DNA from: Candidatus Rokuibacteriota bacterium
GTDB lineage: Bacteria; Methylomirabilota; Methylomirabilia; Rokubacteriales; CSP1-6
Assembly (NCBI GenBank): GCA_003220435.1
Contig: QHSL01000073.1
Coordinates: forward strand, 1 to 64,000
DNA length: 64,000 nucleotides
Reading direction: 5' to 3'
Shown: piece by piece, positions 1 through 64,000 of the stretch
Layout: every line of letters begins with the position of its first letter
How positions within the stretch are numbered: the first letter of the stretch is position 1
Made by a program: the position numbers and the translations under genes
Notes under the pieces: generated by a model
Databases searched by the model: none
Told to the model about the DNA's origin: nothing
What the model saw: only the letters and a program-made list of their open reading frames with translations

Positions 1-617
1 GTCGAGGCCTCGGGAGGCTCGCCGTCGGGCCACTCGCCGCGGGCCTCGGGCCGGTGGTAGACGAGCCGCGCCATCGGCAACCCGACGAGCAGGACGGCGG
101 CGCCGGACAGGAACGCCGTCCAGCGCCAACCGAAGGCGGTCAGCGCGAGCACCACGAGCTGCGTGAGGAGCCCGCCCACGGGCATGCCGGTCGAGCTGAT
201 GCTGAGCGCGAGCGAGCGACGCCGGCGGAACCAGGCGACGATCGCGACGGCGATCGGCAGGTAGCCGCCGAGACTCGCGCCCAGCGCCATCAGGAAGAAC
301 GTTAGGAAGAACGTGACGGGTGAGCCGATCTGGCTGAACAGCATGAAGCCGACGCCGAAGATGGCCAGCCCGATACGGATCAGCGTCCGGGGGCCGAAGC
401 GATCGGTCAGCCATCCCTGCACCGGCCCGAGAATGCCGCTCTCGGCCCGCGCCATCGAGAACGCCGCCGAGAACATCGTCTTGCTCCAGCCGAACTCCCG
501 GCGCAGCACGACGACGTAGGCGCCGTAGGCGTGGAAGAAGAGCGCGCCCATCAGCGCCTCGAGGACGAAGCCGGCGCCCACGATCCACCAGCCGTAGAAG
601 CGCGGGCCCCGGATCAG
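1..617 (-). CDS. MFS transporter, cut by window edge
   Basis: The minus strand encodes the N-terminal ~205 residues of a major facilitator superfamily carrier; the C-terminal part lies outside the window. The N-terminus carries RFYGWWIVGAGF, a common opening of monocarboxylate/oxalate-type MFS proteins. It is followed by hydrophobic helices, a loop with GWLTDRFGPR (the MFS motif between TM2 and TM3) and an arginine-rich loop FRRRRSLALS. The substrate is unknown. The start is a problem. The frame runs straight out of the stop codon of the upstream oxidase gene at 657, and no ATG, GTG or TTG precedes the conserved RFYGWW motif. I placed the start at a CTG (617), 12 bases after a GAGGAG. The first ordinary start (GTG, 581) would remove the motif. 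Confidence 0.75.
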   Translation of the reverse strand, partial: MIRGPRFYGWWIVGAGFVLEALMGALFFHAYGAYVVVLRREFGWSKTMFSAAFSMARAESGILGPVQGWLTDRFGPRTLIRIGLAIFGVGFMLFSQIGSPVTFFLTFFLMALGASLGGYLPIAVAIVAWFRRRRSLALSISSTGMPVGGLLTQLVVLALTAFGWRWTAFLSGAAVLLVGLPMARLVYHRPEARGEWPDGEPPEAS

Positions 618-656
618 CGCGATACCCCGCTCCTCACGCCGTCGGGCGTATCGCGC

Positions 657-1787
657 TCACCACGCGTGTCGAGCGACATCGAGCCCCCGCCAGAGATGCG
701 CACGCGGATCGAGGCCGAGCGCCAGGCGCGCGAGGATGTCGCCGACCGCCGGGACCAGCGCGAAGCCGTGGCCGGAGAAGCCGGCGGCGACCAGCAGGCC
801 CTCGACGCCGGGGAGGGGGCCGAGCACGGGCAGATCGTCCGGCGTGAAGGCCTCGATGCCCGCCCAGCTTCTCGCGACCGTGCGCGCGGCGAGCGGCGGA
901 TAGACGGCGCGCGCCACTTCGAGGCTTCCGCGGACGCTGTCGTCCAGTAGCTGCCAACGGTTCACCGCGGCGTCGGGAATCCGGGCAGGCCAGCCGCCGC
1001 CGATGAGATAGGCGCCGTCGTCGAGCTGCTTCAAGCTCAGCGGGCGACCGAAGCAGCCCACGACCGGCGTCAGGCCCGCGGGCGCGGGATCGGTCAGGAG
1101 CATCTGGAGCCCGCGTCCGTGGAGCGGAAGAGGCACGCCGATTCTCGCGAGGAGCGGCGCGCTCCAGGCGCCGCCGGCCACGATCGCGACGTCGCACGCC
1201 TCGCGCGATCCGTCGCCGCGCGCCACCGCCGCGACCCGCCCGCCTTCGACGGCGAGCGCGGCGGCGGCGACGCCCTCCTCGATCCGCGTCCCGAGGCGCC
1301 GGGCCCCCGCCGCGAATGCGTGGACCGTGGCGATCGCCTCCGCCTGGCCGTCGATGGCACAGTGAACGCCGCCGCGGCAGTCAGGCGAGAGACCGGGCGC
1401 CAGCCGGTGCGCCGTCGCGGCGTCGACCAGCTCGACCGGGACGTCATCGGCGCGCTGGCCGGCGACCGTCTCGCGCGCCTCCGCCCAGCCCGCGTCGTCG
1501 AGCGCCACCCGGAGGCCGCCGCCGCGGCGATAGCCGGTCGTGCCCTCCAGCTCTCGGTCGAGCTCGGGCCAGCGCCCGAGGCTCTCGAGCGCCAGCGCGC
1601 GCTCGGCCGGGTCGCGTCCCATCGCCCGGACGCCGGCGGCGCTGGCGCCGGACGCGGCGTCGCCGACCCGCGCGCGCTCGAGCAGCGTGACGCGCACCTG
1701 CGGATCGGCGCGCCGCAGATGGAAGGCGGCGCTGAGCCCGACGAGACCTCCGCCGATGACGACGACCGAGCGCGCGCCGGAGGCCAC
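657..1787 (-). CDS. FAD-dependent DAO-family oxidoreductase
   Basis: This 376-residue protein belongs to the D-amino-acid oxidase/sarcosine oxidase/glycine oxidase superfamily, flavoenzymes that oxidise the C-N bond of amines or amino acids. The start is a GTG at 1787, just before the Rossmann segment SVVVIGGGLVGLSAAFHLRR (GxGxxG, FAD binding). An acidic residue ends the second strand (TLLERARVG). The C-terminal FAD-binding segment includes SWAGIEAFTPDDLPVLGP and GFSGHGFALVPAVG, typical of this family. The open frame extends upstream with non-conserved sequence, so longer starts are unlikely. The MFS gene follows directly, which suggests uptake and oxidation of the same amine or amino acid. 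The substrate cannot be read from sequence. Confidence 0.85.
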   Translation of the reverse strand: MASGARSVVVIGGGLVGLSAAFHLRRADPQVRVTLLERARVGDAASGASAAGVRAMGRDPAERALALESLGRWPELDRELEGTTGYRRGGGLRVALDDAGWAEARETVAGQRADDVPVELVDAATAHRLAPGLSPDCRGGVHCAIDGQAEAIATVHAFAAGARRLGTRIEEGVAAAALAVEGGRVAAVARGDGSREACDVAIVAGGAWSAPLLARIGVPLPLHGRGLQMLLTDPAPAGLTPVVGCFGRPLSLKQLDDGAYLIGGGWPARIPDAAVNRWQLLDDSVRGSLEVARAVYPPLAARTVARSWAGIEAFTPDDLPVLGPLPGVEGLLVAAGFSGHGFALVPAVGDILARLALGLDPRAHLWRGLDVARHAW

Positions 1788-2021
1788 TCGTGCGCTCAGG
1801 TGGGCCGAATCGTGCTTCGGAAGGAGACGTTCATGGCATCGTCGGCTCGAAGACGGGCGATGGTAGCACGGGGCTACGCGTCGAAGCAGGCGTGCAGGTG
1901 GGCCGGCAGCATCGGGCAGGTGTCGGTGGGGCGAGCGAAGAGCCGGAGGCGCACGCGCGCCACGCGAGGGGGTCAATCGCATACAATGCACGCCACTCTG
2001 ACCCTGACGGAGGACCGGGAC

Positions 2022-2465
2022 ATGGCCGAGCTGACCTTGAAGCTCGCGACGACGATCGTGGAGGCCGCGCTGCGGAAAGCGCGTGAGACCAGCTGCGCGC
2101 CGCTGGCGGTGGCTGTGCTCGATGCCGGCGGACACTTGAAGGCATTCGCGCGAGAGGACGGCGCCGGCATCATCCGCCCGCAGATCGCCCTGGGAAAAGC
2201 GTGGGGCGCGCTCGGGATGGGCGTGGGCTCTCGCATGCTGGCCCGGCGGGTGGTCGATCAGCCCCAGCAGCAGGCGTTCTTCACCGCGCTCAACGCGATG
2301 TCCGACGGCCGGGTCGTCCCCGCCGCCGGCGGCGTGTTGATCCGAGAGGGTACCGGCGGACCCGTGATCGGCGCCGTGGGGGTCTCGGGCGACATCTCCG
2401 ACAAGGATGAGGCGTGCGCCGTCGCCGGGATCGCCGCCGCTAAGCTGGTTGGTGATACCGGGTAG
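2022..2465 (+). CDS. GlcG/HbpS family heme-binding-like protein
   Basis: This 147-residue protein matches the DUF336 (GlcG/HbpS) family, small alpha/beta proteins found with glycolate, diol and heme-related genes. Family features are LAVAVLDAGGHLKAFARED near residue 30, PAAGGVLIRE near 105 and GAVGVSGDISDKDEACA at the C-terminal side. The start at 2022 has a GGAGG eight bases upstream. An in-frame ATG at 1986 would add 12 residues without such a site. It is divergent from the DAO oxidase and convergent with the sugar permease that ends six bases downstream. The biochemical role is poorly defined for the family. Confidence 0.85.
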   Translation: MAELTLKLATTIVEAALRKARETSCAPLAVAVLDAGGHLKAFAREDGAGIIRPQIALGKAWGALGMGVGSRMLARRVVDQPQQQAFFTALNAMSDGRVVPAAGGVLIREGTGGPVIGAVGVSGDISDKDEACAVAGIAAAKLVGDTG

Positions 2466-2470
2466 CGCCG

Positions 2471-3298
2471 TCAGCCCTTCACGGCACCGGCGGCCAGGCC
2501 CTGGACCACGAAGCGCTGGCCGAGGAAGTAGAGAATCGTGATGGGGACGGAGGCAAGGACGGCGCCCGCCATCAGCTGACCCCAGATGTACTGGTCGCCC
2601 ACCACCATCATCGAGAGCTTGATGGGGACCGTCATCGTGGTGTGGTCCGAGGTGAAGACCAGAGCCAGGAGGAACTCGTTCCAGGACAGGGTGAACGAGA
2701 AGATGGCGGACGCGACGATGCCGGGCGCCGACAGCGGCAGCAGGATCCGGAACAGCGCGCCGATCTTGGTGCAGCCGTCGACCATCGCGTGCTCCTCCAG
2801 CTCGGGCGGAATACTCCGGAAGTATCCCATCAGCATCCAGGTACAGAAGGGCACCATGAACGAGAGGTACGTCAGGATGAGCGACGTCAGCGTGTTACCG
2901 AGGCCCAGCGCGACCACGATCGCGTAGAGCGGGACGAACAGCATCGCGGTCGGCAGCAGATACTTGAACAGGATGAGGCGTCCCACCCACTCCCGCCCCC
3001 GGTAGCGGTATCGGACGATGCTGAAGGCGGCGAACGCGCTCACGAACACGGTGACCACGGTCGTGGTCGACGCCACGACGAAGCTGTTCCGGATGTTGGT
3101 CAGGAGATCCTCGCGCTGGATGACGCGGACGAAGTGCTCGAACGTGGGCCGGCGCGGGAGATAGCTGAAGTCCTCGTAGAGGTCCTTGTTCGACTTGAGC
3201 GCCGTCGTCACCATCCAGAAGAGGGGGATCGCGACCATGAGGACGAAGAGCGCCAGCAGCGTGTAGGTGGTGGCCCGGATCGAGAGCGGCTCGCGCAT
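2471..3298 (-). CDS. Sugar ABC transporter permease (MalG/UgpE type)
   Basis: This 275-residue inner-membrane permease is of the carbohydrate uptake 1 (CUT1) class. It has about six hydrophobic segments, beginning with TYTLLALFVLMVAIPLFWMV, and a cytoplasmic EAA loop (ELEEHAMVDGCTKIGALFRI) that contacts the ATPase. The C-terminal GQRFVVQGLAAGAVKG is characteristic of MalG-like proteins. It is the last gene of a binding protein-permease-permease operon and starts nine bases after the partner permease. No ATPase gene lies in this operon, so the importer would need a shared CUT1 ATPase such as a MsmX/UgpC type encoded elsewhere. Confidence 0.92.
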   Translation of the reverse strand: MREPLSIRATTYTLLALFVLMVAIPLFWMVTTALKSNKDLYEDFSYLPRRPTFEHFVRVIQREDLLTNIRNSFVVASTTTVVTVFVSAFAAFSIVRYRYRGREWVGRLILFKYLLPTAMLFVPLYAIVVALGLGNTLTSLILTYLSFMVPFCTWMLMGYFRSIPPELEEHAMVDGCTKIGALFRILLPLSAPGIVASAIFSFTLSWNEFLLALVFTSDHTTMTVPIKLSMMVVGDQYIWGQLMAGAVLASVPITILYFLGQRFVVQGLAAGAVKG

Positions 3299-3307
3299 GG
3301 ACCCCCC

Positions 3308-4249
3308 TCAGGCGTTCGCCTTGCGATGCAACAGCACAGTCACCGCCAGCACGAGACCGACCAGCAACGGCAGGAACAGGGTGGAGACAGCCGCCGCCTC
3401 GCCGAGGCGGAGGTTCACCATGCCCATCACGTAGACGAGCATCGTGTAAACCATCGTCGCGTCCGACGGGCCGCCGCCCGTTAGCAGGTACACCGGCTCG
3501 AACGCGTTCGCGGTCTGGATCGTCGTCAGCAGCAGGACCACGCCGATGATCTGGTAGAGCCCGGGCAGCGTGATGTAGCGGAACTGCTGCGCGCGCGAGG
3601 CGCCGTCCACCTGCGCGGAATCGTAGAGCTCCTGCGAGATGGTCTGCATGCCGGCCAGGAAGGAGATCGCGTAGAAGGGAAAGTTCCGCCAGACGTGGGC
3701 GACGACCACCGAGGGCATGGCCGTGCTGCGGTCGGAGAGGAAGGCGATCGGGCTAGCGACGAGCCCGAGGTCGATCAGGGCGTAGTTGATCAGCCCGCTC
3801 AGCGGGTCGTAGAGCCAGCGCCACACCAGGTACACCACGAACGCCGGCATCACCCAGGGCAGCAGCAGGAACGCGCGGAAGAAGTTGCGGCCACGAATCC
3901 GCTGGTTGAGGACGAGCGCCACGGACATCCCGAGCACGAACTTGAGGGCGACAGCCGAGAAGGTGAAGATCACGGTGTTGAAGACCGCCGCGCTGAACTG
4001 CGGCCACGCGATGACGTAGGCGAAGTTCCGGAAGCCGACGTACCGACCGGCGGATCCGACGGCCTTGTCCGAGAAGGCGAGCCAGATCGCGTAGAAAAAC
4101 GGGTACAGCACGAGGCCGAGCAGGATCAACACGGTGGGCGCGAGGAGCCCCATGCCGCCGAGCGACTCGCGCGCGCGAGCGGACAGCCATCGCGGTGAGC
4201 GCGCCGGAGCGGGAAGAGCGACGGCGACGGAGCGAGGTCGAATCGCCAC
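3308..4249 (-). CDS. Sugar ABC transporter permease (MalF/UgpA type)
   Basis: This 313-residue permease is the partner of the downstream MalG-type subunit. A short basic N-terminus precedes TM1 (LLAPTVLILLGLVLYPFFYA). The EAA loop ELYDSAQVDGASRAQQFRYI lies in the C-terminal half, followed by TLPGLYQIIGVVLLL. The start is a GTG at 4249, ten bases after the stop of the binding-protein gene. A polytopic CUT1 permease of normal length, it should form the translocation channel with the product of 2471-3298. Confidence 0.92.
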   Translation of the reverse strand: MAIRPRSVAVALPAPARSPRWLSARARESLGGMGLLAPTVLILLGLVLYPFFYAIWLAFSDKAVGSAGRYVGFRNFAYVIAWPQFSAAVFNTVIFTFSAVALKFVLGMSVALVLNQRIRGRNFFRAFLLLPWVMPAFVVYLVWRWLYDPLSGLINYALIDLGLVASPIAFLSDRSTAMPSVVVAHVWRNFPFYAISFLAGMQTISQELYDSAQVDGASRAQQFRYITLPGLYQIIGVVLLLTTIQTANAFEPVYLLTGGGPSDATMVYTMLVYVMGMVNLRLGEAAAVSTLFLPLLVGLVLAVTVLLHRKANA

Positions 4250-4259
4250 CCGGGCTGCC

Positions 4260-5564
4260 CTACGCGTACTTGGCGTAGATCTTGCCGAGCACGTCGATCA
4301 TCTCCGCGAAGGCCTTGTCGCGCGGCCAGTTGTCCACGACGATCCGTTGCAGCATGCGCGAGGTCGTCGTGTTCGTGGCCTGCTCGCGCCACGCGTCGTT
4401 GAACACGTCGGGGTGGCCCTCGGGCTCTCCGCGCTGCGACATCTCGACCAGCCCCTTCATGAACGACTTCTTCTTCCAGACGTCGAACGCGAGGTACGAC
4501 TTGAGCACCGGCCCCCACTGGCTGACGGAGAGCTCACGGTCCATCTTGCTCGCCTCCATCGAGTCCAGCAGGAACTGCTTGGCCACGTCGGGCACCTTCG
4601 TGTACTTGAGGATTGACCGCGAGCCGAAGTTCACGGGGTGGATCTGGCCCTTGGGCCCGCGCGGGTACGTGTAGTGCGCGGTCTTGGCGAGCAGCTCGGG
4701 GTTGTTGGCCTCGAGCCACAGAGACACGGTCACCGGGTTCAGGATGAACACCGCCTTGCCGGCCTGGTACGTCGAGTTGTTCATCGTGTTGTCCCAGGTC
4801 GTCACGCCCGGCGGCAGCACACCGGCCTTCCACACCTCGGTGAAGTAGTCGAGGAACTCCCACACGGCGCCCTTGAAGTCGCCCAGGATGACCTTCCTGC
4901 CGGCCTCGTCGGCGAGCCGGGCCCCGTAGCTCTTCATGATGTCCTCCCAGACGCTCGAGTCCGTCTGGTTGCTCACGGGGATGCCCATCCCGAACACGCG
5001 CGGCACCTTCTGGGCCTTCTTGGCCTGGTCGAGCATGTCGACCCAGGTCGCCGGCGGCTTGCTGATGCCGGCCTCCTTCAGCATGTCCTCGCGCGCGATC
5101 AGCATGAAGCCCTGGAAGCCGTAGAGGATGTGGTGGACCTTGCCGTCCGGCTCGAGCATGAACTTGGCGGCGTTCCCCACCCAGCCGCCGTTCGCCTTCT
5201 CGACCTTCTTATAGACGTCGGTGACGTCCAGGAGCTGCCCGCGGCCCCGCAGCTCGACCGCGCCGGACTCCACGACGTCCGGCGTGGCCTTGGCCTCGAT
5301 GGCCGCGGTGATCTTCGGCATGAACTCCTTCCACGGAACCATCGTCATCTGGAGGTCGACGTTGTTCTTCTTCGCCCACTCACGGGCGAAGTCCGCTCGC
5401 GCATCGTCACTCGCCTTGAGGAACTGGTAGCACCAATAGACGAGCTTGGGTCGCTGCGCCGCCGCGGGCGCCGGAAGGGACATCGCGGCGCCGGCGCCGG
5501 CCGCGAGCGTGGCCGATTCTTTGATGAATTCGCGACGGGTACGACGGATCGCGGGGCGAGCCAT
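4260..5564 (-). CDS. Sugar ABC transporter substrate-binding protein, Tat signal
   Basis: This 434-residue extracytoplasmic solute-binding protein (family 1) is first in the sugar importer operon. The start at 5564 has GGAGGAAG upstream. The N-terminus reads RRTRREFIKESATLAAGAGA and then ends in AAAQR. That is a twin-arginine-type signal (RRTRREFI) with a likely cleavage site after the AAA box. Mature-protein features such as VPWKEFMPKITAAIEAKATP and NFGSRSILKYTKVPDVAKQF fit sugar/glycerol-3-phosphate binding proteins. The ligand is unknown. Export by Tat implies folding in the cytoplasm before secretion. Confidence 0.9.
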   Translation of the reverse strand: MARPAIRRTRREFIKESATLAAGAGAAMSLPAPAAAQRPKLVYWCYQFLKASDDARADFAREWAKKNNVDLQMTMVPWKEFMPKITAAIEAKATPDVVESGAVELRGRGQLLDVTDVYKKVEKANGGWVGNAAKFMLEPDGKVHHILYGFQGFMLIAREDMLKEAGISKPPATWVDMLDQAKKAQKVPRVFGMGIPVSNQTDSSVWEDIMKSYGARLADEAGRKVILGDFKGAVWEFLDYFTEVWKAGVLPPGVTTWDNTMNNSTYQAGKAVFILNPVTVSLWLEANNPELLAKTAHYTYPRGPKGQIHPVNFGSRSILKYTKVPDVAKQFLLDSMEASKMDRELSVSQWGPVLKSYLAFDVWKKKSFMKGLVEMSQRGEPEGHPDVFNDAWREQATNTTTSRMLQRIVVDNWPRDKAFAEMIDVLGKIYAKYA

Positions 5565-5636
5565 CGATCTTCCTCCATCGTCACGCGCCGGCGTGACGTC
5601 ATCAGTGTCCGCTCGACGGAGACTCTCGGAAGGCAG

Positions 5637-5665
5637 ACTATGCCCCGCTCCACAAGCCAGGTCAA
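5637..5665 (-). promoter_or_regulatory. Candidate sigma-70 promoter of the sugar ABC operon
   Basis: On the minus strand TTGACC (5665-5660) and CATAGT (5642-5637) are separated by exactly 17 bases, a good -35/-10 pair in GC-rich DNA. It lies about 70 bases upstream of the binding-protein start at 5564. No transcript evidence is available. Confidence 0.5.
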
Positions 5666-5687
5666 GTCGCCGGGGGGACGAGCGAGC

Positions 5688-5711
5688 GGGCCGGACGGCG
5701 GCGTCCGGCCC
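5688..5711. other. Perfect 10-bp stem hairpin, 4-base loop
   Basis: GGGCCGGACG (5688-5697) and CGTCCGGCCC (5702-5711) are exact inverted copies around GCGG. The element sits just upstream of the candidate promoter of the sugar importer in the gene-free stretch 5565-5895. No T-run follows on either strand, so it could be a Rho-dependent end structure or a DNA or RNA protein-binding hairpin. The rest of that stretch holds only the promoter and a doubtful 32-codon cysteine-rich frame (5740-5838, minus). Confidence 0.5.
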
Positions 5712-5895
5712 ACGGCGGCGCGCTGAATCTCGTCGGACGCTAGTTGTGAACGACGGCGTCGCAGCCGGCGTCACCGCTGCTGTCCGCGTCGCAACCGATG
5801 CAGGCCGGCACGATGTCGCCGTCGCACGTGATGCGCACGAGGGGTAAATACCCGAGGTCGAGCCCGACGGTCGTCGAGGGCGGCGCGGCGCTGCG

Positions 5896-6138
5896 TCAGA
5901 GGAGGTGGATGATGATGAATCCGCGCTGCTGAAGCTCGTCGGTCATGTCTTCTCGCCCGCGGCGGTCGCCTCCGGCGGGAGGGTCGCGGCGCGCTGACCG
6001 ACGATCGAGAACGATCTTGATGTCGTCGATGTCCGCCAGGTGGTGCTCGAAGTACTCGTAGAGGTCGCGTCGTTCGCGGGCGACTACGATCAGGATCCGA
6101 GGCTCACTCCCTCCGGAGTCGGCAGTCACCGCCATCAT
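5896..6138 (-). CDS. Small conserved protein with VLDRR motif
   Basis: This 80-residue protein is of unknown function. It resembles the C-terminal half of the protein at 34978-35508. Shared elements are a hydrophobic start (ILIVVARERRDLYEYF here, LLIIARDRQKLYEYT there), the strand-like IKIVLDRR / VEVVLDRR, then a charged GDRRGRED-type stretch and a final hydrophobic strand. This suggests a small alpha/beta fold with a basic linker. The family also occurs in proteins carrying zinc ribbons, so a nucleic-acid or regulatory role is possible but not shown. The exact N-terminus is uncertain. Confidence 0.55.
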   Translation of the reverse strand: MMAVTADSGGSEPRILIVVARERRDLYEYFEHHLADIDDIKIVLDRRSARRDPPAGGDRRGREDMTDELQQRGFIIIHLL

Positions 6139-6210
6139 TCATAGCACCCGGTCGACCCGGCCCACGCCTTTTTCCCGGTGGTACGCTGAAGCACACGGAG
6201 GGACTTCGGA

Positions 6211-6615
6211 TTGACTCGTGTCGGCCGCGCGATCTGGGGAGGCGGCGCCGTGCTTGTCGGTCTCTCGCTGGCGGTCTATGCCGGCGTCACGCGCGACACC
6301 GGTCCCGCGCCGACGGCACCCCCGACCCTCATGTATGGCTGGGAGCAGAAGTTCAAGATCGAATGGACCGTGGAGTCCGAGCGCGGCGCCGCCCGCCTGC
6401 GCGGCTACGTCACCAGCCAGCACGGCGAGCTCGCCGAGCCCCTGCGCCTGCTGGTGCAGGGCGTGGATGCCTCGGGGAACCCCCAGGGGCGATGGATATG
6501 GTCGATCCCCGGGGGCGTCAACGGATTTCAGCGGGCGTACTTCGAGATCCCGGATCTCCCGCCCGGGCACGCGTATCGCGTCTCGATCTGGGACTACTCG
6601 CTGCGGCAAAGCTAG
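6211..6615 (+). CDS. Membrane-anchored beta-sandwich protein (FxLYD-like)
   Basis: This 134-residue protein starts with TTG at 6211, nine bases after a GGAGGG. Residues ~7-27 form one hydrophobic signal anchor. The rest looks like a small Ig-like domain: RGAARLRGYVTSQHG, LRLLVQGVDASGN, AYFEIPDLPPGHAYRVSIWD. This pattern resembles FxLYD-type domains (secreted all-beta modules of unknown function). No lipobox cysteine is present. It is divergent from the small VLDRR protein, with 72 bases between the two genes. Confidence 0.6.
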   Translation: MTRVGRAIWGGGAVLVGLSLAVYAGVTRDTGPAPTAPPTLMYGWEQKFKIEWTVESERGAARLRGYVTSQHGELAEPLRLLVQGVDASGNPQGRWIWSIPGGVNGFQRAYFEIPDLPPGHAYRVSIWDYSLRQS

Positions 6616-6691
6616 CGCCGCCGCCTAAAGCTACGATCGGCAGGCTGAATCTACCGGTGAGCTTCTGTGGATACAGTGGATAACTTCCTGA

Positions 6692-6720
6692 TTGACAGGC
6701 TCGGCGTTCGGGACTAGGAA
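6692..6720 (+). promoter_or_regulatory. Candidate promoter with near-leaderless start
   Basis: A perfect TTGACA (6692-6697), a 17-base spacer and TAGGAA (6715-6720) lie immediately before the ATG at 6730. Transcription would begin about three bases before that ATG, so the message would be practically leaderless. The tandem 9-mers at 6666-6683 lie directly upstream. Confidence 0.45.
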
Positions 6721-6729
6721 GCCGTCGAC

Positions 6730-6921
6730 ATGTTCGAGGGCTATATGCAGGCCGAGGAGATCCGAGCCCTCGCGGGCGTCGCCGCGTATCTGTGCTCCGC
6801 GCTCGACGCGCTCGCCACCGACGGATGCGAGTGGCTCGCGGCCGACGTGCGCGACATCCTCGCCGCCATCGAGCAGCGGATCTCCCTACTCGAGGATATC
6901 GGGAGAGACGCGAGCCCGTAG
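6730..6921 (+). CDS. Small alpha-helical protein, unknown
   Basis: This 63-residue acidic, probably all-helical protein (EEIRALAGVAAYLCSALDAL, DVRDILAAIEQRISLLED) belongs to no family I recognise. Support comes from the good -35/-10 pair ending nine bases before its ATG. Its last 36 bases overlap the convergent CoA ligase gene. It has no Shine-Dalgarno sequence, which fits a leaderless mRNA. Confidence 0.45.
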   Translation: MFEGYMQAEEIRALAGVAAYLCSALDALATDGCEWLAADVRDILAAIEQRISLLEDIGRDASP

Positions 6922-8436
6922 CCGCAGCGCGTTCCGGTCGGTTTTCCCGGCCGCGGTCTTCGGCAACTCGGGAACGAACTCGACCAGCCTCGGATACTCG
7001 TGCTTGCTCAGCCGCGTTTTGACGAGCTCCTGGAGCTCGCGCGCGAGCTCCGGATCGTTCCGATCCGACACGATGAACGCCTTGGGCACGAGGCCTCGAT
7101 GCCGATCGGCGACGCCGACGACCGCCGCCTCGCGGACGTCGGGGTGCTTGAGCAGCGCGTCCTCGATCTCCACCGCGCTCATCGTCCAGCCCGCCGAGAT
7201 GATGACGTCGTCGGAGCGGCCGCGGTGGTGGAAGTACCCGGCCTCGTCGACCCAGCCCCGGTCCTTGACGGGAACCCACTCGCCTTTGCGTCGCACCGCG
7301 ATCTCGCCGAGCTGATTCGGCCCGAGCGGTCGCCCGTCGTCGCCGACGATCGCGACCTCCCAGCCCGGCGCCGGCTTGCCGAGCGTGCCGGGACGCACCT
7401 CGTAGTCCGAGAAGCCGGGGTAGTTCACGATGATGACGCCGACCTCGGTGCTCCCGTACATGCCGCAGGGACGCCGGCCGACCGTTCGCTCGAGCCACTC
7501 GAACGTACCCGAGTCCATCGGCTCACCGGTGAACGAGAGCTTGCGCAGCGGGCGCGCCTCGTCGGCGGTCAGCCCCGCATCGCGAAGCATCCGGTACACC
7601 GTGGGCGCCGCCGCGAGGTTGCTGATCTCGAACTCGGCGAGCGCCTCGACCACGCGCGCGCCGTGGAACTTGCCAGCGTAGCTTCCAAGGGGAATCCCCA
7701 GCGCGAGCGGCGCGATCGTGCCGTGCCAGAGGCCGTGGCCCCACGCGGGTGAGGACGGACAGAAGTACCGGTCGCCGCGCTCCAGGCCCACGCCATAGAG
7801 CGCTGCGACCATCACCGTGATCACCGCGCGATGCGTGTGACGGATCGCCGCCGGCAGCGCCCGGGTCGTGCCCGACGTGTACTGAAACACCGCGAGGTCG
7901 CCCGCCGCGGTGCTCGGCGCGTAGCGGTCGCGCTCGCCGGCGAGGCGCTCGTCCAGGTCGTCGGCGCCCAGCACGACGAGGCCCGGGAACCACTCACGCC
8001 AGCGCTCGGCGTCGCGCTCCACCAGCAAGAGCCTCGGGCGGCAGTCCTCGACGCGGAGCGCGACGCCGTCGGGACCGAACAGCGTGAACAGCGGTACCGC
8101 GATCGCGCCGCGCTTGAGCGTTCCGAACAGCGCGCCGTAGAAGGGCAGCGACGGATCGAGCATGATGGCGACCCGGTCCCCGCGCTCGACGCCCAGGCGC
8201 TCCAGGAGATTCGCGAACCGAGACGACCATGCCGAGAGCTCACGAAAGCCGCGCTCCTCGGTCCGTCCGTCGGCGTGCTTGATGCGCAGCGCGGTCCCCA
8301 GGTCGACGTGCCGGTCGACGCACTCGTGGGCGAGGTTGAGCCGTTCCCGATCGCCGTCGAAGAGGTCCCACAGCGCGTCCCAGCGAAAGGCGCGGAGCGC
8401 CTCGGGTGCGCTGCGGATGTCGAGCAAACGTGACAC
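6886..8436 (-). CDS. Acyl/aryl-CoA ligase (ANL superfamily)
   Basis: This 516-residue AMP-forming ligase activates a carboxylic acid to its CoA thioester with ATP. The phosphate-binding loop is FQYTSGTTRALPAAIRHTH, a variant of the usual TSGTTGxPK, with R-A in place of the G. The adenine-site motif GMYGSTEVGV, the hinge-side GWTMSAVEIEDAL and the catalytic lysine motif LPKTAAGKTDRNALR near the C-terminus are all present. The GTG start at 8436 lies two bases after the stop of the dehydratase gene, so the two are likely co-translated. Overall it resembles medium-chain or benzoate-type ligases. The substrate is unknown. Confidence 0.88.
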   Translation of the reverse strand: MSRLLDIRSAPEALRAFRWDALWDLFDGDRERLNLAHECVDRHVDLGTALRIKHADGRTEERGFRELSAWSSRFANLLERLGVERGDRVAIMLDPSLPFYGALFGTLKRGAIAVPLFTLFGPDGVALRVEDCRPRLLLVERDAERWREWFPGLVVLGADDLDERLAGERDRYAPSTAAGDLAVFQYTSGTTRALPAAIRHTHRAVITVMVAALYGVGLERGDRYFCPSSPAWGHGLWHGTIAPLALGIPLGSYAGKFHGARVVEALAEFEISNLAAAPTVYRMLRDAGLTADEARPLRKLSFTGEPMDSGTFEWLERTVGRRPCGMYGSTEVGVIIVNYPGFSDYEVRPGTLGKPAPGWEVAIVGDDGRPLGPNQLGEIAVRRKGEWVPVKDRGWVDEAGYFHHRGRSDDVIISAGWTMSAVEIEDALLKHPDVREAAVVGVADRHRGLVPKAFIVSDRNDPELARELQELVKTRLSKHEYPRLVEFVPELPKTAAGKTDRNALRLRARVSPDILE

Positions 8437-8438
8437 GT

Positions 8439-9533
8439 TCAGGCGCGGGCGGGCCGCTCGGGCAGGACGACCGTCGCGGTGCCCGCGGCCGTCGTCTCGC
8501 CGCGCTGGTTGTCGGCGCGGAGCGAGAGGTGGACGACGCCGCCGGGCTCCTTGCCGGTCACGGTCCCCCGGCACCAGGTGGTGTCGCCGATCAGGTTGTG
8601 ACGCAGCACGCGCGCGTTGAGCCGGCGAAGCTGGCCGCTGTCACTCATCCAGTTGGTGACCAGGTGGCCGAGCCACGCGACGCGCTCGGGACCGTAGTCG
8701 TAGGCGCCCGGCACGCCGACGGCGCGCGCCATCGCCTCGTCCCAGTGCACACGCTCCGGCGGCTCGGGGACGCCCGATGCGTTCGGGATGCCGAGGGCGG
8801 GATGGCGCTCGAACATCTCGAAGGCATCCCCATGAGCTCGCACGTACAGGCTGCCCCACCCCTGGACGAACGCGATGACCGACGTCACCGTGAGCGGTCC
8901 CTTCGCCACGACCGGCAGCGGCTCGTCGACGGTGACGTCGTCCCAGTAGCGCGGCGTCCGCCCGCGGATCGCCTCGTTCCGGTACGCCGACGCGATCGCC
9001 TCGAGCTCGCGCTCGGTGTAGCGCGCCGGGGCCGCCTCCGCGTACTTGCCGCGCTCGCGCGCCGTGTCGCGCTCCGTCCGGAAGCACCAGGAGTCCGCCT
9101 CGCACACCACCTCGCCGGCCTGGTTCCGAAACGTCGTCCGGTAGATCTGCTGGATCGCACGCCGCGCGAACGTGGACGGCTTCTCCACGAGATCGAGCAG
9201 CACGCTCTCGCCGACGACCGCGTCGCCGAACCGGATCGGTCGCTGCCATCGGAAGTCCGTGCCCCCGTACATCGCGTGGATTCCGGGCAGGCCGCCCACG
9301 TAGCCGGAGACGACGCGGTCCATCGCGAAGAGGATCGTGGGCGGCGCCACGCCGGCTTCGAGCCAGAACGGATTGCGGTCGCCGATGCCGGCCGCCCAGT
9401 GGCGCACGGCGTCCCGCGTGGCGACCTCGATGTACGGCGTCGGGCGCCGGGCTGGGACACCGATGCGCTGCCGGAGCGCGGCGAGCGCGTCGGCCGTGAT
9501 CAGCGGAAAGGCTTGCGCCCTCGGCTCCGGCAA
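8439..9533 (-). CDS. MaoC-like / FAS1-type dehydratase domain protein
   Basis: This 364-residue protein is built like a double hotdog-fold enoyl-CoA hydratase/dehydratase. The N-terminal half carries VRHWAAGIGDRNPFWLEAGVAPPTILFA, matching the FAS1-like dehydratase domain (D-x-N-P). The C-terminal half (TSVIAFVQGWGSLY, GAYDYGPERVAWLGHLVTNW) matches a second MaoC-like domain. It should hydrate or dehydrate an acyl-CoA, consistent with the CoA ligase two bases downstream. The pair resembles a small beta-oxidation-like or aromatic/alicyclic acid module. Confidence 0.8.
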   Translation of the reverse strand: MPEPRAQAFPLITADALAALRQRIGVPARRPTPYIEVATRDAVRHWAAGIGDRNPFWLEAGVAPPTILFAMDRVVSGYVGGLPGIHAMYGGTDFRWQRPIRFGDAVVGESVLLDLVEKPSTFARRAIQQIYRTTFRNQAGEVVCEADSWCFRTERDTARERGKYAEAAPARYTERELEAIASAYRNEAIRGRTPRYWDDVTVDEPLPVVAKGPLTVTSVIAFVQGWGSLYVRAHGDAFEMFERHPALGIPNASGVPEPPERVHWDEAMARAVGVPGAYDYGPERVAWLGHLVTNWMSDSGQLRRLNARVLRHNLIGDTTWCRGTVTGKEPGGVVHLSLRADNQRGETTAAGTATVVLPERPARA

Positions 9534-9537
9534 GCGG

Positions 9538-10686
9538 CTACCAGAACTCGCGGGTCGCTCGCCGCGCGCCCTCGGCCATGCTGGCGAGCTTGGCCCACGC
9601 GATGTCGGGGTCGACGGCGGCCTGGCCCACCCAGGTTCCGAAGCCGCAATCCGTCCCGGCGACGACGTTCTCGCGACCGACCAGCCGCGCGTAGCGGCCG
9701 ATGCGCTCGGCGACGAGGTCCGGGTGCTCGATGAAGTTGGTCGTCGAGTCGAGCACGCCGGGCAGGAGCACCTTGCCCGGCGGCAGCTTCACCCGCTCGA
9801 ACAACCGCCACTCGTGCGCGTGCCGCGGGTTCGCCGCCTCGAACGAGAGGCCGCTCGGCCGGGCCGTGAACAGGACGTCGATGATGTCCGCGAGTGCGAC
9901 GTCGTGGTGATGCGGCCCCTCGTAGTTGCCCCAGCACACGTGCAGCCGCGACCGCTCCGGCGGCACGTTCGCGAGCGCGTGATTCAGCGCCTCGATGTGC
10001 AGTCGCGCCATCGCGCGGAACTTCTCGAGGCTCAGGTCGGCGAACTGGATGTGCCGCCCCATCCCGAGGTCGGGGCAATCGACCTGGAGATCGATGCCGG
10101 CCCGCGCGACCGCCTCGTACTCGTGGCGCATGGCGTCGGCGATGGCGAACAGGTACGCCTCGTGACTCGGGTAGTGGTCGTTGTGGAAGAAGAGCGAGAT
10201 CACGCCCGGCGAAGCGGCCGACATGAACGCGTGCTCGGCCTTCGCCGCGCCGCACGCGGCGAGCAAGTTCGCCACGTCCGTCTCGGCCGCGCGACCGTCG
10301 CGCACGCTGATCGGTCCGTCGCACGCCGGCGTCCGGCGCCGGGAGCGGCCGGGATCGCCGAAGACGCGCTTGGCCATCTCCGGGAAGTCGACCAGGTCCC
10401 GATACTGGAGCGGATGGCTGGCGCCGCCGAATCCGTTCAAGCGGTCCTTGACGTACGTCGCGTAGCTCGGCTTGCTCATCTCCCCGTCGTTCACGAGCGC
10501 GACGCCCGCGTCGACCTGCTTGCGCACGGTCTCCGCCACCGCGGCGCGGATGCGCGCGCCGAGCGCGCCCGCGTCGACCGGCACGCCCTCTTCCTTCGCG
10601 AACATCATCCGAATCAGGTCCGGAGGTCGAGGAAGACTGCCGGTGTGCGTCGTGAGGAATCGCTCGACGCTGTGCGGGATCGCCAT
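9538..10686 (-). CDS. Short MetE-like cobalamin-independent methyltransferase family protein
   Basis: This 382-residue protein corresponds to the C-terminal catalytic barrel of cobalamin-independent methionine synthase (~750 residues in full MetE). It begins with the family THTGSLPRP motif. The zinc thiolate region is visible as HVCWGNYEGPHHHD (His and Cys) and GTDCGFGT (second Cys). Such stand-alone barrels include methyltransferases and CoM-type transferases that do not use methyltetrahydropteroyl-polyglutamate. It ends four bases upstream of the MaoC-like gene, so it likely leads a three-gene operon with the dehydratase and CoA ligase. A second, divergent paralogue lies at 42772-43941. Confidence 0.85.
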   Translation of the reverse strand: MAIPHSVERFLTTHTGSLPRPPDLIRMMFAKEEGVPVDAGALGARIRAAVAETVRKQVDAGVALVNDGEMSKPSYATYVKDRLNGFGGASHPLQYRDLVDFPEMAKRVFGDPGRSRRRTPACDGPISVRDGRAAETDVANLLAACGAAKAEHAFMSAASPGVISLFFHNDHYPSHEAYLFAIADAMRHEYEAVARAGIDLQVDCPDLGMGRHIQFADLSLEKFRAMARLHIEALNHALANVPPERSRLHVCWGNYEGPHHHDVALADIIDVLFTARPSGLSFEAANPRHAHEWRLFERVKLPPGKVLLPGVLDSTTNFIEHPDLVAERIGRYARLVGRENVVAGTDCGFGTWVGQAAVDPDIAWAKLASMAEGARRATREFW

Positions 10687-10726
10687 CGCGCGGCGATGCT
10701 AACACAACGGCTCGGACGGGAGTACC

Positions 10727-11671
10727 ATGCGAGCTGTGGAACCACGAGCCATGGAGCCACGCATCCTCGTGGGCACCGACGGCGGCCTCCGGAGCTTCGG
10801 CGACGCCGGTGCGCCCGCCGACGCGCTCACCGGGCACTCGGTGGCGGCGCTCGCCCACGACGGGCCGCGCATGTGGGCCCTCGTCGATGGCCAATCCCTC
10901 TACGCGTCCGAGGACCGTCGAGAATGGACCGCGCGCGCGACCCTCGACGGCGAGGACTCGGCGACCTGCCTGGCGCCGACCACCACGGGGCTCTACGTGG
11001 GGACCGAGGGGGCTCATCTCCGCCGGCTGCAGGCCGGCCGCCTCTCGCCGGTCGACTCGTTCGAGGCCGTCGACGGGCGCAAGACGTGGTACACGCCGTG
11101 GGGCGATCCAGCCGACGTCCGCTCCATCGCCGGCGGGCGCGGGATCGCCGAGGCGATTTACGTCAACGTCCACGTCGGCGGCGTCGTCCGCTCGCGCGAC
11201 GGCGGGGGGTCGTGGGCGCCGACGCTCGACATCGAGGTCGACGTGCACCAGGTCCTCGTGCATCCGTCGCGCCGCGGCGTCGTGCTAGTCGCCGCCGCCG
11301 ACGGGCTCGGCGTGAGCCGCGACGGCGGAGAGGTCTGGGAGTTCGCCACCTCGGGCCTGCACGGAAGCTACCTTCGCGCGGTGGCGGTGGCGGGCGACAC
11401 CGTCCTGGTCACCGCCTCCACGGGACCCGGCGGCACACGGGCGGCGGTCTATCGGCGGCCGCTCGACGGCGCGGCGGCCTTCGAGCGCTGCGCGCGCGGC
11501 CTCCCCGAGTGGTTTCGCGGCAACATCGACACCGCGTGTCTCGCCGCGACCGGCGCCGTCGCGGTCTTCGGCACCGCCGATGGCCGCGTCTTCCGATCGC
11601 GCGACGGCGGAGTGACCTGGGAGCTCGTGGCGAAGGGACTCCCCGAGATCCACTGCCTCGTCGTCGGCTGA
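10727..11671 (+). CDS. Asp-box (BNR) beta-propeller protein
   Basis: This 314-residue protein has no signal peptide and is built of beta-propeller repeats. At least three Asp-box motifs (S-x-D-G-G-x-x-W) are visible: VRSRDGGGSWAPTL, GVSRDGGEVWEFATSG and FRSRDGGVTWELVAKG. Asp-boxes are structural turns seen in sialidases, VPS10 domains and photosystem stability-type propellers. They do not imply glycosidase activity, and no sialidase arginine triad can be assigned. An ATG at 10751 is an alternative start; 10727 has GGGAG just upstream. Confidence 0.7.
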   Translation: MRAVEPRAMEPRILVGTDGGLRSFGDAGAPADALTGHSVAALAHDGPRMWALVDGQSLYASEDRREWTARATLDGEDSATCLAPTTTGLYVGTEGAHLRRLQAGRLSPVDSFEAVDGRKTWYTPWGDPADVRSIAGGRGIAEAIYVNVHVGGVVRSRDGGGSWAPTLDIEVDVHQVLVHPSRRGVVLVAAADGLGVSRDGGEVWEFATSGLHGSYLRAVAVAGDTVLVTASTGPGGTRAAVYRRPLDGAAAFERCARGLPEWFRGNIDTACLAATGAVAVFGTADGRVFRSRDGGVTWELVAKGLPEIHCLVVG

Positions 11672-11680
11672 ACCGCCCCG

Positions 11681-12583
11681 TCAGAATCCGGGCTGGAGGG
11701 TGATGCTGCCCTCGCCGATCAGCACGGTGGAGCCGCCGACCTTCACGTTGACGATCCGGCCCTCCCGCTTTTCGGCCGCGGCCTCCAGTACGCTGGGACG
11801 CCCCATCGCGACGCCCTGATCGATGCGCCAGGTGAACGTGCCGTCGCGATCCGCGACTCGCTCGGCCAGACAGCCGGCCAGCGTCGCGCTCCCGGAGCCA
11901 GTCGCGGGATCCTCCTCGATGCCGAGGGCCGGCGCGAACATGCGCGCGTAGAGGGAGCCGCCCGGCTGCGTCCGGCCGGTGAAGAGGAACAGGTTCGGCG
12001 CCCACGCCTGGGCGAAATTGGCGGTCCAGACGACGCGGTCCAGCGCCGCGCGATCGACCGCGGCCGCGTCGATCAGCTCGATGAAGCAGAACGGCACCCC
12101 CACGCTCGCGAACCACGCGTCGCGCACCGCCCCGCCCGGAAGCGAGAGGGCCGTCGCCGCGATCGCCGGCGCGGGACGGATCGTCGGGCGCTCGGGCGCG
12201 GTTTCGAGAGTCAGCCGAGCGAAGGTGTCTGCTTCGTCGAGGCGCAGCTCGACCGCGACCGGACCCACGCCTTCCTCGAACACGAGCGGCGCCGCGCCCG
12301 GCGGCGCCTCGACGAGGCCGAGGCGTCCCAGCACGGCCGCGGTGCCCACCGTCGGATGGCCGGCGAACGGGAGCTCCGTCTTCGGCGTGAAGATGCGGAT
12401 CCGTCCAGCGTGCCGCGGGTCGGCGGGCGGCAGCACGAACGTGGTCTCGGCGAAGTTGAACTCGCGCGCGAGCGCCTGCATCGCCGTGTCGGACACACCC
12501 CGCGCGTCCGGGAAGACGGCAAGCTGGTTACCGCCGAAGGCGGTCGACGTGAAGACGTCCGCGATCACGAAGTGGTGCCGCAT
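11681..12583 (-). CDS. PhzF family isomerase/epimerase
   Basis: This 300-residue protein matches the PhzF/YddE fold (two diaminopimelate-epimerase-like halves). Conserved elements are FGGNQLAVFPDARG near residue 16, Glu46 in REFNFAETTF (the PhzF general acid/base), FAGHPTVGTAAVL and EEDPATGSGSATLAGCLAE. It probably catalyses proton-shift isomerisation of a small metabolite. The natural substrate of most members is unknown. It starts 22 bases downstream of the ArsR-type regulator gene, so the two are likely co-transcribed. Confidence 0.9.
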   Translation of the reverse strand: MRHHFVIADVFTSTAFGGNQLAVFPDARGVSDTAMQALAREFNFAETTFVLPPADPRHAGRIRIFTPKTELPFAGHPTVGTAAVLGRLGLVEAPPGAAPLVFEEGVGPVAVELRLDEADTFARLTLETAPERPTIRPAPAIAATALSLPGGAVRDAWFASVGVPFCFIELIDAAAVDRAALDRVVWTANFAQAWAPNLFLFTGRTQPGGSLYARMFAPALGIEEDPATGSGSATLAGCLAERVADRDGTFTWRIDQGVAMGRPSVLEAAAEKREGRIVNVKVGGSTVLIGEGSITLQPGF

Positions 12584-12604
12584 GCCCAGACGCGCCGCGG
12601 TCGC

Positions 12605-12916
12605 CTACCAGGCGGCCCGCAGCGAGCGCTTCACCTCGGCGATCCGTTTTTCGTCCCGCTTGTAGAACGTCCACTGCTTGATCCGCCGGGCCCGGATCAG
12701 ACCGGCGCGCGACAGGACTTTCAAGTGCTCGCTGGCGGTGGGCTGGCTGACGCCGAGCTTCTCGGCGATGAAGAGGCCGCAGACCCCGTCGCGCACGAGA
12801 TCGCCGTCCACTTGTGGCCGGAAGTGCTTGCGGGGCTGCTTGAGCCAGCCCAGGATCTGCTGCCGGCGCTCGCTGGCCAGGGCCTTGGCCACGTCGACGG
12901 ACACCATATTCGTCAC
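12605..12916 (-). CDS. ArsR-family winged-helix regulator
   Basis: This 103-residue DNA-binding protein has the ArsR core: ALASERRQQILGWLKQ (helix 1), LFIAEKLGVSQPTASEHLKVLSRAGLIRARR (helix-turn-helix) and a wing ending KQWTFYKRDEKRIAEVK. The metal-sensor ELCVCDL-type cysteines are absent, so it is not an arsenic or metal sensor of the classical kind. It is divergent from the PLP dehydratase, and a perfect palindrome lies in the shared 58-base gap. It may therefore control both directions. The start is GTG at 12916 or ATG at 12907. Confidence 0.85.
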   Translation of the reverse strand: MTNMVSVDVAKALASERRQQILGWLKQPRKHFRPQVDGDLVRDGVCGLFIAEKLGVSQPTASEHLKVLSRAGLIRARRIKQWTFYKRDEKRIAEVKRSLRAAW

Positions 12917-12934
12917 TTTGCCAAATGGCTAAGT

Positions 12935-12948
12935 CCATGTCAACATGG
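12935..12948. promoter_or_regulatory. Candidate operator palindrome between divergent genes
   Basis: CCATGT-CA-ACATGG is a perfect inverted repeat of six-base arms in the gap between the ArsR-like gene and the PLP enzyme. On the plus strand it overlaps a possible -10 (CAACAT, 12942-12947) placed 17 bases after TTGCCA (12919-12924). On the minus strand it contains TTGACA. Binding by the neighbouring ArsR protein is inference. Confidence 0.45.
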
Positions 12949-12974
12949 TCCGGCGTTACCGAGAGGAGCCGGCC

Positions 12975-13919
<945 letters not shown>

Positions 13920-13960
13920 ACGATCGCGCAGAAGGTCGACGCGTCATCGCCAAACCACCG

Positions 13961-14419
13961 TCACGGAGTGTAGCGGTACAAATGGCTGTCGCGCCGGACA
14001 AACCCCAGTCGCTGATAGAGGCGGTTCGCGGCTTCCCGCGACGGTCTCGACGTAAGTTCGACGGTCCGCGCACCAAGCCCAACGGCACGGCGGATCGCCT
14101 CCTGACTCAGCGCTTCGCCCACACCACGCCCTCTGACCGCCTCGTCCACGACCACGTCCTCGATCCAAGCCCGTACGCCCGTCGGAATCCTGAAAACGAC
14201 TAGTGTGAGCAAGCCGACGATGCGCCCGTCTTCCCGGCGGTCTCTGGCGATCAGGACCGTATTGGCCTGAGCCTCGACGATCTCGCGGATCACGTCCGGC
14301 GCCGGCACGGCTGCGCTCCGCGAAAGCTGTGGGATCAACCGGTTGAAGGCTGCGATCAGCTCATCATCGACCCTGCGTGCCGGGCTGACCTCGATCTCGC
14401 CGGCTTGGGGAGTACCCAC
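13961..14419 (-). CDS. GNAT family N-acetyltransferase
   Basis: This 152-residue GNAT protein has the core WIEDVVVDEAVRGRGVGEAL, whose RGRGVG segment is the acetyl-CoA pyrophosphate loop. It is followed by ELTSRPSREAANRLYQRLGF, the C-terminal GNAT strand and helix. The acceptor is unknown. It begins 10 bases after the DUF1989 stop and so closes the DUF1989-DinB-DUF1989-GNAT operon. Confidence 0.88.
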   Translation of the reverse strand: MGTPQAGEIEVSPARRVDDELIAAFNRLIPQLSRSAAVPAPDVIREIVEAQANTVLIARDRREDGRIVGLLTLVVFRIPTGVRAWIEDVVVDEAVRGRGVGEALSQEAIRRAVGLGARTVELTSRPSREAANRLYQRLGFVRRDSHLYRYTP

Positions 14420-14429
14420 GCACCAGCAC

Positions 14430-15026
14430 CTACTCGATACTGAAGTGGGCTTCGCGCGTGCGGCCGGTCTTGCCGTTGATCGGCAGGATGTCCTGTGGGC
14501 AGGCGGACAGCGCGATGACCAGATCCATCTCCGCGCGGAACACCACGTAGCTGCCGGGGCTCGAGACCGGCTCGCCCCACGCGAGCTGCCCGTCGGGCGT
14601 CCACGGAATGTTCATGAACAGGTTCAACGACGGCGGCGTCGCCCGGATCACGACGCCGAGGTTCGCCAGGGCCGCGTTCAGGTTGTCCTTGCAGTTGTCG
14701 TGATAACCCGGGACGCCGAGCAGGCCGTACCGCCATCGATCGCACGGCGCCATGAGCGTGTCGTGGGCGCAGCCCGACGTGTCCTCGATCAAGGTCAGGA
14801 TGGGACGCCGCTGGTTGGTGACGAACGTGTCGCCGACGGAAGCCGCGAGCTTCATGAACGAGGCGCGGCTCGCTTCCATCGACATCCACTCCGTCAGGTC
14901 GAGGGCGTTGAACGCCCAGGCGTCGACCACCTGCGTGCCGTAACTGTTGACGACCTTGATGCGCTGACCAGCGCTCACGCGGGCCGCCTTGCCGGATCGC
15001 GCCGGGATCGTGACCAGCTCGGCCAT
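14430..15026 (-). CDS. DUF1989 (urea carboxylase-associated) protein
   Basis: This 198-residue DUF1989-family protein is of the kind encoded beside urea carboxylase or allophanate hydrolase in many bacteria, where its biochemical role is unsettled. Visible family features are QRIKVVNSYGTQVVDAWAFN near the N-terminus, the Cys/His-containing SGCAHDTLMAPCDRWRYGLL and NCKDNLNAALANLG. The ATG at 15026 shares its A with the stop of the DinB gene (TGATG), which shows translational coupling. No urea carboxylase, allophanate hydrolase or urea transporter gene lies in the window. Confidence 0.82.
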   Translation of the reverse strand: MAELVTIPARSGKAARVSAGQRIKVVNSYGTQVVDAWAFNALDLTEWMSMEASRASFMKLAASVGDTFVTNQRRPILTLIEDTSGCAHDTLMAPCDRWRYGLLGVPGYHDNCKDNLNAALANLGVVIRATPPSLNLFMNIPWTPDGQLAWGEPVSSPGSYVVFRAEMDLVIALSACPQDILPINGKTGRTREAHFSIE

Positions 15027-15550
15027 CAGGCGGCCCCCGCGGACTTCTCGCGATAGTAGGAGTTGATGCCGGTGTCGGGAGGCGATCCGCTGACCATCGT
15101 GAGCATCGTGGCGAGCTCGCTCCGATGATGGGCCGCGTGCGTCGGCACGTGCAGCAGCAGCATCCCGAACGGCCGATTGAACGTCCGGCCCTCCGGTGTC
15201 TTGCCCTCGAGCGGCCGCCAGAGGTCCGTCTCGGTAATCCCACCGAGGAAGCGAAGCTGCTCGACCTCGAGCGTGTCCCACCGCGGCCGGAGGTCGCCGA
15301 GGGTCTCGATCTTGAGGCCATACGTGGGATCGCCGCGCGTGATCGAGGGCGGCCGGCCTCTCCACGTCTCGAGCCAGAACCAGTCGGCGCCATACATGTG
15401 AACGAGCATCGCACGGAGCGACAGTTCGCTGAACTGTTTGCCGACTTCGCGGCTGGCCGCGTCGTCGCCGAGCGCCGCGACGACGTCGTAGAGCCGGCGA
15501 TTCGCCCAGTGGTGGTAGCTCCAGTATTCGCGGATCAGCTCCACGGACAT
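15026..15550 (-). CDS. DinB-family metal-dependent helical protein
   Basis: This 174-residue four-helix-bundle protein is of the DinB/YfiT type. Putative metal ligands are the His in AMLVHMYGADWFWLETW and the pair in VPTHAAHHRSELATML, the usual three-His arrangement. Members include thiol-dependent transferases (bacillithiol or mycothiol). It is coupled by TGATG overlaps to DUF1989 genes on both sides, so it probably acts in the same pathway as these proteins. Confidence 0.85.
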   Translation of the reverse strand: MSVELIREYWSYHHWANRRLYDVVAALGDDAASREVGKQFSELSLRAMLVHMYGADWFWLETWRGRPPSITRGDPTYGLKIETLGDLRPRWDTLEVEQLRFLGGITETDLWRPLEGKTPEGRTFNRPFGMLLLHVPTHAAHHRSELATMLTMVSGSPPDTGINSYYREKSAGAA

Positions 15551-16368
15551 CAGCCGCTCCTGAGGCCGTGGGCTCCGCGGTAGTCCGAGATCGCCGGCGG
15601 CACCCAGCCCTTCAGCGTTTCGGGCGGCGGCTCCCAGACCTCGACGCCGAGCGGACGGCACGTCGCGAGCGGATCGCCGGCGTCGGGCCCCCACACCGCG
15701 ACCGAGAGATCGCCGTGAGGACACACCGAGATCGCGCACAGCACGTCGATCTCCGCGAAGAACTCCAGGAAGTCACCCTTGCGCGCCGGGCTCGGCTTGA
15801 CGAAGTAGCGCCCATCGTCGGTGAGACCGGTGACCTGGAACACGTTCAGCACGTCGTGCACGTCGAGCTCGGTGAGACGGTAGGGCGCCACCGCGCGCAC
15901 GAGGTTGCTGTGGCAGCAGAGATCGAACTCCTCTCCGTTGAGGAGCTTGTGGACGTAGGGGTCGCAGCGGGTGCCGAGCAGGTCGTGACATCCGGCGCCG
16001 TCCGCGTCGCGGCCGTACCGTACGGTGTCGCCGGTGATCGTCAGCATCGGCCTCAGGTACGGCAGGCACGACCAGAGCCGGTCGAAGGTCGTGACGTGCG
16101 CCTGGTGGAGCTGGCGCGTGCGCGAGGCCCAGAAGCGCTCGCGCGGGTTATGCAGGTTCCAGACGTTGAGGTCCGCCACCTGCGGTCCTTCGACCGCCGT
16201 GATGCGGAAGATCTGGCCCGCCCGCACCGGCCACGCACGACCGGAGCGCCGCGGGACGACGAACTGCTCGACGCGTCGGCGTCCGTCCTCGCGCGCCAGG
16301 CGTGTGTAGAGATTACGATCGATCTCGAGTGGCGACCCTGGTTTCGCTTCGTAGATCACGCGTGGCAT
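15550..16368 (-). CDS. DUF1989 (urea carboxylase-associated) protein, longer paralogue
   Basis: This 272-residue DUF1989 protein is first in the operon. Its start, ATG 16368 (MPRVIYEAKPG), is set at the onset of conserved sequence. The family core is GQIFRITAVEGPQVADLNVWNLHNPRERFWASRTRQLHQA, with the Cys/His motif GAGCHDLLGTRCDPY and FDLCCHSNLVRAV. These cysteines and histidines suggest a metal or thiol site. It is clearly a paralogue of the 198-residue protein downstream. Its promoter must lie in the gap shared with the divergent importer gene. Confidence 0.85.
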   Translation of the reverse strand: MPRVIYEAKPGSPLEIDRNLYTRLAREDGRRRVEQFVVPRRSGRAWPVRAGQIFRITAVEGPQVADLNVWNLHNPRERFWASRTRQLHQAHVTTFDRLWSCLPYLRPMLTITGDTVRYGRDADGAGCHDLLGTRCDPYVHKLLNGEEFDLCCHSNLVRAVAPYRLTELDVHDVLNVFQVTGLTDDGRYFVKPSPARKGDFLEFFAEIDVLCAISVCPHGDLSVAVWGPDAGDPLATCRPLGVEVWEPPPETLKGWVPPAISDYRGAHGLRSG

Positions 16369-16433
16369 TTGTTTGGAGAAGGGGGCAGCCTCCGCCCCCC
16401 TCTCGACTCCCCCCTTCGAATGTCGCGCGAGCG

Positions 16434-16457
16434 TTGACAACCGCCGAGGTGCCATAG
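16434..16457 (+). promoter_or_regulatory. Candidate promoter of the branched-chain-type importer
   Basis: A perfect TTGACA (16434-16439) lies 77 bases before the binding-protein ATG. TCTCAT about 18 bases on could serve as a -10. The -10 is weak. A small GGGGGC/GCCCCC hairpin (16381-16399) precedes it. Confidence 0.35.
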
Positions 16458-16516
16458 TCTCATACCCGCCATCCCGATCGAGGGCCGCACCCTACTGCCG
16501 AGCAGGGAGGACCAGC

Positions 16517-17782
16517 ATGAGACCGTCCCGAATCGCCGCCGTCACCGTCGCGCTCCTGAGCTTCGTCATCGGTTTCAGTAGCGCCGACGCCCAGCAGTGT
16601 CCCAAGGGCAAGCTCCGCGTCTACACGTCGTGGCCGATGCAGGGGGCGATGATCCCCGAGGGCACGGGCATGAAGAACGGCGTCGACCTTGCGGTGTCCG
16701 AAGTCGGCGGCGTAGTGGCGGGCTATTGCCTCGAAGTCGTGAACCTCGACGACGCTTCGCCCCAGACGGGCAAGTGGGACGGCGCGGTCGAGGCCGAGAA
16801 CGCGAACAAGGCGGTGGGCGATCCGCTGGCGATCGTCTACATCGGCACCTACAACTCCGGGGCGGCCAAGGTCTCGATCCCGATCAATAACCGCGCCCAC
16901 ATGGCGCAGATCACCCCGGCCAACACGTACCCCGGCCTCACGAAGAAGCGCGGCGCGGCGCCCGGCGAGCCGGAGATCTACCGTCCCGGCGGGTTCGTGA
17001 ACTACTTCCGCCCGGTGCCGGCCGACGACATCCAGGGCGCCGTCGGCGCCAAGTGGGCCAAGCGTCTGGGCGCCAAGAAGGTGTATATCCTCAACGACCA
17101 GGAGCTCTACGGTAAGGGCATCGCCGACGTCTTCGAAGTGATGGCTAAGAAGCTCGGGCTGCCGGTCGTCGCCAACGAGGGCATCGACTGGAAGCAGCCG
17201 GATCAGAAGCCCGTGCTCACCAAGATCCGCGCCTCCGGAGCCGACATGGTCTACATGGGCGGCGTCATCGAGACGGGCGCCCAGGTCGTGATCCGACAGA
17301 TGAAGGAAGTCGGCCTGGTCGCGCCGCGCGTCCGCTTCGTCGGGCCCGACGGGCTCCTCGAGGAAGAGCTGCTCAAGGGCGCCACATGCGACGCCGCGCT
17401 GGCGACGGAGATGCGGGTCACCTTCGCCGGGCTGCCGTTCGAGAAGATGCGGGGCGTCGGCGCCAAGACCTACGAGACCTACAAGTCGAAGTTCGGGAAG
17501 GAGCCGACCGCGTACGCGCTCTACGCGGTGGAGGCCGGCCGCGTTGCGATCGACGGCATCCGCCGCGCCGCGTCCGCGATCGAGAAGGCGAAGGACGTCA
17601 CCGAGAAGCGCGAGGCCGTGCGCAAGGCGATCGCCTCCACCAAGAACTTCGATGGCATCAACGGTAAGTGGAACTTCGACGAGAACGGCGACGTTGACTA
17701 CGACACGATGTCCGGCTTCAAGGTCGTGAAGGCCGACGGACCGATCGGCTGCAAGTTCCAGTTCGAGACCATCCTCGAGTAG
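16517..17782 (+). CDS. Branched-chain amino acid-type ABC substrate-binding protein
   Basis: This 421-residue periplasmic binding protein is of the LivJ/LivK type (type I fold). The start at 16517 follows GGGAGG. Residues 1-25 (RIAAVTVALLSFVIGFSSADA) form a Sec signal with a likely cut after SADA. The fold core is recognised by GAMIPEGTGMKNGVDLAVSEVGG and by KKVYILNDQELYGKGIADVFEV, where the ligand-domain hinge lies. The ligand is unknown. The facing DadA-like and proline-racemase-type genes hint at hydroxyproline or another imino acid. It is followed by LivH, the LivM-LivG fusion and LivF. Confidence 0.9.
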   Translation: MRPSRIAAVTVALLSFVIGFSSADAQQCPKGKLRVYTSWPMQGAMIPEGTGMKNGVDLAVSEVGGVVAGYCLEVVNLDDASPQTGKWDGAVEAENANKAVGDPLAIVYIGTYNSGAAKVSIPINNRAHMAQITPANTYPGLTKKRGAAPGEPEIYRPGGFVNYFRPVPADDIQGAVGAKWAKRLGAKKVYILNDQELYGKGIADVFEVMAKKLGLPVVANEGIDWKQPDQKPVLTKIRASGADMVYMGGVIETGAQVVIRQMKEVGLVAPRVRFVGPDGLLEEELLKGATCDAALATEMRVTFAGLPFEKMRGVGAKTYETYKSKFGKEPTAYALYAVEAGRVAIDGIRRAASAIEKAKDVTEKREAVRKAIASTKNFDGINGKWNFDENGDVDYDTMSGFKVVKADGPIGCKFQFETILE

Positions 17783-17811
17783 CCGCATCAGGGCACGCAG
17801 AATGCCGAAGA

Positions 17812-17834
17812 GCGCCCCGGCTCCGCCGGGGCGC
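17812..17834. terminator. Strong 10-bp hairpin after the binding-protein gene
   Basis: GCGCCCCGGC and GCCGGGGCGC pair perfectly around TCC, 30 bases after the binding-protein stop. No T-run follows, so complete termination is doubtful. It could instead act as an attenuating or 3'-end-protecting hairpin, giving more binding protein than permease, as is common in such operons. Related imperfect hairpins recur in each 90-bp repeat unit downstream. Confidence 0.45.
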
Positions 17835-17863
17835 GACAAACCTCCCGGGAGCGCAGGCGCCGC

Positions 17864-18060
17864 CATCTCGGCGCCCCCCAACACCGCATCGCCAAATCGA
17901 GGCGCGCCACGGCCGTGCCGGGGCGCGTCCGAGCCCGGGGGGGTATGGGGGGCCATCTCGGGGCCCCCCGAAACCGCATCGCCAGACCGAGGCGCGCCAC
18001 GGCTCCGCCGGGGCGTGTCCGAGCCCGGGGGGGTATGGGGGGCCATCTCGAGGCCCCCCA
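17864..18060 (+). repeat. 90-bp tandem repeat, 2.2 copies
   Basis: Units begin with CATCTCGG at 17864 and 17954, and a third, partial unit begins at 18044: an exact 90-bp period. Each full unit ends in a GCCCGGGGGGGTATGGGGGGC block and contains an imperfect version of the GC-rich hairpin. The repeat fills the gap between the binding-protein gene and livH and stops eight bases before the livH ATG. All differences between copies are base changes, with no indels. Confidence 0.9.
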
Positions 18061-18068
18061 TCTAACGA

Positions 18069-19007
18069 ATGCTCTGGTGGGAGGTTCTCGTCCAGCAGAC
18101 GATCAACGGTCTCACTCGTGGGGCCGTCTTCGCGCTGATCGCGCTCGGCTACACGATGGTGTACGGGATCATCGAGCTCATCAATTTCGCGCACGGCGAC
18201 GTCTTCATGCTGGGCCTGTTCATCTCGCTCTCGTGGTTCGCGCTGCTCGGGGTGACGAAGACGCTGGTCGGCTGGCAGCTCGTGACGATTCTGCCGCTGG
18301 TGTTCGCGCTGACCATGCTTACCACCGCGGCGCTCAACGTCGCCATCGACCGCATGGCCTACCGGCCGCTGCGCCGCTCGACGCGGCTGGCGCCGCTCAT
18401 CACCGCGATCGGCGTGTCCTTCATGCTCGAGAACGTGGCCCTCCTCTGGAAGGGGCCGGCGCCGATCGCGTATCCCGACGTGTTTCCGTCGGTCGACATC
18501 CTGCGCGAGTGGTTCGGCGTCGACTCAGCGATCTTCATCACCACCAAGGACCTGCTGGTGGTGGGCGCGACGATCCCGCTGATGGTCGGCCTCAATTATT
18601 TCGTCACACGCACCCGCTGGGGTAAAGCGATGCGGGCGACCGCGCAGGACCGCGAGACCGCGCAGGCGATGGGCATCGACGTCGAGCGGACGATCTTGTT
18701 GACGTTTTTCGTCGGCGGCGCGCTGGCCGGCGCGGCCGGGCTCATCCAGGGCATGTACTACAACATCGGCATGTGGTGGATGGGCTACCAGGCGGGCCTG
18801 CGCGCGTTCACCGCGGCGGTGCTCGGCGGCATCGGCAACATGCCCGGCGCGGCGCTCGGCGGCCTCTTCATCGGCTTCTTGTCGGCGTGGAGCGACCAGT
18901 ACATCTCGGCCCGCTGGACCAACGCGCTCGTCTTCGCGATCCTCATCCTCGTCCTCGTCTTCCGTCCGCAGGGGCTGATGGGCGAGCGGAGCGCGGACAA
19001 GGTATGA
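18069..19007 (+). CDS. livH: Branched-chain amino acid-type ABC permease
   Basis: This 312-residue inner-membrane permease is of the LivH family. The N-terminus QTINGLTRGAVFALIALGYT and YGIIELINFAHGDVFMLG is diagnostic. The ATPase-contact segment is RATAQDRETAQAMGIDVER, and the C-terminus FRPQGLMGERSADKV is also typical. ATG 18069 follows the tandem repeat directly and has no clear Shine-Dalgarno sequence in the eight bases separating it from the repeat, so the repeat itself forms the 5' leader. The next gene starts seven bases after its stop. Confidence 0.92.
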   Translation: MLWWEVLVQQTINGLTRGAVFALIALGYTMVYGIIELINFAHGDVFMLGLFISLSWFALLGVTKTLVGWQLVTILPLVFALTMLTTAALNVAIDRMAYRPLRRSTRLAPLITAIGVSFMLENVALLWKGPAPIAYPDVFPSVDILREWFGVDSAIFITTKDLLVVGATIPLMVGLNYFVTRTRWGKAMRATAQDRETAQAMGIDVERTILLTFFVGGALAGAAGLIQGMYYNIGMWWMGYQAGLRAFTAAVLGGIGNMPGAALGGLFIGFLSAWSDQYISARWTNALVFAILILVLVFRPQGLMGERSADKV

Positions 19008-19014
19008 GCGCCTC

Positions 19015-20964
19015 GTGAGGCGCGGGCTCGGCTGGACGGCGCTGGTGGCCGCGCTGCTGGTGTACCCGTTCGCCGACCGCGTGCTCGGCTTTCAGACGGT
19101 GCACGCGGTCTCCGACGGGATGATCTACGTGCTCCTCGCCCTCGGCCTCAACATCGTGGTCGGTTACGCCGGGCTGCTCGACCTCGGGTACGCGGCGTTC
19201 TTCGCGATCGGGGCGTACGCGATGGGGCTCCTGAACTCCCCGCTCGTCGGCTCACCCTTCTACGGCCACGCCTGGAGCTTCTGGCTCTGCATCTGGATCG
19301 CCGCCGCGGTGTCCGCGCTCCTCGGGGTAGCGATCGGCGCGCCGACCCTGCGGGTGCGCGGCGACTATCTCGCGATCATCACGCTCGGCTTCGGCGAGAT
19401 CATCCCGGTCGCGATCCGGAACCTCGGCGACATCACCATCGAGCTCGGCTCGTGGCGGCCGGTCGAGCGGCTCAATCTCACCGGCGGCGAGAACGGCGTG
19501 AACCCGATCGGCCGCCCCCACTTTCCGGGCGTCCCCTTCGAGACCGACCCGGTGCCCTGGTACTTCCTGATCCTGGTCATCGGCGCCGCGTCGCTGTGGG
19601 CGATGAATCGGCTGCGCGACTCTCGCCTGGGGCGCGCCTGGATGGCCATTCGTGAGGACGAGACGGCCGCCGATTGCACCGGCGTCAACCCGGTCTCGAC
19701 CAAGCTTCTCGCGTTCGCGCTCGGCGCCTCGTTCTCGGGCTTCGCCGGCTCGGTGTACGCGGCGAAGCTCCAGGCCATCACGCCGGGCGCGTTCGAGTTT
19801 CAGGTGTCGATCATGCTGCTGTGCATGGTCGTGCTCGGCGGCGCCGGCAGCCTCAAGGGTGTGATCCTGGGCGGGATGCTCATCACGCTCTTCGACCGGG
19901 TGGCCCTCGCGCAGACCACGTTCTTCGTGCGCTGGGTGGGACGGACGATCGGCGCGCCCGCGCTCGTCGCCGCCGACCTCACGCTGTGGCGCTGGTTCTT
20001 CTTCGGCCTCGGCCTGGCCCTCGTGATGCTGCTGCGGCCCGAGGGCCTCGCCGGCCGCCGGATGAGACCGATCCCGATCGGCGACGATGCGGACGCGCCG
20101 GCGTCCGCGCCGGCGCCGCGCGTGGAGGCGATCCCGGGCTGGCTGCGCGATCGGATGCGCGGCGGCGGCAATTTCGGGACCGAGCCGATTCTCGAGATCC
20201 ACGGCTTGACCAAACGCTTCGGGGGCATCGTCGCGCTCAACGAGGTCGACCTGATCGTCCCGCGCGGCGCGATCGTCGGGCTCATCGGCCCCAACGGGGC
20301 CGGCAAGACGACGCTCTTCAACGTCGTGACCGGGCTCATCCGACCGGAGGGCGGCCGGATCACGTTCGAGGGCGCGAGGCTCGGGGGGCTCCGGCCGAAC
20401 GCGATCGTCGCTCGCGGCATCGCGCGCACGTTCCAGTCGATCCGTCTCTTCCCCCAGATGACCGTGCTCGAGAACGTGCTCGTCGGCGAGCACTGTCGCC
20501 TCGCCGCCAGCGTCGCGGGGGCCGTGCTGCGGCCGCGGGCGGTGGTGAGCGAGGAGGCGCGAGCGCGCGAGCGCGGGCGCGAGCTGCTCGCCTTCGTCGG
20601 CCTCGGCGGCAAGGAAGACGACGTCGCCCGCAATTTGCCCTACGGCGATCAGCGGCGCCTGGAGATCGCCCGGGCGCTCGCCACCGAGCCGCGGCTGATC
20701 CTGCTCGACGAGCCCACCGCCGGCATGAACCCGCGCGAGACCGCGACGCTGACCGCGCTGATCGGCACGCTGCGGCGGGAGCTGGCACTGTCGGTGTTGC
20801 TGATCGAGCACGACATGGAAGTGGTCATGGGGGTCTCCGACCGGATCACCGTCCTCGACTACGGCACCCGCATCGCGGAGGGCACGCCGGCTGAGATCCA
20901 GCGCCACCCGCGGGTGATCGAGGCGTACCTCGGCACCGGATACGAGCTCGAGCGCCATGCTTGA
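19015..20964 (+). CDS. Fused LivM permease and LivG ATPase
   Basis: This 649-residue protein joins two importer subunits. Residues ~1-350 are a LivM permease (LGLNIVVGYAGLLDLGYAAFFAIGAYA, GDYLAIITLGFGEI, ending LLRPEGLAGRRMRP). Residues ~390-645 are a LivG ATPase with Walker A GPNGAGKTT at 425-433, an atypical signature NLPYGDQRRLEIARAL, Walker B LILLDEP at 561-567 and the H-switch LLIEHDMEVV. The linker is an Ala/Pro-rich stretch of ~40 residues. Separate genes are the usual arrangement, although LivM-LivG fusions are known in several lineages. The start is GTG 19015, and the 3' end overlaps livF by eight bases. Confidence 0.93.
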   Translation: MRRGLGWTALVAALLVYPFADRVLGFQTVHAVSDGMIYVLLALGLNIVVGYAGLLDLGYAAFFAIGAYAMGLLNSPLVGSPFYGHAWSFWLCIWIAAAVSALLGVAIGAPTLRVRGDYLAIITLGFGEIIPVAIRNLGDITIELGSWRPVERLNLTGGENGVNPIGRPHFPGVPFETDPVPWYFLILVIGAASLWAMNRLRDSRLGRAWMAIREDETAADCTGVNPVSTKLLAFALGASFSGFAGSVYAAKLQAITPGAFEFQVSIMLLCMVVLGGAGSLKGVILGGMLITLFDRVALAQTTFFVRWVGRTIGAPALVAADLTLWRWFFFGLGLALVMLLRPEGLAGRRMRPIPIGDDADAPASAPAPRVEAIPGWLRDRMRGGGNFGTEPILEIHGLTKRFGGIVALNEVDLIVPRGAIVGLIGPNGAGKTTLFNVVTGLIRPEGGRITFEGARLGGLRPNAIVARGIARTFQSIRLFPQMTVLENVLVGEHCRLAASVAGAVLRPRAVVSEEARARERGRELLAFVGLGGKEDDVARNLPYGDQRRLEIARALATEPRLILLDEPTAGMNPRETATLTALIGTLRRELALSVLLIEHDMEVVMGVSDRITVLDYGTRIAEGTPAEIQRHPRVIEAYLGTGYELERHA

Positions 20965-21634
20965 GCTGGCCGACGTCCACACGTACTACGGCAACATCCA
21001 GGCGCTGCGGGGCGTCTCGCTCTCGGTCGCGCCCGGCGAGATCGTCACGCTGATCGGCGGCAACGGCGCCGGCAAGACCACCACGCTGCGGACGATCCTG
21101 GGCACCGCGCGGCCGCGCCGCGGCACCGTGAGCTTCAACGGCCGGCGTCTCGACGCGCTCGCCACCGACCGCATCGTGCGCCTGGGCATCGCACAGTCGC
21201 CGGAGGGCCGGCGGATCTTCCCGCGGATGACCGTGCTGGAGAACCTCGAGCTCGGCGCCTTCGCGCGGCCCGACCGCGCGGCGATCGCGCCGGACCTGGA
21301 GCGAGTGTTCACGCTCTTCCCGCGGCTCGCCGAGCGCACGGCGCAGTCGGGCGGGACGCTGTCGGGCGGCGAGCAGCAGATGCCGAGCCTGCTCCTGCTC
21401 GACGAGCCGTCGATGGGGCTCTCACCGATCCTGGTCGAGACGATCTTCCGCATCGTCCAGGACATCAATCGCCAGGGGACCACGATCCTGCTCGTCGAGC
21501 AGAACGCGCGGATGGCGCTGCGCGTCGCGCACCGGGGCTATGTCATCCAGACCGGACGCATCGTGCTCCAGGACGAGGCTGCGGCGCTGCTGCGGTCGGA
21601 CCTCGTGCGGAAGACCTACCTCGGGGAGAAGTAG
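20957..21634 (+). CDS. livF: LivF ATPase with in-frame gap after the signature motif
   Basis: This 225-residue ABC ATPase is of the LivF type: Walker A GGNGAGKTT (34-42), the LivF-typical GIAQSPEGRRIFPRMTVLENL and signature LSGGEQQ (135-141). The Walker B region is LLLLDEP (145-151), followed by SMGLSP and LLVEQNA with the C-terminal ALRVAHRGYVIQTGRI. In ordinary LivF about 12 residues (roughly LAIGRALMARPx) stand between GGEQQM and LLLLDEP. Here only two (PS) remain. The frame is kept, so this is a clean ~30-base deletion of the helix behind the signature loop. Function is doubtful unless the deletion is an assembly artefact. Confidence 0.9.
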   Translation: MLELADVHTYYGNIQALRGVSLSVAPGEIVTLIGGNGAGKTTTLRTILGTARPRRGTVSFNGRRLDALATDRIVRLGIAQSPEGRRIFPRMTVLENLELGAFARPDRAAIAPDLERVFTLFPRLAERTAQSGGTLSGGEQQMPSLLLLDEPSMGLSPILVETIFRIVQDINRQGTTILLVEQNARMALRVAHRGYVIQTGRIVLQDEAAALLRSDLVRKTYLGEK

Positions 21635-21641
21635 AGCGACG

Positions 21642-22892
21642 TCAGCGCCGGACGGTCAGGCCTTCCAGGCCGATCTCCGGCATGCGGCCGGTCATGAGGT
21701 CGGCGACGATCCGCGCGGTGCCGCAGGCCATCGTCCAGCCCATATGGCCGTGCCCGGCGTTGAAGAAGAGATTGCGGTGGAGGCCGAGCCCCAGGATCGG
21801 TGGGCCATCGGGCGTCATCGGTCTCAGGCACGCGCGGTATTCGCCCCGGTCGTAGTCCGCGGCGTCGGGAAAGAGATCACGCGCGAGGCGCAAGATGTTG
21901 TTGAAGTCGCGCGGCGTCCAGCTCCAGTCGTAGCCCGCGAACTCGGCCGTCGACGTGAGGCGAAGCCGGTCGCCGAGCCGCGACCAGCCGACCAGCCATC
22001 GCTCGTCGACGCCGGGCACCGTCGGCGCCAGCCCGCCGGCCCGCAGCGGGAAGGTCGAGGAGTAGCCCTTCGCCGGATAGACGGGCAGGCTCACCCCGGC
22101 CGTGCGGGCCACGCGCGGCGCGCCGACGCCGAGGGCCAGCACATAGCTGTCCGCGCTCAGCACGCCGGCGCTGGTCACGGCCGCGTCGATCCGGTCACCG
22201 TCCGCGTGCAACCCGGTGACGCGCACCCCGAGCCTCACCGCGACGCCGAGCTTCTCGCGGCAGACGCGCGCCAGGTTCTCGACGAACACGCGCGAATCGC
22301 CGCTCGAGTCGCCCACGTCGCGGATCGCGCCGGCGATCTTGTCGCGCACCGGCTCGAAGACCGGATCGAGCTTGGCGACCTCGCGCGCGTCGAGGATCTC
22401 CTGCTTCTGGCCGTGCTCGGCCAGCAGCGCCATCTTCTTCGTCCCGGCCTCGAGCTCGGCGGGGTCACGATACAGATAGAGGGCGCCACGTGCGATCGCG
22501 TGGTACTCGATCGACTCGCGACGCACCAGCTCGTTCATCACCGCCTGGCTGTACTGGCAGAGCCGGAGCTTGATCAGCGTGTTCCGTCGCGCCCGCGCCG
22601 CCGTGCACTCGCGCAGGAAGCGCAGCCCCCACGTGTAGAACCCGAGGTCGGGCGCCAGCCGCACGCGGATGGCGGTCTCGGCGCCGCGCAGCGACTCCAG
22701 CAGCATGCGAGGCGCGCGCGGCGAGGCCCACGCGAACGAGTGGCCGGGCGCGATGATCCCCGCGTTGCCGCCGGTCGCCTCCTGGCCGAGCCCGTCCTTC
22801 TCCTCGAGGACCGTGACCTCGTGGCCCGCCTTCGCCAGGAAGTAGGCCGTCGTCACGCCGACGACGCCGCCACCGAGGACGAGGGTCTTCAC
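21642..22892 (-). CDS. D-amino acid dehydrogenase-like FAD oxidoreductase (DadA type)
   Basis: This 416-residue protein starts with GTG at 22892 (VKTLVLGGGVVGVTTAYFLAKAGHEVTVLE, FAD-binding GxGxxG). DadA-family marks are QEATGGNAGIIAPGHSFAWASP near residue 38, YPAKGYSSTFPL in the middle, and YRACLRPMTPDGPPILG and NAGHGHMGWTMACGTARIV at the end. Family members oxidise D-amino acids, including cis-4-hydroxy-D-proline, with a membrane quinone or other acceptor. The start lies two bases after the stop of the proline-racemase-family gene, a coupling that fits epimerisation followed by oxidation. Confidence 0.88.
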   Translation of the reverse strand: MKTLVLGGGVVGVTTAYFLAKAGHEVTVLEEKDGLGQEATGGNAGIIAPGHSFAWASPRAPRMLLESLRGAETAIRVRLAPDLGFYTWGLRFLRECTAARARRNTLIKLRLCQYSQAVMNELVRRESIEYHAIARGALYLYRDPAELEAGTKKMALLAEHGQKQEILDAREVAKLDPVFEPVRDKIAGAIRDVGDSSGDSRVFVENLARVCREKLGVAVRLGVRVTGLHADGDRIDAAVTSAGVLSADSYVLALGVGAPRVARTAGVSLPVYPAKGYSSTFPLRAGGLAPTVPGVDERWLVGWSRLGDRLRLTSTAEFAGYDWSWTPRDFNNILRLARDLFPDAADYDRGEYRACLRPMTPDGPPILGLGLHRNLFFNAGHGHMGWTMACGTARIVADLMTGRMPEIGLEGLTVRR

Positions 22893-22894
22893 GG

Positions 22895-23902
22895 TCAGGA
22901 TTCGAGGAGGTAGCCGGAGCGCACCGGATCCTCCGGATCGAACAGGATCTGGCTGAAGCCGGTCAGGTAGGCGGTGCCGGTGATCTCCGGCAGAATCGCG
23001 CGGCGCCCCTCGACATCCGTCTCGCCAGCGATCCGGCCCCTGAAGTCGAGCCCGAGCAGCCCGCGGCTCGTGAACGTCGAGCCGACCCGCATGAGGCCGC
23101 GATGATGGAAGAGCGCCATCCGCGCGCACGTGCCGGAACCGCAGGGCGCGGCGTCGACCTGGCCCGGCCCCCACACGAGCGCGTTGGGCGACACGCCAGC
23201 GCCGTCCGGCAGCTCGTGGACGAGCACGTTGTCGACGCTCGTCTTGCCGAGACCCGGCACGGTGACCTGGAGCTGGGCATTGACCGCGTCGCGGACCGCC
23301 ACGCCCCGCTGGGCGATCCGCTTCGCCAGTTCGCGCTTGACGGAGACTCCGACCCGCGCAGCCTCGACGATCGCGAAGACGTTGCCGACGCCCACCGAGA
23401 TGTCGAGTGGAACCTCGCCCACACCCTCGACCTCGACGGTCTGCGCGGGAAGCGCGACGAACGACGGCGTCCAGCGCAGCGTGACCTCGCGGACGCGGCC
23501 GCCGGCGGAGTGCGCGATGGTCTCGACGCCGCCGGCCTCGGTGTCGATGACGACCGCGGTCTCGGCGCCCGCGCGCGCCACCATGCCGGTCTCGACGGCG
23601 ACGGTCGCCGCGCCGATCGTTCCCTCGCCGCACGAGACGTAGTAGCCGCCGGGATAGATGAAGAAGAGCCCGAAGTGTGCTCCCGGCGTCACCGGCTCGG
23701 TCATGATTGCGATCAGCAAGCTCCGGTGGCCGCGCGGCTCGAGGCAGAGCCCGGTCCGGACGTGGTCGAGGTTCTCCTGGAACCAGCGGCGCTTCTCGCC
23801 GATCGTGGCGCCCGGGATCCGCCCGAGGCCGCTCGTGACCAACCGCATCCCGATCCCCGCCGTGTGGAAGTCGATCGTGGAGACCACGCGATCGGCTTGC
23901 AT
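22895..23902 (-). CDS. Proline racemase/hydroxyproline epimerase family enzyme
   Basis: This 335-residue protein of the proline racemase family is cofactor-free and uses two catalytic cysteines. Both are present: SCGEGTIGAA (usual form MCGHGTIG, so His is replaced by Glu here) and APCGSGTCAR. With Cys at both sites it should be a racemase/epimerase rather than the trans-3-hydroxyproline dehydratase type, where one site is changed. ATG 23902 has GAGAGG upstream; a GTG six bases earlier has not. With the DadA-like gene it probably converts trans-4-hydroxy-L-proline or a similar imino acid. Confidence 0.87.
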   Translation of the reverse strand: MQADRVVSTIDFHTAGIGMRLVTSGLGRIPGATIGEKRRWFQENLDHVRTGLCLEPRGHRSLLIAIMTEPVTPGAHFGLFFIYPGGYYVSCGEGTIGAATVAVETGMVARAGAETAVVIDTEAGGVETIAHSAGGRVREVTLRWTPSFVALPAQTVEVEGVGEVPLDISVGVGNVFAIVEAARVGVSVKRELAKRIAQRGVAVRDAVNAQLQVTVPGLGKTSVDNVLVHELPDGAGVSPNALVWGPGQVDAAPCGSGTCARMALFHHRGLMRVGSTFTSRGLLGLDFRGRIAGETDVEGRRAILPEITGTAYLTGFSQILFDPEDPVRSGYLLES

Positions 23903-23939
23903 AGCCACCTCTCAGTTCAGTTTATAGCCGCGAAGGGAA

Positions 23940-25388
23940 TCATACCGCAGGCGTTTCGCGGGTGAGGAAGTACGGCGCGGCGGCTTCGGCGAGCTCGACG
24001 CCGGCGCGGGCCTGGGCGAGCAGCTCGGTCGTGACGCCGAGCACGCGCTCGATGACCGCGCCCTCGTCAAACGCCAGGATCCGACCGTCGCGCAAGACCC
24101 AGGTGCCATTCACCATCACCGCCGTCACGGCCTCGGCGCTCGCGTGCTGGACCAGGTGCGGTACCGTCGTGGGCGCGCCCGCCAGCGCCGCCGTGCGTGG
24201 GTCGAGCAGCACCAGGTCGGCGCGCTGGCCACGCTCGATGCGCCCGAGCGCGCCGGCGAGCCCGAGGGCGCGCGCGCCGCCCGTGGTCGCCATACCGAGT
24301 ACCCGGTTCGCGCCGGGCCACGATCGCGGATCCGGAGTCTCCGGCCGCGGGAGCATGAGCGCGAGGCGCATGACCTCGAAGAGGCTGTGCCGCCCGCCGG
24401 TGTTGGAGGAGTCAGTGCCGAGCGCCAGTGGCACCGCGCGCTCGATCAGGGTCGGCAGCGCCAGGCGGCCGCTCCCGAGCATCAGGTTACTGGCGGGGTT
24501 GTGGACGATCGTCACGCCGTGACGGGCGAGCAGCTCGTGCTCGTCGGACTCGAGCCAGATGCCGTGGGCGAGCGAGAGGCGCTCGTTCAGGAGGCCGCGG
24601 CGCGCCATCTCGGCGACGGTCCCGCCCGGCCAGACCGCCCGCCCCCGCGCGGCCTGCGCCCACGTTTCCACGAGATGGGTGTGGACCGGAAGCCTCAGCT
24701 CGTCGCCGAGCCGCCGCCACGTGGCGACGAGCCGTGGCGAGCAGCGCTGGAACGCGTTGGGACCGAGCGCCAGCGTGATGCGGCCGGCGCGGCCGTGCCA
24801 CCGGCGGACCAGCTCGCGATACATCCGTTCGGCCTCCGCCGCATCGGTGCGCGGCGCGGCGTCGAGCGTCGCGCGGATCGCCGGCGGGAGTGCGATCTCC
24901 AGGAACTCGTGATCGAGCACGTCCTGCATGAACGGCGCGAACGCCACGCGCATGCCGCTCGCCTCGTGGGCGGCCAGCGCGCTCTCGACCCAGCGCGTGT
25001 GCGGGAAATGGTCGACGCACGCGGTGACGCCGTTGCGGAGCATCTCGGCGGCGCCCAACAGGACCGCGAGCCGGATCGCCTCGTCGCCGAGCACCTTGCC
25101 GTAGGCCACGGTGTAGAGCGCCCACGGCTCGAGCGGCAAGCCGTTCTGTGTTCCCTTCAGGAGCGTGCTGTACGAATGGTAGTGCGCGTTGACAAGGCCG
25201 GGCATGACGATCGCCCCGGCCGCATCGACGACCTCGCCGGATCGCGCGCGCGCGGCCGCCTGCTCGTCCGGGGTCAGCGCGACCATCGCGATCACGTCGC
25301 CGTCGACCAGCACGCCGCCCGGCGTCAGCGCGTCTCCCGCATCCGCCCGCACCAGCCGGCCGTTGGCGATGAAGAGGCTCGACGCCAC
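23940..25388 (-). CDS. Amidohydrolase of the SAH/MTA/guanine deaminase group
   Basis: This 482-residue metal-dependent deaminase is of the TrzA/AtzA/MtaD group. The metal ligands read NAHYHSYSTLLKG (H-x-H), VHTHLVETWAQA, LAHGIWLESDEHELL with IVHNPASNLMLGSG, and ALGTDSSNTGGRHSLFEVMR (Asp). The order and spacing fit deaminases acting on purine or pyrimidine bases or adenosine derivatives. It starts with GTG at 25388, ten bases after the phosphorylase gene, and ends the long minus-strand operon. The base released by the neighbouring nucleoside phosphorylase would be a logical substrate. Confidence 0.87.
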   Translation of the reverse strand: MASSLFIANGRLVRADAGDALTPGGVLVDGDVIAMVALTPDEQAAARARSGEVVDAAGAIVMPGLVNAHYHSYSTLLKGTQNGLPLEPWALYTVAYGKVLGDEAIRLAVLLGAAEMLRNGVTACVDHFPHTRWVESALAAHEASGMRVAFAPFMQDVLDHEFLEIALPPAIRATLDAAPRTDAAEAERMYRELVRRWHGRAGRITLALGPNAFQRCSPRLVATWRRLGDELRLPVHTHLVETWAQAARGRAVWPGGTVAEMARRGLLNERLSLAHGIWLESDEHELLARHGVTIVHNPASNLMLGSGRLALPTLIERAVPLALGTDSSNTGGRHSLFEVMRLALMLPRPETPDPRSWPGANRVLGMATTGGARALGLAGALGRIERGQRADLVLLDPRTAALAGAPTTVPHLVQHASAEAVTAVMVNGTWVLRDGRILAFDEGAVIERVLGVTTELLAQARAGVELAEAAAPYFLTRETPAV

Positions 25389-25398
25389 GGGGCTCGGC

Positions 25399-26238
25399 TC
25401 AGGTGGTCAGCGACGGATACCAGTGGCGCTTGCCGGCGCGCGTCTGTCGCCCGTCCCACTCGGCCAGGATCCGCACGGCCAGGTTCGCGGCCCGGACGGC
25501 GTGCTCGATGCCGCCGTAGACGAAGCGGTCGGTGATCCGGTTGGCGATGGCGGTGCAGACGGCGCCCGCGCGGAGCCCGTAGAGCCCGGCCATCGTGAAG
25601 ATGGTGGCGGCCTCCATCTCGAAGTTGAGCACCCCGGCCCGGCGAAGGTCGTCGACCTTGTCGCGGAAGAACGCTTGCTCGTACCCGTTGAAGCCCGGCC
25701 GGCCCTGGCCGCAATAAAAGGACGCGGTCGAGCAGCTCACGCCCAGGTGATAGCGGAGCGAGAGCCGCTCCGCCGCCTCCACCAGCGCCGCCGTCACCGC
25801 GTAGTGCGCGACGGCCGGATACGCGGGGTCGACGTAGTACTGGCTGGTCCCGTCGTGGCGCATGGCACCCGTCGAGATGATGATGTCGCCGCACTCGATC
25901 TCGCGCTGGAGCGCGGCCGTGGTCCCCACGCGGATGAAGGTGTCGCCGCCGAGGACCACCAGCTCCTCCAGGGCGCTCGAAGTCGAGCCGCCGCCGGCGC
26001 CGGTCGAGCAGCACGTCACCGCAACCGTTCCGAGGCGTCCGGAGAACGTCCGGTGCTCGCGATAGTTGGCGATACGCCGCGCCTCGTCCCACTCCGCGGC
26101 GATGAGATCGACTCGGTCCGGATCGCCGGGGAGCAGCACGTAGCGTTCCACGTCACCCCGCTTGCACCGGATGTGGTACTGAAGTCCCGCGTCCATCTCG
26201 GGCCGCGTCGCCGCCGATGTCCAGTCCGATGGAGTCAT
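25399..26238 (-). CDS. Nucleoside phosphorylase (uridine/purine phosphorylase family)
   Basis: This 279-residue protein is of the PNP_UDP_1 family, which cleaves nucleosides with phosphate to base and (deoxy)ribose-1-phosphate. Hallmarks are LLPGDPDRVDLIAAEW, VAVTCCSTGAGGGS, STGAMRHDGTSQYY and NFEMEAATIFTMAGLYGLRAG (the Glu binding ribose hydroxyls). The sequence is closest in style to uridine phosphorylases. It lies 15 bases after the ComB-like gene and 10 before the amidohydrolase in one operon. Confidence 0.88.
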   Translation of the reverse strand: MTPSDWTSAATRPEMDAGLQYHIRCKRGDVERYVLLPGDPDRVDLIAAEWDEARRIANYREHRTFSGRLGTVAVTCCSTGAGGGSTSSALEELVVLGGDTFIRVGTTAALQREIECGDIIISTGAMRHDGTSQYYVDPAYPAVAHYAVTAALVEAAERLSLRYHLGVSCSTASFYCGQGRPGFNGYEQAFFRDKVDDLRRAGVLNFEMEAATIFTMAGLYGLRAGAVCTAIANRITDRFVYGGIEHAVRAANLAVRILAEWDGRQTRAGKRHWYPSLTT

Positions 26239-26253
26239 CGCGCCCCTCCTGGC

Positions 26254-27021
26254 TTATCCGGTCTTCCGCACCATCGCGGGCGTGCCGTCCCCGAACGTCA
26301 CGAGGGGAACACACCGCGAGACGTTCTCGTCACTGCAGTAAGCGACGTCGTCAGGCGCGCCGATACGCCGCACCACCGCGGCCGACATCGATTGATCGAA
26401 CGCCTCGCGGGGACCGGCGAAGACCGTCGCCGCGTGGCGCGCGATCGTCGCCGACTCGAGCAGCGTCGCGGGAAGCCCCGCGGCGTTCGCGACCTCCTCG
26501 CCGCTGCGCAGGAGCGTCGCGGCGCAATAGACGTCGTCGATGGCCGGGATCCGGCACCCGTTGCGGCCGGCACAGACCAGGCTCACGCTCCGATCGAGCC
26601 GGCGCGCCAGCGCGACGGCCTCGGCCATCACCGCAGCGCCGTTGCGCATGCAGCCGACGAGCACGTGCTCGACGCCGGCCTGCTGCAAGAGCGCGGCGGC
26701 GAGCGTGCCGTTGGTCGTGGCGAAGATCACGCGCCGGCCGGCGAGGTCGAGGTCCCTGAGCGCCGCCGGGGACGGCGAGAGATCGGCGACGGCCGCCTTC
26801 ACCCCCGACGCGTCTTCGGCGCACACCAGGGCTGCGCCGACCTGCGCGCGAATCTCGTCGAGCCGCGGCAGATCGGCCTGCCGCACGAGGGCGATCTCCG
26901 GGGCACCGCGGTCGAGGAGCGTGACAATCGTGGTGCTGGCGCGGATCACATCGATCAGCACCGCGACCGGCGACGGCTGGCGCGTCGCCTCGCTGGGAAG
27001 GAAGCAGACCTCGAAGTCCAC
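26254..27021 (-). CDS. ComB-like 2-phosphosulfolactate phosphatase family protein
   Basis: This 255-residue protein matches the ComB family, Mg-dependent phosphatases first known from coenzyme M synthesis. Conserved stretches are VLIDVIRASTTIVTLLDRGA near the N-terminus, FATTNGTLAA, VGCMRNGAAVMAEA and VCAGRNGCRIPAIDDVYCAA. No other coenzyme M genes are nearby, so a different phospho-ester is likely. Its position between the FAD oxidoreductase and the nucleoside phosphorylase suggests that it could remove phosphate from a sugar phosphate or nucleoside derivative. Confidence 0.82.
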   Translation of the reverse strand: MDFEVCFLPSEATRQPSPVAVLIDVIRASTTIVTLLDRGAPEIALVRQADLPRLDEIRAQVGAALVCAEDASGVKAAVADLSPSPAALRDLDLAGRRVIFATTNGTLAAALLQQAGVEHVLVGCMRNGAAVMAEAVALARRLDRSVSLVCAGRNGCRIPAIDDVYCAATLLRSGEEVANAAGLPATLLESATIARHAATVFAGPREAFDQSMSAAVVRRIGAPDDVAYCSDENVSRCVPLVTFGDGTPAMVRKTG

Positions 27022-27033
27022 GGAGGGTGGACG

Positions 27034-28386
27034 CTACTGGCTGGCCGGCCCGGTCGCGGCGTTCGCGGAGGGGACGTCGCCGGGATCGGCCCCCTGGGCG
27101 CGCATCGCGCGCCGGATCGCCGCCGGATCGACGTCGCGCACGCGGACGCCGCTCGAGAGCGCCAGCGCTGCGGCGACGCCGACGGCCTGGCCCTGCACCA
27201 TGCAGGGCGGGATCTCGCGTGAGATCTTCTGCGCCTGGGAATCCGCCGAATAGTGCCGCCCGGCGACGACCAGCTGCTCGACGTTCCTCGGCAGGAGCGC
27301 GCGGTAGGGGGTGTAGTAGTCCCGGCCCCGGCACACGGTGTCGGGAAAGTGGCGCCGCTCGACGACGTCGCGCTTGGTGACGACGTACTCGCCCTGGAGC
27401 AGCCGCGTCTGCCGGACGCCGAGCTGCGACGCCACGTCGAGCAGGTGGCAGCTCGCGAACCCGGGGACCTGCGCGCGCGCGAAGGCCACCAGGGCGGCGA
27501 TCCGCCTCCGTCCCTCGACCTCGGCGGCGGTCATGTCCTCGACCTTGAGCGCGTCGTATCCGACCATGTGCGGGCAGTTGCACCACACGACGCCCGGCAG
27601 CGGTGTCTTGAGCCACCACATGTCCCAGGCGCCACCCAGCAGATGCTTGGCCTGACGGTCCAGCTCGGCGAACTCCTCGGGATGGTCGCGCTCGAACTCG
27701 AGCGCCGTGTCGGTGTCGACGTTGCCCAGCCGAAACACCGTCGTGACCATGTAGCTACCGACCGCGTGCGGCGCGCCAGCGGAGGCGGCGACGTCGAGGT
27801 CGCCGGTGGCGTCCACCACCACGTCGGCCAGCAGCGCCTGGCGTCCGGACTTGCTCTCCACGACCACGCCCCGGATCCGGGTGTCTTCCACGATGGGCGC
27901 CGCGAACCAGCTGTGCAGCCGGAGGTTCACGCGGCTCTCGACGACTACGTCGTCGGAGACGCGCTTCCATCCATCGGGGTCGAAGGCGACGGCGTAGACG
28001 ATCGGCTGCGGCTTGCCCCGGGCGCGAAAGTCGTTGCACCCCCAGCGCGCCCACCGCCGCCAGGCGTCCCAGCCCACGCGGCGGTCCTCGGGCGGCGGCG
28101 AGATCGCCAACCCGAGCTTCTCCAGCCGCTCGATGAACTCGCCGACGAGCCCGGTGGTCGTGATCTCGGCGCCGTTCACCATGTCGTCGAGCACGAGCAC
28201 CATACCGCCCGACGCGAGGCCGCCGAGGTACGGATACCGCTCGACCAGCGTCACGCGCGCGCCGCTGCGCGCGGCCGCCACCGCCGCGCTCACGCCGGCG
28301 GGACCGCCGCCCACGACCAGGACGTCGCTCGTATCCACGACCGGCGTGGTGCGCGCGACCTCGGCGATCGTCGCAGGCGCTGCCAT
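27034..28386 (-). CDS. FAD-dependent oxidoreductase (FAD_oxidored type)
   Basis: This 450-residue flavoprotein has the Rossmann motif SDVLVVGGGPAGVSAAVAAA and LVERYPYLGGLASGGMV, found in FAD-dependent oxidoreductases of the GidA/thiamine-like FAD_oxidored group. DVVVDATGDLDVAASAGA is the second FAD motif. The C-terminal IPPCMVQGQAVGVAAALALSS is typical. Reaction unknown. The ATG at 28386 overlaps the permease stop (TGATG), so it is translated with the transporter and probably acts on the imported compound. Confidence 0.85.
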   Translation of the reverse strand: MAAPATIAEVARTTPVVDTSDVLVVGGGPAGVSAAVAAARSGARVTLVERYPYLGGLASGGMVLVLDDMVNGAEITTTGLVGEFIERLEKLGLAISPPPEDRRVGWDAWRRWARWGCNDFRARGKPQPIVYAVAFDPDGWKRVSDDVVVESRVNLRLHSWFAAPIVEDTRIRGVVVESKSGRQALLADVVVDATGDLDVAASAGAPHAVGSYMVTTVFRLGNVDTDTALEFERDHPEEFAELDRQAKHLLGGAWDMWWLKTPLPGVVWCNCPHMVGYDALKVEDMTAAEVEGRRRIAALVAFARAQVPGFASCHLLDVASQLGVRQTRLLQGEYVVTKRDVVERRHFPDTVCRGRDYYTPYRALLPRNVEQLVVAGRHYSADSQAQKISREIPPCMVQGQAVGVAAALALSSGVRVRDVDPAAIRRAMRAQGADPGDVPSANAATGPASQ

Positions 28387-29213
28387 CAGGCCGACTCGCC
28401 GGGCTTCCAGGTGACGATGCGCCGCTCCGCGAAGCTGACGACCGCGAAGAAGATCACCGCCCAGCCCGAGGCGACGAACACCGTCGCGTAGAGCAGCGGC
28501 GAGCGGAAATTGTGCGTCGCCTCGATGATCAGGGCGCCGAGGCCGAGGTCGGCGCCGATCCACTCGCCCACGATGGCCCCGAGCACCGACGTGGTCGACG
28601 CGATCTTCAGCGCCGAGAACAGGAACGGCAGCGAGCTCGGGACCCGCAGCTTCCAGAACACTTCGGCGCGGCTCGCCGACAGCACCCGCATGAGCTCGAG
28701 CGACTGCGGATTGACCGACGTCAGGCCCCGCACCATGTTGGCCAGCGTCGGGAAGAAGCAGATGAACGCGGCGATCACGACCTTCGACGTCATGCCGAGG
28801 CCGAAGATCAAGACCAGGATCGGAGCCTTGGCCAGGATCGGGATCGTGTTGATGAACACCGCGATCGGGTACAGCGCCGCCTCCAGCCGCTTCGAGTGCA
28901 CGAACACGACCGCCATCAGGATCGCGAAGGTGTTGCCGAGCAGGAAGCCGACGAAGCTCTCGATCGCGGTCGGCGCGAAGTTCCGCAGCAGCGTCGGCAG
29001 CTCGGCCACCAGGGTGCGCGCGATCTGCGCCGGCGTCGGCGCGATGTAGATCGGCAGCGAGAACGCCCAAGCCAGCACCTGCCACGCGACCAGCAGCGCC
29101 GCCGCCGCCCCGAAGGGCAGCAGCGTGTCGCGCCAGCCGCGCGTCGACGCGGACGCGCCCGGCGCGCCGGCGCTGCGCTCGACGGAAGTCGCGGCGCGGC
29201 TCACCGTCGCCAT
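28386..29213 (-). CDS. ABC permease, NitT/TauT (SsuC) type
   Basis: This 275-residue inner-membrane permease carries WQVLAWAFSLPIYIAPTPAQI at the N-terminal side and the EAA-like loop RVLSASRAEVFWKLRVPSSLPFLFSALKI. The C-terminal EWIGADLGLGALIIEATHNF is also typical of SsuC/TauC/ThiX proteins. ATG 29213 overlaps the stop of the ATPase gene (TGATG). It is coupled on both sides. Confidence 0.92.
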   Translation of the reverse strand: MATVSRAATSVERSAGAPGASASTRGWRDTLLPFGAAAALLVAWQVLAWAFSLPIYIAPTPAQIARTLVAELPTLLRNFAPTAIESFVGFLLGNTFAILMAVVFVHSKRLEAALYPIAVFINTIPILAKAPILVLIFGLGMTSKVVIAAFICFFPTLANMVRGLTSVNPQSLELMRVLSASRAEVFWKLRVPSSLPFLFSALKIASTTSVLGAIVGEWIGADLGLGALIIEATHNFRSPLLYATVFVASGWAVIFFAVVSFAERRIVTWKPGESA

Positions 29214-29980
29214 CAGCAACTCTGTAACAACGCGCGCAGGTGCGCGGCGATCCGCATGAACTCCGGAGTCTCGCGGACGCTGAGCGGTCGCGGATAGGGC
29301 AGGCGGCAGTCGACCACCTCACGGACACGCCCGGGATTGGTCGCCAGCACGAGCACGCGCTCCGAGAGGAAGACCGCTTCGGGAATGCTGTGGGTGACGA
29401 AGAGGATGGTCGTCCCGGTCTGCCGCCAGATCCGCAGCAGCTCCTCGTTCAGCGTGTCGCGGGTGATCTCGTCCAGCGCGCCGAACGGCTCGTCCATCAA
29501 GAGGATGCGCGGCTCGGACACGAGCGCGCGCGCGATCGCGACCCGCTGGCGCATGCCGCCCGAGAGCTCGTGAGGCAGGGCGTCCTCGCGGCCCGCCAGG
29601 CCCACGAGCCGCAACAGCCCCTCGGGCGTCCACTGGGCCGACCGCTCACGCTTCTGGGGACCGACCTCCAGCGGGAGCCGAACGTTCTCGAGCGCCGAGC
29701 GCCAGGGCAGCAGCGTCGGATCCTGGAAGACGAAGCCGAGGTCGCGGTTGACGCGCGCCGTCGCCGGCGGACCGCCGAGCACCGCCACCGAGCCCTGCGT
29801 GGGCGCGACCAGATCGGCTACCAGGCGCAGAAGTGTGGACTTGCCGCATCCCGACGGGCCGAGGAGGCTCCAGAATCCACCCGGCGGAATCTCGATGCCG
29901 ACGTCCTCGAGCGCGGTGACGGAGCCGCGCTCGCTCGTGAACCGAACGCTGGCTCCTTCGAGCTTGACGGCAGGCGTCAC
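29213..29980 (-). CDS. ABC ATPase, NitT/TauT (SsuB) type
   Basis: This 255-residue ATPase has Walker [18 protein letters not shown], the Q-loop [18 protein letters not shown] typical of SsuB/TauB, signature [15 protein letters not shown], Walker [13 protein letters not shown] and switch His in [12 protein letters not shown]. It energises the permease encoded next to it. Upstream lies a 98-base gap that contains a 42-base dispersed repeat before the binding-protein stop. Confidence 0.93.
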
Positions 29981-30005
29981 TCCCGCGCCTCCATTATCAC
30001 CGCCT

Positions 30006-30047
30006 CGCCTCGGCCGGTGGGGCCCCAGCCCCGCGACGCCCTGCGGC
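30006..30047 (-). repeat. 42-bp dispersed repeat, copy A
   Basis: This stretch, read on the minus strand, matches 44531-44572 (plus strand) at 40 of 42 positions. The core is GTCGCGGGGCTGGGGCCCC. It lies between the ATPase and binding-protein genes of the nucleoside-type operon. Confidence 0.75.
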
Positions 30048-30078
30048 TCGCACTACCACGGCGCGCTCGGCGCTCGCC

Positions 30079-31128
30079 CTACCCGATCTTCGGCCGCGCG
30101 CCAGCCGTCGCCTGCAGGATCGAGTCGGTCATCACGTCCGCGACCTTCGGGGCGGCGCCCTTGAACTGGCCGAGCTCTTCGTAGACGCGGAGCTGCTGCT
30201 CCCACACGCCGGGCTCCATCGTGCCCCAGCCCTTCGCCGCGGTGGCCTTGGTGAAGCTGAAGTTGAGGACGGGCTTGATCGCGTCCAGCTCCGCGTCGCG
30301 GTCCAGGTTCGGGTAGGCCTTCACGAGGAGGTCGACGGCCTTCTCCGGATTCTGATGGGTGTACTGCCATCCCTTGGCGGCCGCGCGAGTGAACCGGGCG
30401 AGCACGTCGGCGTGCTTCTGAATCGTCTCGTCGGTCGCGTAGTAGAGGTTGGCGTAGAGCTGGATGCCCGCGTCCCACAGCCGAAGGTCGATGCGCTCCG
30501 GCCCGAGCGGTTTGAGCGCGCTCGCGTTGGTCAGCCAGCCCGTGACCGCGTCGACCTGCCCCGTCAGCAGCGGCGTCATGTCGCTGCCCATGACCAGGAC
30601 CTGGACGTCGGACTCCTTGATTTTGTTCTTGGCGAGGAGCGCCCTCAGCAAGATGCGCGCGGTGCCCTGGGTGCCGATCTTCTTGCCGACCATGTCTTGC
30701 GGCGTGCGGATCGGCTTCTTCGCCAGCGAGAAGTAGGTGAACGGGTGCTCCTGGTAGCCGACGGCGAAGCACTTGATGGGAATGGAGCCGGCGCGCGCCA
30801 GCATGAGCGAGGGGCTCGACGAGAGGTTCCCCGCCTGCGCGGACCCGGAGGCGACGACGTTGACGCCGTCGACGTTCGGACCGCCCGGCGCGATCTTCAG
30901 ATTGATTTGCTCGGCCTCGAAGTACCCGAGGCTCCGCGCCACGATCTCGCCGATCTGTCCGTTGCTGATGATCCAGCCGAGCTGGAACGTCACCTCGGCG
31001 GGCGCCCCGGACGCCGCGCGCGGCACCGAGACGATGCCCGCGCCAGCCAGCAACCCGGCGAGCGCCGCCGCCGATTGCCCGAGCAAACGACGACGCGTCA
31101 ACCCCTCGCGTACCCGTGGCTCGCTCAT
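30079..31128 (-). CDS. ABC substrate-binding protein, NMT1/SsuA-like
   Basis: This 349-residue binding protein is of the NMT1/THI5/SsuA group. The start at 31128 follows AGGAGG and GGAG. The N-terminal LTRRRLLGQSAAALAGLLAG is a twin-arginine signal ending near AASGAPA. The mature part shows LGWIISNGQIGEIVARSLGYF, the family ligand-site start, and YFSLAKKPIRTPQDMVGKKIG with GTARILLRALLAKNKI. Members bind sulfonates, nitrate, pyrimidines or thiamine precursors. The co-encoded phosphorylase and deaminase favour a nucleoside or base ligand here, as inference. Confidence 0.88.
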   Translation of the reverse strand: MSEPRVREGLTRRRLLGQSAAALAGLLAGAGIVSVPRAASGAPAEVTFQLGWIISNGQIGEIVARSLGYFEAEQINLKIAPGGPNVDGVNVVASGSAQAGNLSSSPSLMLARAGSIPIKCFAVGYQEHPFTYFSLAKKPIRTPQDMVGKKIGTQGTARILLRALLAKNKIKESDVQVLVMGSDMTPLLTGQVDAVTGWLTNASALKPLGPERIDLRLWDAGIQLYANLYYATDETIQKHADVLARFTRAAAKGWQYTHQNPEKAVDLLVKAYPNLDRDAELDAIKPVLNFSFTKATAAKGWGTMEPGVWEQQLRVYEELGQFKGAAPKVADVMTDSILQATAGARPKIG

Positions 31129-31339
31129 CTCCACGCCTCCTCCGATCTCCTCGAACCGCCCCGCCACCTTATCCGTTTTCCCCCAAGAATCCAAGCCACC
31201 GACGCCCCACGCCCGCGCGTCCAAATGCCGCCACGCTCGCGCGCCAAGCGCACGCAGAACAGCAAACCGCGCCGTGCCGGGCGGCGGCGCCTTGCGGCTC
31301 AGTTCGATGTGCGCGTCGCAGAGGCAGATCAACCGCCGA

Positions 31340-31497
31340 CGTCGTCGCGTGAGGGGGTGGGGGTGGGGTCGACGCGACCCGTTCCCTCCCAGCGAAGCTC
31401 GGACGCACCCGCGCGAGATGGAGCCCAGCCGCAAACGGAATGCGCACGCGTGCCGCGTGGTCGCGCGACCCCACCCCCACCCCCTCACGCGACGACG
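31340..31497. repeat. Inverted repeat with 32-bp perfect arms, G-rich
   Basis: Arm 1 (31340-31371, CGTCGTCGCGTGAGGGGGTG...) is the exact reverse complement of arm 2 (31466-31497). They are 94 bases apart, and similarity continues imperfectly for some 15-25 bases outward on each side. The arm holds three runs of 4-5 G separated by single T, so one strand could form a quadruplex and the whole a large cruciform or RNA hairpin. It fills the 412-base gap between the binding-protein gene and the divergent phosphorylase. I see no gene and no other clear element in that gap. Confidence 0.85.
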
Positions 31498-31540
31498 CCC
31501 GCGAGTTGACCTGAACGCGTGCGTCCAATACGCTGCCCGA

Positions 31541-32515
31541 GTGACCGCGTGTCTCTGCAATCTCGATCCGGGCGTCGAGTACGAAGGGCCGCGCGCGATC
31601 TACGCGACGCTCGGCGGAAGCCCCACGTGGGGCCTGGGCGATCGCTTCCACGAGGTCGCGGCGACGCGCGGGCACGCACGGCTCGGCACCCACCGGCCGC
31701 GCACACCGTACGGGCCGGGCCCATGCCTCGAGCACTATCGCGCGCCGAGCGGCCGCGAGTTTCTCCGCATCCCGAGCTACGGCCAGGTGGTCGACGAGGA
31801 TCCCCAGCTCCGCGCCAGCGAGTGGAAGATATTCTGGATCCTGTGGAAGGCCGGCGTGCGCGTGCTGCTCGTCGGCGGTACCAGCGGAAGCTGCGACTGG
31901 CGCCGCTCGGCGGCGGACGAGGACGCCGTGCGGCCGGGCGACCTCGTGCTGCCCAGGAGCTATCTCACCCGCGACACGATGCCGATGGGATTGCCCGGCA
32001 CGGAGCTCGAGTTCTGCCTGCCGCGTCAGGTCGCGATCATGGACGATCCGTTCTGCCCTCCGCTGGCTGACACGCTGCGCGCTCACGCCGGGCGGCTGGA
32101 AAACTTCCGATTCCGGCGCGTCCACGGGCCCGAGGCCGGTGTGGTTCTCAACCGCTGGCTAGCCGGCAACGGATTCGAGTCGCTGGCGACGTGCCGGATG
32201 CTCGAGGCGCTGGGGCGGCAGACCAGCATGCCGGTGATCACCGGCGACTGTGTCAGCCCGGTGCTGGCGCGAGTCTGCGGCATGCATCTGGCGTACTACC
32301 ACGTCGTCGCCAACTGGGGCACCGGCCTCGAGGTCGAGGACCCGACGATCGCGCTGAACCGGCTCTATATGGGCACGCTTGGGGCGGTGGCCGCGGCGTT
32401 CGAGCTCGGCTTTCTCGACACCGCGAGCGAGCCCACCATGTGCCGCTGTCGCGAGCTGCTGCGCGGCCGGCCGCCGGAGTACGCGCGAGCGCAGAGCCCG
32501 CGCGCCGAGGAGTGA
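31541..32515 (+). CDS. MTAP/PNP-like phosphorylase superfamily protein
   Basis: This 324-residue protein starts with GTG 31541. It has the layout of trimeric 5'-methylthioadenosine/purine nucleoside phosphorylases: FLRIPSYGQVVDED, VRVLLVGGTSGSCDWRRSA (the base/phosphate loop), DLVLPRSYLTRDTMPMGL, and a C-terminal VITGDCVSPVLARVCGMHLAYYHVVANW resembling the MTAP D-x-VGMST...A-R-E-x-G-M segment. The catalytic positions differ from classical MTAP, so the function is uncertain. It is the second phosphorylase-type gene near the nucleoside-type importer operon, and divergent from it. The lactonase gene follows 25 bases on. Confidence 0.65.
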   Translation: MTACLCNLDPGVEYEGPRAIYATLGGSPTWGLGDRFHEVAATRGHARLGTHRPRTPYGPGPCLEHYRAPSGREFLRIPSYGQVVDEDPQLRASEWKIFWILWKAGVRVLLVGGTSGSCDWRRSAADEDAVRPGDLVLPRSYLTRDTMPMGLPGTELEFCLPRQVAIMDDPFCPPLADTLRAHAGRLENFRFRRVHGPEAGVVLNRWLAGNGFESLATCRMLEALGRQTSMPVITGDCVSPVLARVCGMHLAYYHVVANWGTGLEVEDPTIALNRLYMGTLGAVAAAFELGFLDTASEPTMCRCRELLRGRPPEYARAQSPRAEE

Positions 32516-32540
32516 ACGCCACGTCGCTCAGGAGGCAGGG

Positions 32541-33482
32541 TTGAACACGATCGTGCCCTCGCTCAAGCAGATTGCTTCTGGCCTTCGCTTTCCCGAGGGC
32601 CCCGTGGCGATGGACGACGGCTCGGTGATCCTGGTCGAGATCGAGCGCCAGACCCTCTCACGCGTCACGCCCGACGGCAAGGTGCAGGTGATCGCCAGGC
32701 TGGGTGGCGGGCCCAACGGCGCCGCGATGGGACCGGGCGGCAAGATCTACGTGACCAACAACGGTGGTCTCAAGTTTTTGGAGCGGCCGGGAAAGATGTT
32801 TCCGATCGGCCAGGCCGACGACTACACCCGCGGCAGCATCCAGATCGTCGACCCGGTGACCGGCAAGTTCGAGACGCTCTACGACGCCTGCGACGGCCAG
32901 CGGCTTCGCGGGCCGAACGATCTCGTGTTCGACCGGGCCGGTGGCTTCTGGTTCACCGATCTCGGCAAGACGCGCGACCGCGACGTGGACCGCGGCGCCG
33001 TCTATTACGCGAAGGCTGACGGCTCGATGATCCGCGAGGCCATCTTCCCGCTGGAGCGTCCCAACGGCATCGGGCTCTCGCCGGATGAGCGGACGCTCTA
33101 CGTCGTCGAGACGCCGACGGCGCGCTGCTGGGCGTTCCGGCTCTCGGCGCCCGGCCAGATCGAGTCGGCGAACGGCCCGTATCGCGGCGAGAAGGGCACG
33201 GTCGTCGCCGGGCTCGGTGGCTATCAGATGTTCGACTCGCTCGCCGTCGACGGCGAGGGCCACGTATGCGTCGCGACGCTGATCACCGGCGCGATCAGCG
33301 ACATCTGGCCCGACGGCAGCCGCGTCGACCAGTACAAGCTCCCGGACATGATGGTCACCAACGTGTGCTTCGGCGGTCGCGATCTCGGGACCGCGTTCGC
33401 GACCCTGTCGATGGGCGGCACGCTCGTGTCGTTCGAGTGGCCCCGGCCGGGACTGGCCCTGAACCATCTCAACAAGAAGTAG
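32541..33482 (+). CDS. SMP-30/gluconolactonase family protein
   Basis: This 313-residue six-bladed propeller starts with TTG 32541 behind AGGAGG. It shows LRFPEGPVAMDDGSVILVEI (metal-binding Glu), GPNGAAMGPGGKIYVTNN, GPNDLVFDRAGGFWFTD (metal-binding Asn) and PNGIGLSPDERTLYVVET (Asn and Asp region), the family metal site. It probably hydrolyses a sugar lactone or similar ester. The partner pathway is unknown. Confidence 0.85.
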   Translation: MNTIVPSLKQIASGLRFPEGPVAMDDGSVILVEIERQTLSRVTPDGKVQVIARLGGGPNGAAMGPGGKIYVTNNGGLKFLERPGKMFPIGQADDYTRGSIQIVDPVTGKFETLYDACDGQRLRGPNDLVFDRAGGFWFTDLGKTRDRDVDRGAVYYAKADGSMIREAIFPLERPNGIGLSPDERTLYVVETPTARCWAFRLSAPGQIESANGPYRGEKGTVVAGLGGYQMFDSLAVDGEGHVCVATLITGAISDIWPDGSRVDQYKLPDMMVTNVCFGGRDLGTAFATLSMGGTLVSFEWPRPGLALNHLNKK

Positions 33483-33506
33483 TGCGAGCTTAAGAGGGAA
33501 CTGGCG

Positions 33507-34829
33507 ATGAGCATTACGGACCGCTACGGGTTGCCCCTCTCGACCTCCTCGGCCATCGCCGCCGAGCACTACCAGTCCGGCACGGACCGGCTGCTCTCGT
33601 ACGGCTTCGGCGCTGATCAGTCATTCGCCGCCGCGGTGGCGGCAGACGGTGAGTTCGCTCTCGCGCACGCGGGCAGGGCGCTCTTCGCGCTCTTCCAGGG
33701 CGACGGCGCCGCGGCGAAAGCGGCCATCGAGCGCGCGCGCGGGCCCGTCGCCCGGGCGACCCGGCGCGAGCGGCAGCACGTCGAGGCGCTGGCGGCGATC
33801 GCCGGCGGCGAGGCGGCCCGCGGGCTCGGCCTCATCGAGGAGCATGTGCGCGAGTTCCCGCGCGACGCGCTGCTAGTCCACCAGGCCGGCAGCGCGATCG
33901 GCCTGGGGGGGCGCGCGGATCGGGAGGAACACCGGGTCGCCTTCGTCGAGCGGCTGGCGCCCGCCTACGGCGACGACTGGTGGTTCCAGTCCGCGCTGGC
34001 GTTCACGTATCTCGAGGTCGGGCGCTACGAGGAGTCTCGGCGCCTCTCCGAGCGCTCGCTCGCGCAGTATCCGGGTAACGCCAACGCGAGCCACAACATC
34101 GCCCACGTCTGCTACGAGACCGTCGACAACGAGGGCGGGATCGCGATGCTCTCCCACTGGCTCGACGACTACGATCGTCGCGCCCCGTTCTATTGTCACC
34201 TCGCCTGGCACCTGGCCCTGTTCGAGCTCCAGTGCGGCCGGCCCGCGCGCGCCTTCGCGATCCACGAGCGCGACATCGCGACGTCGGCGAACGCGCGGCT
34301 GGCGATGATCGACGGCTCGGCGCTGTTGTGGCGGTTCGAGCTCGACGGCGTCAAGGTAGGACCCCTGCCCTGGCGCACGCTCGCCGGTCTGGCGGCGCGT
34401 GTCACGCGCCCCGGGTTCATCTTCGGCGATATCCACGCCGCGCTCGCATACGCCTCGGTCGGCGACGACGGGGCGCTGACTGCGCTGATCGAGGGCCTCA
34501 AGGCCCTCGACGCGACGGGACATCCTATCGCCGGGACGGTGGCGCTGCCGCTGGTACGAGGGGTCGCGGCCTACGTGGCCGGGGACTACGCCGGCGCCCT
34601 CGCCCACTTCGAGTCGGTCGACGGCCAGATCCACCGGGTCGGCGGCAGCCACGCGCAGTGGGAGCTGTTCGAGGAGACGATGGTGGTGTGCCACCTGCGG
34701 CTCGGGCGCCACGACGACGCGGCGCGGCTCCTTCGCCGACGCCTCGCCTCGCGCCCCTCGCCCCGCGATCTCGCCTGGGTCGGCCAGGCGTCGTCAGCCT
34801 CGCCGAGCCCGGTCCCGCGTCAACCTTGA
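33507..34829 (+). CDS. Tetratricopeptide-repeat protein (TTC38-like)
   Basis: This 440-residue all-helical protein resembles the bacterial relatives of TTC38. Repeated helix pairs include FALAHAGRALFALFQGDGAAA, QSALAFTYLEVGRYEESRRL, ASHNIAHVCYETVDNEGG and FYCHLAWHLALFELQCGRPAR. Absence of a signal peptide puts it in the cytoplasm. It has an ATG behind GAGGG, 24 bases after the lactonase gene. No enzymatic function is known for the family. Confidence 0.75.
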   Translation: MSITDRYGLPLSTSSAIAAEHYQSGTDRLLSYGFGADQSFAAAVAADGEFALAHAGRALFALFQGDGAAAKAAIERARGPVARATRRERQHVEALAAIAGGEAARGLGLIEEHVREFPRDALLVHQAGSAIGLGGRADREEHRVAFVERLAPAYGDDWWFQSALAFTYLEVGRYEESRRLSERSLAQYPGNANASHNIAHVCYETVDNEGGIAMLSHWLDDYDRRAPFYCHLAWHLALFELQCGRPARAFAIHERDIATSANARLAMIDGSALLWRFELDGVKVGPLPWRTLAGLAARVTRPGFIFGDIHAALAYASVGDDGALTALIEGLKALDATGHPIAGTVALPLVRGVAAYVAGDYAGALAHFESVDGQIHRVGGSHAQWELFEETMVVCHLRLGRHDDAARLLRRRLASRPSPRDLAWVGQASSASPSPVPRQP

Positions 34830-34977
34830 CCTTCTCGATGCCGAAATGGCCTGTCAACCCGGCAACGCCGGGGAGACCGGCCGGCCGCGCGCGGGCGTAA
34901 CACCTCGCTCCGCCGTCGTTTGGTCCCTCGGTCCACGGTGGCATCGCGTTTGCCACTTCCCGCTCGTCGGGAACTCG

Positions 34978-35508
34978 ATGGGATCTCAGAACGCTCGCGT
35001 CCAGGGTCGCCGCGCTCGCATCGCCTCGTCGCTCCATCTTCCGCTCCGCCGCCTGGCGCTGTGCCTCGACTGCGAGGTCTGCTTCGAGATCGGCGCGCCG
35101 TCCTGTCCGGCATGCGGCGGCGAGACCTGGGTGTTGCTCGCCCGGTTCCTCGACCAGGGGCCGCTGCGACTGATGCCGCAGTTCCATCCGTTTCCGAAGA
35201 GCTGGAATGAAAGCTCATTGCCGGTCGCCGACGCCGACCAGGTGGCCAAGCAGCTCCTGATCATCGCTCGCGACCGGCAGAAGCTCTACGAGTACACGAA
35301 GCGCGCCTTTGCCGGGAATCCCACGGTCGAGGTGGTCCTAGATCGCCGCCGTGGCGAGCGACGGGGCAGCGGCGAGCGCGCCGGCCAGCCCGACCGTCGC
35401 CGGGGCGATCGCCGGCTGGCCCTCGACATCGACAATCACCTCAAGGCCCTCGGCTGGGCCGTGATGCGGCTCGACGTCTTCAAGGCGCGCCGCACCTCCA
35501 TTCACTAG
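34978..35508 (+). CDS. Zinc-ribbon protein with VLDRR domain
   Basis: This 176-residue protein begins with a CxxC...CxxC zinc ribbon (CLDCEVCFEIGAPSCPACGGETW) and then a domain resembling the 80-residue protein at 5896-6138: LLIIARDRQKLYEY, VEVVLDRRRGERR, a basic DRRRGDRR linker and a hydrophobic end. It looks like a small metal-stabilised regulatory or nucleic-acid-binding protein. The role is unknown. The frame is open upstream to an earlier start at 34846, but that part (~44 residues) is poorly protein-like, so I prefer ATG 34978. Confidence 0.6.
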   Translation: MGSQNARVQGRRARIASSLHLPLRRLALCLDCEVCFEIGAPSCPACGGETWVLLARFLDQGPLRLMPQFHPFPKSWNESSLPVADADQVAKQLLIIARDRQKLYEYTKRAFAGNPTVEVVLDRRRGERRGSGERAGQPDRRRGDRRLALDIDNHLKALGWAVMRLDVFKARRTSIH

Positions 35509-35557
35509 CTCTCCGCCGCAGCGCCGGAGCCCCTTCCCTCCGCCGGCACCAACGTTC

Positions 35558-35586
35558 TTGACCTCGCAGCCCAAACGGCGTATGCC
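35558..35586 (+). promoter_or_regulatory. Candidate sigma-70 promoter of the D-aminoacylase-like gene
   Basis: TTGACC (35558-35563), a 17-base spacer and TATGCC (35581-35586) lie about 55 bases before the ATG at 35642. Confidence 0.45.
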
Positions 35587-35641
35587 TCCGCTCCAGGGAC
35601 CCTGTGCATCCGATGGTGCGATCCTCGAAAGGAGCGACGGC

Positions 35642-37333
35642 ATGACCTACGACCTGCTCATCAAGAACGGACGCGTCGTCGACGGCTCCGGCCGCCCCGC
35701 CTTCAACGGCGATGTCGCGGTGGCTGGAGGCAAGATCGTCGAGCTCGGGCGCCTGAGCGGCGCTGCGCGCCAGGTCATCGAGGCAGACGGGCGGGTCGTC
35801 TCGCCGGGCTTCGTGGACAACCACTGCCACTACGACGCCCAGGTCCTGTGGGATCCGCTGTGTACCTACTCCTGCCACCATGGCTCGACCACCGTCATCA
35901 TCGGCAATTGCTCGCTGGCGCTCGCCCCGGTGCGACCGGAGTCGCGCGAGCGGCTGGCCGGGATGCTCTCCTACGTCGAGGCGATCCCGATGGACGTGCT
36001 CAGCGCGGGCGTGCCGTGGACGTGGGAGACGTTCCCCGAGTACATGCGCGCGGTGGGGCAGAAGCTGGCGGTCAACGTCGGCACGCTGGTCGGCCACTCG
36101 GCGGTGCGGCTCTACGCGATGGGGGAGGAGTGCTCCGACCGTCCAGCCACCGACGCCGAGCTCGACACCATGCGGCGCGTGGTGCGCGAGTCCCTCGAGG
36201 CCGGCGCGCTCGGGCTCTCGATCACGCGGAACATGAACCACTTCGACATCGCGGGAAAGCGGATCCCGGCGGCCTGCGCCCCGGAGTCCGAGCTGTTCGC
36301 GCTGGCCGACGTCCTGCGCGAGGTCGGCACCGGCGTCATCCAGTGCGGCGGCGGCACCAACCCCGAGCTCAAGGACGGCCTCCTCAGCCGGATCTCCGAG
36401 GCGTCTGGCCGGCCCATCATGTACAACACGCTCCTCGAACAGGCGCGGCAGCCGGGGCGGTGGCGCACGCATCTCGAGCACGTCGAGAAGACGGTGCGGC
36501 AGGGCATCCGCGCGATCCCGCTCTGCAACCCCGGGAGCATCGTCCAGCGGTTCACGATGAAGAACTGCCAGGTGTTCCGCAGCATGCCCACCTGGCTGCC
36601 GATCCTGCAGGGTCCCGACGCGGAGAAGCTCCCCGCGTACCGCGACCCGCAGATCCGCGCGAAGCTTCGCGCCGAAGTCGACGCGCCACTGGGGCCGGAC
36701 GCGACCTTCTCCCAGCGCTGGGACCTGATGGTCGTCGAGGAGCCCAAGCTCGCGAAGAACCGCGGCCTCGCCGGAAAGCACATCGCGGAGCTCGCGAAGG
36801 CGCAGGGCAAGCACCCGCTCGACGCCTTCCTCGATCTCGCCGTCGAGGAGCAGCTGGATACGGTCTTCACCCTCGGCGAGATCAACACGGACACCGAGGC
36901 GGTGGCGCAGATCCTGGGAAGCCCCTACGCGATCGTCGGACTCACCGACGGGGGCGCCCACGTGCAGTTCCACTCGAACGTCAGCAACCCGACCCGCCTG
37001 CTCGGCTTCTGGGTGCGCGAGAAGAAGATCATGTCGCTCGAGCACGCCGTCCGCCGGCTCACCTTCGACTCGGCGACGGCCTTCGGCATCTACGACCGCG
37101 GGCTCGTGCAGCCGGGTATGGCGGCCGACCTCGTCGTGTTCGATCCCGACACCGTCTCCCCGGTCAAGGAAGACGTCGTCCACGATTTCCCGGCCAACGG
37201 CTGGCGGATGCGCGAGCTGGCCGAGGGCATCCACTACACGGTGGTGAACGGCGCGGTGCTGCTGGAGAAGGGTCAGCACACCGGCAACCTGCCGGGCCGC
37301 GTGCTGCACAACGCTCGCTACGCCGCCCACTAG
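35642..37333 (+). CDS. N-acyl-D-amino-acid deacylase-type amidohydrolase
   Basis: This 563-residue amidohydrolase is of the D-aminoacylase/dihydroorotase-like group. The start is ATG 35642 (MTYDLLIKNGRVVDGSG). The metal motif is FVDNHCHYDAQVLWDP (usual H-x-H-x-D), followed by TTVIIGNCSLALAP (Cys metal ligand of D-aminoacylases), GTLVGHSAVR, and C-terminal ARRLTFDSATAFG-like (here VRRLTFDSATAFG) with the final metal Asp in VGLTDGGAHVQFHS. It could hydrolyse N-acyl-D-amino acids or related cyclic amides. It is followed by a clear terminator. Confidence 0.88.
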   Translation: MTYDLLIKNGRVVDGSGRPAFNGDVAVAGGKIVELGRLSGAARQVIEADGRVVSPGFVDNHCHYDAQVLWDPLCTYSCHHGSTTVIIGNCSLALAPVRPESRERLAGMLSYVEAIPMDVLSAGVPWTWETFPEYMRAVGQKLAVNVGTLVGHSAVRLYAMGEECSDRPATDAELDTMRRVVRESLEAGALGLSITRNMNHFDIAGKRIPAACAPESELFALADVLREVGTGVIQCGGGTNPELKDGLLSRISEASGRPIMYNTLLEQARQPGRWRTHLEHVEKTVRQGIRAIPLCNPGSIVQRFTMKNCQVFRSMPTWLPILQGPDAEKLPAYRDPQIRAKLRAEVDAPLGPDATFSQRWDLMVVEEPKLAKNRGLAGKHIAELAKAQGKHPLDAFLDLAVEEQLDTVFTLGEINTDTEAVAQILGSPYAIVGLTDGGAHVQFHSNVSNPTRLLGFWVREKKIMSLEHAVRRLTFDSATAFGIYDRGLVQPGMAADLVVFDPDTVSPVKEDVVHDFPANGWRMRELAEGIHYTVVNGAVLLEKGQHTGNLPGRVLHNARYAAH

Positions 37334-37359
37334 CGGCGGCGCAAGGCTCTAGAAACACC

Positions 37360-37393
37360 GAGCGCCCCGGGTTCTCCGGGGCGCTCACATTTT
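37360..37393 (+). terminator. Rho-independent-type terminator
   Basis: GAGCGCCCCGG and CCGGGGCGCTC pair over 11 bases around GTTCT (37360-37386), followed by ACATTTT. It lies 27 bases after the amidohydrolase stop. The stem core GCGCCCCGG is the same as in the hairpin at 17812-17834. Confidence 0.75.
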
Positions 37394-37424
37394 CAGGAGC
37401 ATGACAATGCTCACGCTCCCATAG

Positions 37425-37871
37425 TTAATCTGGGATCTCGGCCTCGACGAGATGCGCAAGAAGGGTGAGTGATTCTTGCCAACCGAGACAGCAAGCCTCG
37501 GGTGGAATGACCTCCGGCAGCCCTTCCTGCACGATGCTCAACTCAGTCCCGCAGGACACCTTCTTCAAGCTGATCGTCGTCTGCATCTCACCAGGCAGGT
37601 TCGGGTCGTCGAATCTATCGGTGTGGCGAATGCGTTCGTGTGGCACCAGTTCGAGGTATTTTCCGCCGAAGCTGTGACTGCGGCCGGTGGTGAAATTCGT
37701 GAACGACATCTTGTACGTGCCACCAACTTTGGCGTCCATATGGTGCACCTTGCCCGTGAACCCGTTCGGCGGGAGCCATTTGGCCATCGCATCCGCGTCG
37801 AGAAACGCCCGGTAGATCCTCTCGGGCGTCGCACGCAGCACGCGGTGAAATCGGACGCTGTTGGTCGGCAT
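37425..37871 (-). CDS. SRPBCC/AHSA1 domain protein
   Basis: This 148-residue protein is of the START/Bet v1-like AHSA1 group: VRFHRVLRATPERIYRAFLDADAMAKWLPP at the N-terminus, FTNFTTGRSHSFGGKYLELVPHERIRHTDRF in the middle and CCLGWQESLTLLAHLVEAEIP at the end. Members bind small hydrophobic ligands or act as stress proteins, often under ArsR control. No regulator lies next to it here. ATG 37871 is preceded by AAAGGAG. Confidence 0.87.
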   Translation of the reverse strand: MPTNSVRFHRVLRATPERIYRAFLDADAMAKWLPPNGFTGKVHHMDAKVGGTYKMSFTNFTTGRSHSFGGKYLELVPHERIRHTDRFDDPNLPGEMQTTISLKKVSCGTELSIVQEGLPEVIPPEACCLGWQESLTLLAHLVEAEIPD

Positions 37872-38092
37872 TATCGGCTCCTTTCGTTTCGTTGGCGCGT
37901 TCGTCAGCACTCCGAAGGCGATAGAGGTGTCACGCCCTCTGTGGTCAAGCGCCAGCGTCAGCCGCGCACGCCACGCGCAGCGCGAATACATCGGCTCGAG
38001 CGCCCGTGGGGCGGCTCATCGTGACTATGCCCGCGATCGCCTTGCCGGAAATCCGTACGACCGGGGTTCTGGGGCCCCAGGCAGGCTTTCCC

Positions 38093-39019
38093 TTACCGGG
38101 CGGCCGCGACCGCGGCCGACGACGACGCCAACGCCGCTTGCAGGAACGCGGGGTCGAAGATCCGATCGGCCATCACCTGGCAGCGCTTCATCAGCCGGTG
38201 CTCGTCGGGGCGGTAGTCGGGAATCGCGTTGTGCAGCGTGCCGAGGTGATCCCACACCAGCACGTCGTGCTCGGTCCAGTGGTGGGTGAACTGATACTTC
38301 GGCTGCAACTGATGCGCGAACAAGGTCTCCAGCACCCGATCGCTCTCCGCCTCGTCGAGCTCGTTGATGCGGATCGCGTAGCCGGGATTGCAGTAGAGCA
38401 CGCGCTTACCGGTGATCGGATGCGTCAAGAACACGGGATGAACGGACGGCGGTCGCCGGCGGCGCTGCTCCGGGGACAGCGGCGCGCGCAGGCTGCCCGG
38501 GCGCACGCGCATCTTTTCCCAGAACTTGTTGAAGTCGTGGGTCGCGGTCATGCCGTCGAGGCGCGCCCGGAGCGCCGGATCGAGATCTTCGTAGGCCGCT
38601 TGCGTGTTGACGAACATCGTGTCGCCGAGCACGCGCCCGTCGCGGCGCGGCACCTTGACGGCGTAGAGCACGTTCAGGAAACCGATCGTCTCGTTGTAGG
38701 ACATATCGGTGTGCCAGTCCTGGCCCGCGTCGGTGATCCCGATCGGCTCGCCGTTCTCGATGATGTTCGAGAGGTAGCCGACCTCCGGCATCCCGGGCTC
38801 GTGGTGCCGGCCGGTCAGCGTGGCCTGGATCACCCCGAAGCGTCGCGAGAAATCTCGGAGCTGGACGGCCTCGAGCTTTTGATCCGGAAATCTCAGGACC
38901 CCGTGGCGGCCGAGCGCCCGCAAGATCGTCGCGAAGTCCGTGTCGCTCAAGGGCCTCGCGAGATCCATTCCCCGGATGGTCGCTCCCAGGATCTGCCCAC
39001 TCGGCTCGATCGCCGTCAT
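38093..39019 (-). CDS. TauD/TfdA-family 2-oxoglutarate dioxygenase
   Basis: This 308-residue Fe(II)/2-oxoglutarate-dependent dioxygenase has the iron triad H-x-D in GQDWHTDMSYNETIGFLNVL and a distal His in DHLGTLHNAIPDYRPDEHRL, with the 2-oxoglutarate-binding Arg in RLMKRCQV. The N-terminal GATIRGMDLARPLSD and GVLRFPDQKL fit the TauD family. Family members oxidise taurine, sulfonates, herbicides or amino acids. It is divergent from the alcohol dehydrogenase, and the 69-base gap contains TATAAT on its strand (39050-39045). Confidence 0.9.
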   Translation of the reverse strand: MTAIEPSGQILGATIRGMDLARPLSDTDFATILRALGRHGVLRFPDQKLEAVQLRDFSRRFGVIQATLTGRHHEPGMPEVGYLSNIIENGEPIGITDAGQDWHTDMSYNETIGFLNVLYAVKVPRRDGRVLGDTMFVNTQAAYEDLDPALRARLDGMTATHDFNKFWEKMRVRPGSLRAPLSPEQRRRRPPSVHPVFLTHPITGKRVLYCNPGYAIRINELDEAESDRVLETLFAHQLQPKYQFTHHWTEHDVLVWDHLGTLHNAIPDYRPDEHRLMKRCQVMADRIFDPAFLQAALASSSAAVAAAR

Positions 39020-39088
39020 CTCCCCCTCCTCGTCGCTCGCTCGGATTATACTGCGCCCGGTTCGCTAGCGAGGAGGAGGACACCCGAT

Positions 39089-40186
39089 ATGGAGATCAAG
39101 GCCGCGGTCTTTCGGAAGGTGCACGAGCCGCTCACGATCGAATCGATCGACATCGACAAGCCGTGGGGCCGCGAAGTTCTCGTGCGCACGGCGGCGACGG
39201 GCGTCTGCCACAGCGACCTGCACGTCGTCGACGGCGACGGCCGGTTCCCGCTCGACCGGCCGATCGTGCTGGGGCACGAGGGCGCCGGCGTCGTCGAGGC
39301 GGTGGGTGCGGACGTCACCACCGTTCGGCCGGGAGATCACGTGGTCGCGTGCCTGTCCGGCTTCTGCGGCAACTGCGTGCAGTGCCTGAGCGGTCATCCC
39401 AACCTCTGCGTCGGCGGTATCGTCACCCGCCCCGACTCGGCGGCGCCGCGGCTCTCGCAGCGCGGGCAGGGGTTCCGGCAGTTCATCGGCATCAGCAGCT
39501 ACGCCGAGCGCATGCTGCTGCACGAGAACTCGATCGTGAAGATCGACCCCGCGCTGCCGCTCGACCGCGCGGCGCTGGTGGGTTGCGGGGTGCTCACCGG
39601 CGTGGGCGCGGCGCTGCGGTCCTCCGGGCTGCAGGCGGGACAGACCGTCGCGGTGTTCGGCTGCGGCGGCGTCGGGCTGGCGATCGTCCAGGGCGCGCGC
39701 ATCGGCGGCGCCCGGCAGATCATCGGCGTCGACATGTTCGAGTCGAAGGCGGAGATGGCCAAGCGCGTCGGCGCGACCCACTTCGTCAACAGCAAGAAGG
39801 ACGATCCGGTCAAGGCGATCCGCGCGCTCACCGGTGGCGCCGGCGTGGACCACGCCTTCGAGGCCGTGGGCAACACGACGCTGGTGCGCCAGGCCATCGA
39901 GAGCCTGGCCATCCGCGGCACCGCGACCATCGTCGGCGTGCTGCCGCCCGACGCGAAGATCGAGTTCCCGTGGATGGCGATCCGCCCGGAGTGTCGCGTG
40001 CAGACCTCGCGGATGGGCAGCAACCAGTTCCGCACGGACATTCCGCTCTATCTGGAGTTCTACCGCCAGGGCCGGCTGCTGCTCGACGAGATGGTGACGC
40101 GTCGCGGACGGCTCGACGACATCAACGAAGCTTTCCGCGCGATGAAGGCCGGCGAGGTCGCGCGAACCGTTTTGACATTCAACTGA
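39089..40186 (+). CDS. Zinc-dependent alcohol dehydrogenase (class III-like MDR)
   Basis: This 365-residue medium-chain dehydrogenase has the catalytic zinc site TGVCHSDLHVVDGD with GHEGAGVVEAVG, and the structural zinc cluster FCGNCVQCLSGHPNLC. The coenzyme site is VAVFGCGGVGLAIVQGARIGGA with VDMFESK (Asp, so NAD is preferred). Its size and C-terminal layout fit class III-type alcohol/formaldehyde dehydrogenases and mycothiol-like relatives. The start is ATG 39089 behind GAGGAGGAGG. Confidence 0.92.
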   Translation: MEIKAAVFRKVHEPLTIESIDIDKPWGREVLVRTAATGVCHSDLHVVDGDGRFPLDRPIVLGHEGAGVVEAVGADVTTVRPGDHVVACLSGFCGNCVQCLSGHPNLCVGGIVTRPDSAAPRLSQRGQGFRQFIGISSYAERMLLHENSIVKIDPALPLDRAALVGCGVLTGVGAALRSSGLQAGQTVAVFGCGGVGLAIVQGARIGGARQIIGVDMFESKAEMAKRVGATHFVNSKKDDPVKAIRALTGGAGVDHAFEAVGNTTLVRQAIESLAIRGTATIVGVLPPDAKIEFPWMAIRPECRVQTSRMGSNQFRTDIPLYLEFYRQGRLLLDEMVTRRGRLDDINEAFRAMKAGEVARTVLTFN

Positions 40187-40214
40187 GCGGACCTCGCTGG
40201 GGAGGCGCGGACAG

Positions 40215-40490
40215 ATGACGCCAGGGCGACTCCTTCCCGCTCGCGAGCTTCTCGGCGAGCTGCTCCTCGAGCTGAAGCGACCCGCCGAAGCGCTCAGGGA
40301 GTTCGAGTCCTCGCAACAGCGCGAGCCCGGTCGGTTCCGCGGTATGTACGGCGTGGCGCAGGCGGCCGCGCAGGGCGGCGACATCGCAAAAGCGAAGCGT
40401 TTCTTTGCCAAGCTCGTCGACGGCGCTGGCCAGGGCACCGGGCGGCCTGAACTGGCCAAGGCCCGCGAATTCCTGGCCGCAAATCCGTAA
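40215..40490 (+). CDS. TPR fragment-like small protein
   Basis: This 91-residue protein consists of about two TPR helix pairs (LLPARELLGELLLELKRPAEALREFESS and GRFRGMYGVAQAAAQGGDIAKAKRFF). Similar segments normally form the C-terminal end of longer tetratricopeptide proteins. No upstream TPR sequence precedes it here; the alcohol dehydrogenase ends 28 bases before. It is either a free-standing mini-TPR protein or the surviving end of a deleted larger gene. Confidence 0.55.
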   Translation: MTPGRLLPARELLGELLLELKRPAEALREFESSQQREPGRFRGMYGVAQAAAQGGDIAKAKRFFAKLVDGAGQGTGRPELAKAREFLAANP

Positions 40491-40545
40491 CCGGGGCCTC
40501 TCGACGTGTTCGATGGGCCGCCCCGAGAACTGGAGTAGCCGGATC

Positions 40546-41592
40546 ATGATCGTCGACATGCACGCGCACATCATCCCGGAGACTTTCCCGCCCGCCGGGT
40601 CGCGGCCGAGTGCGTGGACGTGGCCGTCGATGGACCACTTCGAGGCCGGGCGGGCGCGCGTGATGATCGGCGGCGAGAACTACCGCACCGTCCACGACGG
40701 CAACTGGAACGTCGACCGCCGGCTGCGCGACATGCGGGCGCACGGCGCCGATGTGCAGGTGATCTCTCCGATGCCCGAGCTGTGCGCGTACTGGTTCACG
40801 CCCGCCGACGCGCTCGACTTCTGCCGCTACACCAACGACGTGGTCGCCCGCATGTGCGCGGCCGCGCCCGGCCGGTTCGTCGGGCTCGGGATCGTGCCGC
40901 TCCAGGATCCCGCTCTCGCCGCCAAGGAGCTGGCGCGCATTCAGACGCTCGGGTTCCCCGGCATCGAGCTCGGGTCGAACGTCGACGGCAAGTCGCTCGG
41001 CATGGCCCAGTTCCAGCCGTTTTTCCAGGAAGCGGAGCGCCTCGGCGTGGCGATCTTCGTCCACGCGCTCCGTCCCACGATGATGGACCGCTTCCCCACG
41101 AAGGCTCCGTTCAACCCGATCGGCTATCCGACCGACACGTGCTTGACCATCGCGTCGATGATCGACGGCGGGACCGCCGAGAAGTGCCCGGGGCTCCGGA
41201 TCGCGTTCAGCCACGGCGGCGGCACATTCCCGTTCCTGCTGCCGCGCTACAACCATCACTGGAGCGGGACCTGGAACGAGGAGGCGCCCGGCCCGGGCCG
41301 CGGCGCCGGGGCGGCCGGGGCGCTGCCGCGCTCGCCCGCCGAGTACGCGTGCCGCTTCTACTACGACACGCTGCTTTTCGACCGGCGCGCGCTTCGCTAT
41401 CTGATCGACATGATCGGGGCCCGGCAGATCCTCGTCGGCACGGACTATCCCTACATGGCGCCGGAGCAGCCGGTGGACAAGACGCTGCGCACGCTGGGTC
41501 TCCCAGCCGACGTCCACGAGGACATCACCTGGAACAACTGCTTCCGCTTCCTCGGGATCAATGCACCGACCCTGACGAGTAGACAGGGGTGA
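40546..41592 (+). CDS. ACMSD-like amidohydrolase (amidohydrolase_2)
   Basis: This 348-residue TIM-barrel metal enzyme of the amidohydrolase_2 family includes ACMSD and OH-DDVA-type decarboxylases. Metal ligands read VDMHAHIIPE (H-x-H), FVHALRPTM (His), AFSHGGGTFPF (His) and VGTDYPYMAPE (Asp). The family catalyses non-oxidative decarboxylation or hydrolysis in aromatic and amino acid degradation. Its last four bases overlap the GTG of the hydroxy-acid oxidase gene. Confidence 0.87.
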   Translation: MIVDMHAHIIPETFPPAGSRPSAWTWPSMDHFEAGRARVMIGGENYRTVHDGNWNVDRRLRDMRAHGADVQVISPMPELCAYWFTPADALDFCRYTNDVVARMCAAAPGRFVGLGIVPLQDPALAAKELARIQTLGFPGIELGSNVDGKSLGMAQFQPFFQEAERLGVAIFVHALRPTMMDRFPTKAPFNPIGYPTDTCLTIASMIDGGTAEKCPGLRIAFSHGGGTFPFLLPRYNHHWSGTWNEEAPGPGRGAGAAGALPRSPAEYACRFYYDTLLFDRRALRYLIDMIGARQILVGTDYPYMAPEQPVDKTLRTLGLPADVHEDITWNNCFRFLGINAPTLTSRQG

Positions 41593-42731
41593 ATCGCCGA
41601 GAGCTCCTCACATCCCTCGCGGTCGCGCTCGGCCCCGTGCCGTGGCTCGCGTGCCCGACCGTGGCGCGCGCGCAGGGCGCGCAAGTCGGCGGAACCACGC
41701 CGCCCGTCAACGTCCTCGAGTTCGAGCCGATGGCACGCCAGCGTCTGTCTCGTTCCGTCTGGGACTACATCTCCCAGGGCGCGGCGGACGAGATCACGCT
41801 TCGCCGGAACCGCGAGGCGTTCGACGCGCTCCGGCTGAGACCGCGCGTGCTCACCGACGTGAGCAAGCTCGACACCCGGCTCGAGCTCCTCGGCCAGAAG
41901 CTCGACTTCCCGATCCTGCTCGCCCCGGTCGCCGCGCAGGGGCGCATCCACAGCGGCGCCGAGCCGGAAGCCGCGCGCGGCGCCAGCGCGGCCGGCGCCA
42001 CGTTCATCATCAGCACGTTCTCGACCACGCGGCTCGAGGACATCGCCCGCGCGGCGCGTGGGCGCGCCTGGTTCCAGCTCTACGTCAATCGCGATCGCGG
42101 CGCCACCCGCGATCTGGTGCAGCGCGCCGAGGTGGCGGGCTGCACGGCGCTCCTGATCACCGTCGACACGCCGGTCAACCCGATGCGCGATCGCGAGAAA
42201 CGGTTGGGGGTCCAACGTCCGTACACCGGGCAGTCAAGCGGGGGCCGGGTCAGTCCCATCTACTCCGACGCCCTCGAGCCGACGTTGACGTGGGAGACCG
42301 TGGCCTGGATCCGCTCGTTCGCGAAGACGCCCGTGCTCCTCAAGGGCATCCTCGACCCGGACGACGCCCGCCGCGCCGCGAGCGAAGGGCTGGCCGGCGT
42401 CGTGGTCTCCAATCACGGTGGGCGCAACCTCGACACGACGCCGGCGACGATCGACGCGCTTCCTCCGATCATCGAGGCCGCGCAAGGGCGCCTGACGATC
42501 CTGCTCGACGGGGGCATCCGTCGGGGGACCGACGTCGTCAAGGCCATCGCGCTCGGCGCGCATGCCGTCCTGATCGGCCGGCCTTACGTGTGGGGCCTCG
42601 CCGTGGATGGCGCCGCCGGCGTCCAGCGCGTGATCGATATTCTGCGAGACGAGCTCGAGGCCGCCATGGCCCTCTGCGGCGCGCCGAGCCTCGACCGGAT
42701 CAATCGCCAGCTCGTGTGGCCCGAACGCTGA
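41589..42731 (+). CDS. FMN-dependent alpha-hydroxy-acid oxidase with export signal
   Basis: This 380-residue protein is of the lactate/glycolate oxidase family. Active-site marks are YISQGAADEITLRRN, LLAPVAAQGRIHSGAEPEAA, FQLYVNRDRG, TVDTPVNPMRDRE and VVSNHGGRNLD (catalytic His) with DGGIRRGTDVVKAIALGA (FMN phosphate site). Unusually for the family it begins with NRRELLTSLAVALG...ARAQGAQ, a short twin-arginine-like signal with a cleavage box. It may therefore work in the periplasm. The GTG start overlaps the preceding stop, so the two are translationally coupled. Confidence 0.88.
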   Translation: MNRRELLTSLAVALGPVPWLACPTVARAQGAQVGGTTPPVNVLEFEPMARQRLSRSVWDYISQGAADEITLRRNREAFDALRLRPRVLTDVSKLDTRLELLGQKLDFPILLAPVAAQGRIHSGAEPEAARGASAAGATFIISTFSTTRLEDIARAARGRAWFQLYVNRDRGATRDLVQRAEVAGCTALLITVDTPVNPMRDREKRLGVQRPYTGQSSGGRVSPIYSDALEPTLTWETVAWIRSFAKTPVLLKGILDPDDARRAASEGLAGVVVSNHGGRNLDTTPATIDALPPIIEAAQGRLTILLDGGIRRGTDVVKAIALGAHAVLIGRPYVWGLAVDGAAGVQRVIDILRDELEAAMALCGAPSLDRINRQLVWPER

Positions 42732-42771
42732 CGTTCGCCCACGCGTCTGTCGTCCACCCAGGAGGGAGCCA

Positions 42772-43941
42772 ATGCTGAGAGTCACCGGCGATCTGATGTT
42801 GCCGACCGCCATCACTGGCTCGTACCCGCGGCCACTCTGGTTCACCGAGAGCCTGCACGGGCGCTCGTTCAAGTCGGCGATGGGCGAGTCGATTTTCCGC
42901 GAGCAGTACCTCGACGCGGTCGCGTGCGTGATCAACGCCCAGGAGGCCGCGGGGCTCGACATCGTCACCGACGGCGACAGCCGGTTCGATCTGGCCGTCG
43001 GCGGCAAGTCGTGGTTCTTCTACCCGATCGAGCGGCTCGGCGGCGTCGAAGGCCATCGCGACACCTCGCGCGGCTGGATGCAGCGCCATGGTCTGCGTCC
43101 GGGCCGCATCCTCTGGGAAGTTCAGGAGGCCTATCAGCCCGGCGTCGTCAGGAACAAGCTCACGCGCGGCCCCCTCGAGTACACGGCACTCTGGAAGGTG
43201 GCCCAACGGCTGACCGATCGGCCCGTGAAGTTCGGCGCGATCTGCGCGCCGGCCCTCGCCAGCATGCTCTGGGACGAGCACTACCGCGACGACAAGACGC
43301 TGATCTACGAGCTGTGCGACATCATGAACGCCGAGTTCCGCGAGCTGGCCGCCGCCGGCTGTCCGCTGATCCAGGTCGAGGAGCCGCCGCACCACGGCCG
43401 GACCACGCGGCCGGACTGTACCGACGCCGACCTCGAGTTCCTGACCGAAGCGTTCAATCGCCAGCTCGTCGGCGTCGACACCGAGATCTGGGTGCACACC
43501 TGCTGGGGGAACCCGAACCAGCAGCGCGTCTACTGGGAGCCGCCCAGCTACGAGCGGGCGCTGCCGTACTTGCTGCAGCTCGACGGCGACGTGATCACGT
43601 TCGAGTGCGCCAGCACCGATGGAAAGGATCTCCCGCTCTTCGCCAAGTACCGCACCGACAAGAAGATCGCGATCGGCGTGGTGAATCACTGCAACACGGT
43701 CGTCGAGCCGCCCGAGTACGTGGCCGGGCTCATCCGGAAGGCGCTCGAGTACATCCCGCCCGAGCGGCTCGTGATCACGACCGACTGCGGCTTCGGCCGC
43801 GAAGGCCTGAGCCGCCGGATCGCCTATTACAAGTGCGTCGCGCTCGTCGAGGGCACGAACATCGTCCGCCGCGAGCTCGGACTGCCCCAGGCGCGCGTGC
43901 GCGCCGCCGACCCGCGACTCTGGTTCGCCGGCGGGCCGTAG
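42772..43941 (+). CDS. MetE-like zinc-dependent methyl/alkyl transferase family protein
   Basis: This 389-residue stand-alone MetE-type barrel has TAITGSYPRPLWF at the start (family (T)GSxPR). Zinc-site elements are WVHTCWGNPNQQ (His, Cys) and TTDCGFGREGLSRR (Cys). The layout also fits epoxyalkane:coenzyme M transferase-like and core-MetE proteins, so the acceptor is open. It differs clearly from the paralogue at 9538-10686. ATG 42772 follows AGGAGGGAG. Confidence 0.85.
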   Translation: MLRVTGDLMLPTAITGSYPRPLWFTESLHGRSFKSAMGESIFREQYLDAVACVINAQEAAGLDIVTDGDSRFDLAVGGKSWFFYPIERLGGVEGHRDTSRGWMQRHGLRPGRILWEVQEAYQPGVVRNKLTRGPLEYTALWKVAQRLTDRPVKFGAICAPALASMLWDEHYRDDKTLIYELCDIMNAEFRELAAAGCPLIQVEEPPHHGRTTRPDCTDADLEFLTEAFNRQLVGVDTEIWVHTCWGNPNQQRVYWEPPSYERALPYLLQLDGDVITFECASTDGKDLPLFAKYRTDKKIAIGVVNHCNTVVEPPEYVAGLIRKALEYIPPERLVITTDCGFGREGLSRRIAYYKCVALVEGTNIVRRELGLPQARVRAADPRLWFAGGP

Positions 43942-43948
43942 TGCGCGC

Positions 43949-44521
43949 TCACTCGACGTACAGGCGGCCGGCGACGCCGTGAGCTCCGTCGGCACCGCGG
44001 CGCAGGACGACGAACTCGCCCATGCGGATCATGAGCCCGGTCAGATCGCTCACCACGCTGCCGTGGGTGACCAGCACCAGCGGCGGCCCGCCGCGGTGGT
44101 CGGCGATGGCACTCTGCATCTCGGCGAGCTGGCGCCGACGGAGGTCCGCGTCGTTGAGCGCGCCCTGCAAGACCCCCCACGGCTGCGCCTTTCCGAAGGC
44201 CAGGCGGGCAGTGTCCATGCAGCGGCACCGGGGGCTGGACAGGACATCTCCGACGGCGACGCCGTTGCGGCGAAACGCCTCGCCGACCCTCGCGGCCTGC
44301 GCCCGGCCGGCCTCGTCGAGGTTGCGCTGGGTCGAGCAGTCGTCGAGCCTCGCGGTGGGTGGATCGAAGCCGCCGGGCGCATAGCTGTGACGCAGCACCA
44401 CGACGCTGCCGGGCGCGCGCAGCGCGTCCCACACGGACTCGTCGGCCGGCGCCACCGACACCCAGCCACAGAGAGCCCCCACGATCAGCCAACGAACCGT
44501 CGCCATCGCCCCGCCTTTCAT
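43949..44521 (-). CDS. Exported histidine phosphatase
   Basis: This 190-residue histidine phosphatase superfamily protein has an N-terminal signal (ATVRWLIVGALCGWVSVAPADE). The phospho-acceptor motif is VVVLRHSYAPGG; RHS in place of RHG is common among exported members. The subfamily mark is CSTQRNLDEAGRAQA, followed by SSPRCRCMDTARLAF and the second catalytic His in LVLVTHGSVVSDLTG. It is a periplasmic phosphatase of unknown substrate, convergent with the MetE-like gene. Confidence 0.87.
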   Translation of the reverse strand: MKGGAMATVRWLIVGALCGWVSVAPADESVWDALRAPGSVVVLRHSYAPGGFDPPTARLDDCSTQRNLDEAGRAQAARVGEAFRRNGVAVGDVLSSPRCRCMDTARLAFGKAQPWGVLQGALNDADLRRRQLAEMQSAIADHRGGPPLVLVTHGSVVSDLTGLMIRMGEFVVLRRGADGAHGVAGRLYVE

Positions 44522-44530
44522 GTCGTGCGC

Positions 44531-44572
44531 GCCGCAGGCCGTCGCGGGGCTGGGGCCCCGCCGGCCGAGGCG
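44531..44572 (+). repeat. 42-bp dispersed repeat, copy B
   Basis: This stretch matches the reverse strand of 30006-30047 at 40 of 42 positions. It starts ten bases upstream of the histidine phosphatase start. Apart from it, the 287-base gap to the Pal gene shows no gene I can support. Confidence 0.75.
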
Positions 44573-44808
44573 CGGCTACGAACCGTCGACCACGTGTCGC
44601 GGTGGCCTGCCCCCGCTGACGTTCTGGCAATCCGGGGCCTGGAGCACCGCCGGGCCCGCCCCGGCGAACGTACCACCCCTATTGGTGGTCGGCGGCCATT
44701 GCACCACATCTGGGTCGTCTCCCGCGGGCATCAGATGTGCAGCAGACCGCCGCGGGCGTGCTGCACGAACGAGTCGTGGCTTACGCCCGCCTCAAAAGGG
44801 GAGGAGCC

Positions 44809-45372
44809 ATGCGGAATCATTTCTCGACGATCGCTCTCGTCTCTTTGCTGACGGTGGCGCCGATCCTGGCCGGTTGCGCCGCCATGTCGTCGTCGGACGG
44901 CTCGGCGCAGAAGGCCGGCGGATCGACGGACGGCAGCGGCCTCGCGGCCGGCGCGGCCGACGGAGGTCGCGGCGGATCCTCGAGCCAGATGTACGGCAAC
45001 CCCGCCAGGCCGAACCCGAAGGAGTTCACACGGGTCGGGGATCTCAAGGACATCCACTTCGACTTCGATCGTTACGATATCCGTCCGGAAGACGCTCAGC
45101 TGCTTGAGGCGAACGCGGAGACGCTCAAGGCCAATCCCAGCTGGGCGCTGCTCATCGAAGGGCACACGGATCAACGCGGTACGACCGAGTACAACATGGC
45201 GCTCGCCGATCGGCGAGCCCGCGCATCGATGCACTATCTGGTCTCGCTTGGTGTCCGCTCGACGCGCATCGCGGTCATCAGCTACGGCAAGGAGCGTCCA
45301 ACGTGCGCCACGCCGTCCGAGGACTGCTGGAGTCAGAACCGCCGGGCGCACTTCCTGGTGAAGGCGCAGTAG
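44809..45372 (+). CDS. pal: Pal-like OmpA-domain lipoprotein
   Basis: This 187-residue outer-membrane lipoprotein has a signal peptide with lipobox ILAGC, so the mature protein starts at Cys. It is followed by a Gly/Ser-rich tether and an OmpA/Pal domain: IHFDFDRYDIRPEDAQLLEANAETL, LLIEGHTDQRGTTEYNMALADRRA (peptidoglycan-binding region), and the Pal-typical SYGKERPTCATPSEDCWSQNRRAHF. It anchors the outer membrane to peptidoglycan, usually with Tol proteins, but no tol gene is adjacent. This implies a Gram-negative envelope. It has a strong GAGGAG site. Confidence 0.9.
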   Translation: MRNHFSTIALVSLLTVAPILAGCAAMSSSDGSAQKAGGSTDGSGLAAGAADGGRGGSSSQMYGNPARPNPKEFTRVGDLKDIHFDFDRYDIRPEDAQLLEANAETLKANPSWALLIEGHTDQRGTTEYNMALADRRARASMHYLVSLGVRSTRIAVISYGKERPTCATPSEDCWSQNRRAHFLVKAQ

Positions 45373-45384
45373 CCCAACCTTCCC

Positions 45385-45415
45385 CGACGAGGAGGAGGAG
45401 ACCTCCTCCTCGTCG
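45385..45415 (+). terminator. 14-bp perfect hairpin after pal
   Basis: CGACGAGGAGGAGG and its exact inverse pair around AGA, 12 bases after the pal stop. There is no T-tract. A stem this long should still act as an end structure. Confidence 0.6.
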
Positions 45416-45437
45416 AGGACACCTCCGCACTCTGTAG

Positions 45438-45545
45438 GGCATCGCAACCTACGCCGGCTTCTTCGACGCGTCACATCTCGCCCGCGTGTTCCGACGGAAC
45501 ACCGGCAGCTCACCCAGGCAGTTCCGCACCGCCTCCGCCGACTGA
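45438..45545 (+). pseudogene. AraC-family regulator remnant (C-terminal helix-turn-helix)
   Basis: The plus strand reads YAGFFDASHLARVFRRNTG SSPRQF, the second HTH of AraC/XylS regulators (usual form GFxDxSHFSRxFRRxFGxSPxxFR), with its stop at 45543-45545. An in-frame TAG at 45435 cuts it off upstream and no further AraC sequence is recognisable before it. It is a decayed 35-codon relic. Confidence 0.7.
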
Positions 45546-45591
45546 CGGACGGTGCGACTCACCGCCGCGCCAGAGCCAGCGCCCTAGCGCG

Positions 45592-47043
45592 TCAGCGGGG
45601 CTGGGCCAGCACCTCCGCCGCCTGCTTCTCGACCACGGTGCCCTTGAAGAAGTCGGGGTTCACCTCGCCCCAGAAGCGCACGGCGTTGGTGAACACGAAG
45701 TCGCGGAAGTCATCGTCGTTCAAGAGCCCGTGCTCGACCAGCTCGTACGCCTCGGGGACGACGTCGGTCATGTCGGGGACGTCGAAGTGGCCGATGTCTG
45801 AGCTGAAGAACGCATTGAGGCGGGCCTTCCCCGGGTTCGCCTTGCGGTCGAAGGCCCACGCGTTGATCGGGTCGTCGGCCTCGCAGCCGAAGTAGAAGCG
45901 CTTGACGTAGAGGTCGTGGAAATCTTGCTTGCGCGTGATCTCGCAGCGCGAGTAGTCGTCGAGATCCTCCACGCCGCCGGTGCCGTCGCCGTTGTCGTCC
46001 AGACCTTCGCCCCGGCGCACCGCCTCCAGCACGCTGGGCTTCGCGTATTTCTCGGCGTACGCGAGCAGGGCTGCGCGATCGAGCCGCGCCGGGTTCGTGT
46101 TCTCGAGGGCATCCCGCTTCCGCTTCTCCCAGTGCCCGATGAGATCGGCGTACAACGAGCACGCCCAGCCCACGCCGCCCTCCAGGAACGCGAAGTTCAG
46201 CTCGGGGAAGCGCCGGGTGACGCCGCCGAAGAAGATCGCCTTGGCCATGGCCTCGCTGGCGGAGGCGAAGTGGCCGATGTGGTTGTAGCAGAAGTTCGAC
46301 GGCGAGTTGCGGAGCAGGATCGAGCGCGCGCCGTTGTGGAAGCTCGGCGCGATGCGCAGCTCGCGCAGCTTCGCCCACACCGGATCGTAGTCGTGCTCGC
46401 TGTCGATCGCGATCGGGTCGTACCACTCGACGAACTTCGCGGCCTCCGGGTGCTCCTCGACCAGCGCGGGTACGGGACGGCGAATGAGGCTGCCCAGCAT
46501 GACCACCTTGTAGCCGAGCTGCCGCGACGCGAACTCGAGCTCCTCGATCGCCTCCTCGGGCGTGTACATCGGGATGATCGCCGCGGGGATGATGCGGTCG
46601 CCGTACGGGCGGAACTGGTCCATCGTGAACACGTTGTACGCGCGGCAGAGAGCCCGGCGCAGCGTGTCCGGCGGCAGCCGATAGTAGCCGAGCCCGGCCG
46701 TCGGATAGACCACGCAGAAGTCCAGGCCGAGGTCGTCCAGCCGCTCGTAGAGCAGGCGCGGCATCATGGCGGTCGCGCGGTCGAGCGTGTTCTTGGTCGG
46801 CAGGAACCAGAATGCTTCCTGACCGATCCGGCGCCGGCGCCGCTCGGGCACGGACATCGAGAGCGCCGCGGGAATGCGGGCGCTCGCCATGGCCAGCGCC
46901 TCCACCGCGGCGTCACCGCCTATGCGACGAAATTCCTCGCGCATGTGCGGCGCGAACTCGGCCCAGTGTCCGTCCGCGTCGATGATCGGGTGCCTCAGGC
47001 GATCGTGGATCTTCCGCGCCTCGTTCTGACCGGTGCTCGACAT
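45592..47043 (-). CDS. Amidohydrolase_2 family metal enzyme
   Basis: This 483-residue protein is of the amidohydrolase_2 superfamily. The N-terminal metal motif is the variant PIIDADGHWAEF (D-x-D-G-H instead of D-x-H-x-H). It is followed by FHNGARS (His region), AFLEGGVGWACSLYADL, and SDIGHFDVPDM as the C-terminal metal Asp site. Proteins with this DADGH form are common in actinobacteria and uncultivated soil phyla and mostly have no known substrate. It shares no operon with the neighbours; 75 bases separate it from the hydrolase downstream of 47119. Confidence 0.8.
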   Translation of the reverse strand: MSSTGQNEARKIHDRLRHPIIDADGHWAEFAPHMREEFRRIGGDAAVEALAMASARIPAALSMSVPERRRRRIGQEAFWFLPTKNTLDRATAMMPRLLYERLDDLGLDFCVVYPTAGLGYYRLPPDTLRRALCRAYNVFTMDQFRPYGDRIIPAAIIPMYTPEEAIEELEFASRQLGYKVVMLGSLIRRPVPALVEEHPEAAKFVEWYDPIAIDSEHDYDPVWAKLRELRIAPSFHNGARSILLRNSPSNFCYNHIGHFASASEAMAKAIFFGGVTRRFPELNFAFLEGGVGWACSLYADLIGHWEKRKRDALENTNPARLDRAALLAYAEKYAKPSVLEAVRRGEGLDDNGDGTGGVEDLDDYSRCEITRKQDFHDLYVKRFYFGCEADDPINAWAFDRKANPGKARLNAFFSSDIGHFDVPDMTDVVPEAYELVEHGLLNDDDFRDFVFTNAVRFWGEVNPDFFKGTVVEKQAAEVLAQPR

Positions 47044-47118
47044 GGAATCCTCCGGGACACAGCCTTGTCAGGGGATGATACTCTGCCCCGCAAACGCATG
47101 GATCAATTTGCGTCTCGA

Positions 47119-47928
47119 CTAGCCGGCGCCGCGCCGGGCGATGAAGTCGAGGGTGGCCCGCGCGCACCGCTCGGCGTCGCTCGCCGCGACGTGATACGAG
47201 TTGCCCGGCAGCACCAGGAGCTCGGAGTCCCGGATCGTCTGCTGCCACGCGCGGGTCTCCTCCACCGACGCGAGCCCGCTTTCGTCGGTGGTGATGACGA
47301 GCGTGGGGCAGCCGATCTTCGGTACGTCGGCCCGGATGTCGGAGTAATTGATCGTGGCATTGAAGCCGACGAGCGTCGACAGGGGGGTGCGGCCCATGAA
47401 CTTGATCCACCACTCGACCCCTTCGGCCGGAAACCGGTCGCCGAGCCGGCCCGCCATGGTGCGCCGCGCCCAGTGCTCGACGCCGCGCGTCTCGAACTCC
47501 TCGGTCAACGCCGGAATGCGCTCGGCACCTTTACGGAGGGGCGGCGGCGAGCCGATCACCGTGAGCGTCTTCACGCGCTCGGGACGGCGGGCGGCGAACG
47601 CCCGGGCGACCACGCCGCCGATCTTCGCGGCGACGAGATGGAAGCGTTGAACGCCGAGCGCGTCCATCAAGCCGGCGTAGTCGTCGATGATGACGTCGAG
47701 CGTCCACTTGAAGTCGCGCGGCATCGGGGTCGAGGCGCCGTAGCCGCGCATGTCCGGCCGCACGACTCGGAAGCGCCGGGCCAGCAGCGGCACCCACGCA
47801 TACCACGCCAGGCTGCTCTCGGCGTTGCCGTGCAGCAGCAAGATCGTTTCAGGCCTGATCCACGGATCGGTGAAGTCGTCGACGAGATAGTGCATTCGCA
47901 GATCGGGAGAGGCCTCGAACGTCGGCAT
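47119..47928 (-). CDS. Alpha/beta hydrolase fold protein lacking the nucleophile Ser
   Basis: This 269-residue alpha/beta-hydrolase fold protein has an oxyanion region LLHGNAESSLAW, strand-6 motif VRPDMRGYGAS, VITTDESGLASVEE (acid) and PGNSYHVAASDAER (catalytic His position). The nucleophile elbow, normally G-x-S-x-G, reads A-A-Lys102-I-G (HLVAAKIGGVVARA), so the serine is replaced by lysine. A non-hydrolytic role or different chemistry is likely. The start ATG 47928 has GGAGG nine bases before; ATG 47937 is possible. It is divergent from the peptide importer with only 32 bases between. Confidence 0.8.
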   Translation of the reverse strand: MPTFEASPDLRMHYLVDDFTDPWIRPETILLLHGNAESSLAWYAWVPLLARRFRVVRPDMRGYGASTPMPRDFKWTLDVIIDDYAGLMDALGVQRFHLVAAKIGGVVARAFAARRPERVKTLTVIGSPPPLRKGAERIPALTEEFETRGVEHWARRTMAGRLGDRFPAEGVEWWIKFMGRTPLSTLVGFNATINYSDIRADVPKIGCPTLVITTDESGLASVEETRAWQQTIRDSELLVLPGNSYHVAASDAERCARATLDFIARRGAG

Positions 47929-47960
47929 TGGGATCATCCTCCAGTCAGGGAGGCGCAATC

Positions 47961-49664
47961 ATGACTCGTCCAACCGCCATGCTGCTGCTCTTCGCGCTCA
48001 TCGGCGCGCTCGCCACGGCCACGGCGGCGCAGACGCCCTCGCCGGAGGGACAGACCTTCAACTTCCCCTGGCCCCCGGACTGGGTCGCGCGGGGAAAGTA
48101 CCAGAAGATGGTCCTGAAAGGCATCACCGGCTTCAACCCGGGCCAGTGGGACGTTCACGCTTGCGGCACGCTGCCGGACTGTCTGATGCCCGCCTCCCCG
48201 CAGTTCAACGGCCTCGTGTACCACAACCCGGTGAACCCCGATGAGATCGTCTGCGACCTGTGCGAGAGCTGGACGGTGAGTCGGGACGGGAAGACCTACA
48301 CCTTCCGCCTGCGGCAGGCGCAGTGGCACGACGGACAGCCCGTCACCGCGGAGGACATCAAGTTCTCCCTGGACCGAATCACGGAGCCCGGAGCGATTCG
48401 CGTCCGGACCGGGGTGCTGCGGTCGTTCTATGAATACCAGAGCGCTCAGGTGATCGACGATCGGACCATCAGGGTGCCGATCAAGTTCGCGAGCCCTTTG
48501 TTCATCGAGAATCTCGCCTCCGAGTACATGAAGATGTATCCCAAGCACGTCGCGCGCAACCTCTCGCCGGAGGATGCGCAGAAGCCGGGCAAGCTGATCG
48601 GGTCCGGTCCCTGGAAGCTCAAGGAGTTCAAGCCGAACATCTCGATCGAATACGTGCGCAACACCAACTACTTCAAAAAGGGGTTGCCGTACTTCGACGG
48701 CATGAGCTTCACGATCGTTCGCGATTACAACCGGCGCCTGGCGGCGATGCAGGTGGGGCAGGCCCATACCACCGAAGGGCCGACCATCGGCACGTACGGG
48801 AATGAAGATCCCATGCGCATGCAGCGGGAGACGAAGGGCCGCGTGCGGGCCATCTACATCCCCGAGGCCGTGCAGACCTATCTGGTCCTCCACATGAACA
48901 AGCCGCCCTTTCAAGATCCGCGGGTCAGGCGCGCGGTGTTCCTGGCCGTCGACCGGCACGAGCTCACCAAGATCGTGCGGTGCGCCGACACCTTCGGCTG
49001 CTTTGGGTCGGTCGGGACGTTCCTGCCCAACAAGGGAGGGCACGTCATCGAGTCCCCGGAGGATCTCGCGCAGGCGAAGGGATGGCGGCGGCCGAAGGAC
49101 CAGGATCTTGCCGAGGCGAAGGCGCTGATGGCGGCGGCCGGGCATGCCAACGGCTTCAAGGCCACGCTGAATCTGGGCAACATCCCGCTGGTCGTCAAGT
49201 CGGGCGAGGTGCTCGCCGAGCAGCTCAGGAAGAGTCTCGGCATCGATCTCACGCTCGAGCCCGTCGATCGGGCGACTCAGACCGACCGAATCATGCGTGG
49301 CACGCATCACGCCTCGCTCGACTCGTCCGGCGTCATCATTCTCGATCCGGCCGATTACCTGAACCAGCACTTCCTGGTCGTCGGCGGCCAGAAGAATCCT
49401 GACGGCTGGAAACATCCGAGGCTGACCGAGATCATCCAGGCCCAGGCCAGGGAGCCCGACCCGGCGAAGCGTCTCCGCCTGTTCAAGGACGCGGTGGAGA
49501 TCTTGCGAGGGGGAGAAAGCCACGTGGTGCCCCTCAGCTGGGGATCGTCGGGCGGCATGATGGACTACCGGCTCCAGAACTTCCACGTTCCCGGGTCCGA
49601 GCAGATCGTGAAGCACTTCGAGCACGTCTGGTGGGATCCGGAGGCGCCGCTCCCGCGAAACTGA
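47961..49664 (+). CDS. Peptide-type ABC substrate-binding protein (family 5)
   Basis: This 567-residue periplasmic binding protein is of the DppA/OppA group. The signal peptide MTRPTAMLLLFALIGALATATA cuts near AAQT. Family sequence includes LCESWTVSRDGKTYTFRLRQAQWHDGQPVTAEDIKFSLDRI (written here in part) and HMNKPPFQDPRVRRAVFLAVDR, the typical segment opening lobe II. Ligand unknown; family 5 proteins bind peptides, nickel, opines or oligosaccharides. It is the first gene of a transporter-oxidoreductase operon. Confidence 0.92.
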   Translation: MTRPTAMLLLFALIGALATATAAQTPSPEGQTFNFPWPPDWVARGKYQKMVLKGITGFNPGQWDVHACGTLPDCLMPASPQFNGLVYHNPVNPDEIVCDLCESWTVSRDGKTYTFRLRQAQWHDGQPVTAEDIKFSLDRITEPGAIRVRTGVLRSFYEYQSAQVIDDRTIRVPIKFASPLFIENLASEYMKMYPKHVARNLSPEDAQKPGKLIGSGPWKLKEFKPNISIEYVRNTNYFKKGLPYFDGMSFTIVRDYNRRLAAMQVGQAHTTEGPTIGTYGNEDPMRMQRETKGRVRAIYIPEAVQTYLVLHMNKPPFQDPRVRRAVFLAVDRHELTKIVRCADTFGCFGSVGTFLPNKGGHVIESPEDLAQAKGWRRPKDQDLAEAKALMAAAGHANGFKATLNLGNIPLVVKSGEVLAEQLRKSLGIDLTLEPVDRATQTDRIMRGTHHASLDSSGVIILDPADYLNQHFLVVGGQKNPDGWKHPRLTEIIQAQAREPDPAKRLRLFKDAVEILRGGESHVVPLSWGSSGGMMDYRLQNFHVPGSEQIVKHFEHVWWDPEAPLPRN

Positions 49665-49679
49665 CCGACAGAAGGACCC

Positions 49680-50642
49680 ATGGGAAAGTACGCGATACGG
49701 AGGACGTTGCTCTTCATCCCCACGCTTCTGGTGGCGACGATCCTCGTGTTCACGCTCTTCTGGATCGTCCCTGGAGATCCGGCGCTGGCGATCCTGGCCG
49801 GCGGGGAGGGAGATACCGGTTCGGTCTCGCCGGAGCAGCTCCAGCAGTTGCGGCAGACGCTCGGCCTCGACAGGCCGCTCTACGTCCAGTACGCGAGCTG
49901 GCTCGCCAACGTGCTCCACGGCGATTTGGGCACGTCGTTGTGGTACAAGACGCCGGTCTGGCACCAGCTGAAAGACCGGTTTCTCGTCACGATGGAGCTG
50001 GCCGTCATGGCGATCGTGCTGGCCGTCTGTGCGGCCGTTCCGCTGGGCGTCACCTCGGCCGTGAAACAGGACACCGGGCTGGATTACCTCAGCCGAATCT
50101 TCTCGAGCATCGGCATCGCGCTGCCGACGTTCTGGTTGGGCATCCTCATCGTGTACTTTCTCGCGTACTTCTTCGAGTGGCTGCCGCCCCTGGGCTACGC
50201 CACGGTGTGGGATGACCCGCTCCTCAATGTGCAGCAGCTGATCCTCCCGGCCCTGACGCTCGCGTTCAACGATCTCGCCTTCACGGCCAGAGTGACGCGC
50301 TCGTCGATGCTGGAGGTGATGCGGGAGGACTACTTGAGAACGGCCCGCGCCAAAGGACTCGTCGAGCTTCGAGTCGTCGGGCGACACGCGCTGAAGAACG
50401 CGCTCCTGCCCGTTTTGACCGTCTCGGGGTATCAGTTCGCCCGGCTGCTGGGCGGCGTCATCATCGTCGAGTCCATCTTCGTGGTGCCCGGGATGGGGAC
50501 CCTGTTGATCGACAGCATCATCCACCGGGATTTCATCGTGCTGCAGGCCATCGTTCTCCTCATCGCCGCGGTCGTCCTGATCCTGAACTTGATGATCGAC
50601 CTGGCGTACGGCGTGCTCGATCCCAGGGTCCGGTACCAGTAA
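49680..50642 (+). CDS. Peptide-type ABC permease (DppB-like)
   Basis: This 320-residue inner-membrane permease has the family N-terminus KYAIRRTLLFIPTLLVATILVFTLF, LGLDRPLYVQYASWLANVLHGDLGTS and the EAA loop VMREDYLRTARAKGLVELRV, which contacts the ATPase. C-terminus typical (MIDLAYGVLDPRVRY). ATG 49680, with GAAGG upstream, begins 15 bases after the binding-protein gene. Confidence 0.93.
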   Translation: MGKYAIRRTLLFIPTLLVATILVFTLFWIVPGDPALAILAGGEGDTGSVSPEQLQQLRQTLGLDRPLYVQYASWLANVLHGDLGTSLWYKTPVWHQLKDRFLVTMELAVMAIVLAVCAAVPLGVTSAVKQDTGLDYLSRIFSSIGIALPTFWLGILIVYFLAYFFEWLPPLGYATVWDDPLLNVQQLILPALTLAFNDLAFTARVTRSSMLEVMREDYLRTARAKGLVELRVVGRHALKNALLPVLTVSGYQFARLLGGVIIVESIFVVPGMGTLLIDSIIHRDFIVLQAIVLLIAAVVLILNLMIDLAYGVLDPRVRYQ

Positions 50643-50646
50643 CGCG

Positions 50647-51612
50647 ATGGCGCGCAAGCAAGAGGTGCTGGCGGGCGGAGAGACGGTGGTCGGGAGCGTC
50701 GTCCCCCAAACTCGCATCGAGTCGGACGCGCCCGCGAGCCCCTGGATCGCCGTGGCCAGGTTCGCGAGACGCAAGCCCCTGGGCGCCGTGGGCGGTCTCA
50801 TCGTCCTGGCCCTGGTCGTGACGGCGCTTCTGGCTCCGCTGATCTCCCCGTACGATCCGCGCCAGATCATCCGAGAGGCGGACAACCGCGTCCCCGTCTA
50901 CGTGGCTCCGGGAGCCGCCTATCCCATGGGGACCGACCACGTTGGGCGCGACATCGTGAGCCGGGTCATCCACGGCGCCCGGATCTCCCTGTACGTCGGG
51001 CTCGGCGCGGTCTTGATCGGAGTGACGGCGTGGTTCGTCGTCGGCATCGTCTCCGCGTACGCCGGGCGCGTGGTGGATCTCGTCGTGCAGCGAGTCGTGG
51101 ACGCCATGATGGCCGTTCCGGGCCTGATCATCGTCCTGGCCATCATGGCCGTGCTGGGCTCCTCCTTGAACAACGTCATCATCGCGATCGTCATCGGTAT
51201 GCTGGCTCCCGTCGTCCGCACGGTCCGGTCGCAGGTGCTGTCGGTGAAGGAGCAGGAATACGTCGTGGCGGCCCGGGCGATCGGCGCTCGCTCGGCGCGC
51301 ATCATCGTGCGGCACATCATGCCCAACTGTCTGGCGATCTATCTGATCCTGGCCACCTACTATCTGGGCTTCGCGATCATCCTCGAGGCTTCGCTGAGCT
51401 TCCTCGGCGTGGGCGTTCCGCCGGATGTCCCGAGCTGGGGCGGCATGCTGACGGCGGCGGCTCAAGGCCACATCACGAAAGCCCCGTGGGCGGGCATCTT
51501 CCCCGGTCTCGCCATCTTCATCGTCGTGCTGGGCTTCAACCTGCTGGGTGATGCCCTGCGGGACGTGCTGGAGCCCAGGCTCCGGGGCGCGCGAAGGGGG
51601 CTCATGCGGTGA
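50647..51612 (+). CDS. Peptide-type ABC permease (DppC-like)
   Basis: This 321-residue partner permease has LGAVGGLIVLALVVTALLAPLISPYDP (TM1 and the family motif), YPMGTDHVGRDIVSRVIHGARISL and an EAA loop YVVAARAIGARSARIIVRHI. It ends in GDALRDVLEPRLRG. No DppD/DppF ATPase follows; instead a GMC oxidoreductase gene overlaps its stop by four bases (GTGA). The importer must borrow ATPases encoded elsewhere. Confidence 0.93.
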   Translation: MARKQEVLAGGETVVGSVVPQTRIESDAPASPWIAVARFARRKPLGAVGGLIVLALVVTALLAPLISPYDPRQIIREADNRVPVYVAPGAAYPMGTDHVGRDIVSRVIHGARISLYVGLGAVLIGVTAWFVVGIVSAYAGRVVDLVVQRVVDAMMAVPGLIIVLAIMAVLGSSLNNVIIAIVIGMLAPVVRTVRSQVLSVKEQEYVVAARAIGARSARIIVRHIMPNCLAIYLILATYYLGFAIILEASLSFLGVGVPPDVPSWGGMLTAAAQGHITKAPWAGIFPGLAIFIVVLGFNLLGDALRDVLEPRLRGARRGLMR

Positions 51613-53243
51613 GCGCGCGCAGGGTCGAGGGCCGGAGCTACGACTACATCATCGTGGGCGCGGGATCCGCCGGCTGCGTGCTCGCGCACCGACTCACCGC
51701 CGAGCCGTCGATCCGCGTGCTGCTGCTCGAGGCCGGCGGACGGGACACGCATCCGTTGATCCACGTCCCGATCGGGCTCGGCAAGATCTGGGAGCATCGG
51801 ATGTTCGACTGGGGCTACGACACGGAGCCCGAGCCCCGGCTCGACAACCGTCGTATCGAGGCGATGCGCGGAAAGGTGCTCGGCGGAAGCTCCTCGATCA
51901 ACGTGATGGCCTACGTGCGCGGCCACCGCGGCGACTACGACCGATGGTCCCGGAACGGCTGCCAGGGCTGGTCGTACGCCGACGTCCTCCCCTACTTCAA
52001 GCGGTGCGAGAGCTGGGAGAAGGGCGAGAACACCTGGCGTGGCGGCCGCGGGCCGCTCTCCGTCATCGACACGCGCAATCAGGATCCGCTGTTCGACGCC
52101 TGGCTCGACGCCGCCCGAGACGCGGACTGGCCCTACACCGAGGACTACAACGGCAAGGACCAGGAAGGCTTCGGCCGCAGCCAGTGGACGATCAAGAACG
52201 GCCGGCGCTGCAGCGCCTCCGTGGCCTTCCTGCGGCCGGCGATGCGGCGGCCGAACCTCACGGTCGTCACCTCCGCGCTCGCGACGCGGGTGATCCTCGA
52301 GGGTACGCGCGCGACGGGTGTCGAGTACGCGCGCGACGGTGCCGTGCACCGTGCGGCGGCCACGCGCGAGGTGCTGCTGGCCGGGGGCGTGTTCAACACG
52401 CCGCAGCTCCTCATGCTGTCAGGCATCGGCGAGGCGGACCATCTCCGCCAGGTCGGCGTCGAGCCGAAGGTGAATCTCCCCGGCGTGGGCCGGAATCTTC
52501 AGGATCATCTCTCCGTCGACGTGCACCACGCCCGGCGCGGCCGCGGCCCGTTCCACGCGACGATGCGGCTCGACCGCGCGGCCGTCAGCATGGCGCGCGC
52601 CTATCTGCTCGGCACGGGCCCGGGCACCGTGCTGCCGAGCCGCCTGCACGCGTTCCTCAAGACGCGCCGCGAGCTCGCGGTGCCCGACATCCAGTTCCTC
52701 TTCCGCGGCGCGCCGGCGCGGGCGCACCTGTGGTTCCCCGGCATCACGCCGGCGTACGAGGACAGCTTCGGGCTTCGTCCGGTCATGCTGCATCCGGAGA
52801 GCCGCGGCGTCGTGCGGCTGCGCTCGGCGGACCCGAGCGCCCCCGTGCGGATCGTGCAGAACTTCCTGGCCACCGACCACGACGTCCGCACGATCCGCGA
52901 GGGCGTGAAGCTCGGACGCGATATCGCGAGTCGGAAGGCGCTCGACCCGTTCAGGAGCCGCGAGTCAGCGCCCGGGCCCGACTGCCGCACCGACGCCGAG
53001 ATCGACGCGTTCGTGCGTCGCACCGCGATCACCGCGCATCACCCGTGCGCCACGTGCGCGATGGGCACCGGCGAGCACGCGGTGCTCGATCCCGCGCTCC
53101 GCGTGCGAGGTGTCGAGGGCCTCCGCGTCGCCGACGCCTCGGCCATGCCCGATCTGGTCTCAGGCAACATCAACGCCTGCGTGTTGATGATCGCGGAGAA
53201 GGCGGCCGACCTCGTGCTCGGCTCGTCGTGGACGGGCCGGTGA
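51609..53243 (+). CDS. GMC-family oxidoreductase (choline dehydrogenase-like)
   Basis: This 544-residue FAD enzyme has YIIVGAGSAGCVLAHRLTAE (Rossmann GxGxxG), LLLEAGGRDTHP, GKVLGGSSSINVMAYVRGH (GMC signature 1) and LLAGGVFNTPQLLMLSGIG (GMC signature 2). The catalytic His and Asn segments are TAHHPCATCAMG and VSGNINACVLMIAEKAAD. It oxidises an alcohol to an aldehyde; the acceptor is probably quinone or another carrier. GTG 51609 overlaps the permease stop, so the imported compound is probably an alcohol or is converted from one. Confidence 0.92.
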   Translation: MSARRVEGRSYDYIIVGAGSAGCVLAHRLTAEPSIRVLLLEAGGRDTHPLIHVPIGLGKIWEHRMFDWGYDTEPEPRLDNRRIEAMRGKVLGGSSSINVMAYVRGHRGDYDRWSRNGCQGWSYADVLPYFKRCESWEKGENTWRGGRGPLSVIDTRNQDPLFDAWLDAARDADWPYTEDYNGKDQEGFGRSQWTIKNGRRCSASVAFLRPAMRRPNLTVVTSALATRVILEGTRATGVEYARDGAVHRAAATREVLLAGGVFNTPQLLMLSGIGEADHLRQVGVEPKVNLPGVGRNLQDHLSVDVHHARRGRGPFHATMRLDRAAVSMARAYLLGTGPGTVLPSRLHAFLKTRRELAVPDIQFLFRGAPARAHLWFPGITPAYEDSFGLRPVMLHPESRGVVRLRSADPSAPVRIVQNFLATDHDVRTIREGVKLGRDIASRKALDPFRSRESAPGPDCRTDAEIDAFVRRTAITAHHPCATCAMGTGEHAVLDPALRVRGVEGLRVADASAMPDLVSGNINACVLMIAEKAADLVLGSSWTGR

Positions 53244-53339
53244 CGGCTTTTGTCAGCCCTCCTTCCGCCGAGGGCATCTTGTCCGCTCGGCGTCGCGGTT
53301 AGAACAGCGGATTTCCTGCGCTGTCGGCATCGACCCCTC

Positions 53340-53355
53340 TGGTACGGCGCTTGCG
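53340..53355 (+). promoter_or_regulatory. Sigma-54-type promoter candidate (-24/-12)
   Basis: TGGTACGGCGCTTGCG matches the consensus TGG(C/T)ACG-N4-TTGC(A/T): GG and GC are exactly ten bases apart. Transcription would start near 53366, 17 bases before the cytochrome ATG at 53383. No sigma-54 activator with an AAA domain is encoded in the window. Confidence 0.55.
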
Positions 53356-53382
53356 GAGGCTGAGGAAGTAAGCCGGAGGGGG

Positions 53383-54447
53383 ATGATGACAGGACGACTG
53401 ACGGTTGTCGCGATCGGACTCTCTCTGCTCCTCGCGGGCGCGGCGATGCCGATGATGAGACCGCGTCTCGGGGATCCCTTGCCTGGTTTGACCTCGACCG
53501 AGCTCACCCGGTTTACACAAGGCAAGGCCGTGTTCAGCCGCGAGTTCACGCCGGAGACCGGTCTTGGGCCGTTCTTCAACAACGTTTCATGCGCGCAATG
53601 TCACGAGGATCCCGTGACCGGTGGCGCCGGGGCCTTCAACGAAGACGACGTCGATGTCGAGCGGCACGCCACCGCTGGCGACCAGCCGAAGACCTGCGAC
53701 GAGCTGACGGGGTTTGGCGGACCGGTCTTCCGCGAGCAGACGACGGGGCCGAACCTCCCCCCGATCCCTGCCGACGCGGCCGTGCACGTCGGGTTGCGGT
53801 CGACACCGATGCTCTTCGGCTTTGGTCTCGTCGAGGCCATTCCAGAGAGCGCGATCCTCGCCCACGAGCCTCGCGCCGGCGGCCGAGCGGCCAGGCTCCC
53901 GGATGGACGACTCGGGCGCTTCGGTCGGAAGGCAACTGATCCTGATTTGCCAACCTTTGTCGCCGGGGCCTTCAACAAGGAGCAGGGGATCGACATCCCG
54001 GATGAGCTGAGTCCGGCCGATCTGGATCTCACCGTGGACTTCATTCGATTCCTCGCGCCCCCCGCGCCACTCCAACGGGACCACGAGGGCTGGGAGGTCT
54101 TTCATCAGGTCGGGTGTGCGGAGTGTCATATCCCGTCGTTCGTCACCAAGAGTCCGATCAAGGTGCTCGATCGACAAGTGGTCCACCTCTTCTCTGATCT
54201 GCTCTTGCATGACATGGGGCCCGCTCTCGCCGATCTGTGTAAGGGTGTCGCCGCCCGGGCCGAGTTTCGTACCGAGCCGCTCATGGGTTTGCGGGCGCGG
54301 AGCCGCTTTCTCCATGATGGACGGGCCCTGACCCTGCAGAGCGCGATCGTGCAGCATGGCGGGCAAGGGGCGGCGGCCGCCGCGGCGTTCTTGAACCTCT
54401 CACGCCGCGATCGCGAAGCGCTGCTCCGGTTCCTGAAGAGCCTATGA
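53383..54447 (+). CDS. Di-heme c-type cytochrome / di-heme oxidoreductase (DUF1111-like)
   Basis: This 354-residue exported protein has a signal peptide (LTVVAIGLSLLLAGAAM) and two heme c sites, Cys70-x-x-Cys73-His74 (CAQCHEDP) and Cys245-x-x-Cys248-His249 (CAECHIPSF). Between them lie FREQTTGPNLPPIP and LRSTPMLFGFGLVEAIPESAI, and near the end GLRARSRFLHDGRALTLQSAI. This layout matches the di-heme oxidoreductase family related to MauG and bacterial cytochrome c peroxidases. Its periplasmic electron partner is unknown. Its last six bases overlap the convergent kinase gene. Confidence 0.87.
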   Translation: MMTGRLTVVAIGLSLLLAGAAMPMMRPRLGDPLPGLTSTELTRFTQGKAVFSREFTPETGLGPFFNNVSCAQCHEDPVTGGAGAFNEDDVDVERHATAGDQPKTCDELTGFGGPVFREQTTGPNLPPIPADAAVHVGLRSTPMLFGFGLVEAIPESAILAHEPRAGGRAARLPDGRLGRFGRKATDPDLPTFVAGAFNKEQGIDIPDELSPADLDLTVDFIRFLAPPAPLQRDHEGWEVFHQVGCAECHIPSFVTKSPIKVLDRQVVHLFSDLLLHDMGPALADLCKGVAARAEFRTEPLMGLRARSRFLHDGRALTLQSAIVQHGGQGAAAAAAFLNLSRRDREALLRFLKSL

Positions 54448-56424
54448 CGCCGACGGTCGTGGAATAGGCGCCGGGCCCGACCCGGCCAGCGTCTCGGCGG
54501 GCAGCTCGATGACGAACCGCGCACCTCCGCCCGGGCGATTCTCGACGCTGAGCGTGCCTCGTTGATGCTCGATGATGGCGTGCGACACCCAGAGGCCCAG
54601 CCCTGTACCTTCACCGGCCGGCTTCGTGGTCGAGAACGCCTCGAAGATTCGCGGGAGCAGCGTCGCCGGAATGCCCGGGCCGGTATCGAGCACCTCGAGC
54701 CGGACATGGTTCGCCGGGGCGGCGCTGAGACGCAGGGTGAGCACGCGCGGGCCGGCGTGCGCCGCCATCGCCTGGTGCGCGTTCTGGACCAGATTGAGCA
54801 GCACCTGCTGGATCCTCGTTTTGTCGGCCAAGACCGCGGGAACGGGTTCCAGCTCGGTGATGACCTGGATATCGTCCTGCGTCAGCTCGTGACTCTTGAG
54901 CTCGACCACCCACTCGACTTGCTCTCGAAGATCACACCGTTCGCCCTCCGCCGAGTGCCCCCCCGCGAACCGCAGGAGGTTCTCAAGGAGCCGCGCGGCC
55001 CCCGACGTCTCCTCGACGATCGTGCGGAGGTGCTGCCGACCGGTCACGGACACATCCGACCTCATCAGCGACAGCTCCGCGAGAGCCAGGATCGTCGTCA
55101 GCCGATTTCGAATCTCGTGCGCGAGCCCCGACGCCAGCTTCCCGGCCGTCGAGAGCTTCTCGCCTTCGATGAGTTGAGCCTCGGCCACCTTGAGGCCCTC
55201 GAGGTGGTGCCGGGTATCCGAATGGAGCTGCGAATTGGCGAGGGCGAGGCCGATCTGATTCGCGCTCGCTTCGACGAGCGCGACCTCGGACCGGGTGAAT
55301 GGCTCGGGTGCTCGACGGCCGAGTGACAGAACACCGAGCGGCCGGCCGCGGTTCCGGACCGGGACGCAGATGAACGCGCGGATCCCTTCCTCGTCGATCA
55401 CCGCTCGCGTGGACGGCCCGAGATCGATGGCCGCGCCTGCGTCCGCCAGGTCAACCGTGTGACCGCTGGCCGCAACGCGACCGAGGGCGCCCTGACCGGC
55501 CGGCAGGATCCGGAGGAGCTCCCGCAGTCGGGGCCGCAGGCCCCGGTCGCCGCGAAGGTGCAGCGTCGCTCCGTCCGCGGAGAACAGATGCAGGCTCGAG
55601 ATCTCGTGGCCGGTCACCCGGGTCAGGGCGTCGAGCGCGATGCGCAGCACCTCGTCGACGTCCAGGCTCGCGCCGATCGTCTCGCCGATGAGGTGCAAGA
55701 TGCGGAGGTGAGGCTCGACGTGCAGCCGGCGGACGCTTTCCGACCGCCTGACGAGGTCATCGAGCTGCGACCACTGCTGGGCCGAGAGGTTGAGGAAATG
55801 GAAGGCGTATCCATCGAAGTCGGCGCGCACGAGAAACGACGCGACGTTCAGGCGCGTCTCGCCTTCGGGCAACGTCAGCGTCAGCGCCGTCTCCTGCCCC
55901 GGTCGAGTCACGCCGCCCGCGCGGATCTTGACCCCCGAGGTGCTGAGATTGACCGAGGTCGATTCCCATTCGCGCCCGTTCGGCTCGCGGGCTCGGACCG
56001 GCAGCGCCACGGGCGTCCGCAGTGCGCGCCGCCGCTCGATCGGTGGCGCCTCGGGGCGCCGATCCGAGGGACGCGGTTCAAGACATCCGAGCACTTCGGC
56101 CAGGCGTTGGAGGGCAACCGGCTTACCGATGAAGTCGAAGGCGCCCAGCTGTAGGCAGTCCTGGGCCTGGCTCTCCGTCGCCCGGCCGGAGATCACCACG
56201 GTCGGGACGCGTAGCTCGCGAACCACTTGAAGCTTCAAGAGATCGAGGCCGCTCATCCCGGGCAAGCAGATGTCGAGCAGCATCGCTTCCGGGCGCTCGG
56301 CACGGAGCGCGTCGAGCGCCGCTTCAGCGGTATGGACGACGAGGGGCTGATGACCCACCTCGCTCAGGAACTCGGCGAAGACCCCGCACAGGGCCCGATC
56401 GTCTTCGACCACCAGCACGCGCAT
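54442..56424 (-). CDS. REC-PilZ-GAF-histidine kinase hybrid
   Basis: This 660-residue cytoplasmic signalling protein begins with a receiver domain (Asp51 in LLDICLPGMSG, Lys101 in IGKP). A PilZ-like domain follows at ~128-220 (RRALRTPVALPV, VNLSTSGVKIRA, a c-di-GMP-binding layout), a GAF domain at ~245-400, and a kinase core with phospho-His436 in GLAHEIRNRLTT, a DTGPGIP ATP-site and GEGTGLGLWVSHAII. The receiver is N-terminal and no transmembrane segment is seen, so input comes from another kinase. The usual Pro after HEIRN is Arg. No DNA-binding domain is present. Confidence 0.88.
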   Translation of the reverse strand: MRVLVVEDDRALCGVFAEFLSEVGHQPLVVHTAEAALDALRAERPEAMLLDICLPGMSGLDLLKLQVVRELRVPTVVISGRATESQAQDCLQLGAFDFIGKPVALQRLAEVLGCLEPRPSDRRPEAPPIERRRALRTPVALPVRAREPNGREWESTSVNLSTSGVKIRAGGVTRPGQETALTLTLPEGETRLNVASFLVRADFDGYAFHFLNLSAQQWSQLDDLVRRSESVRRLHVEPHLRILHLIGETIGASLDVDEVLRIALDALTRVTGHEISSLHLFSADGATLHLRGDRGLRPRLRELLRILPAGQGALGRVAASGHTVDLADAGAAIDLGPSTRAVIDEEGIRAFICVPVRNRGRPLGVLSLGRRAPEPFTRSEVALVEASANQIGLALANSQLHSDTRHHLEGLKVAEAQLIEGEKLSTAGKLASGLAHEIRNRLTTILALAELSLMRSDVSVTGRQHLRTIVEETSGAARLLENLLRFAGGHSAEGERCDLREQVEWVVELKSHELTQDDIQVITELEPVPAVLADKTRIQQVLLNLVQNAHQAMAAHAGPRVLTLRLSAAPANHVRLEVLDTGPGIPATLLPRIFEAFSTTKPAGEGTGLGLWVSHAIIEHQRGTLSVENRPGGGARFVIELPAETLAGSGPAPIPRPSAS

Positions 56425-56669
56425 GAAGGCAGCCTCCCTTCCGTGTCCTGCATGGAAAAGCTGTCTGAACGCTGTGCTGAAGGGAGTCTTGAGCAAGCGG
56501 CGTACCAGCGACAGCATGCCCGCACCGGGCGTAACTGGCCGTGAAAAGGATTTATTTTTCTCGATATTTCCGGAATCCCTGACGGCTGGGATCGCGCCGG
56601 GCCGTAATCCTTACACGGTCTCCCAATTTTTCGATAACGCGACGCGCTGAGCGAGGCAACGCTTCGGGG

Positions 56670-56936
56670 TTACCGCCGGAGCGCAAGCAGGTCCAGCACG
56701 GCGCCGATTCCCGAAGCTTTGCCTCGACGTCGCCGTCCGTCATCGGGTTGCGCGCGTGCCCCTTTTGGATACTCGGCGCGCTCAGCAAAGCGCTGACCGG
56801 AGCGGGTGATCACGTCGATCTGCGACGGGAGCTCCTGGGGCACCGCCTGGCGGCCCGATGCGTGCATCGCGGCGATCGTCTGCAGCCACGACACGTCCAG
56901 CTGGCTCCTGGCTCCGGCGGAATCCACGGCGGTCAC
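56670..56936 (-). pseudogene. Truncated copy of the CinA-adenylyltransferase 5' end
   Basis: Its N-terminus (DSAGARSQLDVSWLQTIAAM, HASGRQAV) matches residues 2-30 of the gene at 58848-60029 (DSASALRQQLNASWAQTIAAM, HDSGRKAV). After that it diverges into unrelated basic sequence. The matching upstream DNA (56949-56992 against 60062-60105, 41 of 44 identical) shows that a block of promoter plus 5' coding sequence was duplicated and then decayed. The rest of the 56425-57022 gap holds no other gene that I can support. Confidence 0.65.
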
Positions 56937-56948
56937 GGTTCCTCACGG

Positions 56949-56992
56949 CGGATGGTGGAAGCGATCCTCGGCGGACTCAACGGCGTGCTATG
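56949..56992 (+). repeat. Duplicated regulatory block, copy 1
   Basis: 44 bases starting CGGATGGTGGAAG, 41 identical to 60062-60105. Both copies lie between divergent genes, 31 to 38 bases before the plus-strand start codon. Confidence 0.8.
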
Positions 56993-57022
56993 TTGAAGGC
57001 CCTCACTCGGAGGCAGCGCGCC

Positions 57023-57964
57023 ATGGTGAATGATCGAGCGGAGAAGTATCGGTCCCGCGTGCGCAAGCCGGACGACTTCGATGCGTTCTGGGACCACGTG
57101 CTGCGGCAGGCGGCGGCCATCCCACTGGAGGCCGAGGTCGTCCCCGACCCGCTTCGGACATCGGAAGACGTCGAAGTGTTCCAGGTCTTCTACACCAGCA
57201 TCGACCACGTGCGCGTCGCCGCCTGGTATTGTCGTCCCGCCCGCAGAGCGGAGCGGACGCCGGCCGTCATGGTCCTGCCGGGCTATCAGATGGACCCGCC
57301 GATTCCCAAGGAGTGGGCGCGGAAAGGCTACGTGGCGCTGTCAGTCGCGCCGCGGGGCAAGCTGCGCAGCAATCGCCAGTTCAACCCGGGCTATCCGAAC
57401 CTCCTGACCCACAACATCGTGGACCGGCATACGTACGCTTATCGCGGGTTCTACGTGGATACGTGGCGCGGCATCGACTTCCTGCTGTCGCGTGCGGAGG
57501 TCGAGTCGACGCGTATCGGCGTCACCGGCAGCAGCCAGGGCGGCGGCCTGACCATCACGACCGCCGCGATGCGGCCAGAGGTGTGCGCGGCCTCGGCCGG
57601 GGCGCCGTACCTCTGTGGCTTCACCGACGCGATCGAGCTCACGCACACCTATCCCTACGAAGAGATCAACGACTATCTGCGCCTTCATCCCGAGCGCCGC
57701 GCCGAGGTGGAAGAGACAGTCGCCTACTTCGACGGGATCAACTTCGCCGACCGGATCTCCTGCTCGATCATCGTGAACATCGGCTTGCAAGACAATGTGT
57801 GCCCGCCGGAGACCGGCTACGCGCTGTTCGACAGGATCGGCGCCGCGAACAAGCGCCTGTATCCTTACGCCGGGCACGGGCACGACGCCGGCCGCGCGCG
57901 GCACAGCGCGGTCGCCGACGCCTTCTTCGCCCGCCACCTCCTGGGCCGCGAGGGAAGCCTGTGA
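57023..57964 (+). CDS. Acetylxylan esterase-like alpha/beta hydrolase, intact triad
   Basis: This 313-residue cytoplasmic esterase resembles the acetylxylan esterase/cephalosporin deacetylase group. The nucleophile elbow is GVTGSSQGGGLT (Ser171), the acid is in GLQDNVCPPETGYALF, and the His is in YAGHGHDAGRARH. It shares the insert YPYEEINDYLRLHPERRAEV with the next protein. ATG 57023 has GGAGG nine bases upstream. Its last four bases overlap the GTG of the next gene, so the two are produced together. Confidence 0.85.
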   Translation: MVNDRAEKYRSRVRKPDDFDAFWDHVLRQAAAIPLEAEVVPDPLRTSEDVEVFQVFYTSIDHVRVAAWYCRPARRAERTPAVMVLPGYQMDPPIPKEWARKGYVALSVAPRGKLRSNRQFNPGYPNLLTHNIVDRHTYAYRGFYVDTWRGIDFLLSRAEVESTRIGVTGSSQGGGLTITTAAMRPEVCAASAGAPYLCGFTDAIELTHTYPYEEINDYLRLHPERRAEVEETVAYFDGINFADRISCSIIVNIGLQDNVCPPETGYALFDRIGAANKRLYPYAGHGHDAGRARHSAVADAFFARHLLGREGSL

Positions 57965-58851
57965 CCTCGTACTGGAACGATGTCCTTGCCGCGCTGGCGC
58001 TCTATCCGGCGCGTCCGGAGATCGAGGCGCTCCCGTTGAGGAGCACGGCGTTCGCGACGCTCTACGGAGTACGGCTCACCAGCCTCGGCCCCTATCGCCT
58101 GTTCGGCTACCTGAGCATTCCCGCCGGCGCCGGTCCGTTTCCCGCGATCTACTATCCGCCGAAATATCAGAGCGTCCTGGAGATCATCCCGCAAGGGACG
58201 GCAAATCTGATGCGCAGCCGGTACGTGACGTTCGCGCTCGCCGGCCGGGGTCAACGCAACGCCGACACGCCCTACGCCGCACTGTTTCCCGGCCTGCTCA
58301 CCGACGGCATCGACGACGCCGCCTCGTACGTGTTCCGCGGCATCGTGGCCGACAGCGTCCGCGGACTGGAGTTCCTGCGCTCGCGGCGCGAGGTCGATGC
58401 CGCACGCGTGGTCCTCGCGGGCAACGACATCGCGCTCATGACCGCCGCCCTCACGACGGGGGCGACACACGTCGTGACCACGCCGACCCTCTTCTACCAG
58501 ACGGCTGAGCTGGCTCCGAAGAGCCACGCGTACCCTCTCGAAGAGATCAACGACTACCTGCACCTGTACCCGGCGCGCGCCGAGGCGGTGCGCCGCACGC
58601 TCGCCCACTACGACCTGCTCGGTCTGGCACCGCGCGTGACCGCCGCGACGCTCCTGATGGCCGGCGCGCCGTCCACCCTGCTCGATGGCGCGGCCCTGCG
58701 GCCCCTCGCCACCGCGCTGCGCGGCCCGGTGACCGTGTACGAGTCCCAGCAATCGCTCTACAAGGACGGCCTGTACAGCGAGCGGTGGATGGCCGGGCAG
58801 TGCGGCATCGCGGACGTACAGAGCATCCTTCCGGAGCACTGGCGGGATTAG
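57961..58851 (+). CDS. Esterase paralogue without the catalytic triad
   Basis: This 296-residue relative of the preceding esterase has the same order of segments: AGRGQRNADTP, DSVRGLEFLRSRREVDAARV and YPLEEINDYLHLYPARAEAV. The nucleophile elbow is VLAGNDIALMT, with Asp156 where the partner has Ser171. The terminal His is also lost (TVYESQQSLYKDG). It is probably not a hydrolase. Four-base overlap with the active esterase suggests a heteromeric complex or a substrate-binding or regulatory subunit. Its last four bases overlap the convergent CinA fusion gene. Confidence 0.8.
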   Translation: MTSYWNDVLAALALYPARPEIEALPLRSTAFATLYGVRLTSLGPYRLFGYLSIPAGAGPFPAIYYPPKYQSVLEIIPQGTANLMRSRYVTFALAGRGQRNADTPYAALFPGLLTDGIDDAASYVFRGIVADSVRGLEFLRSRREVDAARVVLAGNDIALMTAALTTGATHVVTTPTLFYQTAELAPKSHAYPLEEINDYLHLYPARAEAVRRTLAHYDLLGLAPRVTAATLLMAGAPSTLLDGAALRPLATALRGPVTVYESQQSLYKDGLYSERWMAGQCGIADVQSILPEHWRD

Positions 58852-60029
58852 GCGCGGCGGCGCGCGCGGATGTCCGAAGACGATGAGTCGAGGCGGAACC
58901 GACTTTCGGGGATCGGCGTGAACAGGTGCGCGAACCTCGGCGGAACGGCGACGTCGGCCAGCGAGCGCACGCGACCGCCGCTGTCCGCCCGCACCGCCAC
59001 CAGGAACGAGCTCCCCCGGTCCGCGATCTCCTGCAGCGCCGCGGCCATCCGCGCCTCGTCTCCGCCGTAGTAGCGCGCCGCCACCAGCCGCTCGGCGGTG
59101 TCGGCGCCCACCACGAACGTCACGCCGGGTAGCAGGCGCGCCTTCTCGAGAAACGTCGGCGCCCGCGTCAGCTCGACCCGCGCTCGTCCCGCGAACTGCG
59201 CGAGCCGGCTGCGCACCTCGCCGGAATCGAGCGGCGCCTTGTCGACGTTGGTCACCGAGAGCTCGAAAGCGACCGGCAGCTGCCGAAGACCCTCCGCGAC
59301 TCGCGCCAGCAGCAAGTGGCCTTCGTGGAGCGGGTTGAACGAGCCGGGAAGCACGACGCCCGGAGCCGGCGCCGATGGAGCCAGCCGTCCGTCGGGCCAC
59401 GCCGTGACGCGATCGAGGCCTCCGGCGATCAGCCGATCGATCGGATCGCTCGCCGCCGCGGCGGCCGCCGTCGTGTAGCGCTCGTCGGCGTCGAGCAGGA
59501 CCTGAGGCGAGGGCGCGTCGACCCCACAACCCCTGGCCAGACACAGCACGATGGCGCGGGCCACCAGGTCCTCTTCGGCCGCCCGATCGCGCCGCCCCTT
59601 CGCCAGCACGATCGACGCGACCTCGGTGCCGGCGGTGGCGGCGACGGCGATGTGGCAGCGATGCTCGCCCTGCCGAGGCCGATCGGTGACGAGGCCCGCG
59701 GTGGCGCCGAGCCCGAGCAGCAGCGCGCCCGCCGGGGCGAGCTTCGCCGCGCGCTCGCGCGAGCGCTGCGCCATCGCCACGGCGGTCTCGACGCTGCAGG
59801 CCTGAGGCGGATCGAAGCCCAGGAACTCGGTCAGCGAACGCGCGTCGTACGGCACCACCGCCTCGAGCAGCAGCCGCGATCCGCCGGGCACGCGCAGCAG
59901 CTCGGCGATCGCCCCGCTGCCCCCACCGGTGATCGCGAGCACGGCCTTGCGGCCGGAGTCGTGCATCGCGGCGATCGTTTGCGCCCACGACGCGTTCAGC
60001 TGCTGGCGCAGTGCACTGGCGGAATCCAC
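58848..60029 (-). CDS. CinA-like domain fused to nicotinate/NMN adenylyltransferase-like domain
   Basis: This 393-residue fusion starts with GTG 60029. Residues ~1-185 resemble the CinA C-terminal (nicotinamide-nucleotide amidase) fold, with ITGGGSGAIAELL and AVAATAGTEVASIVL. Residues ~225-393 are a cytidylyltransferase-like domain with GSFNPLHEGH (229-238, the H-x-G-H nucleotide-binding motif), FVVGADTAERL and the terminal SSSDIRARRR (ISSTxIR-type motif). Together the two domains could recycle pyridine nucleotides: NMN deamidation and adenylylation. A similar domain pair is known in plants. It is convergent with the esterase pair, divergent from the PHM-like gene. Confidence 0.8.
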   Translation of the reverse strand: MDSASALRQQLNASWAQTIAAMHDSGRKAVLAITGGGSGAIAELLRVPGGSRLLLEAVVPYDARSLTEFLGFDPPQACSVETAVAMAQRSRERAAKLAPAGALLLGLGATAGLVTDRPRQGEHRCHIAVAATAGTEVASIVLAKGRRDRAAEEDLVARAIVLCLARGCGVDAPSPQVLLDADERYTTAAAAAASDPIDRLIAGGLDRVTAWPDGRLAPSAPAPGVVLPGSFNPLHEGHLLLARVAEGLRQLPVAFELSVTNVDKAPLDSGEVRSRLAQFAGRARVELTRAPTFLEKARLLPGVTFVVGADTAERLVAARYYGGDEARMAAALQEIADRGSSFLVAVRADSGGRVRSLADVAVPPRFAHLFTPIPESRFRLDSSSSDIRARRRA

Positions 60030-60061
60030 GCGGTCACGCTCCTTTCGCGGATGTGCTTCGC

Positions 60062-60105
60062 CGGATGGTGGAAGAGATTCTCGGCGGAGTCAACGGCGTG
60101 CTATG
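60062..60105 (+). repeat. Duplicated regulatory block, copy 2
   Basis: Second copy of the 44-base block (see 56949-56992), three mismatches. It lies between the CinA fusion gene and the copper monooxygenase-like gene. Confidence 0.8.
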
Positions 60106-60142
60106 GTCGAGACCCCTGATCCGCTCGGCCGCGGAGGCGCAC

Positions 60143-61417
60143 ATGTGGACACGGCTTCTGGTCACGCCGGCTCTCGCGGTACTGCTGCTCTCCGCGACGG
60201 CCCCCGCTCTCGAGCCGCCGACCTTCAGCGACGAGGTCGTCCGGATCCTCCAGAATCGCTGTCAGACCTGTCACCGTCCGGGGGAACACGCGCCGTTCTC
60301 CCTGCTGAGCTACCGCGACGCGTACGACAAGAAGGACGACATTCGCGACGCCGTCCACGCCCGCGCGATGCCGCCGTGGAAGCCGGTGTTCGGGTTCGGC
60401 GATTTCCTGGAGCCGCGCCGCCTCTCCGACGCCGAGCTGGCAACGCTGCTGCGCTGGGTCGAGGCGGGCGCCCCGGAAGGCGATCCCGCGAATCTTCCGC
60501 CGCCGCTCGTCTTCTCGGAGGGATGGAAGCTCGGGCCGCCCGATCACGTTCTCGAGATGGCCGAGCCCTACACGGTGCCCGGCCGGGCCAGCGACGTGTA
60601 TCGCTGCTTCGTGATCCCGACGAGCTTCCCGGAGGATCGGTGGGTCACGAAGGTCGAGTGGGCGCCGGGTGACCGGAAGCTCGTCCACCACATCCTCTCG
60701 TACATCGACACGACGTCCGCGGCCGAGGCGCTCGATCGGCGCGACCCCGGGCCCGGCTACACCTGCTTCGGCGGGCCCGGATTCAATCCGGCCGGCGGCC
60801 TCTCCGGCTGGGCGCCGGGCATCCAGCCGCGGGTGATGGCTGACGGCGTCGGCATGCTCCTCCCGAAGGGCGCCCGGGTCGTCGTGCAGATGCACTACAA
60901 CAACAACGAGCCCGAGAGCCGGACCGATCGCACGCGCGCCGGCTTGCACTTCGCGAAGGGGCCGATCGACAAGCGTCAGCGCTCCATCGCGGCCCTCAAT
61001 CGCACGTTCACGATTCCTGCGGGCGACCGTCGCTACGAGGTGCGCGCGTCCTGGACGGACTATCTGGGCCGCGACCTCCACGCCAACACGATCACGCCGC
61101 ACATGCACCTGCTCGGGCGCGAGATGATGGTGACCGCGACGTATCCCAACGGCCTCGTCCGTCCCCTCGTTCACATCGACGACTGGGACTTCAACTGGCA
61201 GGGGACGTACACGTTCACACAACCGGTTCCACTGCCGAGGGGTACGCGGATCGACGTGGTCGCGGTGTTCGACAACTCTGCCGCGAACCTCCGTCAGCCC
61301 AGCCGTCCGCCGCGTCCGGTCAGCTGGGGCGAGGGCACCATCGACGAGATGGCCATCGTCTTTCTCGGCGTGACGGTCGACGCCGAGCGCATCGGGTGGC
61401 GCCCCGCGGCGAAGTGA
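60143..61417 (+). CDS. Cytochrome c / copper type II monooxygenase-like exported protein
   Basis: This 424-residue exported protein starts at ATG 60143; a signal peptide (WTRLLVTPALAVLLLSATAPA) precedes a single heme c motif, Cys40-x-x-Cys43-His44 (CQTCHRPG). The rest resembles the peptidylglycine/dopamine-type copper monooxygenase fold, with copper-ligand candidates LVHHILSY, VVVQMHYNN and TPHMHLLGREM. The Met in the last one fits the CuM site. It may be a heme-coupled redox enzyme in the periplasm, with a substrate that is not identifiable. The upstream open frame to 60011 is not needed. Confidence 0.82.
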   Translation: MWTRLLVTPALAVLLLSATAPALEPPTFSDEVVRILQNRCQTCHRPGEHAPFSLLSYRDAYDKKDDIRDAVHARAMPPWKPVFGFGDFLEPRRLSDAELATLLRWVEAGAPEGDPANLPPPLVFSEGWKLGPPDHVLEMAEPYTVPGRASDVYRCFVIPTSFPEDRWVTKVEWAPGDRKLVHHILSYIDTTSAAEALDRRDPGPGYTCFGGPGFNPAGGLSGWAPGIQPRVMADGVGMLLPKGARVVVQMHYNNNEPESRTDRTRAGLHFAKGPIDKRQRSIAALNRTFTIPAGDRRYEVRASWTDYLGRDLHANTITPHMHLLGREMMVTATYPNGLVRPLVHIDDWDFNWQGTYTFTQPVPLPRGTRIDVVAVFDNSAANLRQPSRPPRPVSWGEGTIDEMAIVFLGVTVDAERIGWRPAAK

Positions 61418-61439
61418 TGCCGCTCACCGGAGCCCTTCC

Positions 61440-62372
61440 TCATTTGCCGGTGAGCCTGGCGACGACGGGGGCGAGGATTTCCATGTAAGGCTCGAACGTG
61501 ACGAAGTAGGAGAGCCCCCAGCGCTCGCGGCGAGCATGCAGGGCTTCCACCATCTCGTCCACGGTGCCGATCAACACGTAGGGAGCCTCGAGGATCTCCT
61601 CGACGCTGAGCTGCTTCCAGCTCTTCTGGAGCTCCGCAGCCGCTTCACGCCGGCGATCCGTCACGATCACCCGCTGGATCTGCGCGCTCAGCTCGAGACG
61701 ATCGAATCGCTGGCGGGCTGCTTCCCGCACCATCCGCATGCGCTCATCGACGCCCGCGACCTTCCATCCGGTCATGTCGGGCACGGTCCCGCCGCGAGTG
61801 AAGGTGATGCCCGTGAAATTCACGATGTCGGCCTCGTGCGCCGCCAGCGCGAGGAGGCGAGGGCCGTTGCCACCGATGATGACGGGCGGATGCGGCCGCT
61901 GGACGGGACGTGGATGGATCCGGTGGCCCGTGACCCGGTAGTGCTGGCCGGCGAAATTGACTTCGGCGCCGCCGAGCAAGCCTTTGATGATCGTCACCGA
62001 CTCGGCGAGCCGCTCGACCCTGATGCCGCCTCGATCGAAGCGGAGCCCGGCCTGATCGTATTCGATCCGCATGTAGCCCGCGCCCAGCCCCAGCTCGAGC
62101 CGCCCATCCGTCAACACATCCATCGTCGCCGCCTCACGCGCGAGCAGCACGGGATGGCGGAGATCGTTGTTGAGCACGTTCGTGCCGACCCTGAGGCTCG
62201 TCGTGGCGTCCGCGGCGCTCATCACCGCCGGGAGGGTGGCCAGCATGGCGGCCAGGTGATCGGGCACGAGGAGCACGGAATAGCCGAGGTCCTCGACCGT
62301 GCGCGCCTTGTCTTGCCACTCGGCGCGGGTCGAGGCGTCCCGCACATTGATTCCGAAGCGGAACGGCTTCAT
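61440..62372 (-). CDS. LLM-class (F420-type) luciferase-like oxidoreductase
   Basis: This 310-residue TIM-barrel protein is of the luciferase-like monooxygenase class, closest in style to F420-dependent members of the TIGR03621 type. It carries FRFGINVRDASTRAEWQDKAR, GYSVLLVPDHLAAMLA, LRVGTNVLNNDLRHPVLLAREAATMDVLTDGRLELGLGAGY (quoted in part), PRPVQRPHPPVIIGG and VLIGTVDEMVEAL. It uses a deazaflavin or FMN. No F420 synthesis gene is in the window. It starts one base upstream of the SDR stop region and is likely co-transcribed with it. Confidence 0.88.
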   Translation of the reverse strand: MKPFRFGINVRDASTRAEWQDKARTVEDLGYSVLLVPDHLAAMLATLPAVMSAADATTSLRVGTNVLNNDLRHPVLLAREAATMDVLTDGRLELGLGAGYMRIEYDQAGLRFDRGGIRVERLAESVTIIKGLLGGAEVNFAGQHYRVTGHRIHPRPVQRPHPPVIIGGNGPRLLALAAHEADIVNFTGITFTRGGTVPDMTGWKVAGVDERMRMVREAARQRFDRLELSAQIQRVIVTDRRREAAAELQKSWKQLSVEEILEAPYVLIGTVDEMVEALHARRERWGLSYFVTFEPYMEILAPVVARLTGK

Positions 62373-62373
62373 G

Positions 62374-63213
62374 TCAATGCATCACGGATCCGCCGTCGAC
62401 GTTCCACGCCTGACCGGTGATGTGATCGCCCTGCTCGGAGGCGAAGAACAGCGCCAGGCGCGCGATGTCGTCGGGACGCGCGACGCGCCCGGTCGGCGGC
62501 AGGCCCAGCACCGGGGCGGAGGGATCGCGTTCGGCCAGCGCGCGCTCGCGCCGCGAGGTGGATTCGCGCCGGCTGGTGTCGACGCTGCCGGGACAGATCG
62601 CGTTCACGGTGATACCGAGCGCCGCCACCTCCTGGGCCATGACCTGCGTGAGCCCGATCACCCCGAACTTCGACGCGGTGTAGGCGCCACGCCGGGGCGT
62701 GCCGCGCTTGCCCGAGACCGACGCCATGTTGATGATCCGCCCGCTGCGCCGCGAGAGCATGTGAGGGATCACGGCCCGGCTCATCAAGAACGTGCCCTTG
62801 AGATTGACGTCGAGCACGAGGTCCCACGCCTCTTCCGGCACTTCCCACAGCAGGCGGCGATCGGCGCCGTGAGGCGCCGCCGCGTTGTTGACGAGCACGT
62901 CGACGCGGCCGAACCGCGCGAGCGCCTCCGAGACGAAGCGCTCGGCGTCGGCGGCGCGGCTCACGTCGCCCACCAGCGTGAGGACGCTGCGTCCGAGGCC
63001 TTGAATCTCGCCGGCCAGGCTGTCGAGACCCTTCCAGCCGAGACGGATCTCTTCCAGCCCCTCCTCGTTCTCGTTGCGCGTCCCGCCCGCGGCGATGTCG
63101 GTCGCGACGACGTCGGCACCCGCCCGGGCGAACGCGACCGCGATGGCGCGGCCCATCCCGCGCACCCGCCCGCATCCGGTGATCAGCACGATCCTTCCGT
63201 CGAATTCGCCCAC
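62374..63213 (-). CDS. Short-chain dehydrogenase/reductase (SDR)
   Basis: This 279-residue classical SDR has ITGCGRVRGMGRAIAVAFAR (a T-G-x3-G-x-G cofactor site with a C-G-R-V insertion), LVNNAAAPHG (NNAG motif), the active-site Ser in NMASVSGKRG and Tyr-x3-Lys in RGAYTASKFGVIG. Asp in VVATDIAAG prefers NAD. The C-terminal ITGQAWNVDGG is typical. It lies between the ThDP enzyme and the LLM oxidoreductase on the same strand, probably in one operon. Confidence 0.9.
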   Translation of the reverse strand: MGEFDGRIVLITGCGRVRGMGRAIAVAFARAGADVVATDIAAGGTRNENEEGLEEIRLGWKGLDSLAGEIQGLGRSVLTLVGDVSRAADAERFVSEALARFGRVDVLVNNAAAPHGADRRLLWEVPEEAWDLVLDVNLKGTFLMSRAVIPHMLSRRSGRIINMASVSGKRGTPRRGAYTASKFGVIGLTQVMAQEVAALGITVNAICPGSVDTSRRESTSRRERALAERDPSAPVLGLPPTGRVARPDDIARLALFFASEQGDHITGQAWNVDGGSVMH

Positions 63214-63225
63214 GGCTATTCCCCG

Positions 63226-64000
63226 CTACGCCGGGCGCCACGCGCGCTTGGACATGGCGTCGACGTCGCTGATGACCTCCACGACGGCCGGGCTGTTGGA
63301 GGCGAGGGCTTTGTCCAGCGCGGGCCTGATGTCGTCTGGGCGCTCCACCCGAATGCCCACGCAGCCCATCGCCTCCGCCACCTTGGCGAAGTTCACCTCG
63401 TGGCTGAAGTGCCACATCTCCTTCGCGCGGCCGCGCTGCTGACCCTTGTACGCGTCGTCGAAGAGGTGCTTCTCCTGGTTGAGCGCGTAGTTGTTGTTGA
63501 CCAGCATGATCGCGTTGATGTCGAAGCGCGCCGCGGTCTCGAGCTCGGCGAGGTGGTAGTAGAAGCCGCCGTCGCCGCAGAAGCCGATCACCGGTCGGTC
63601 GGGCAACGCGCACTTGGCGCCGAGAGTGGCCGGGAAGCCCCACCCGAGCGAGCCGGCGCAGCGCAGGAACCGCTGACCCGGCCGGGTCAGCCGGATCATC
63701 TGGCCAGTCCACATGCCGGAGTGGCCGGTATCCGACAGCACGACGCCGCCCTCGGGCAGCCACTCGGAAATCTCCTTGCAGATCCGCTCCGGACGGATGG
63801 GCACCGCGTCCGAGCGGCGCATGCGACCGGACTCCTCGCGATACTCACGCACCAGGCTCTGCGCCCGGCCGAGCCACTCGGTCCGTGAGCGCGGCGAGCC
63901 CACGGCGGCGATGAGCTTCTGCAGCGTCACTTTGGCGTCGCCGAGCAGCGCCGCCTGCAGCGGGTAGTTGCGTCCGAGCTCCTCGGGATCGATGTCGAGC
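63226..64000 (-). CDS. Acetolactate synthase-like ThDP enzyme, C-terminal part
   Basis: This is the C-terminal ~257 residues of a thiamin-diphosphate enzyme; the start is beyond the window edge. The ThDP/Mg motif is GFCGDGGFYYHLAELETAARFDINAIMLVNNNYALNQEK (written here in part: GDG...NN). GVVLSDTGHSGMWTGQ and LGWGFPATLGAKCALP fit the central and C-terminal domains of acetolactate synthase and related lyases/decarboxylases. The reaction cannot be told from this half. Twelve bases separate it from the SDR. Confidence 0.88.
   Translation of the reverse strand, partial: LDIDPEELGRNYPLQAALLGDAKVTLQKLIAAVGSPRSRTEWLGRAQSLVREYREESGRMRRSDAVPIRPERICKEISEWLPEGGVVLSDTGHSGMWTGQMIRLTRPGQRFLRCAGSLGWGFPATLGAKCALPDRPVIGFCGDGGFYYHLAELETAARFDINAIMLVNNNYALNQEKHLFDDAYKGQQRGRAKEMWHFSHEVNFAKVAEAMGCVGIRVERPDDIRPALDKALASNSPAVVEVISDVDAMSKRAWRPA

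Follow-up and report, generated by a model that had tools for sequence, protein, structure and literature searches.

A dispersed family of extragenic hairpins with a common core and differing arms in one lineage of Candidatus Rokuibacteriota

An inverted repeat in the window (the whole 64,000-nucleotide stretch analyzed here, positions 1 to 64,000 of contig QHSL01000073.1 in assembly GCA_003220435.1 of a Candidatus Rokuibacteriota bacterium) is, with near certainty, one of a family of hairpins dispersed through extragenic regions, and this family is confined to one bacterial family among the genomes searched. We consider it reasonably probable that the repeat is an intact copy of this dispersed palindromic family, kept as a hairpin at gene borders. 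Multicopy, intergenic and with a common secondary structure, the elements have the general properties of stem-loop repeats, and we regard them as a lineage-restricted form of the known extragenic ones. What distinguishes them is a conserved core combined with arms whose wording is free and whose pairing is fixed. A limited literature search on repeats in Rokubacteria showed nothing comparable among the first ten of 137 papers.

The inverted repeat and its locus in the window

A preliminary description of this DNA had reported a perfect 32-bp inverted repeat with arms 94 bases apart, and exact comparison of the arms confirmed it: the arm at 31340-31371 is the exact reverse complement of that at 31466-31497, each being 32 nt long, with a 94-nt spacer between them. 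The additional imperfect pairing noted outside these arms was also recovered; with mismatches allowed, the arms reach 38 nt and are 95% complementary. On the plus strand the G-rich 5′ arm (31334..31371) pairs with its own partner, the C-rich 3′ arm (31466..31503). Each arm has three G-runs, of 5, 5 and 4, with a single T between runs, as described. From base composition, a perfect 32-nt pair within 200 nt has a rough chance expectation of 6e-11 in 64 kb, and the repeat is far beyond chance. RNA folding of 31331-31506 gave z = -9.7 for the plus strand and -10.2 for the minus strand, and none of 200 shuffles folded equally well on either strand. The spacer (31372..31465, plus strand) holds the conserved core, recognized in alignments A1, A2 and A5 of the copies and by column conservation across 130 copies; inside it, on the same strand, are the core motifs GACCCGTTCC (31376-31385), GATGGAGCCCAGCCGC (31417-31432) and CGTGGTC (31456-31462).

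The gap that holds the repeat lies, as had been stated, between divergently transcribed units. On the minus strand is a gene for an NMT1/THI5-like substrate-binding protein of ABC type (30079..31128; Pfam PF09084, E = 3.6e-48), and on the plus strand a gene for a protein of 324 aa (31541..32515), which had no match at E <= 0.001 in Pfam and NCBIfam; the latter gene occurs in most genomes of the genus. By eye, we noted a candidate promoter for each. That of the NMT1 gene (31166..31194, minus strand; -35 TTGGAT, 17 nt, -10 TAAGGT) is conserved in the aligned alleles, and that of the plus-strand gene (31506..31534, plus strand; -35 TTGACC, 17 nt, -10 TACGCT) was picked out by its conservation. 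A consensus promoter scan called neither of the two. The hairpin ends directly upstream of the -35-like TTGACC, which is present in two of four alleles that lack the element (L256 and L257) and absent from the other two (L254 and L255). A candidate GTG start is found at or near the predicted transcription start, about where it is expected, and given this position the gene is possibly leaderless. Judging from the sequence, the window copy appears to lie between two candidate divergent promoters, outside both predicted transcripts and not in a leader. No tRNA was found in a tRNA search of the window.

Copies, common core and genomic context

Searching the assembly that contains the window (5.44 Mb in 147 contigs) with a blastn-type program, the check that the preliminary description had proposed for further copies, gave 32 matches, of which one was the window itself and one its reverse strand; the other 30 had identities of 73-83%, so that there are about 30 copies in this genome. 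That description had also named single-copy occurrence without conservation in relatives as what would weaken its readings; the element is multicopy and conserved. A covariance model, R1, built from 30 own-genome copies, found 32 matches in the same genome, 30 strong and 2 weak; a truncated copy on contig C25 (L058) and a weak match on C30 had been left out of A1, A2 and R1. L058 (G000:C25:34414-34479) is a half copy, with unrelated G-rich sequence following an intact 5′ half of the core, and it is perhaps a decaying element. Two copies in G000, the window's genome (C127:62126-62276 and C92:69-217), hardly differ from each other and both lie close to contig ends; they may be one assembly-broken locus counted twice.

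Among relatives, R1 was positive in every one of the nine genus members (11-53 matches per genome), in six of 14 genomes elsewhere in the same family and in none of 16 outside that family. A second model, R2, built from 44 diverse copies and run with stricter filters in the order- and phylum-wide searches, was positive in 31 of 60 genomes across the order and 31 of 95 across the phylum. All 31 belong to the 57 genomes of one family, and none of the 38 phylum genomes outside it was positive; five of the 31 are weak (G013, G017, G042, G052 and G063, with best E between 1e-4 and 7e-7). Collections of plasmids and phages gave no element match at E 1e-5, and viral contigs gave none to a two-part core pattern. 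In 25 viral contigs that contain a core 16-mer, R2 matched nothing in the stretches searched, and it matched none of 28 genome contigs that share an arm 20-mer, which indicates that the G-run alone is not the signature of the family. In one further genome, G021, several core matches were seen without arms.

The copies were compared in a set of 106, which includes orthologues and whose members are therefore not independent; 23 of the 32 matches in G003 were fetched, and for G008 and G002 those that fit 20 and 19 regions, respectively. The core is 86-87 nt long in 91 of the 102 copies measured, the stem mostly reaches about 35-50 nt from it (range 21-70 in 106 copies), and the whole hairpin comes to about 170 nt. 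The arms are G-rich on the 5′ side (61% G) and C-rich on the 3′ side. Within each copy they are self-complementary, yet they differ from copy to copy, and no terminal repeat common to the copies was found: the pairing of an arm with its own partner had a median score of 32 (range 10-46) in the 106 copies, versus a median of 9 and a highest score of 26 when arms were swapped. Watson-Crick pairs make up 3813 of 4030 aligned stem pairs (94.6%), with 87 G-T (2.2%) and 54 A-C (1.3%); aligning each copy by itself biases the count toward matches, and when fixed alignment columns were used instead, pairing in the outer stem of 30 copies came to 86.8%. RNAalifold predicted 49 pairs, 30 of which change on both sides in some copy. 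The covariation score of 0.383 was reached by none of 500 shuffled alignments (0.134), and sliding the partners gave at most 0.104. In 130 copies the 15 strongest covarying column pairs all fall in the stem, and the core is conserved without clear covariation. Positions outside the stem are not conserved among copies.

Two further readings of the core were set aside. The signal for extra core helices (50-77 and 51-76) was weak and too small to claim, and the ATGGAGCCC motif was not taken as coding, as single-base indels follow it among the copies. Five copies in G010 (L102, L176, L182, L116 and L191) have a variant core in which GTTCC(T/C)G...TTGGGAACT(G/C)C-like motifs replace GTTCCC...GGATGGAGCCC; the variant suggests a possible GUUCC:GGARC pairing inside the core.

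To place the copies relative to genes we used a home-made codon-score gene caller, by which 95 of the 106 copies had both neighbours called, three overlapped a called gene and eight lacked a called neighbour. In these 95 copies the 3′ side of the element is turned to a stop codon in 64 cases and to a start in 31, and the gaps are tandem in 59, convergent in 29 and divergent in seven. Within tandem gaps the orientation is mildly uneven, with the 3′ side toward the stop in 35 and toward the start in 24. In 61 of 81 unpaired copies, the nearest gene lies on the 3′ side rather than the 5′ side. Cases in which the 3′ side faces a stop account for this bias (27 of 29 and 21 of 27); with a start on the 3′ side and a stop on the 5′ side, the 3′ side was the nearer one in only eight of 18, and in divergent gaps in five of seven. 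A stop codon lies within 30 nt of the 3′ side in 50 of 64 cases and of the 5′ side in 12 of 53.

Some copies occur as close pairs, less than 500 nt apart, at about ten independent loci. All are arranged as minus then plus, with their 5′ sides together, an arrangement whose chance under random orientation is about 1e-6. Members of a close pair are somewhat more alike than average, and among those compared were mutual best matches in two of eight. In the window's genome, the 15 pairs of matching flanks involve members of close pairs without exception, and the flanks of its unpaired copies have nothing in common. In G002 and G008 there were six matching flank pairs, some of them orthologous loci and two of them short ones not accounted for. 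As for the genes beside the copies in the window's genome, 53 neighbour proteins matched 84 Pfam families, the commonest of which, the amidohydrolases, occurred in four, and no common function was evident.

Presence or absence of copies and evolution of the arms

The window locus itself differs between species. We located the orthologous gap in six of the nine congeneric genomes; it is filled in G000 and G003 (90% identical), and in the four others (82-84%) it is short and holds no element, the filled allele being about 300 nt longer than the empty one. Alignment with the empty alleles L254-L257 defines the additional stretch, present in the window's species and G003 and much shorter in the four congeners, as 31197..31505, with imprecise ends; it includes about 135 nt on the 5′ side of the hairpin that are absent from the genome's other unpaired copies. 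At a second locus the copy is found in G000 and is missing from G003 (91% identical), G008, G002, G006, G005 and G007; G004 has an element in the other orientation, and the G001 contig starts inside the query. The elements of G004 and G000 in this gap (L246 on G004:C368 and L240 on G000:C104) have opposite orientations and different distances from the gene, as if the gap had gained an element twice. At a third locus, seven genomes carry the element and an eighth matches it in part. The empty G003 allele of the L063 locus (L241, on C64) contains a short GC-rich, terminator-like hairpin, seen by eye. L158 and L167, on two contigs of G002, both match one G008 locus, L145, and have a common stretch of 5′ flank, and they may be paralogous loci or come from a mixed assembly (the contamination listed for G002 is 9).

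Once in place, the hairpin is kept. In 31 orthologous copy pairs, identity was 85% in the arms and 85% in the core versus 68% in the flanks, the latter measured over the outermost 60 nt of each 120-nt flank, which may include coding sequence. Among the stem pairs of these copies, 782 were unchanged, 108 had changed on one side and 100 on both, where 27 double changes are expected if the arms change independently. The excess was also seen when the 15 pairs from G000 and G003 were taken by themselves (41 observed, 9 expected) and when four pairs with poor arm alignments (L122/L150, L165/L095, L158/L145 and L088/L166) were set aside (95 observed, 24 expected). Equal-length indels point the same way: in 11 of 33 cases they occurred in both arms at the same place (within 6 nt), one of them a 5-nt insertion in both arms, while the permuted mean was 2.6 and none of 10,000 permutations gave as high a count. 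At one orthologous locus G003 has the core in reverse orientation compared with G000 and G002, and the arms there are only partly alike; a second insertion instead of an inversion is possible.

Template switching between the arms of inverted repeats is reported to lead to homogenization of the arms and inversion of the spacer (PMC8604942). The matched indels and double changes are what such arm-to-arm switching would give, and from these comparisons we think it likely that copying of one arm from the other is largely what keeps them reverse-complementary. This conclusion is less certain in that only 76 of the 100 double changes give a Watson-Crick pair in both species (24 do not) and the inverted core may have arisen otherwise. 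The arms also diverge singly, the one-sided changes being about as many as the two-sided. We read much of the stem covariation as probable concerted evolution of DNA, together with selection on the whole hairpin.

Relation to known elements and possible role at gene borders

As many-copy extragenic palindromes with inversely oriented pairs, the elements resemble REP sequences and BIMEs, as these are characterized in PMC3733652 and PMC8266576. They differ from REP palindromes, which carry a conserved tetranucleotide tag (such as GTAG or CGTC), in size (about 170 nt versus 20-50 nt), in the lack of conservation outside the stem, in arms that are not conserved among copies and, compared with the REP/RAYT (TnpA-REP) system, in that nine congeneric genomes have no Y1 (HUH) transposase. 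Families such as bcr1, ERIC/IRU, NEMIS/Correia, RUP and CIR, given as 50-300 bp, mostly intergenic stem-loop repeats in PMC2267715 and PMC2229807 (bcr1 from its table row in the former), share with our elements copy numbers in the tens or more and predicted folding into long stems. By the table in PMC2229807, Correia, ERIC, RUP and RPE have terminal inverted repeats common to their copies, whereas here the core is common and the wording of the arms differs from copy to copy; CIR and YPAL are listed there without shared terminal inverted repeats. The arm homogenization and spacer inversions of PMC8604942 are like those suggested here, although that case concerns short repeats in yeast genes and ours a whole dispersed family with a 94-nt spacer in the window copy.

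We weighed four other explanations. The preliminary description had suggested the remains of a small non-autonomous mobile element. Short dispersed copies and presence or absence between species, as in MITEs, lend this suggestion partial support, and the close pairs that all run minus then plus recall BIMEs; the copies, however, are maintained rather than decaying, with arms and core kept across species, so that a mere remnant does not fit. A MITE or REP-like selfish element mobilized in trans by a transposase is in our view rather doubtful. Unlike the terminal inverted repeats of MITEs, the arms are not common to the copies, and the own-genome unpaired copies have no common flank. Target duplications, another check that had been proposed, were not evident at two loci with empty alleles, which are too diverged for exact ends. 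Two enzyme families were compared with carriage of the element, and neither tracks it: Y1_Tnp (PF01797), which the same search did find in other genomes, occurs in none of the nine genus genomes despite their 11-53 copies each, and a reverse transcriptase domain is absent from seven of these nine and from the high-copy genomes G021, G061 and G062. A RAYT partner and a reverse-transcriptase partner were therefore both dropped. Comparably doubtful is a lineage-specific transcription terminator or mRNA 3′-end stabilizer. A GC-rich hairpin shortly after many stop codons, within 30 nt on its 3′ side in most stop-facing cases, is like intrinsic terminators; divergent gaps are rare (seven of 95), and the short GC hairpin seen by eye in G003, in a gap where G000 has a copy, would also fit. 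Against this reading, a T-tract near the stem end was seen in none of 106 copies read on the plus strand and in two read on the minus strand (one and three in a wider stretch), and a scan of the window found none after the stem. The conserved 86-nt core and the one third of copies whose 3′ side faces a gene start, the window copy included, are equally unlike intrinsic terminators. A 3′-end stabilizer, which needs no T-tract, may still fit.

Strong covariation of a closing stem would also be expected of a structured non-coding RNA, either a cis-acting leader or a small RNA, for which the palindrome is only the template. The conserved core with its possible small helices speaks for it, as do two observations on the plus strand that count against a role at the DNA level only and lean to an RNA from that strand: G-T pairs exceed A-C pairs (87 vs 54, p = 0.007), and in the G010 copies a U-G/U-A exchange is seen by eye in GUUCC:GGARC. 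Still, G-T pairs at 2.2% are not far above A-C pairs at 1.3%, and one-sided stem changes gave plain mismatches in 51 cases, against 31 for G-T and 24 for A-C, a profile unlike that of a wobble-tolerant RNA helix. The core has no clear covariation. No Rfam family was matched in the window at the gathering threshold; with E up to 10, the window element hit eight models, seven for microRNA precursors and one for an lncRNA, with scores far under the gathering level, which is a generic response to a long hairpin. The strand relative to genes is not fixed, the neighbour genes in the one genome inspected have no common theme, and neither predicted transcript includes the window copy; on these grounds a riboswitch or other cis-regulatory leader was rejected. 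A small RNA with its own promoter may be the remaining form of the RNA explanation, which as a whole we hold to be unlikely. As to a chance or single-copy palindrome, or a G-quadruplex regulator, which the G-runs in the arms had brought to mind, the copy number of a conserved family refutes it and it is hardly credible; among the 106 copies, 42 have a four-run G4 motif in one or both arms, the window copy has none in either, and quadruplex formation is not a property of the family as a whole. Overall, the preliminary description is partly supported in its interpretation, and its cruciform, or a hairpin, is a plausible form of the element and the one favoured.

On the preferred reading, of a palindromic family kept as hairpins at gene borders, template switching within the palindrome would copy one arm from the other, and purifying selection would act on the whole hairpin. 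The hairpin or cruciform would most likely act at the DNA level or as a barrier at transcript ends, and this barrier would separate neighbouring transcription units. The conserved core could be the recognition site for a protein, and the element may spread rarely, as a passenger of some enzyme. We infer the border or insulator role tentatively, at somewhat less than even confidence, along with a protein partner for the core; the window copy speaks against the border role, lying between candidate divergent promoters, where a transcript end is not expected, as do the failure of the 3′-side bias in the eight-of-18 class and the mildly uneven orientation in tandem gaps. More speculative, and rather improbable in our estimate, is a kind of element defined by its core, in which the arms are endlessly rewritten one from the other, so that about 30 differing hairpins stand at gene borders and a lineage-specific protein that reads the core insulates genes or organizes the chromosome.

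For the interpretation of covariation in general, a palindrome that is homogenized at the DNA level can yield strong "RNA covariation" without any RNA. Matched indels of equal length favour arm-to-arm copying over ordinary compensatory mutation, and this bears on the use of covariation as evidence for RNA. With its many copies per genome and its many species, the family provides natural replicates of gain, loss, possible inversion and concerted evolution of the arms.

Follow-up and report, generated by a model that had tools for sequence, protein, structure and literature searches.

A truncated second copy of a cinA start region in front of an esterase pair of a Rokuibacteriota genome: an inserted mosaic segment and a possible promoter capture

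Introduction

On a contig of an uncultured Candidatus Rokuibacteriota bacterium from soil (QHSL01000073.1, assembly GCA_003220435.1), the start of a cinA-fusion gene (hereafter cinA) and the DNA upstream of it are found twice, 3.1 kb apart and in the same orientation, once at the gene itself (copy B) and once, cut off, in front of a pair of esterase genes (copy A). How did the second copy come to lie there, and does it tie the esterases to the control of cinA? The original prediction had read the arrangement as a duplication of a regulatory block, whose copied promoter or operator might now drive the esterases and put the two loci under one control. To answer these questions the window, i.e. 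the whole stretch of 64,000 nucleotides that was analysed, was compared with its own genome (G000) and with its relatives, which are Candidatus Rokuibacteriota MAGs, mostly from soil, and are indicated below as G001, G002 and so on. The features of the locus are collected in Table 1.

Table 1. Coordinates of the features in the window, from the GMC oxidoreductase gene to the divergent partner of cinA
Feature	Position	Strand	Remarks
GMC oxidoreductase (choline-dehydrogenase-like)	51609..53243	+	
Inserted segment	53223..57062		3.84 kb in place of 75 bp of G003 (C21:18610-18685); mosaic of single-gene pieces
Di-haem oxidoreductase (DHOR)	53383..54447	+	closest G007:C78, 84% aa; 72% in G003:C19
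Hybrid response-regulator/PilZ/GAF/histidine kinase	54442..56517	-	
MmgE/PrpD family remnant	56670..56840	-	C-terminal part, frameshifted
Copy A	56840-57003		in front of the esterase pair; cut-off cinA start and intergenic region
Copy A, coding part	56840..56936	-	first 29 codons of the cinA-fusion gene, joined in frame to the PrpD remnant
Copy A, intergenic part	56937..57008		holds the 44-mer (56949-56992) and, close to the right end, a rightward TGCTATGTT box
est1, AXE1-family esterase	57023..57964	+	with GSSQG
est2, AXE1-family paralogue	57961..58851	+	
CinA-like and nucleotidyltransferase-like fusion gene (cinA)	58848..60029	-	intact
Copy B	59939..60115		start of cinA with the divergent intergenic DNA; 44-mer at 60062-60105; TGCTATGGT box, rightward, close to the right end
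Haem/copper-monooxygenase-like protein	60143..61417	+	divergent partner of cinA

Results

The two copies of the cinA start region

That the upstream region of cinA and about 30 of its codons occur twice was confirmed by a repeat search, by an alignment of the whole stretch and by a BLAST search of the genome. The alignment gave 29 codons, the intergenic region and a 44-base block (44-mer) as common to both copies. Among the direct repeats of the region, the two longest pair 56840-56903 with 59939-60002 (64 nt, 84%) and 56946-57002 with 60059-60115 (57 nt, 86%). In the 5.44 Mb genome the BLAST match of copy A had E = 6.7e-29 (77% over query positions 40-206); for a third copy, nothing below E = 0.008 turned up. 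The repeat is real and chance is excluded. The three changes reported for the block also stood: the 44-mers (56949-56992 vs 60062-60105) differ at exactly three positions, 56962, 56966 and 56976. Stretches of 13 nt and 3 nt are present in copy B only. A third 44-mer site was absent from the own genome at up to 3 mismatches, and each relative has one site; the idea that the 44-mer marks a regulon spread over the genome was rejected on this ground.

In copy A the cinA frame stays open for 29 codons and then runs in frame into the C-terminus of an MmgE/PrpD family protein, which gives an 88-aa ORF (56670-56936). Since the end of the PrpD gene runs directly into copy A, this ORF is a fusion of two gene fragments, probably without function. 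The coding relic of copy A keeps all of the 53 columns that are invariant in seven orthologues, so that the cinA gene from which it derives must have been functional until recently.

As for the intact gene, CinA/nucleotidyltransferase-like fusions were found in Chloroflexota, Planctomycetota, SAR86, Gemmatimonadota and Latescibacterota at 31-49% identity; a search for the fusion gave no PDB sequence match and weak Pfam matches, and its product is possibly an NMN deamidase plus adenylyltransferase. Next to cinA lies est2. In 10/10 genomes its product has neither of the catalytic residues of est1, Ser and His, yet the gene always follows est1 and is, by its sequence, a conserved pseudo-esterase partner of est1. 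Elsewhere in the window we observed a GC-rich, REP-like repeat (44522-44585, core 44535-44572, CAGGCCGTCGCGGGGCTGGGGCCCCGCCGGCCGAGGCG; also 30006-30043), of which this genome holds 129 copies with up to 3 mismatches and four relatives 41-97 (reversed control, 0), often in adjacent pairs 60-65 bp apart.

Gene order in the relatives

The GMC gene is followed by est1 at a distance of about 20 bp in G003, G005 and G006; next come est2, cinA, which runs leftward, and the intergenic region. GMC, est1 and est2 probably form one operon in these three genomes. The haem gene follows the intergenic region in G005 and G006. G003 has lost the greater part of this haem/copper gene by deletion and keeps its last ~65 codons beside cinA (L036:7320-7523, corresponding to window 60116-61220). 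G004 has the order est1-est2-cinA-haem gene on a short contig that cuts est1, and the DNA upstream of est1 lies outside the contig. In G007 and G002, cinA comes directly after GMC and the esterase pair is on another contig; G001, G015 and G008 carry the pair at another site or apart from GMC. Eight relatives have readable DNA upstream of est1, and copy A-like DNA was found in none of them: this DNA is unrelated to copy A in G007, G001, G002, G008 and G015 as well as at the GMC junctions. A family-wide search with copy A returned only the cinA-linked copy per genome, and the expected donor arrangement, a cinA start beside est1, was absent from the 57 family genomes, a thin sampling.

The inserted segment and its pieces

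From 44 to 64 kb the window is collinear at about 90% with G003, its closest relative, save for 53223-57062 and the haem-gene loss of G003. Homology to G003 ends at 53222, near the end of the GMC gene, and di-haem-type DNA begins near 53269, with no homology at this end of the insert. The piece 53269-54447 comprises the di-haem gene and its own upstream DNA, nearest to G007:C78. It is followed by the kinase module (54489-56657), which is 90% identical to G003:C22 and 89% to G008:C174, with different neighbours there. Together with its own upstream region, this module sits in different surroundings in four species (the window, G003, G004 and G008), the breakpoints falling in the final ~15 codons of the gene and ~140 bp ahead of its start; its next-best match in the own genome is 75%, with no second near-identical copy. 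The MmgE/PrpD gene is intact in G001, G002 and G004-G007, and an intact close copy was found neither in G000 nor in G003. Neither flank of copy A belongs to the ancestral locus. The pieces of the insert have separate nearest relatives, on different contigs, and all pieces are of this genus. A plasmid origin of the insert was considered and set aside, the matches on plasmids being weak and confined to the kinase domain.

The origin of copy A

In a tree of the copy region with A, B and six relatives, copy B was sister to the single copy of G003 (UFBoot 91) and a sister grouping of A and B was rejected (AU p = 0.036, KH p = 0.058), and the 5' end of est1 (positions 37-180) rejected a grouping of the window with G003 (AU p = 0.043). 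By itself each of the two tests is weak, with p about 0.04 on alignments of about 164 and 144 columns. A single group of A, B and G003 was not rejected in the tree. The first ~180 bp of est1 are closest to G008/G002, not to G003, the rest of the gene puts the window next to G003, and the switch of the nearest relative lies between 57143 and 57203. As both copy A and the start of est1 are out of place, the simplest account is that they came together from another lineage of the genus. On these comparisons, the most likely source of copy A is a segment that came from elsewhere in the genus and recombined within est1. We consider it rather probable that copy A, as the relic of another cinA start and intergenic region, came in with the inserted segment and is not a local duplicate of copy B.

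The conserved block and its promoter boxes

G002-G007 each have the core of the 44-mer once, in every case where cinA starts. On the leftward (cinA) strand, copy B reads TTGACT-N17-CACCAT, and TTGAC with TANNNT at this spacing is enriched in the DNA of the genus, with 8 sites against 0-2 at other spacings. Even in G007 and G002, in which the gene opposite cinA ends rather than starts, the block has been retained, which points to a conserved role on the cinA side; judged by this pattern, the conserved block is the promoter side of cinA. In copy A, 3 of the 33 invariant columns of the block are changed (0 of 53 in the coding relic), invariance being judged on seven orthologues, and one of these changes hits the -35 box of the cinA side (TTGACT to TTGAGT).

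On the rightward strand, the motif TGNTATGKT is found at loci A and B and in G003, G005 and G006, with no site outside this region in 331 kb of genus DNA. It is absent from G007 and G002, in which no rightward gene starts. There are exceptions, since G003 has the motif with only a remnant of the rightward gene and G004 has the gene without the box; the rule is therefore not strict, and the rightward box would only tend to accompany a rightward gene. In copy A the rightward box is intact. Such a pattern, with the cinA side changed and the rightward box kept, is to be expected of a dead cinA side next to a rightward side that is either in use or merely young. Copy A probably contains a bidirectional promoter region. 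A scan of 56800-60250 found no consensus sigma-70 promoter, and no Rfam match to an RNA element was found in 53-61 kb. The leader of copy A resembles that of G005 up to about 57008. Its similarity to the haem-protein leader was marginal (p = 0.016 in one of four comparisons), and the proposal that copy A continues into the haem-gene leader was dropped on this account.

What drives the esterases

The esterase genes were probably driven from elsewhere before, est1 directly following GMC in G003, G005 and G006. In the window the pair no longer adjoins GMC, the kinase gene lies upstream in antisense and copy A is directly in front. Since the kinase runs the other way, initiation is expected between 56518 and 57022, unless there is read-through, and copy A lies in the place where the promoter of the esterases, cut from GMC, must be. 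Copy A may supply a rightward promoter for est1 (TGNTATGTT box), and the proposed start elements would be the TGCTATGTT box, the leader, GGAGG and ATG 57023.

An ATG at 56990, in the TATG box of copy A, shares the reading frame of est1 (MLKALTRRQRAMVND..., MLKA...; 56990-57022), and a longer product is formally possible. It was set aside as the true start of est1: this TATG is also conserved at loci with no est1 behind it, and the ATG at 57023 is preceded by a GGAGG in a good position.

Discussion

The reading that we prefer starts from an ancestral order GMC-est1-est2, leftward cinA, promoter region and, where kept, rightward haem/copper gene. In the window lineage a 3.84-kb mosaic would have taken the place of the 75-bp GMC/est1 junction. 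On the right it would have joined through homologous recombination within est1, with a breakpoint at about 57160-57200, and on the left at the GMC end, without detectable homology. A crossover inside est1 would mean that the donor had est1 behind a cinA promoter region. Before or after arrival, cinA and the PrpD gene of the segment would have been cut into the fragments seen now. The esterase pair would have lost the promoter of the GMC operon, and its transcription would now begin from the rightward half of the intergenic DNA that was captured; for this promoter capture, read from the sequence, we regard the chances as evenly balanced. That a copied promoter drives the esterases thus survives in part from the original prediction: a probable promoter region sits where the esterase promoter must be. 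A local duplication as its source does not survive, for besides the position of copy B in the tree the flanks disagree, the PrpD remnant and the kinase module lying to the left of copy A and cinA itself to the left of copy B.

An older duplication, in the ancestor of the window and G003, of a unit made of cinA, its promoter and possibly the haem gene, lost again in G003 and kept truncated in the window after deletions, would fit the closeness and equal orientation of A and B in one genome, the single tree group that they can form with G003 and the coding part of copy A, whose unaltered invariant columns speak for a gene that was working until recently. Because the tree tests were made on short alignments, such a duplication with losses keeps some place among the explanations. 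We hold it to be unlikely, since the second copy would have left no trace in G003, G005 and G006, in which the GMC-est1 junction is intact, and since the foreign first 180 bp of est1 and the PrpD, kinase and di-haem pieces would stay unexplained. A chimera of the assembler, joining unrelated DNA at 53222-57060, comes to mind in a metagenome-assembled genome in 147 contigs with 3.5% contamination and with several junctions close together; it is, however, most improbable, as neither the kinase module nor copy A has a second near-identical copy in the genome, so that there is no repeat to mislead the assembler, every piece belongs to this genus, and the kinase and the esterase pair have moved in separately assembled relatives too.

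A shared operator, by which the copied block would put cinA and the esterases under one control, could account for a 44-mer kept with only three changes right in front of est1. All three changes, however, fall on positions invariant in seven orthologues, at odds with the untouched coding relic and not as expected of an operator held in common; the conserved site is not intact in both copies. Moreover, the block is single-copy and linked to cinA in the relatives and is absent from their esterases, which lie behind unrelated DNA in 8/8 readable relatives; this is the sequence half of what the original prediction itself had named as speaking against it. The comparison with relatives gave no sign of shared control of the two loci, and we give this explanation very little credence. 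The kinase module, the esterase pair, the di-haem gene and the cinA start are each found in different places in different species. That genes of the genus relocate singly with their own promoters, through a recurrent mechanism cutting near gene ends by which the esterases would have gained a working promoter, seems to us a very improbable reading of this mobility.

The preferred reading, an inserted segment recombined within est1, resembles homology-facilitated illegitimate recombination (PMC3240628), a model that has been applied to the gene arrays of Vibrio cholerae (PMC5361080), in having homology at the est1 end, none at the GMC end and gene remnants in a row. The homologous anchor at the est1 end is modest (p = 0.043). 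It differs from that model in that the donor was not found in 57 family genomes, that the event is deduced here from sequence, and that the pieces of the insert are of different origin, which probably implies more than one event. With promoter capture and operon re-wiring, represented by the activation of transferred genes by tandem duplication in the portion of PMC11111574 considered here, the locus has in common a gene parted from its former promoter and now behind the promoter region of another gene; in contrast to what that portion describes, the copies are not a recent duplication and the capture is deduced from comparison of the DNA. Two similar promoter regions in one genome also recall the duplication of a promoter that creates a two-locus regulon, but copy A is changed at positions of the conserved block and the arrangement occurs in no relative.

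As a type of event, what we describe is ordinary: a rearrangement scar, possibly with a captured promoter, in a Rokuibacteriota MAG. It offers a legible case of operon rewiring, in which the old neighbour of the esterases is gone, a foreign promoter region would have been installed and the fragments can still be read. Similar promoters in one genome need not signal co-regulation, and it is the comparison with relatives that separates inheritance from shared control.
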